Shown piece by piece: positions 1-20,060 of a stretch of DNA of 20,060 nt. The stretch's first letter is position 1. Each line of letters begins with the position of its first letter. Below the pieces are notes generated by a model. That model searched no databases. It saw nothing but the letters and a program-made list of their open reading frames with translations, and was not told where the DNA came from. Origin of the DNA: a virus; IMG/VR virus record IMGVR_UViG_3300024999_000484, positions 1 through 20,060 of that record. The stretch is one strand, 5' to 3'. The position numbers were made by a program, and so were the translations under genes.

Positions 1-952
1 CTCTTTCATTATTGATTTCAATCTTTTCACCATATTTTTTATTTACATCAAATGTTTTATTATTAGGTGTCCATAAAGAATAATATGGACATAAATGTTT
101 TAGGTTTTTATCTGCCAATGGAGTATTATTTGAAAAATCACACCAATAACATAAAGGAGTTGGTTTTGGAATATATTCGTTTTTTTCTAGACACTCTTCA
201 AGTTTAGCGAATAATTTATCTAGTTTTTTTACTCCTCTATTATAATATCCTTTTGTACATGCTTTTTGTTTTGCTCCTATGAAGATAAAGTCATAAATAA
301 ATTCAATTGGTAATTTATCATATAATTTTTCACATGCCATTGCGTATATAAACATTTGTAAAGGTGTTACTACTTTATTATCTGGGTATATTGCTTTAGA
401 TGTTTTATAGTCAACTACTCTTAAATCTCCATTTTCGTTAATATCAATCCTATCAATGAATCCGCGAATAGTATATTTATTTTTATATGTAAAACTAAAT
501 CCTTTCTCTACTGCTAATACACTCCAACCATTTTCTAACGGTATAGTTTTTAAATGATCTAAATATAGGTTTATTTTTTCATCATATGTCATTCCTGATT
601 TATTGCATATTTCGGAATAAGTATCAAAGTATTTTTTCTTTATGTCTTTAATTCCAAGTATATCTTCAATTTCGTTTTCTACCTCTATGCCATTTAGAAT
701 TTCTATCTTATGTATCTCTAATCCATTTTCAATAATTTGTTGAATGTATCCAAAGTCAGGCTCTTCATCATCAATTAAATATTGTCCCCATTTTTCCTTT
801 CCCATATGACCTAAAGTACCAAGTTCTAATGCTAGAGCAGATTTATCAGAATGATGCTCATCAATGTATTTTAATTTATATCTGTAAGCACACTGGTCGA
901 ATAAATCTAATCTACTATAACTAAATTTTGAATCACTTACGAAATATTGCAT
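1..952 (-). CDS. Fe-S RecB/Cas4-type PD-(D/E)XK nuclease, 3' end outside window
   Basis: This gene encodes a PD-(D/E)XK exonuclease-like protein of the RecB/AddB/Cas4 superfamily; 317 codons are visible and the frame is open at the left edge. Motifs in order: N-terminal SYSRLDLFDQC (Cys21), the motif LGTLGHMG (His49), GFIDRID (Asp167), VVDYKTSK (Asp181, Lys183) and a QxxxY-like LQMFIYAM (Gln199). Then come Cys268, Cys271 and Cys288, which with Cys21 form the four-cysteine set of Fe-S-clamped nucleases. The ATG at 952 follows GGGGAGGAAG and lies 16 nt inside the upstream primase gene, so the two are translationally coupled. Inferred role: processing of DNA ends during phage replication or recombination. 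The family is clear; the exact polarity and partner are not. Confidence 0.88.
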   Translation of the reverse strand, partial: MQYFVSDSKFSYSRLDLFDQCAYRYKLKYIDEHHSDKSALALELGTLGHMGKEKWGQYLIDDEEPDFGYIQQIIENGLEIHKIEILNGIEVENEIEDILGIKDIKKKYFDTYSEICNKSGMTYDEKINLYLDHLKTIPLENGWSVLAVEKGFSFTYKNKYTIRGFIDRIDINENGDLRVVDYKTSKAIYPDNKVVTPLQMFIYAMACEKLYDKLPIEFIYDFIFIGAKQKACTKGYYNRGVKKLDKLFAKLEECLEKNEYIPKPTPLCYWCDFSNNTPLADKNLKHLCPYYSLWTPNNKTFDVNKKYGEKIEINNER

Positions 953-2067
953 GGTTGAACTTCCTCCCCATTTTTTGTTTTTATTTCATATTTATGTTTC
1001 ATTAAAACCTCTAAAATTTCTTTTCCTTTGTCACATGGACTATCTTTGTGATCAAGTAAATTTGCATCATCCCATAATATATATACTTGACAATATGGTG
1101 TAAATGGCATTGCTATTTTAAGGAGTTTTTCTGCAAATTTATAAGCTTCATTACTATTAGTGTCCTTAAATTGCTTATCAAATCCAATAAATATTTCTTT
1201 AGGTTGAAGAGATAATATCATACTCCTTTGTTGTGGAGAGATTGACATACCGCATACAGCAATAGAAAAATTATTTTCACCATAAAAATCTTCGCATTTA
1301 AGGCAACTTTTTTCTCCTTCAAATATTATTACCTTTTTAATCTTTTTAATCGTTTCTTGAGTATGGTTTAGTCCATATAGATTTAAAGCTAATGGATGAC
1401 TATATTGTTGTTTTTCAACTATTAGGGGCATATATTTCTTTTTAGCTAATATATCATCTTCTCTTAGTGCTCTGCCTCTAATACCAACTAAATTGCTATT
1501 AATATCATAATGAGGAATCACAATTTTATCATCTTTAATGTAATATTTAATTCCGTACTTTTCCATTGTTTTAATTGATATACCTTCATCGATCCATGTT
1601 TGATGATAGATTCCTTGAAATACATCAAGTACAGTATCATTTACCACAGATAAACTTACTATTGGCTTTAAAACTCTTTTGTATTTTTTTATCCAATCCC
1701 AATCGTCTATAATATAATCCTTATCAAGCTTAGAGAATATTGAAGACATATGGATATTCTTATTAGTAAGTGCAGCAACATATTTGATACATTCGTAAAA
1801 ACTAAGTTTAATATTTCGGTTTAGTTTAGAACGTCTTACTAATTCATAAACGTCAAAAGTATCACTACATGCGGTATAACAATGAAATGTCTTACTATCT
1901 TTAAAATAATGTAATTTATATGATCCTCCACTACTGTTGTGACAAACAGTTTGAAATAATAAATTGTTGTCTTTGTCTCTATGTGAATCTTCACTACCTA
2001 AGTCTTTAAGAAGCATTATTATATCTTGTTCATCTAATTCTTGTTTAATTCTTTCTTTATCAAGCAT
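937..2067 (-). CDS. DNA primase, CHC2-like zinc finger plus TOPRIM
   Basis: Primase that would lay RNA primers for phage DNA synthesis. With the longest possible start (GTG 2076) numbered 1, Cys45-His46 and FHCYTAC (Cys66, Cys70) form the CHC2-type zinc site. The second half holds a TOPRIM domain: IIFEGEKS (Glu253/Glu255) and FIGFDKQF (Asp300). About 376 residues, a usual size for a phage primase without a helicase domain. I place the start at the ATG at 2067 because AGGGG lies about 10 nt upstream; the GTG at 2074-2076 almost touches that RBS. It sits 13 nt after the helicase gene and overlaps the nuclease gene. The zinc motif is VCHN rather than the usual CPFH, a divergent form. Confidence 0.85.
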   Translation of the reverse strand: MLDKERIKQELDEQDIIMLLKDLGSEDSHRDKDNNLLFQTVCHNSSGGSYKLHYFKDSKTFHCYTACSDTFDVYELVRRSKLNRNIKLSFYECIKYVAALTNKNIHMSSIFSKLDKDYIIDDWDWIKKYKRVLKPIVSLSVVNDTVLDVFQGIYHQTWIDEGISIKTMEKYGIKYYIKDDKIVIPHYDINSNLVGIRGRALREDDILAKKKYMPLIVEKQQYSHPLALNLYGLNHTQETIKKIKKVIIFEGEKSCLKCEDFYGENNFSIAVCGMSISPQQRSMILSLQPKEIFIGFDKQFKDTNSNEAYKFAEKLLKIAMPFTPYCQVYILWDDANLLDHKDSPCDKGKEILEVLMKHKYEIKTKNGEEVQPCNIS

Positions 2068-2080
2068 TTTATTCACACCC

Positions 2081-3679
2081 CTAAAAACTAAAGAGTGCTT
2101 TAGTTGAATTCTCTTCGTCTTCCTTATCTATTACTAACTCTTTCTCATCAACTGAATGTTCATCAAGTATAGCATCAATCATTTCAATTTTTGTAGATTC
2201 AACAGGAATAACCTCGTATTTATTATTTGTAAGGAATAATTCCGTCAATCGCATATTGCCAAGATTAACATACAACCATAACTTCACTCTTGAAAGTTTG
2301 CCACGCCTTACTTTATAAATATGGTAAACCATATTGGGCACAGGATATATTCCTTTTGATAGTATGGGTTTTAATGAATCTAAATCTGATGCAGTAGGCT
2401 CCAATGCTACGACTCCTAAATCTATCTTGTCGGCGATGGCTTTAGCTCCACGAAGTACATTTTGGTCAGCATCTTTTACATTCTTGTATTCACCAGTTGT
2501 TTGGGTTGAACTATCAATATGAACATTAAATTTATTACACATTGCTTTTAATCTGTCTGAGAACATTAATAATATTTGATCTTCTCTTAATTTCATACCT
2601 TTAGATATGTTAGCAATTTCAGCCATAAGTTTCATGGATGTATGTAGATAGTCAAATAATATATATTGTACTTTATTCTCAATTTGATATCTTCTGATAA
2701 CTGTTTCGATGTCTTCAATGTTAAAATCAGACATATATTCAATCCACAATGGAGATTGTTCAATAAATTCTATTGCTTGATTTACTCTTTCTTCTTCATC
2801 TTCTTTATATTTACCATCTAATATTTTATCCTCTTCAACTCCACTAGTATAGGCCACAAGCATTGTTTGTACTTCTTCAATTTCTAATTCCGTTGTAATA
2901 TATAGAGTAGGTTCTGATATGCCTCTATACATCCATTTCTTTTCTTTTAAATCCCATATGTAAGGTACAGCATAACTACAGGCATCTCCGGCTGCTAAAC
3001 GACTTTTCCCCAAACCAGTTGGTGCTGATCTTAGATAAAACTTTTTTAATCTTGCTCCTCTTGCGATAGTATTCATTATATTACTTGCCATTGGAATACC
3101 CATGTCAGGTGCTTCTTTGCATTTTTCTTTTAGCTGATATAACCCTTCTCCTGCTTTTTGACCTTGATTGCTTATGTTCATTAAATGCTTATTTTTAATA
3201 TCTATAACTTTTTTTTCAATTATGTTAAAAATATCTTGAACAGACAAATTGTCAAATTTTGCTTGCATTTTTTCTTGTTCTCTTGGCTCAACAATTGCTT
3301 CATTGTAAATTTCATCAATATCAATTCCTTGTTCAATAAAAGTTCTTAGCAAACTGAATTTCTTCATTCTTTCATAAGAATAATCAAAATTATTAAGATT
3401 GCTATTGTCTTTGCACTCGATAATATAATCCATTCCATTATTCTCGTTAAATATTTTATACTGTAATTCATATGGAGATAAATAATTGTCAATTGCTATG
3501 TAATCAATACTTTTTACGCCTTGTAAATATAAGTTGTGTATTGAAGCAAAAATCATCTTATGAAATATTTCTTCAAAATCATCTCTATCAACAGTGTATC
3601 TACTATCACTTAATAGTTCAGGATTTTGTAATAAACAACCTAGTATTTGAAGGTAGCTTCGCTTACATGATAGACTCAG
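2081..3679 (-). CDS. DnaB-type replicative helicase, probable CUG start
   Basis: Hexameric replicative helicase of the DnaB/RecA-fold family. Numbered from GTG 3688, the N-terminal ~100 residues resemble the DnaB N domain. The ATPase core has Walker A APTGLGKS (222-229), a glutamate in TTELE after it (266-269), Walker B ILFDY (343-347), the STQTTGE sensor region (394-400) and LRGAKAIADKID (412-423). The gene follows the zinc-finger gene directly. GTG 3688 would overlap the upstream TGA as GTGA but has no RBS in front of it. By contrast GAGGTG (within 3686-3691) lies 8 nt before an in-frame CTG at 3679, and no ATG or TTG follows for more than 40 codons. I therefore favour CTG; GTG coupling is the alternative. 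Family assignment is firm, the start is not. Confidence 0.85.
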   Translation of the reverse strand: MSLSCKRSYLQILGCLLQNPELLSDSRYTVDRDDFEEIFHKMIFASIHNLYLQGVKSIDYIAIDNYLSPYELQYKIFNENNGMDYIIECKDNSNLNNFDYSYERMKKFSLLRTFIEQGIDIDEIYNEAIVEPREQEKMQAKFDNLSVQDIFNIIEKKVIDIKNKHLMNISNQGQKAGEGLYQLKEKCKEAPDMGIPMASNIMNTIARGARLKKFYLRSAPTGLGKSRLAAGDACSYAVPYIWDLKEKKWMYRGISEPTLYITTELEIEEVQTMLVAYTSGVEEDKILDGKYKEDEEERVNQAIEFIEQSPLWIEYMSDFNIEDIETVIRRYQIENKVQYILFDYLHTSMKLMAEIANISKGMKLREDQILLMFSDRLKAMCNKFNVHIDSSTQTTGEYKNVKDADQNVLRGAKAIADKIDLGVVALEPTASDLDSLKPILSKGIYPVPNMVYHIYKVRRGKLSRVKLWLYVNLGNMRLTELFLTNNKYEVIPVESTKIEMIDAILDEHSVDEKELVIDKEDEENSTKALFSF

Positions 3680-3684
3680 TGTGT

Positions 3685-4272
3685 TCACCTCAAATCGTCA
3701 ATATTAATTAGTTTAATGTTGTTTTCATTTTGTTTCCTTATTTTAACTACTTTAGGAGTAACTGCTTCAGTCATATCAAATGTATTTACTTGTTTAATAA
3801 TTTCTTTTTTCCTCTGTTCGTACTCTTGAGCTTCAGCATATGTATAAGGTATAATTCCTACGCAGTCCGATACAATGGGATTATTTTGCAATTCATAAAA
3901 ATACTTTAATGTAGTCAACATACCATTGTAACTAAATTTATAAGTAATATAATAATCTTTTAGTAATTTATATGTTTTAACATTAAGTTTTGGTATTTTT
4001 AGTAATTTTTTTAGATAATCAAATAGCACATCTTTTGCCAATATTTCTTCATCTGAAATTTCTGCTTCAGGTTGAATAGAAGTTTCTTTTTGTAGTTTAT
4101 CTTTCACTTTTTCAATTTTTTGTTTTTGTTTACTCTCTTCTATTTTAGTGGTTTGTCTTGACATACTACTAAAACAATCAACATGGTAATATTTCTTTTT
4201 ATATTCAAATGCATCTTCTTTATTAACCGTAGTTTTACACAAAGGACATACGCATGGTCTTCCTCTTCCCAT
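3685..4272 (-). CDS. Zinc-finger protein of the replication operon, function unknown
   Basis: A 195-residue protein with an N-terminal zinc site, Cys9-x2-Cys12 and His30-x2-Cys33 (CPLC ... YYHVDC), then a charged linker rich in Lys, Glu and Gln (about 40-70). A helical C-terminal half follows (LKYFYELQNNPIV, then VGIIPYTYAEAQEYEQ). The ATG follows GGAG with 8 nt spacing. It lies between the Sak4-like ATPase and the helicase, and its stop codon overlaps the helicase RBS. The position is that of a helicase loader or adaptor in many phage replication operons, but I see no motif that proves this. Function is inferred from context only. Confidence 0.75.
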   Translation of the reverse strand: MGRGRPCVCPLCKTTVNKEDAFEYKKKYYHVDCFSSMSRQTTKIEESKQKQKIEKVKDKLQKETSIQPEAEISDEEILAKDVLFDYLKKLLKIPKLNVKTYKLLKDYYITYKFSYNGMLTTLKYFYELQNNPIVSDCVGIIPYTYAEAQEYEQRKKEIIKQVNTFDMTEAVTPKVVKIRKQNENNIKLINIDDLR

Positions 4273-4296
4273 TGAATCAACTCCAATACATTATAA

Positions 4297-4326
4297 GTAG
4301 ACAGGCATAAATTAACACCTGCCTAC
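4297..4326 (-). other. Intergenic RNA hairpin upstream of zinc-finger gene
   Basis: In the minus-strand transcript GTAGGCAGGT pairs with GCCTGTCTAC around a loop of about 10 nt; the two non-Watson-Crick pairs are G-U wobbles in that strand. It lies between the ATPase stop and the next RBS. No U-run follows, so it is not a standard intrinsic terminator; mRNA processing or stabilisation is possible. Confidence 0.6.
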
Positions 4327-4340
4327 TCACAATACTTATA

Positions 4341-5321
4341 TTATATTGACAATTCTTTTGCTCTATCTACTAGATCATCATAAATAACAGACATTACTTC
4401 TACTTGCAATTTAGTACACTCACTCACTTTTTTGCCTTTACCAAGATATTTTTCTACTATCTCCACAAGTTGCGTCACATTATCAGAGTTGATAAACTTT
4501 TCACCTATAGTACCGATATTGGTCATTAATTGATCATAATCAAGAACTTCTGATTCAAAAGTTGTTTTTTGTTCTTGAAAAGAAACTGCTTTAACGCCTT
4601 CAGCCTCTTCTTGTCTTTGAATCGCTTGAACAATAGCATCTTCTAAATTCTCTGCCGTAAATTCTTTGATGTATGTATCAATATAATCAAATCTACTTCT
4701 GGCAAAATACGTATCAGTTTGAGCGAGATATCCAGATGATTTAATTACTTTTTTATCCTCATCTACGCCATTTGACTCTAGGTATACAACAATATCACAG
4801 TTGTCAATGATTGGTTCTAATGCTCTTTTATCACCTTTTGGAAGAGTTAAGCCATTTTTATTTTCTGTTTTGTGTGCAATGAAGATAACAGTATATCCTG
4901 CACCTGTCAATTGATTAATCTCTGTCCAATATTCGGTTTCATATTCTTTCCATAAGCCAAATCCTTCATTTCCATCTTTTAGTCTTGAAACACCGTACAC
5001 GCTATTAATATACTTTTGACAATATTTAGCTGATGCTTCAACTTCATCAAAAATAATAGTAGAATACAACTCTCTGGCTTTTCCCACAGATCCAATACTT
5101 GTTAATTGTTTATTCCATTTCTTGAAATCTGCCCATGAATTAATTGGGACATGTGGCACTCCTGAAATTGCATTTAGTCCTTTTTCAAATGGAAGATATA
5201 ATGGTTTTTTCATTCTTGTTGCTTGTAACGTCTTGCCTAAATTGTTCCCGCCATAAACCATAATTGTTTTTCCTTCTAAACCTTTTGCAACAACAGACAC
5301 TTGTGGGTTAAAAATATCCAA
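4341..5321 (-). CDS. Sak4/AAA_24-like RecA-fold ATPase
   Basis: 326-residue P-loop ATPase with Walker A GGNNLGKT (24-31), Walker B STIIFDEVE (Asp92, Glu93) and a sensor strand VIFIAHKTE (His150). The short RecA-like core and its place beside an ssDNA-binding protein match phage Sak4-type recombination ATPases, which work with an SSB in single-strand annealing. The C-terminal ~90 residues are charged and helical. It starts at TTG 5321, with AAAGGGGAT seven to eight nt upstream and no better start near it. A strong hairpin lies just upstream. The alternative is a general AAA_24 nucleotide-binding protein; I consider the ATPase call safe and the recombination role likely. Confidence 0.82.
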   Translation of the reverse strand: MDIFNPQVSVVAKGLEGKTIMVYGGNNLGKTLQATRMKKPLYLPFEKGLNAISGVPHVPINSWADFKKWNKQLTSIGSVGKARELYSTIIFDEVEASAKYCQKYINSVYGVSRLKDGNEGFGLWKEYETEYWTEINQLTGAGYTVIFIAHKTENKNGLTLPKGDKRALEPIIDNCDIVVYLESNGVDEDKKVIKSSGYLAQTDTYFARSRFDYIDTYIKEFTAENLEDAIVQAIQRQEEAEGVKAVSFQEQKTTFESEVLDYDQLMTNIGTIGEKFINSDNVTQLVEIVEKYLGKGKKVSECTKLQVEVMSVIYDDLVDRAKELSI

Positions 5322-5345
5322 TATAATAATCCCCTTTCAATTTGG

Positions 5346-5372
5346 AGGATAGGTGGTGTATTCACCTATCCT
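5346..5372 (-). other. Intergenic RNA hairpin upstream of ATPase gene
   Basis: A perfect 10-bp inverted repeat: AGGATAGGTG and CACCTATCCT (minus strand) around a 7-nt loop, 25 nt upstream of the ATPase start and 39 nt after the ssDNA-binding gene stop. The minus transcript continues CCAAATTG, with no U-run, so termination is unlikely. It may define an mRNA end or set the ratio of the two products. Confidence 0.65.
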
Positions 5373-5411
5373 TATTATCTTATTCACTAATTAGTTTTAA
5401 TTATACAATTC

Positions 5412-6323
5412 TTAAAACGGTAGGTCTTTTCCACTTTTAGGTGTAGAAGATGTAGTTTTACCTTTTCCACTTGTAGTATTAGATTTTTTATTTTTTAATT
5501 CTTCAAGATGCTCTGCTCTTACTGTCATTGCATTTTTAATGGTTTCCATGTTGAATAGTAAAGGACTATCTTCAACATATGGCTCTGTGCCACCAGTGAA
5601 CACCATTTCTCTTGTTGTGATGGTTGTTGTAGTTTCTTTTGGTTTTCCGATTGCAACGGCAGTTATTTTTTTGGTAGTAAACACTGTATTAATCAAATCA
5701 CCATAAATTTTAATTGTTTGACCTGCTTCATACATAGAGTCTACGGCATCAATATATTCTTTATCCGCTACAATAAACTCCATAGGAACTACTTTTCCAT
5801 CATAAATAGGAACCAATCCACTGATTATTTTTCTTCCTGTTAAATCGCCAGTTTTTTTATCTATCTCGTCATTAATTTTATGTATGAATACTTCCACTTC
5901 AAACTCTGCTTTTGGTTCATACTCTTCTCCAGGTTTTAATCTATTAACAAAATTTGTATTGATTTTAATAGGAGACTTCAATTCGCCAGCAGGATTATAG
6001 TAATCATTTACTACAAGTTTTGCCCCAGTAATTCTTACTTTATCAGCTTCCTCCTTGCCAACCTTTGCAATGGATTTATATTCATCCATTATTGTTGTCA
6101 ATCCTTTGAATACCGAATTATCATTTCCATCTTTTTTCAATTTATAAGCGAAAACATCAACTGTATGAATTGAATTTTCCTCTGTTTGAATAACAACTTC
6201 TCCAGTAATCGCTTCTTTACCTTGTACTTGTTTTACTTCGATATTAATTTCTGATACTGTTCCTTCAATTGTTACTTTGTTCTCAGCTTCTCTAAGTAGT
6301 GTATTTGCATTGTTTTCAGTCAT
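5412..6323 (-). CDS. Single-stranded DNA-binding protein with SSB-like acidic tip
   Basis: 303-residue protein, mostly beta-rich, with what looks like OB-fold sequence in the first ~220 residues (VTIEGTVSEINIEV, then KIISGLVPIYDGKVVP and AGQTIKIYGDLIN). A low-complexity Lys/Ser/Thr linker and a terminal GKDLPF follow. The last four residues DLPF resemble the DDIPF tip by which bacterial SSB recruits replication partners. It is the first large gene of the replication operon and precedes a Sak4-like ATPase, the usual partner of an SSB. The ATG at 6323 has AGAAGGA 8 nt upstream, but this RBS lies inside a 13-bp stem (see 6333-6398). The ssDNA-binding role is inferred from tail and context; the sequence is too diverged for a named family. 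Confidence 0.72.
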   Translation of the reverse strand: MTENNANTLLREAENKVTIEGTVSEINIEVKQVQGKEAITGEVVIQTEENSIHTVDVFAYKLKKDGNDNSVFKGLTTIMDEYKSIAKVGKEEADKVRITGAKLVVNDYYNPAGELKSPIKINTNFVNRLKPGEEYEPKAEFEVEVFIHKINDEIDKKTGDLTGRKIISGLVPIYDGKVVPMEFIVADKEYIDAVDSMYEAGQTIKIYGDLINTVFTTKKITAVAIGKPKETTTTITTREMVFTGGTEPYVEDSPLLFNMETIKNAMTVRAEHLEELKNKKSNTTSGKGKTTSSTPKSGKDLPF

Positions 6324-6332
6324 TGTTTAATT

Positions 6333-6398
6333 CCTTCTTTCAATAATTTTATTTTATTACTTAATGCACATGATCTCTTAAAATATATTGAAAGAAGG
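6333..6398 (-). promoter_or_regulatory. RBS-sequestering stem in the ssDNA-binding protein leader
   Basis: A perfect 13-bp inverted repeat. In the minus transcript CCTTCTTTCAATA (6398-6386) pairs with TATTGAAAGAAGG (6345-6333) across a 40-nt AT-rich loop. The 3' arm holds the RBS of the gene starting at 6323, so the folded mRNA should be poorly translated. The 5' arm is made of the last codons of the leader ORF 6378-6449. Confidence 0.75.
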
Positions 6399-6449
6399 TG
6401 GCGGTTTACAAATTTTTATCGGAACTCTACGCTTGCCTTTATTCTTCAA
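6378..6449 (-). CDS. Putative 23-residue regulatory leader peptide
   Basis: Short ORF, TTG start at 6449 with AAAGGA exactly 8 nt upstream, ending TAA at 6378. The product is strongly basic (MKNKGKRRVPIKICK), then Pro-Pro-Pro at 16-18, then SFNIF. It lies about 43 nt downstream of the inferred transcription start of promoter 6499-6527. Codon 18 onward forms the anti-RBS arm of the 13-bp stem. A ribosome paused at the polyproline run would cover that arm and free the downstream RBS. Evidence is arrangement only; a second TTG at 6452 would add one residue. Confidence 0.6.
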   Translation of the reverse strand: MKNKGKRRVPIKICKPPPSFNIF

Positions 6450-6558
6450 CAAACCAATCCTTTCTCTAAAATATTATTTATTTTTAACCTACTTAATAAT
6501 TATACCACACAACTAAAGCCATGTCAAACATTTTATTTCTAACTTCTAACAAACCAAT
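6448..6558. repeat. 11-bp direct repeat flanking the replication promoter
   Basis: AACAAACCAAT occurs at 6448-6458 and again at 6548-6558, exactly 100 bp apart, with similar flanks (CTTC before one, CTTCT before the other). One copy is upstream of the promoter at 6499-6527, the other just upstream of the leader-peptide start codon. It could be a pair of regulator sites or a remnant of local duplication. Confidence 0.45.
6499..6527 (-). promoter_or_regulatory. Sigma-A-type promoter of the replication operon
   Basis: Minus strand: TTGACA (6527-6522), 17-nt spacer, TATAAT (6504-6499), with TG one base before the -10 (extended -10). Both hexamers are perfect consensus. Transcription should start near 6492 and read the leader ORF and then the replication genes. 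Confidence 0.88.
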
Positions 6559-6584
6559 TAAAATTCCACATTCAATTTATTTTC

Positions 6585-7292
6585 TTAATGAAATCCATTT
6601 TTCCTAAGAGCATCATTAAGTTGTTTCAAGAAGTTAGCCGGATCATCATTCGCATCAACAGTAATATTAATTGTGATATTATTTACTACATTCTTTTCAT
6701 TATCTGATTTATCATTCTCTACATCCTCAACCTTCTTAACCTCTTCAACCCAATCCCATTCTTCTGGTTCATTCTCCTCTAAAACATCACATACAACCCT
6801 CACACAACTATCCAATTGCTTAATTGCAACAATATCATAATCATCACCTTCGCTAGACAATTCCTCATCATAATCATTAATTGATACATGATATGAACTA
6901 TATCCTTGCTCAATATCTTCTTTATTGCAAAATACTTTATTACCTTCATTATCATCCAGTAAAGCACACAAATCCCCATCACGCATTTTAAATAACATTG
7001 AACTATTTAGATCAGATTTTTTCATTTTAATATTCCTACTTTCATTATTAATTTCTTGATTTTCTTCTATGTATGGTTCAAAATCTTCTGGCAAGAAATA
7101 ATCACCACTATTTGAATCTTTTATAAAATCTAAAACAATATAAGCAGGATAAATACTTGATACAAATAAATATGGTTGATTTATCCTTGTAGCATGTTGC
7201 CAATTAATACTGCTGTTTAAATCTCCATAACCACATACGCTTTTTGAATGAGGTATTACCTTCATTCCAACACTAATGAATTCTCTTTCCAC
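6585..7292 (-). CDS. Acidic phage protein of unknown function
   Basis: 235 residues in three visible parts. The first is an N-terminal beta-rich part with a VGMKVIPHSKSV motif and YFLPEDFEPYIEE (about 1-75). The middle unit begins MKKSDLNSSMLFKMRDGD and is followed by a very acidic stretch. The C-terminal part has ITINITVDAND and a short helical end. I do not recognise a named family. The annotated GTG at 7292 is 13 nt from its AGGAG; an in-frame ATA at 7301, right after the upstream gene's TAG, is the only other candidate. The strong promoter 6499-6527 lies downstream, so this gene belongs to the preceding transcription unit. Confidence 0.7.
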   Translation of the reverse strand: MEREFISVGMKVIPHSKSVCGYGDLNSSINWQHATRINQPYLFVSSIYPAYIVLDFIKDSNSGDYFLPEDFEPYIEENQEINNESRNIKMKKSDLNSSMLFKMRDGDLCALLDDNEGNKVFCNKEDIEQGYSSYHVSINDYDEELSSEGDDYDIVAIKQLDSCVRVVCDVLEENEPEEWDWVEEVKKVEDVENDKSDNEKNVVNNITINITVDANDDPANFLKQLNDALRKNGFH

Positions 7293-7301
7293 TTTTAATA
7301 T

Positions 7302-7478
7302 CTAACTCCTCTCCACCACAACAAACAAATCTTCACAATCTGTCTTATGCAACCAATATAGCTCATCACTATCCAAATTAACTTGAATACGATAATGCAA
7401 TGCAGTTTCTTCCATAATAACTCTATAAGTATCTTTCTTGAAGTAATTAAAGTCTTTAAGGAATCTTACTTTTCTTAT
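7302..7478 (-). CDS. Small unknown protein with probable AUA start
   Basis: 58-residue protein beginning, if AUA is read as Met, MRKVRFLKDFNYFKKDTYRV and ending LFVVVERS; no known family. A perfect anti-16S match, AAGGAGGTGAT, is followed 8 nt after GGAGG by ATA at 7478. No ATG, GTG or TTG is in frame between that RBS and residue 22. An upstream in-frame TTG (7505) lies before the RBS and inside the preceding gene, and the GTG overlaps the RBS itself. The gene overlaps neither neighbour from this start. The coding frame is likely; the start codon is the open point. Confidence 0.65.
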   Translation of the reverse strand: MRKVRFLKDFNYFKKDTYRVIMEETALHYRIQVNLDSDELYWLHKTDCEDLFVVVERS

Positions 7479-7491
7479 GATTATCACCTCC

Positions 7492-7743
7492 TTAATTATT
7501 TTCAATGGTTAAAGTTGATTCAATAATTAACCATTCTTTACTTTTGAGTTTTTCTTCAAGAAAATCAGATGTATATAAATCACTAGACCATGTATAACCT
7601 TTATAGAAATCAGTTAAAAAGAAATTATATCCTTCTTTATTCTCTTTTATTGTAACTAATCTAAAATCATTAGTGCCCACTGAAACTACAAAAGGCATTT
7701 TTGGTAATTTAAAATTCTTTTTATCATTAATTACTATGTTCAT
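7492..7743 (-). CDS. Small unknown protein
   Basis: 83 residues, ATG at 7743 with GGAG nine nt upstream. Mixed alpha/beta sequence with aromatic-rich middle (GYNFFLTDFYKGYTWSSDLY). No family recognised, no membrane segment. It is followed closely by the AUA-start gene at 7478, whose RBS overlaps its stop codon, so the two are probably translated together. Confidence 0.7.
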   Translation of the reverse strand: MNIVINDKKNFKLPKMPFVVSVGTNDFRLVTIKENKEGYNFFLTDFYKGYTWSSDLYTSDFLEEKLKSKEWLIIESTLTIENN

Positions 7744-7760
7744 ATTTTACATCTCCTTTC

Positions 7761-7961
7761 TTAAAATACTCCACAAACTTTCAATATCTTTCCTACAATG
7801 GCTAATGGGATTGAAAACTCACCTAAAAATAATCCGATTGCAATATTTGCTACCATAGGAATTGATTTACCAAACCAAGATAGTATTTCAATTACAGACC
7901 ATGCTCCAATAGTTAGATTTATTAATATAATTCCAATTAAACCAACGAATCCAATTTTCAT
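7761..7961 (-). CDS. Small membrane protein, two transmembrane segments
   Basis: 66 residues, ATG at 7961 after GGAGG (about 8 nt). Two hydrophobic segments, roughly 3-28 and 34-62, with a short GKSIPM turn between them; one charged residue in the first hydrophobic region. Resembles small phage membrane proteins or holin-like proteins in shape only. The neighbour 7980-8135 has the same two-segment form, so the pair may act together in the host membrane. Confidence 0.68.
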   Translation of the reverse strand: MKIGFVGLIGIILINLTIGAWSVIEILSWFGKSIPMVANIAIGLFLGEFSIPLAIVGKILKVCGVF

Positions 7962-7979
7962 TTTTATTCCTCCAATACT

Positions 7980-8135
7980 TTATTTATTGAACAGATAATT
8001 ATAAGTAAACACTATAACTGGTGCATTGAACAAAGCAATTAAAAAGCGTTCACTAGATTCTTTCTTACTTCCAAAAACAACTATTAAAGTAGATAGTGCT
8101 GTAATGACCAATGTATACCAAGCTAAATATGTAAT
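7980..8135 (-). CDS. Small two-helix membrane protein with probable AUU start
   Basis: 51 residues (first residues TYLAWYTLVITALST after the start) with two hydrophobic segments around 4-21 and 33-48 separated by the charged GSKKESSER turn. A strong RBS, AGGAGGTGA at 8142-8150, is followed nine nt after GGAGG by ATT at 8135; the frame is closed by TGA just upstream (8142-8144). The only later canonical start is a TTG at codon 9, inside the first membrane segment and without RBS. I infer AUU initiation. No family recognised. Confidence 0.62.
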   Translation of the reverse strand: MTYLAWYTLVITALSTLIVVFGSKKESSERFLIALFNAPVIVFTYNYLFNK

Positions 8136-8163
8136 ATTAAATCACCTCCTATATAGAATGAAA

Positions 8164-8403
8164 CTAAACTTTCAACGTATCTAGAAAATCACATGCTTTT
8201 TGTAATGTTTCATCCACTGTTTTTCCTACGAAAGACACTTCTTTACGTGGCCTATCCTCATAGTCTGGATCTTTATAATCTGTCATTCCAAAATTATAAT
8301 TTTCTTTAGCTGTTAACATAGCTACATAACCCATCTCAATATGCTCCCAATTAACACAAGTAATCTGATAAACTCTAGCATTATTCATTAATGTATTAAG
8401 CAT
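8164..8403 (-). CDS. Small unknown protein
   Basis: 79 residues from ATG 8403, or 82 if it starts at an in-frame ATA at 8412. The AAGGAGG lies 15 nt before the ATG (long) and 6 nt before the ATA (short but workable), so the start is unsettled. Mid-part has YNFGMTDYKDPDYEDRP and the end is helical (DETLQKACDFLDTLKV). No family recognised. Confidence 0.62.
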   Translation of the reverse strand: MLNTLMNNARVYQITCVNWEHIEMGYVAMLTAKENYNFGMTDYKDPDYEDRPRKEVSFVGKTVDETLQKACDFLDTLKV

Positions 8404-8430
8404 AATATGTATTTATATCCTCCTTATATT

Positions 8431-8694
8431 TTATTTATTATTTCTATAGCAATCGAACTCATTCCTAATCATAGAATCTATTTGAGTAGTAATATATACT
8501 TGATATAGAATATTTTTAATATCAGTATCGCTTTTTGCTTCTTTAATTTCATTAACCATTAGATCAATAAAATGTGTTTCAGTATGTTTTAATATTGGTT
8601 TAATAGGTTGTTTAGGTTGTTTAAACTGACTGTATGTAAAATTATTGTTTGAGTAAGCAACTCCCTCTGATCTACCAACTACTAAATCTTTCAT
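8431..8694 (-). CDS. Small unknown protein, first gene after a strong promoter
   Basis: 87 residues, ATG at 8694 with GAGGTG about 7 nt upstream. A Lys/Pro/Gln-rich stretch (KQPKQPIKPIL, about 26-36) precedes a helical C-terminal half. No family recognised. It is the first gene downstream of the consensus promoter at 8743-8771 and is likely expressed early. Confidence 0.68.
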   Translation of the reverse strand: MKDLVVGRSEGVAYSNNNFTYSQFKQPKQPIKPILKHTETHFIDLMVNEIKEAKSDTDIKNILYQVYITTQIDSMIRNEFDCYRNNK

Positions 8695-8742
8695 TCTCTC
8701 ACCTCAATTCTTATTTATTTCACATAATCTAACCACATACTA

Positions 8743-8771
8743 AGTATAACATTTTCACAACCATATGTCAA
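8743..8771 (-). promoter_or_regulatory. Sigma-A-type promoter with palindrome over the -10
   Basis: Minus strand TTGACA (8771-8766), 17-nt spacer, TATACT (8748-8743), extended -10 TGT. The palindrome ATACTAAGTAT (8737-8747) overlaps the -10 and the expected start site, a position where a repressor could bind. Its core resembles the promoter at 6499-6527. Confidence 0.85.
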
Positions 8772-8795
8772 TATTTTATTTTAGTATTTATTAAA

Positions 8796-8951
8796 TTATC
8801 CATCTTTATAATAATCACTAATACCATCTTCTTGTGTTTCACATTTACCGTCTTCATCAAGTGCAATTATTTTCCTACTTTCTAAAGCAATTGTACATGA
8901 ATCCTCCCAATAATATTTACAGTCTGAGTTTCTGCAATGGATTAATGTCAA
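8796..8951 (-). CDS. Small cysteine-rich (DUF1540-like) protein
   Basis: About 51 residues starting at TTG 8951. The N-terminus reads TLIHCRNSDCKYYWEDSC, a C-x4-C-x7-C pattern followed by LDEDGKC, as in small zinc-binding DUF1540-like proteins. The start is chosen because AAAGGAGGG lies upstream of this TTG (11 nt); the in-frame ATG at 8978 lies before that RBS and has none of its own. The promoter at 8743-8771 lies downstream, so the gene belongs to the RNA ligase side of the map. Confidence 0.62.
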   Translation of the reverse strand: MTLIHCRNSDCKYYWEDSCTIALESRKIIALDEDGKCETQEDGISDYYKDG

Positions 8952-9015
8952 TTTATAGTTTCCCTCCTTTATAAGCATATAAAAATATCCATTTATTGGA
9001 TTATTTGATTTTAGA

Positions 9016-9036
9016 AACCCTTATGTAGCAAGGGTT
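9016..9036 (-). other. Short hairpin after the RNA ligase gene
   Basis: AACCCTT and AAGGGTT (7 bp perfect, 7-nt loop), 15 nt downstream of the ligase stop at 9051. A second AACCCT copy lies beside it. No U-run follows directly in the minus transcript, so it is at best a weak terminator. Confidence 0.4.
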
Positions 9037-9050
9037 ACAGGGTTTTCCTT

Positions 9051-11039
9051 TTATGGATTTGCTATAATTTCCTTGACAATTTTAGGTATTTTACTTCCAA
9101 TCGCTTTTCTTAATGCTTGAACCTCATAACCTTCAGGCAAAGAGTCACTTTCTTCTTTGAGAATATCTTCATAAATTCTATTACCTAAGTTGCTAAGAAT
9201 TACCCTCATATCTTCAATCCCAAAATCAGATTCAAGAATACCTTCATCAACTAATTTATGTAACATTTTATCAATTCTAGCTTTAGTAACGCACATATTT
9301 GCAAATTCTTGTTCTGGTGTAGCAGGTCGATTAGGGTCTTTAGGAGGTTTTTGTTTTTGTATTTCTACAAATTCTTCATGAACTAGTTTTACAAAACATT
9401 GATTGCCATATTTGTCTTTATATTTTACATTTTTAACTACAATTCCCTCACCATAATTTACTGCCATATCTGATTTACCAACAAAACTCATTAAGTGTTC
9501 AAATGATATGTATTGACCTTTGTATAAAATAGGAACTGTATTTAAACCCAATCTGATTGCTTCGCTTTCCATAATGTCATCGGATAAATATTCTTGTAAA
9601 TCATCATCATAAATACTAAATAAGTAAAACTTTTGATAATATTCAGATTTATATTGAATTTTATGAGATGCTAAATATTCACCAAAATATCTATACTTTG
9701 GATTTAACAATTCAGGTTTAATATTATCTTTAATCCAATTATAATAACCTCTTAAAGTATTAGACTCATTTACTGGCCCATTTCTAGAAAATCCATCTAC
9801 TTTATTTTCTTCATTAAGTTTTAAGGACGCATTAGAATTATGTACTAAAATTCCTCCGGCAAAATAATTGTTATTATCCTCTATTTCTAAATCATAATTA
9901 TCCATTGTTGTTAAGTAAGAAGGTATATCCTTATGATTTGTTATTTTAATAGGAAATAATCCATCAGTATTGGTAATTATATAATAATCCCAGAAAGTTT
10001 TGTTCATTTGATATTCAGGAGGTAATTTATATTGCATACATTTTGGAATATAACAAGCAATTAAAGTAAAGAAAATATTACTACTATAGGTATCTAATAT
10101 TATTTTATAATATCGGTCTTTATAAAATGATTTAGAAGAAATAATATTAAATTTATCCTTTAGCATATTTATTAGCAAATCATTTTCTTCTTCTGAAAAT
10201 CCTTCTGTATGTAAATTTACCCTATCCTTTTGATTATCGTTATGGCTCAAACTTCCATCATCCATATACCAAAAAGCTAAACTAATAGGATTTATATTTT
10301 GTAACCATTCAGCATTTACCTGTTTTTTATTATTTTCATTCATACACATATTAACCATTTCATTTATTGGTTTACTACAAATACTAAGACTTCTGGTTGC
10401 TTCACTTCCATAACCAGTAGTTATTTCCTCACTTTTTAAATAATTTCCACCTAATATTTTATTTTTAAATTGTGAATATTCTATTTGTTTATTGGAATGG
10501 GTATAAACGATTCCTCTATTCCTCTCATTTGAGTAATTTTCTAATGTTGGATAGGCAGAAGAATCCCCTAACATTGTTCCTAATATCAATTGTTCTTGGA
10601 CATAATCTAATGATTCCATAAAAGTATATATAGTATCTTCGCTTGTTAAATGTATTGCTTCTTTCCAACCATTACTCGTCCAAAACAAATGATCTTCTGT
10701 GCATATAATTTTATTAGGTCTACCACCTTGTCTCAGAGGAGATTGATACGTCATACATATAAATTTTTTGCTTTTTCCATGATTCAACCAACTTGTTATT
10801 TTTTTCGGCTCTAATTTATTATTTTCAAAATTAAATGTCATTACTTCTACTTGCATTTTATTATTAACTATTTTGCCTATTTTCTCCTTACTTCCATCAG
10901 ACAATGTAATTAATGTATCATAATGAAAACAACCGTCTAATTTTTCAGTTATAGTTATGTAATCCCCTTCGTTTAAAACTCCTACTGTTGATCTATGTCC
11001 TAGACGAACAATATCTGTATATTTCTTAATATCTCCCAT
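9051..11039 (-). CDS. Rnl2-type RNA ligase precursor interrupted by an intein
   Basis: 662-residue precursor; removal of residues 37-401 leaves a 297-residue ligase, a normal size for T4 Rnl2-like enzymes that seal RNA (for example tRNA cut by host defences). Ligase motifs: motif I EKLDG (Lys33 would take AMP) joined after splicing to SNASLK, motif III YFGEYL (451-456), IIIa FYLFSIYD (471-478), motif IV EGIVVKN (531-537) and motif V with Lys551 in FVKLVHEEF. A C-terminal helical domain of ~100 residues follows. The ATG at 11039 has GGAG eight nt upstream. No kinase/phosphatase partner lies in the window. Activity must depend on splicing because the intein splits the nucleotidyl-transfer motif. 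Confidence 0.9.
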   Translation of the reverse strand: MGDIKKYTDIVRLGHRSTVGVLNEGDYITITEKLDGCFHYDTLITLSDGSKEKIGKIVNNKMQVEVMTFNFENNKLEPKKITSWLNHGKSKKFICMTYQSPLRQGGRPNKIICTEDHLFWTSNGWKEAIHLTSEDTIYTFMESLDYVQEQLILGTMLGDSSAYPTLENYSNERNRGIVYTHSNKQIEYSQFKNKILGGNYLKSEEITTGYGSEATRSLSICSKPINEMVNMCMNENNKKQVNAEWLQNINPISLAFWYMDDGSLSHNDNQKDRVNLHTEGFSEEENDLLINMLKDKFNIISSKSFYKDRYYKIILDTYSSNIFFTLIACYIPKCMQYKLPPEYQMNKTFWDYYIITNTDGLFPIKITNHKDIPSYLTTMDNYDLEIEDNNNYFAGGILVHNSNASLKLNEENKVDGFSRNGPVNESNTLRGYYNWIKDNIKPELLNPKYRYFGEYLASHKIQYKSEYYQKFYLFSIYDDDLQEYLSDDIMESEAIRLGLNTVPILYKGQYISFEHLMSFVGKSDMAVNYGEGIVVKNVKYKDKYGNQCFVKLVHEEFVEIQKQKPPKDPNRPATPEQEFANMCVTKARIDKMLHKLVDEGILESDFGIEDMRVILSNLGNRIYEDILKEESDSLPEGYEVQALRKAIGSKIPKIVKEIIANP
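9837..10931 (-). mobile_element. Intein with LAGLIDADG homing endonuclease domain
   Basis: Codes for residues 37-401 of the ligase precursor (365 residues). Begins Cys37 (CFHYDTLITLSDGS, block A); block B GGRPNKIICTEDHLFWTSNG with TEDH; two LAGLIDADG-type motifs LILGTMLGDSSAY (151-163) and LAFWYMDDGSLS (254-265); block F YDLEIEDNNNYFAG; block G GILVHN, ending His400-Asn401 with Ser402 as the +1 extein residue. All catalytic residues for splicing and the acidic endonuclease residues (Asp159, Asp260/261) are present, so both activities look intact. Confidence 0.93.
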
Positions 11040-11101
11040 TTATTACTCTCCTTTTTATTATTTTTATAGAATCCAAAACGAATGGTTCATTGAACTACAA
11101 T

Positions 11102-11329
11102 TTAATGTATTAATTTACCACAATCTTTACATGCAATCCAACCATAAGGATGAGTTGATTCAGTATGTAAATGACGACAACCAGTACCATCTTTTCTACA
11201 TTCACATTTATCAGACAATTGTTTAACTTTATCATCAAACCACTTCTGGAAGTCTATTGCTTTTCCTTCAAAATTCATGTCTGAACTGATTCCTTTTCCG
11301 CAATACATACAATCATAAATAACTGCCAT
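11102..11329 (-). CDS. Small multi-cysteine zinc-binding protein
   Basis: 75 residues, ATG at 11329 with AGAAG about 9 nt upstream. Cysteine pairs at the N-terminus (CMYC), middle (CEC) and C-terminus (ACKDC) plus several His point to one or two zinc sites; no known family recognised. The C-terminal SGW-like segment HPYGWIACKDCGKLIH resembles a zinc ribbon. Likely a small regulator or host-interaction protein by size, but this is a guess. Confidence 0.65.
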   Translation of the reverse strand: MAVIYDCMYCGKGISSDMNFEGKAIDFQKWFDDKVKQLSDKCECRKDGTGCRHLHTESTHPYGWIACKDCGKLIH

Positions 11330-11370
11330 TATTATTCACTTCTTTCTCAAAAAAAATCTAACATTTTCTT

Positions 11371-11562
11371 CTACTTAATTCCATAAGATAACAATTTATC
11401 TTCTAAATCCTGAATTTTATAGAACATAGCGAGAATAAGATTATCTCCGACTAAATCTCTCCATTGCTCTCCATATCTTAGAGCATGAAAATTAAACTTA
11501 CTTCCATCTTGATCTAAGATAACTTCATATTTCCCATTGTCTAATTTTATTGATTCTTTCAT
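11371..11562 (-). CDS. Small unknown protein coupled to the gene before it
   Basis: 63 residues, ATG at 11562 overlapping the upstream stop as ATGA, hence translational coupling. An N-terminal beta part (KLDNGKYEVILDQDGSKFNF) is followed by a helical end (KIQDLEDKLLSYGIK). No family recognised. Confidence 0.68.
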   Translation of the reverse strand: MKESIKLDNGKYEVILDQDGSKFNFHALRYGEQWRDLVGDNLILAMFYKIQDLEDKLLSYGIK

Positions 11563-11798
11563 TTATATTCACAATCTCCTCTTATATCTCTAATTTCAAT
11601 AATATCTCCATAACCAGAATAATCATAAGGTTTATTTAAAGTAAAAACTACTCCCTCACTTAATTTTCCAAGCCAACGATTGGCATAGTCACAAGCCTCT
11701 TCGAATGTCCTATAGATAGAAATACTCCAATATGAACCATATTTTGAATCATAGTTAAAACAATCTGCTGGTTTTTCGTTGTCAAATACTTGATACAA
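11559..11798 (-). CDS. Small unknown protein, UUG or AUA start
   Basis: 79 residues from TTG 11798. The upstream string GAAAGGAATGATAAA is identical to that before the ATG at 14606, but here ATA (11801) stands where the ATG stands there, with 8 nt after GGA; the TTG follows directly at 11 nt. Either start gives nearly the same protein (YQVFDNEKPADCFNYDSKYG near the N-terminus). It has an aromatic-rich N-terminal half; no family recognised. Confidence 0.65.
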   Translation of the reverse strand: MYQVFDNEKPADCFNYDSKYGSYWSISIYRTFEEACDYANRWLGKLSEGVVFTLNKPYDYSGYGDIIEIRDIRGDCEYK

Positions 11799-11841
11799 TA
11801 TTTTATCATTCCTTTCTTATAATCCAACCAATTTAACATTT

Positions 11842-12096
11842 TTAAACCTTCAAAACAATATTCCCATCGTTGTCTGTCATAGTAAATGAAATGTTTTTTA
11901 ACATCGGAATTGCTTGTTTTTTATTATCTGCAAGAATCTCAAATTCAATAGAATTCAATTCAACGTCAACTTTAGTAACCAACGTCCTATTTATAGCAAT
12001 ATGACCATATTCTTTTGTATCTGCCTCTAGTCTATATTCTTTATTAGCTTCAAATTTACTAACGTATAAATCAGTTTCTTCAAGTTTTTATTTCAT
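11842..12096 (-). pseudogene. Small gene with stop at codon 3, start unresolved
   Basis: An 81-codon open frame (KLEETDLYVSKFEANKEYRL at its start, ending DNDGNIVLKV) looks coding: acidic, beta-rich, few rare features. It has no usable start. The only ATG (12096), inside the preceding gene, is followed by AAA and then TAA before the open frame continues, and no good RBS is visible. A single substitution (TAA to AAA) would restore an 84-codon gene. Alternatives are stop readthrough, a +1 frameshift from the upstream gene (which ends 12080) or an unrecognised start. Function unknown. Confidence 0.5.
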
Positions 12097-12391
12097 CTTT
12101 GTTTTCTTTCTTAATCAAGATATCTAAGAAACCCTTCATTTCTGGATCTTCCTTTGACTGTTTAACAATAGCATCAATATAATCTTTGTCATCATTACAA
12201 ATATATTGATATATGTTATTTTTAAACATCGCTAACATATGCGCTTGACCGAGTTTAAAAATACTATGTAATTTTTCATAAGGATACACATCATTCATTA
12301 ACCTGTTAAATTCAATATTAAATGGGTCTTTACTACGCTCATACGCCTTATATTCTTCAAGTTTTTCTATGGTTTTATTTATATCTATTAT
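12080..12391 (-). CDS. Unknown protein with probable AUA start
   Basis: 103 residues if started at ATA 12391: N-terminus IDINKTIEKLEEYKAYERSK after the start, then FNRLMNDVYPYEKLHSIFKL and a charged C-terminus. AGGAG at 12401-12405 precedes the ATA with nine nt. The frame is closed by TAA directly before it. The first ATG (12298) lies 31 codons in, has only AGG three nt upstream and would discard a well-formed helical N-terminus. I therefore take AUA as the start. No family recognised. Confidence 0.65.
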   Translation of the reverse strand: MIDINKTIEKLEEYKAYERSKDPFNIEFNRLMNDVYPYEKLHSIFKLGQAHMLAMFKNNIYQYICNDDKDYIDAIVKQSKEDPEMKGFLDILIKKENKDEIKT

Positions 12392-12418
12392 TTAACCACT
12401 CTCCTATTTTATTTACAA

Positions 12419-12436
12419 GGGGAGAATTAACTCCCC
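12419..12436 (-). other. Intergenic GC-rich hairpin
   Basis: Perfect GGGGAG / CTCCCC stem with 6-nt loop TTAATT, starting 8 nt after the stop of the 12445-12753 gene. It is the most GC-rich spot in the area. The minus transcript continues TTGTAAATAA, with no U-run. Confidence 0.55.
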
Positions 12437-12444
12437 ATATCCTA

Positions 12445-12753
12445 TTACTTTTTCGATTTAACACCTGAAGATAATTTATTCAATTTCTCTTCTAATTTCT
12501 TGGCATCATTTAACACTAAACTCATAGATTGTTCATCTGAAAACCCTACATTGACATAAGCATCATACTGATTCTTTTTAGCAGTTGCAGTAGTAGCAAA
12601 ATATTCAGTATTATTAGCATAATCTTTATAGATATTAAATAATTCTTCTGCAATTCCATACAATAAAGGTTTATATTGATCTACCAATTCACTCACCATT
12701 GGTTTAGCTAGTTTAGGATTTGACATGACCATTTCGATTAATTTGTTAAACAT
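12445..12753 (-). CDS. Small helical protein next to the SPFH gene
   Basis: 102 residues from ATG 12753 (RBS AGAGG about 9 nt upstream); an in-frame longer start would lie inside the SPFH gene and lacks an RBS. Helical throughout: MFNKLIEMVMSNPKLAKPM, then YKPLLYGIAEELFNIYKDYA, ending Lys-rich. No membrane segment. Lies 32 nt after the SPFH gene in the same operon, so a role with that membrane scaffold is possible but unproven. Confidence 0.72.
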   Translation of the reverse strand: MFNKLIEMVMSNPKLAKPMVSELVDQYKPLLYGIAEELFNIYKDYANNTEYFATTATAKKNQYDAYVNVGFSDEQSMSLVLNDAKKLEEKLNKLSSGVKSKK

Positions 12754-12785
12754 TTTTATTACCTCTTTCTTTTTTAAATTTATTA

Positions 12786-13697
12786 TTATTTCCCTGATCC
12801 ATCTGTAATTGGCAATTGAATCATTTGATTTCCACCCACAACTTGAGGATATGCCCCATTCCATTTCAATACAGATTGATATTTAACAAGTGTATCAGTT
12901 AAAGATGCTTGTAATAGATTATTAGCTTCTGCTTCACCTTTTGCTTTGATAACTGCTGCATCAGCTACCCCTTGAGCATCTACCCTTGCTTTATTTGCTG
13001 TAACTGTAGATTGTGATAATTCAATTTCCATTTGCTGAAGTTTTTGTTGTGCATCAACTTTTGCTTGAATTGCTTTCATAGTGTCAGTATCAGGACGAAT
13101 TTCTCCAAAACTAAACGTTTCAACTTCTAGACCAAATGGAGTTAATTCTTTAATCAATATGTCATGAATTTTATTTTGTATTTCTGAACGTTTATTGCCA
13201 TATAAATCAAGAACACTATAACTAGATGTAACAGATTGTGATGCTGTTTTCACTTGTTGTTTAAGATAGCCGGATTGGATTGATTCAATATCTGCACCTT
13301 TGAAACGATTGAATATTGCAGGTAATTTTTCTACATTCACATGATATGTAAAGTAAGCGTCTACGTTCACAGGTTTACCTTCCATTGTAGAAGTATTGTA
13401 TGAATCATCATTGGGTGAACCCTCAGTTGCACCTTTAGTCAACCATACGGTTTCAGTAGAAATAGGATATTCTCTTACGCTTTTCCAAGGTGCTACAATA
13501 TGCCATCCTTGACTTAATGTAATATCTTCTAGGCCACCAGATACATTATAGACAATTCCTGCATGTCCTGGATTAATTTTTGTAGTAGATAAAGCAAAAC
13601 CTGCAAGTAAAACAACTGCTGATACTCCAACTGTAATTAAACCTTTGGTGAATTTATTCATTTCAAACAAATCTCCAATTTCAAAATTATTTCTCAT
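12786..13697 (-). CDS. Prohibitin/SPFH (band 7) family membrane protein
   Basis: 303 residues. One membrane segment near the N-terminus (about 17-37, LITVGVSAVVLLAGFALS), then the prohibitin-type PHB domain with INPGHAGIVYNV, SQGWHIVAPWKSVREYPI and VDAYFTYHVN, and a long helical region rich in Ala/Gln/Lys (about 210-265) typical of SPFH oligomers. SPFH proteins form ring or cage scaffolds on membranes. Start: ATG 13697 with GAGGAG about 10 nt upstream; ATG 13661 (GGAG at 11 nt) is possible and loses 12 residues. Phage versions of this family are known; their role is not settled. Confidence 0.88.
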   Translation of the reverse strand: MRNNFEIGDLFEMNKFTKGLITVGVSAVVLLAGFALSTTKINPGHAGIVYNVSGGLEDITLSQGWHIVAPWKSVREYPISTETVWLTKGATEGSPNDDSYNTSTMEGKPVNVDAYFTYHVNVEKLPAIFNRFKGADIESIQSGYLKQQVKTASQSVTSSYSVLDLYGNKRSEIQNKIHDILIKELTPFGLEVETFSFGEIRPDTDTMKAIQAKVDAQQKLQQMEIELSQSTVTANKARVDAQGVADAAVIKAKGEAEANNLLQASLTDTLVKYQSVLKWNGAYPQVVGGNQMIQLPITDGSGK

Positions 13698-13830
13698 TAA
13701 TTTTAATCTCCTCTTTAATTTTATTTTCTATATTTTCAATCTTCTGTCCAATTTTACCGTATAGTGGTATTGCTAAGAATAGTACTATGATAACTATTGC
13801 AAGAATGAATATTACAAACATATATATCAT
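13687..13830 (-). CDS. 47-residue single-span membrane protein
   Basis: ATG at 13830 after GGAAGGTGGTG (overlapping window of about 5-8 nt), stop at 13687, 11 nt inside the SPFH gene. One strong membrane segment (about 5-23, FVIFILAIVIIVLFLAIPL) followed by a charged Lys/Glu helix (KIENIENKIKEEIK). Its shape and overlap with the SPFH gene suggest a membrane partner of that protein. A second in-frame ATG lies three codons later. Confidence 0.68.
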   Translation of the reverse strand: MIYMFVIFILAIVIIVLFLAIPLYGKIGQKIENIENKIKEEIKINEK

Positions 13831-13866
13831 CACCACCTTCCATTATCCCTTAAAACTTTCTCTAGA

Positions 13867-14100
13867 TTAATATAATTTATCAGACAATAATTTTACTATA
13901 GTATAAATGTCATCAATTTCATTTAATCCTTGTATTTTCTCTAATCCCTCTTTAATAATATTGACACCACTTTCTATTGAATTAAGCATACTATTAACTT
14001 CATCTTCATGGACAAATGATTCCTTAAGAGTAAAACCAGATTCATTATCTTTTAATTCTTCCAAAGTATATGTATTAAATTCTTTTCTAAATGAACTCAA
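13867..14100 (-). CDS. Small acidic unknown protein
   Basis: 77 residues from TTG 14100, which has GGAAGGAGG eight nt upstream and overlaps the upstream stop codon as TTGA; a longer in-frame ATG lies before that RBS. Acidic and helical, with YTLEELKDNESGF and NIIKEGLEKIQGLNEIDD. No family recognised. Coupled to the coiled-coil gene before it. Confidence 0.7.
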   Translation of the reverse strand: MSSFRKEFNTYTLEELKDNESGFTLKESFVHEDEVNSMLNSIESGVNIIKEGLEKIQGLNEIDDIYTIVKLLSDKLY

Positions 14101-14606
14101 TTGATTAACCTCCTTCCATCTAAACACTCATTTACAACATTTGCTACGGCTAATGCCATTTTAGACTTAAACACAGTATCTTGTTTTAATTCATTACTAA
14201 CTTTATCAAATAATCCATCATTATTACTGATAATACTCCTAGCAACTTTATGTGAGAAACCTGCTATAATTGATTGCTTAAAATCATCCTTCTTGATTAC
14301 TTCATTAAAACTATCTGAAATAATTTGTCTCAATTCTGTTGAATGCTCATTTATTACCGAAGAAACAAGTTTGATTAATGGGCTATCATATTTGGTCATA
14401 GATTCTTTAATTGCACTTTGAATTGATTGCTGTGCTACTGACAAAATATCTTGTTCTAAAGTTATGGGTAAGTGATTAGTGTCTACTTTTGTATTAATCT
14501 TAGTCGTAAGATCATTTACTTGTTTCCTGAATTCATTGTTCTCTTTTTGGATGTCTGACATTAATTGATATAATTTATCAATTGTTTTTTGTTCTTGACT
14601 TGTCAT
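14097..14606 (-). CDS. Coiled-coil protein of unknown function
   Basis: 169 residues from ATG 14606 (AAGGA eight nt upstream); a longer in-frame ATG at 14630 precedes that RBS. Helical and coiled-coil prone over residues 1-50 (TIDKLYQLMSDIQKENNEF), then repeated helical units with Asp/Glu and Ser. No catalytic motif. Stop overlaps the next start. Confidence 0.7.
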   Translation of the reverse strand: MTSQEQKTIDKLYQLMSDIQKENNEFRKQVNDLTTKINTKVDTNHLPITLEQDILSVAQQSIQSAIKESMTKYDSPLIKLVSSVINEHSTELRQIISDSFNEVIKKDDFKQSIIAGFSHKVARSIISNNDGLFDKVSNELKQDTVFKSKMALAVANVVNECLDGRRLIN

Positions 14607-14651
14607 TTTATCATTCCTTTCTAAATCCATTAAAAACTACACTTCCATTGA

Positions 14652-15257
14652 CTAACCACCTAATTCTTCACTTAGTTTATCTGCTTCTTCAAAACTCATT
14701 TCTTTTAAGTAATTATATTCATCAGTAAATGAAATATCGGCATACCATTTCTGATCTAACCATTCTTCTTTTGTCATGGTATTTGTTTGCAAATCAATTT
14801 CTAATATATGAGAACAAATTGAAAATCCATCTTCTGCATCATAACTCCCACTCATACCACCTCTACTTTCATCTCCCTTCTTTTCACTAAAACTTGTACA
14901 AAAGTAATAGATAAATCTCTCTCGTAATTCTTTTGATTCTGATATGTATTCAGAAATAATTTGATATGCTTTATTACTAGAAGGAAAACTTTCTCCATTT
15001 AACAATCCAGTTTCATATCCTAAAAACAAATCCTGTATCCAAGTCTCATCATTTTCAATAATATAGTCATATTTTTCTTTAGTGCAATAATTTTTATTAA
15101 GCATCCAATCAAGTATTTCTTCACCTTTAATAAAACTTTCATTAGTATCTACAAAATCTTCTCCTGCTTCACGCATCCATTGTGTAATTATAGAATATAC
15201 TATTGCTGGATTTTTTAATTGTTCTTCGTTGGTTACAATCATTTCTACTTTTCTCAT
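14652..15257 (-). CDS. Acidic unknown protein
   Basis: 201 residues, ATG at 15257 with GGAAGGA about 10 nt upstream. Strongly acidic and helical, with many Trp (QWMREAGEDF, EILDWMLNKN, EEWLDQKWY). Cysteines are scattered rather than paired. No family recognised. Its size and acidity are those of a phage host-interaction protein, but there is no direct support for that. Confidence 0.7.
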   Translation of the reverse strand: MRKVEMIVTNEEQLKNPAIVYSIITQWMREAGEDFVDTNESFIKGEEILDWMLNKNYCTKEKYDYIIENDETWIQDLFLGYETGLLNGESFPSSNKAYQIISEYISESKELRERFIYYFCTSFSEKKGDESRGGMSGSYDAEDGFSICSHILEIDLQTNTMTKEEWLDQKWYADISFTDEYNYLKEMSFEEADKLSEELGG

Positions 15258-15292
15258 TTATTTTTCATCCTTCCTTATTCCAACTTAAATTC

Positions 15293-15509
15293 TCAAACTG
15301 ACATTCCTAAAATTATCTTTATCTGTTTGTACATTTGATAGTTATCTTCTGGTAATTTCTTTAAATATGTATACTGATCATTTCTTATATTTTTCATTTC
15401 GTCGTTAGACATATTGCCAATACCTATTAATTAATATTGCTCCAAGTTCGCTTTCAGAAACACTAATGGTAAATTGTTTTTCAATAAACTCTTCTTTAAT
15501 TAATTTCAT
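15293..15509 (-). pseudogene. Small gene split by a +1 frameshift
   Basis: Two adjacent frames appear to be one gene. Frame 1 starts at ATG 15509 (AAAGGA 11 nt upstream), reads KLIKEEFIEKQFTISVSESE then LGAILIN, and ends at 15405. Frame 2 begins within it and reads IGIGNMSNDEMKNIRNDQYT to a stop at 15293; its own ATG at 15412 has only a weak RBS. Removing one A in the ATTAATTAAT tract (about 15424-15434) would join LGAILI to IGIGNMSNDE as a product of about 72 residues. It could be a true mutation, programmed frameshifting or a sequence error. Confidence 0.55.
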
Positions 15510-15544
15510 TGATTTTAACATCCTTTCCACTTAAATTCTTAATT

Positions 15545-15811
15545 TCAAACAGTCCATTCATGTACTTCTTGAAGAATTTCTACAAGATTTTTTCTACATT
15601 CGTCAGAATCTTGTGCATATCTAACTTTGTCTAAATTTACATTATCTAATAAATGAATTCCTTGATATTCGTAAAAACAAACACTCCCTGTATTTTTATT
15701 CAAATTTAAGCTTCCAATTGCAAAAATATTTCCATTAATATTCTCTTCAAATTTAATTATATGATCATCATCTTCGTTCATCCAATTATCAAATTCTTCA
15801 TTCTCGTTCAG
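15545..15811 (-). CDS. Small acidic protein with probable CUG start
   Basis: 88 residues from CTG 15811; first residues NENEEFDNWMNEDDDHIIKF after the start. The perfect GGGAGG at 15820-15825 lies exactly 8 nt upstream. The only ATG in the N-terminal part (15781) is codon 11, with no RBS, and would drop a continuous acidic N-terminus. The frame is closed by TAA just before the CTG. Beta-rich middle (GNIFAIGSLNLNKNTGSVCF); no family recognised. Confidence 0.66.
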   Translation of the reverse strand: MNENEEFDNWMNEDDDHIIKFEENINGNIFAIGSLNLNKNTGSVCFYEYQGIHLLDNVNLDKVRYAQDSDECRKNLVEILQEVHEWTV

Positions 15812-15847
15812 TTCTTATACCTCCCTTAATGAGTCATTCAATATGTA

Positions 15848-15970
15848 TTACCTGCGTCTCAAATTGTGCTTATAATAGCATTTCTTAAAATACGAATTAA
15901 TATCTTTAACTTTTCTCGCAACTTCTTTATCTGCTTCTTGTTTAAGATATGCAATGATCTTTTCAGCCAT
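15848..15970 (-). CDS. 40-residue basic protein
   Basis: ATG at 15970 overlaps the upstream stop as TAATG, with GAGG seven nt upstream. Sequence is helical and basic (AEKIIAYLKQEADKEVARK, ending HNLRRR). No known family. Its small size and terminal Arg run suggest nucleic-acid or protein binding, without further support. Confidence 0.6.
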   Translation of the reverse strand: MAEKIIAYLKQEADKEVARKVKDINSYFKKCYYKHNLRRR

Positions 15971-16503
15971 TATTTAACCTCTATATAATAGATACTATTT
16001 TTAGTATAAATTATATATTGATTATTTTTAATATCAACATCAATCACTCTTGAAGTAGTAATCGGCCCTTTATTAGTCAACATAACAATGCTTCTACCAA
16101 TTAAAATATCTTCTCCAAACTCAACTGACAAATTAATAAAATTATTATGTTTATCATTTCCTAATGAATCTGTAACTTTACTGATAATACCCTTTACTGT
16201 TAAAACTTTACCATTAATAATATTTCCTTCTTCGTCAACATAAATTCTATACAATGGATTGCCATTGATGCCATACCAACTACCATTAAGATTTTCTCTT
16301 TCTTCTTTGGTTAATGGTCTACAATTTAATTTGTTAAACTTTACATTAATAAATCCAAATCCTTCTTCAAAATTCCCTATGTAATGTGTATCATCTTCTG
16401 AATGAATCCTAATTTTGTCATCAATATTGCGACCAATATCACCTAGTTTATGTATCGCAGGACTATTTGCTTTAAGCATCATAATTTTGTTCATATTATT
16501 CAA
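15970..16503 (-). CDS. Unknown beta-rich protein
   Basis: 177 residues, TTG at 16503 with GAGGAAG seven nt upstream. Beta-rich (GNPLYRIYVDEEGNIINGKV, then KGIISKV and SIVMLTNKGPIT), ending SIYYIEVK. No family recognised. A consensus-like promoter lies just upstream, overlapping the gene before it; the next gene begins in its stop codon. Confidence 0.7.
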   Translation of the reverse strand: MNNMNKIMMLKANSPAIHKLGDIGRNIDDKIRIHSEDDTHYIGNFEEGFGFINVKFNKLNCRPLTKEERENLNGSWYGINGNPLYRIYVDEEGNIINGKVLTVKGIISKVTDSLGNDKHNNFINLSVEFGEDILIGRSIVMLTNKGPITTSRVIDVDIKNNQYIIYTKNSIYYIEVK

Positions 16504-16523
16504 TTATTTACTTCCTCTCTTCC

Positions 16524-16552
16524 ATTATATATTTATTTTAGTATTTAGTCAA
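16524..16552 (-). promoter_or_regulatory. Probable sigma-A promoter inside the end of the preceding gene
   Basis: Minus strand TTGACT (16552-16547), 17-nt spacer, TATAAT (16529-16524). The -35 overlaps the last codons of the gene ending at 16545. The expected start near 16517 leaves only a few bases before the RBS of the gene starting at 16503, so it may be weak or fortuitous in AT-rich sequence. Confidence 0.5.
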
Positions 16553-16862
16553 ACTTTAATTCTTTAGCATTATTGTCAATTCTTAATTGCTCATTCAGTT
16601 TCTCATATTTCTTAATATCTTTAGTAAACCAAGATGTATCAGTTCCAACATAATTCTTTAACCATAAGACACAATTTTCTCCTACTAGGAAAGTAAGACA
16701 TCCGTATAGGCATAATTCCTGTGATCCTAATTTTACTTTTTTGGATAAGTGATAATTTCTGGTGAGTTTTTTCTGCACCATTTCATATGTTAGGAATTTA
16801 TTTCCTTTTACTTTATTGGTGTAGCATTCGTACACGTTTGTATGTAAGTTTAGAATATCCAT
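16545..16862 (-). CDS. Unknown protein
   Basis: 105 residues, ATG at 16862 with GGAG eight nt upstream. Basic first half (KVKGNKFLTYEMVQKKLTRN) and a Cys-containing hydrophobic patch (CLYGCLTFLVGENCVLWL), acidic helical end. No family recognised. Confidence 0.7.
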   Translation of the reverse strand: MDILNLHTNVYECYTNKVKGNKFLTYEMVQKKLTRNYHLSKKVKLGSQELCLYGCLTFLVGENCVLWLKNYVGTDTSWFTKDIKKYEKLNEQLRIDNNAKELKFD

Positions 16863-16884
16863 AATTAATTCTCCTTTCTTTATT

Positions 16885-17067
16885 TTATAACTTAAGTGCT
16901 ATAATATCGAATAGTTTTAATGCCGATCCTATGCTCCCACATCCTAAAATAAGTGGTATAAATTTAAAGAAAATAGTTGATCTAAAATTTTTTGTACTCA
17001 TCATAATGCTCACCATAATCATATATAATCCTGCCAACAAAGAAGTCCAACCAAACATATTAAACAT
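16885..17067 (-). CDS. Small membrane protein, two segments
   Basis: 60 residues, ATG at 17067 overlapping the upstream stop (TAATG), GAGG close before it. Hydrophobic segments about 5-23 and 32-55 with a short basic loop (TKNFRST). No family recognised; likely a small inner-membrane protein. Confidence 0.66.
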   Translation of the reverse strand: MFNMFGWTSLLAGLYMIMVSIMMSTKNFRSTIFFKFIPLILGCGSIGSALKLFDIIALKL

Positions 17068-17330
17068 TAATCCTCATCCTTCCATTCATTATCTTCTGCC
17101 CACCTATCCACTCTACCAATGCTATAAGACATAATACCTTTCTCTCTATAACTATGTATTTCAATTTCTACTGGAACATAATCATCACTTAATAAATCTT
17201 CAATTAATTGTTGTGCAATTTCTTTTGTTGGTAACAATTGAGTTGATTCAATTCCATATGCAGTATCATCTTGTGCAAAGTCATAAAATACATCTTCTTC
17301 ATATTGATAAGCACAAGCCCATAATCTCAT
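17067..17330 (-). CDS. Small acidic unknown protein
   Basis: 87 residues, ATG at 17330 with AAAGG seven nt upstream. Acidic, with several aromatic residues (YQYEEDVFYDFAQDDTAYG) and a beta C-terminal half (VPVEIEIHSYREKGIMSYSI). No family recognised. Adjacent in an operon with the zinc protein at 17331-17663. Confidence 0.7.
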   Translation of the reverse strand: MRLWACAYQYEEDVFYDFAQDDTAYGIESTQLLPTKEIAQQLIEDLLSDDYVPVEIEIHSYREKGIMSYSIGRVDRWAEDNEWKDED

Positions 17331-17663
17331 TTAATTACCTTTCCTCTCAATAATTTTATAATCATTAAGATTTACAATTGGATTTACATCTTTATAATTT
17401 CCTGCAAAATCCAATCTTGTGATAACGTGTCGTTCCTCCAATTGTAAATCAAAGTTTTGATAATCCACATCTAAATCATATTTTGTACCACATAGAGGAC
17501 ATTCCAAATGTATTGTTTGGTCTGCATCTGAATCTATGTATTCTAGTGTTCCATCATCTTTGATATTGAACTTTTGATAATGATGTTCGGTTACATTTAA
17601 TTGCAAATTAAAATCTTCTATATTTTCATCTTCTCCACGAAGTAAACATGATTCACATTTCAT
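17331..17663 (-). CDS. Zinc-ribbon protein of unknown function
   Basis: 110 residues, ATG at 17663 after GGAG (8 nt). Cys3-x2-Cys6 at the N-terminus and CPLCGTKYD near residue 74 form a zinc-ribbon pair. Between and after them the protein is acidic and beta-rich (FNIKDDGTLEYIDSDADQ). Function unknown; a nucleic-acid- or protein-binding role is possible. Confidence 0.7.
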   Translation of the reverse strand: MKCESCLLRGEDENIEDFNLQLNVTEHHYQKFNIKDDGTLEYIDSDADQTIHLECPLCGTKYDLDVDYQNFDLQLEERHVITRLDFAGNYKDVNPIVNLNDYKIIERKGN

Positions 17664-17712
17664 TAATTGTTCTCCTCCTTTCTTTTATAACTTCATATAC
17701 TGCTTTGATTGT

Positions 17713-17755
17713 AGGTGCTATATGCATGTCTTAATACACACTACATATAACACCT
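17713..17755 (-). other. Strong intergenic RNA hairpin
   Basis: In the minus transcript AGGTGTTATATGTA (17755-17742) pairs over 14 positions with TGCATATAGCACCT (17726-17713), loop 15 nt; the two imperfect positions are G-U wobbles only in this strand, which favours an RNA role. It lies 9 nt after the stop of the gene ending 17764. No U-run follows. Confidence 0.65.
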
Positions 17756-17763
17756 CTATCTCA

Positions 17764-18234
17764 CTAAATTCCTAATTCTTTATAATCCATTGGCAACTGA
17801 TAAGGCAATTCTTTTGCTTTAAACAATTCCCTATTTAATTTTTTACTGTTTGAGTTAAATTCAGATACAATCTTTTGATATTGTATTAAATATCCCTCTA
17901 AAGTTTGTTGTTGAAAAGATAAATCATTTCGTACATCTTTTGGATACTTACTAGCATCTTCGCCATAAGTTTCTTTTAAGTTATTAATTTGAGTTTTACT
18001 ATTTGAAATATTAACTGCTTGTTGTTTTGCTCCTTGATAAAGATCATAAAATTGTTCATAATTAAAGATTGCATTATCAGCATTAAGTGTTTTATCCACA
18101 ATCCCATATCCAGTTTCAGCAGTTTTATCTAGTACATGGACAGGAAACAGAACTGTTTTCCATACAAATCCAGCAAATCCAATAATAAATACAATTCCTA
18201 ATACAGACAACCAAATTTTACCTAAACTTTTCAT
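17764..18234 (-). CDS. Membrane-anchored coiled-coil protein
   Basis: 156 residues, ATG at 18234 with GGAGG nine nt upstream. N-terminal membrane segment (about 7-27, IWLSVLGIVFIIGFAGFVW) without a lipobox, then a soluble, helix-rich part with heptad-like runs (AKQQAVNISNSKTQINNLK and LIQYQKIVSEFNSNSKKLN). Likely anchored with the bulk outside. Two nt from the lipoprotein gene, so probably a partner of it. LemA-like architecture, but no family match is certain. Confidence 0.72.
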   Translation of the reverse strand: MKSLGKIWLSVLGIVFIIGFAGFVWKTVLFPVHVLDKTAETGYGIVDKTLNADNAIFNYEQFYDLYQGAKQQAVNISNSKTQINNLKETYGEDASKYPKDVRNDLSFQQQTLEGYLIQYQKIVSEFNSNSKKLNRELFKAKELPYQLPMDYKELGI

Positions 18235-18236
18235 TA

Positions 18237-18830
18237 TTATTTACCTCCATTTATTTGATTCTTTTTAATTTGATCTTCATAATTACTTCTTTTTGATTCT
18301 TCGCCTGCATCAACTTCATAAGTAATTGTTCCATATCCTAAATCAATTTTATAAGGTACAGGAGTTACAAAATAATCACCTCTATGTTGAAACGGGCCTC
18401 TGCCAGCAGGATCAAACCAAAATACATAATCTCCACTTGAACCATAGGCTCCCATTTCATCAGGTGCTTCGCCTAAAGTATAATTACCACCTGAAAGAAA
18501 TTGCTGTGTAGATGTTAAACGTTTGCCGCCTGAAGTAATTTTACCTCTGACTGGGAATCTTCCAATAACTCTCCCTGCGCTCATAGGATAAATCCAAGTT
18601 AATTGATTTGGATCATTAGTATTTTTAAGTCTATTGATAATATTTTCTCTTTCTAGACTACGATTAAAATTTGGTGTAGGTGTTTGTTCCATCATATTTG
18701 CTGCTTGATTTTTCTTATTTTCATTTTGCTCTTTCATTACTTGAGTTGCTTTATCTGGTTCGAGACAACCTGTTAATGGCATACATATAACTGACAATCC
18801 AATAATTCCTGCAATGAATTTCTTTTTCAT
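18237..18830 (-). CDS. Phage-encoded lipoprotein
   Basis: 197 residues, ATG at 18830 after GAAGGA (about 8 nt). Type II signal peptide: KKKFIAGIIGLSVICMP then lipobox LTGC with Cys22. The Gln/Asn-rich linker (about 30-60) leads to a Gly/Pro-rich beta domain (SAGRVIGRFPVRGKITSG and SGDYVFWFDPAGRGPF). Membrane-surface lipoproteins of phages can exclude other phages or sense the envelope; the function here is unproven. Confidence 0.8.
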   Translation of the reverse strand: MKKKFIAGIIGLSVICMPLTGCLEPDKATQVMKEQNENKKNQAANMMEQTPTPNFNRSLERENIINRLKNTNDPNQLTWIYPMSAGRVIGRFPVRGKITSGGKRLTSTQQFLSGGNYTLGEAPDEMGAYGSSGDYVFWFDPAGRGPFQHRGDYFVTPVPYKIDLGYGTITYEVDAGEESKRSNYEDQIKKNQINGGK

Positions 18831-18920
18831 TAATAATTTCCTTCTTTCTTATTTAATAGTTTTGAATATATAATTCGTAAAATGGTTATGATAATAATAA
18901 AACTTTAAGGAGTGGTAGAT

Positions 18921-19067
18921 TTGTTAATTGACATTCTTATACTTATTTTATTCATTATATTACTGATAATCAATGTAAGAGTCAAAGAAGTATCAAAATT
19001 TACAGTAATTACTCTTATTGTTGCTTTTATAGCTGAAACTTTAGTAAGGATACTAAAACAAATTTAA
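18921..19067 (+). CDS. 48-residue membrane microprotein on the opposite strand
   Basis: The only convincing plus-strand gene. TTG at 18921 has AAGGAG eight nt upstream; stop TAA ends at 19067. Product begins LIDILILILFIILLIINVRV (segment about 2-17), then KEVSKF and a second segment VITLIVAFIAETLV, ending RILKQI. Two-helix membrane protein without a known family. It is divergent from the lipoprotein gene and convergent with the 19087-19314 gene. A possible plus-strand -10 (TATGAT or TATAAT) lies in the preceding 70 bp, but the -35 is weak. Confidence 0.62.
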   Translation: MLIDILILILFIILLIINVRVKEVSKFTVITLIVAFIAETLVRILKQI

Positions 19068-19086
19068 AGCATTTAAATTCGACTAT

Positions 19087-19314
19087 TTAAACTAATTCAA
19101 AATGTTCATTAAACCAAGACTTATCATTTTTATCTTCCTGATCACAATTGTCTGATAGAAAATGTTCCTTACCTGTATCATCAATTGTTAAATAGCCTTT
19201 AGTATATTGATCTACTGGATATATTTTTCTAGAAGTAAAACATCTGATCCCTTTATCCATATCGTCTTTATCTTCTGTTTCTAATATAACATCCTTAATA
19301 CATCTTACATTCAC
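19087..19314 (-). CDS. Small acidic unknown protein
   Basis: 75 residues, GTG at 19314 with GGAGGAG about 6 nt upstream. Acidic with MNVRCIKDVILETEDKDD at its start and a beta region (KIYPVDQYTKGYLTIDD) of a kind seen in small SH3-like phage proteins. No family recognised. Confidence 0.68.
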   Translation of the reverse strand: MNVRCIKDVILETEDKDDMDKGIRCFTSRKIYPVDQYTKGYLTIDDTGKEHFLSDNCDQEDKNDKSWFNEHFELV

Positions 19315-19330
19315 TTTAAACTCCTCCTTC

Positions 19331-19597
19331 CTAATCTACATTTGTCCCAATACAAATTGGTATAACTTCGCATTCATTCATAATCTTTCTCCAAGAAGTC
19401 TTTTCTCCTTCATCTTCAAATTCAATATCTAATGTTTCATTACCAACTAAACTAATGGTAAAACCATATTCAAACTGTGATTCATCTTCTCCGCAATAAT
19501 CATGAACAAAATAATCTATTGCTTGAACAAGATTGTTTGCTAAAATCCAATGTTCATAATCACCATCATTAAATTTGTATAACTTTAATTGTTTCAT
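19331..19597 (-). CDS. Small acidic unknown protein
   Basis: 88 residues, ATG at 19597 with GGAGG eleven nt upstream. Acidic; LKLYKFNDGDYEHWILAN at the start and EFEDEGEKTSWRKI near the C-terminus. No family recognised. Seventeen nt from the next gene. Confidence 0.66.
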   Translation of the reverse strand: MKQLKLYKFNDGDYEHWILANNLVQAIDYFVHDYCGEDESQFEYGFTISLVGNETLDIEFEDEGEKTSWRKIMNECEVIPICIGTNVD

Positions 19598-19625
19598 CTT
19601 TATGTATTCCTCCTAATATTTTATA

Positions 19626-19907
19626 TTATTGATCAACTCGTATCCCTAATTGGCAGAATGGACATTTTTCATATTCATGAAAGATATCATGTTCTCCACA
19701 ATATAAAAACCCTACTTCTGGAGCAAATCTATCGAACGCTTCTAATAAATTAAAATAATCTCTCTCACTAATTTTTGAAATTATATCAATGATGGGCATT
19801 TTTGCTTCTTCTTCTAGACTGTCTCTTTCTCCTGATAATTCTTTCCTAGTATATGTTGCTACAAATTCTAAAGGGTTTATGTATTTTAATTCTACAATCT
19901 TTTTCAT
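19626..19907 (-). CDS. Small protein with C-terminal zinc site
   Basis: 93 residues, ATG at 19907 with GGAG eleven nt upstream. A helical N-terminal part is followed by a C-terminal CGEH-(x)n-CPFC set (about residues 70-85: YCGEHDIFHEYEKCPFC), a compact zinc knuckle. No family recognised. Confidence 0.68.
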   Translation of the reverse strand: MKKIVELKYINPLEFVATYTRKELSGERDSLEEEAKMPIIDIISKISERDYFNLLEAFDRFAPEVGFLYCGEHDIFHEYEKCPFCQLGIRVDQ

Positions 19908-19927
19908 TAAGAAACACTCTCCTTAAT

Positions 19928-20060
19928 TTATTCATTTTCTATTCGAGTATTACAATTACAAAATGATTCATCTTCAATATCTTCTAGTGGACACCATTCT
20001 GGAAAATAATTACCTTCAGTTTGCATATGTATGAATTTCCAATTCGTATTTCCTACAATT
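19928..20060 (-). CDS. Unknown protein, 5' end outside window
   Basis: About 43 codons visible, open at the right edge, stop TAA at 19928-19930. Ends with YFPEWCPLEDIEDESFCNCN, a Cys-containing C-terminus seen in small phage zinc proteins. The in-frame ATG at residue ~12 has no RBS, so the start is probably outside the window. Ends 20 nt before the next gene start. Confidence 0.6.
   Translation of the reverse strand, partial: IVGNTNWKFIHMQTEGNYFPEWCPLEDIEDESFCNCNTRIENE

Follow-up and report, generated by a model that had tools for sequence, protein, structure and literature searches.

Introduction

Superinfection exclusion is the commonest known role of moron-type phage membrane proteins, and HK97 gp15 and T4 Imm are both small proteins located in the membrane. 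HK97 gp15 is named as a moron element in a title cited by PMC11436027, while T4 Imm acts at DNA injection. Small hydrophobic products of another kind are described for the phage SPbeta, which has two type I toxin-antitoxin systems, bsrG/SR4 and yonT-yoyJ/SR6 (PMC8270828, PMC5848175). In the account of PMC6562991, type I toxins are hydrophobic peptides, mostly of less than 60 aa, with a transmembrane helix, and YoyJ has two transmembrane domains.

Here we analyse a 48-aa ORF on an IMG/VR record, a fragment 20,060 bases long (hereinafter "the window", meaning this whole stretch of DNA). Like HK97 gp15 and T4 Imm, its product is a small phage membrane protein, in this case by prediction. Unlike them, it would act in a host that is apparently Gram-positive, an exclusion role would be an inferred one, and no sequence relation of the 48-aa protein to either was found.

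Results

Phage context of the window

Judged by its gene content, the window is one piece of an SPbeta-like genome. It encodes a 326-aa protein that shares ~66% identity with SPbeta YorG, and the genes at 937-6323 are similar in size and arrangement to SPbeta yorF-yorJ, YorG being the one member compared by sequence. Pfam also finds a DnaB domain. A GTDB scan with the YorG homologue gave no match. Among the six related records, the lipoprotein gene listed below is kept in two (G001 and G002, 83-84% identity) and the 88-aa gene in five (90-94% identity); G002 alone has both. An integrase-family match is over the cut-off in G002 (84.4 bits), under the cut-off in G007 and absent from G004 and G005, and no resolvase was found in any of these four records.

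A lone ORF on the plus strand

The features of the region are as follows.

12786-13697, minus strand: SPFH/Band 7 protein gene (domain searches)
17764-18234, minus strand: gene of a membrane-anchored 156-aa protein (ORF list)
18237..18830, minus strand: lipoprotein gene, conserved flank (ORF list; kept in G001 and G002)
18852..19322, no strand: 471-bp variable cassette between conserved flanks, no counterpart sequence (alignments of the window to relatives)
18865..18894, minus strand: weak site resembling a sigma-A promoter (TTATCA-18-TATATT), which may drive the lipoprotein gene (consensus scan)
18907..18912, plus strand: Shine-Dalgarno sequence AAGGAG, 8-nt spacer to the TTG
18921..19067, plus strand: 48-aa ORF with TTG start, predicted two-helix membrane hairpin (ORF list, Shine-Dalgarno sequence, shuffles, AlphaFold2)
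19087..19314, minus strand: 75-aa orphan gene with GTG start, second gene of the cassette (ORF list, homologue searches)
19331..19597, minus strand: 88-aa gene, other conserved flank (five related records)

The ORF runs from the TTG at 18921 to a last sense codon ending at 19064, followed by the stop codon at 19065-19067. A mechanical ORF from GTG 18912 gives a longer form of 51 aa; the TTG is the likelier start because the GTG codon overlaps the Shine-Dalgarno sequence. The gap that holds the whole ORF measures 256 nt and lies between the lipoprotein gene and the 75-aa gene. The ORF is divergent from the lipoprotein gene, with 90 nt between the starts, and convergent with the 75-aa gene, with 19 nt between the two ORFs.

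The observation of a lone plus-strand membrane-microprotein ORF, made in a preliminary description of this DNA, is confirmed. The ribosome site and TTG start claimed there are present, the ORF faces the surrounding main-strand genes from the opposite strand, and the neighbouring gene does encode a protein that begins with a signal peptide and an LTGC lipobox. The number of opposed neighbours, given as about 40, was overstated, as a simple caller lists 31 main-strand genes in the window. The claim that usual gene callers would miss so short an ORF is doubtful as well, its length being 147 nt and the minimum gene length of Prodigal 90 nt. The two membrane segments ascribed to the protein agree with prediction: two segments are hydrophobic on the Kyte-Doolittle scale (2.29 is the minimum of the two means in the better pair of separate 17-residue windows), and AlphaFold2, run on the single sequence, predicts a helical hairpin of helices 2-22 and 27-47 (mean pLDDT 81.7, pTM 0.46). 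The turn joining the predicted helices is short and basic (VRVKEVSK).

The ORF lies in a variable cassette

Homology of the window to G001 and G002 ends immediately short of the lipoprotein gene's ribosome site, at 18851. It resumes at 19323 in G002, where ~1.8 kb of other genes replaces the 471 bp of the window. G002 thus has both flanks of the cassette; G001 has only one. The other four records that carry the 88-aa gene lose homology to the window at 19323 or 19332, where other genes take over, so that all five carry other genes adjoining the 88-aa gene. This gene is split into two frames in G002 (L003 2883-3145); it is a single ORF of 88 aa in three of the four others and is not listed whole in L027. 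The 75-aa gene has no relative in the six related records or in IMG/VR, and its phage matches are weak (best E 0.2). These alignments therefore suggest that the 48-aa ORF and the 75-aa gene form a single accessory cassette at a variable site.

A moron occurs in one phage while its relatives lack it between the corresponding genes, and this is the arrangement found in the comparison with G002. A moron also has its own promoter and terminator. A crude consensus scan found no plus-strand promoter-like site before the ORF and no terminator-like site after it, and for this reason we call the gene moron-like rather than a moron. The same scan found 4 promoter-like sites in the region versus 5.3 expected, which is not above chance.

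Neighbouring genes

The genes of the SPFH/Band 7 protein, the 156-aa protein and the lipoprotein perhaps form an old phage membrane module. Relatives of the lipoprotein occur in 54 phage records (Arthrobacter, Rhizobium, Microbacterium and others) and those of the 156-aa protein in 15 (11 Rhizobium, 4 Arthrobacter), all below 60% identity. On an unrelated, G+C-rich phage contig (L006 4887-5837), a 156-aa-like gene and a gene that by eye is lipoprotein-like are adjacent in the reverse order. The sequence KEQNENKKNQAANMMEQTPTPNFNRSL occurs twice in the G001 lipoprotein (L002 770-1444) and once in the copy of the window.

Elsewhere in the window, an intein that carries a LAGLIDADG endonuclease domain (Pfam) interrupts the RNA ligase gene (9051-11039, minus strand). 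The insertion point, placed by eye, is within the EKLDG/SN nucleotidyl-lysine motif. G001 lacks window positions 9071-11092 at the intein junction.

Coding statistics

Chance ORFs were counted in the counter-strand sequence of all gaps of at least 100 nt in the window, G001 and G002 (84 gaps, 21,949 nt). ORFs of at least 48 aa with a Shine-Dalgarno match of at least 6 are expected 0.017 times over the 84 gaps (300 dinucleotide shuffles) and 0.00015 times in the ORF's own 256-nt gap (20,000 shuffles), figures that, as for all shuffles here, are somewhat flattering because the ORF was picked for its looks. Its codon-phase chi-square is 31.2, compared with a mean of 7.6 in open-frame shuffles, a value reached by 0 of 400 open-frame and 0 of 5,000 plain shuffles. 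Mean hydropathy is 1.93 versus 0.46 in shuffles; none of the 400 open-frame shuffles reaches this value, and none reaches the two-segment hydropathy score. The second codon position is T in 32 of the 48 codons.

A codon-usage model trained on 107 genes of G002 gives no advantage to this frame, which scores -0.081 per codon (synonymous part 0.021). Plus frame 2 (-0.057) and minus frame 1 (-0.054), both of which contain stops, score slightly above it. Because the main-strand gene of a 60-aa membrane protein (16885-17067) also scores low (-0.009), the model is a poor guide to such membrane proteins. We consider the 48-aa ORF likely to be a coding gene.

Homologue searches

No homologue was found by tblastn against phages, using the 48 aa or the C-terminal 30 aa, or against plasmids (E up to 10 in each case), and the protein has no match in PHROGs, Pfam, NCBIfam, PADLOC or PDB. 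Scans for its pattern returned 313 stretches in IMG/VR and 589 matches in GTDB, none of which was confirmed as a homologue; a search of the window's own IMG/VR record recovers the protein with 68.6 bits. Even against the window itself, tblastn aligns only residues 18-48, so that distant relatives could be missed; the short length and the composition limit sensitivity.

Several candidates were rejected. Matches in L024 and L025 (unfiltered tblastn, E 0.010) lie in another frame inside genes of 855 and 859 aa. The best phmmer hits among 7,596 ORF fragments (E 0.39) and among six chosen proteins (YoqO, 4.9 bits) are weak. DNA matches between the gap and G002 fall for the most part on the ribosome-site region of the lipoprotein gene and on other short AT-rich pieces, and we do not count them as homology.

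The protein is absent from all six related records. The preliminary description had regarded the lack of a homologue in any relative as evidence against the gene; the lack is real, yet it does not refute the gene, as the ORF sits in a swapped cassette and absence from relatives is expected of an accessory gene.

Counter-strand ORFs in the phage group

We surveyed 418,937 nt, comprising the window, the six related records and a 38-kb stretch of SPbeta, for intergenic ORFs that lie on the counter-strand, have 25 aa or more and are led by a Shine-Dalgarno sequence. Such ORFs are rare, and the 48-aa ORF is the only one in the window. G002, G006 and G007 have one each, G001 and G004 none, G005 has 11 and the SPbeta stretch six. 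Eight of the 11 in G005 are at 61-76 kb, at the far end, where genes reach 540 aa and the direction of transcription seems to change. A lone hydrophobic ORF of 30 aa lies on the counter-strand in a gap of G002 (78899-78991, minus strand; L020), with AAGGA 12 nt before its ATG.

Both yoqO, which has several hydrophobic stretches, and yoqT are among the ORFs of the SPbeta stretch, so that this phage group is already known to have lone counter-strand genes. Like the 48-aa ORF, the two are hydrophobic counter-strand genes in broadly the same genome region, and yoqO also starts with TTG. They differ in length (124 and 49 aa for yoqO and yoqT), and phmmer finds no meaningful similarity (4.9 and 0.0 bits).

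Discussion

The reading of the ORF as a counter-strand membrane microprotein is well supported by the coding statistics and by the predicted hairpin; no homologue decides its function. The preliminary description had offered holin, toxin or superinfection protein. A toxin is the main rival to the interpretation that we prefer: as a type I toxin, the protein would be small, hydrophobic and kept in check by an antisense RNA. With 48 aa and two predicted helices it has the size and hydrophobicity of such peptides, it belongs to a relative of SPbeta, for which two such systems are described (PMC8270828, PMC5848175), and two weak minus-strand promoter-like sites lie within the ORF (18985-18957 and 18973-18945). 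Promoter-like sites are not above chance in this region, however, and the scan gave no terminator-like site, nor does any Rfam family reach its gathering score. YonT, YoyJ and BsrG are likewise small and hydrophobic, and YoyJ shares the two transmembrane domains (PMC6562991), but YonT, the one toxin covered by the sequence comparison, has no meaningful similarity in phmmer and consists of one hydrophobic stretch with a long basic tail, whereas the 48-aa protein has two predicted helices and no tail. On balance we regard a type I toxin as unlikely. The holin, for its part, is very improbable. Its small size and two predicted hydrophobic helices would suit a lysis protein, but the gene faces against the operon in an accessory region clustered with yorF-yorJ-like replication genes, its neighbours are the lipoprotein gene and small genes with no lysis gene seen beside it, no endolysin was recognised among the part of the window's proteins that was scanned, and no holin family in PHROGs, Pfam or NCBIfam is matched. 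Between toxin and exclusion there is no homologue to decide.

That the ORF is no gene at all, and is open by chance in AT-rich sequence that forms the lipoprotein gene's promoter region, would fit the failure to find a homologue, the codon model, the possible promoter within the gap and the way in which the ORF was selected. Against this stand the expectation of 0.017 such ORFs over 84 gaps and the phase and hydropathy values that 0 of 400 open-frame shuffles reach, and we consider it unlikely. The protein might instead be a small partner or regulator of the adjoining membrane proteins (the lipoprotein, the 156-aa protein and the SPFH/Band 7 protein), given that several membrane proteins are encoded in the region and that the ORF diverges from the lipoprotein gene at a distance of 90 nt. 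G001 and G002, however, retain the lipoprotein and 156-aa genes without the microprotein, and distant phages have relatives of both genes while no phage record yielded the microprotein, which makes a partner decidedly unlikely.

Our preferred interpretation, held tentatively and at somewhat less than even confidence as a whole, is a real moron-like accessory gene for a microprotein effector of the host membrane, with superinfection exclusion as the likeliest single role. In this model, a small accessory cassette would encode a 48-residue integral membrane protein with two helices and, between them, a short basic turn. The protein would be expressed apart from the long minus-strand operon, would insert in the host cytoplasmic membrane and may alter the function of the host envelope to the gain of the phage. 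Expression, membrane insertion and the exclusion role are what we infer, and no observation favours exclusion specifically; searches of PHROGs, Pfam, NCBIfam and PADLOC gave no sequence relation to superinfection exclusion families.

A broader view would make the 48-aa protein a new two-helix microprotein family within a pool of fast-turnover counter-strand cassettes of SPbeta-like phages, in which each phage has its own unrelated membrane effector against rival phages or host defences. The 30-aa peptide of G002 (78899-78991) and SPbeta yoqO and yoqT would then be further members of the pool. We think this view quite unlikely.

Under the preferred reading of a moron-like accessory gene, the 48-aa gene looks like an ordinary kind of orphan phage accessory gene, and the sequence by itself answers no long-standing question. 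If expressed, it would be another orphan phage membrane microprotein, of a kind often missed by annotation, at a site where cassettes are swapped. The cassette offers a defined 471-bp piece for tests of exclusion, toxicity or counter-defence.
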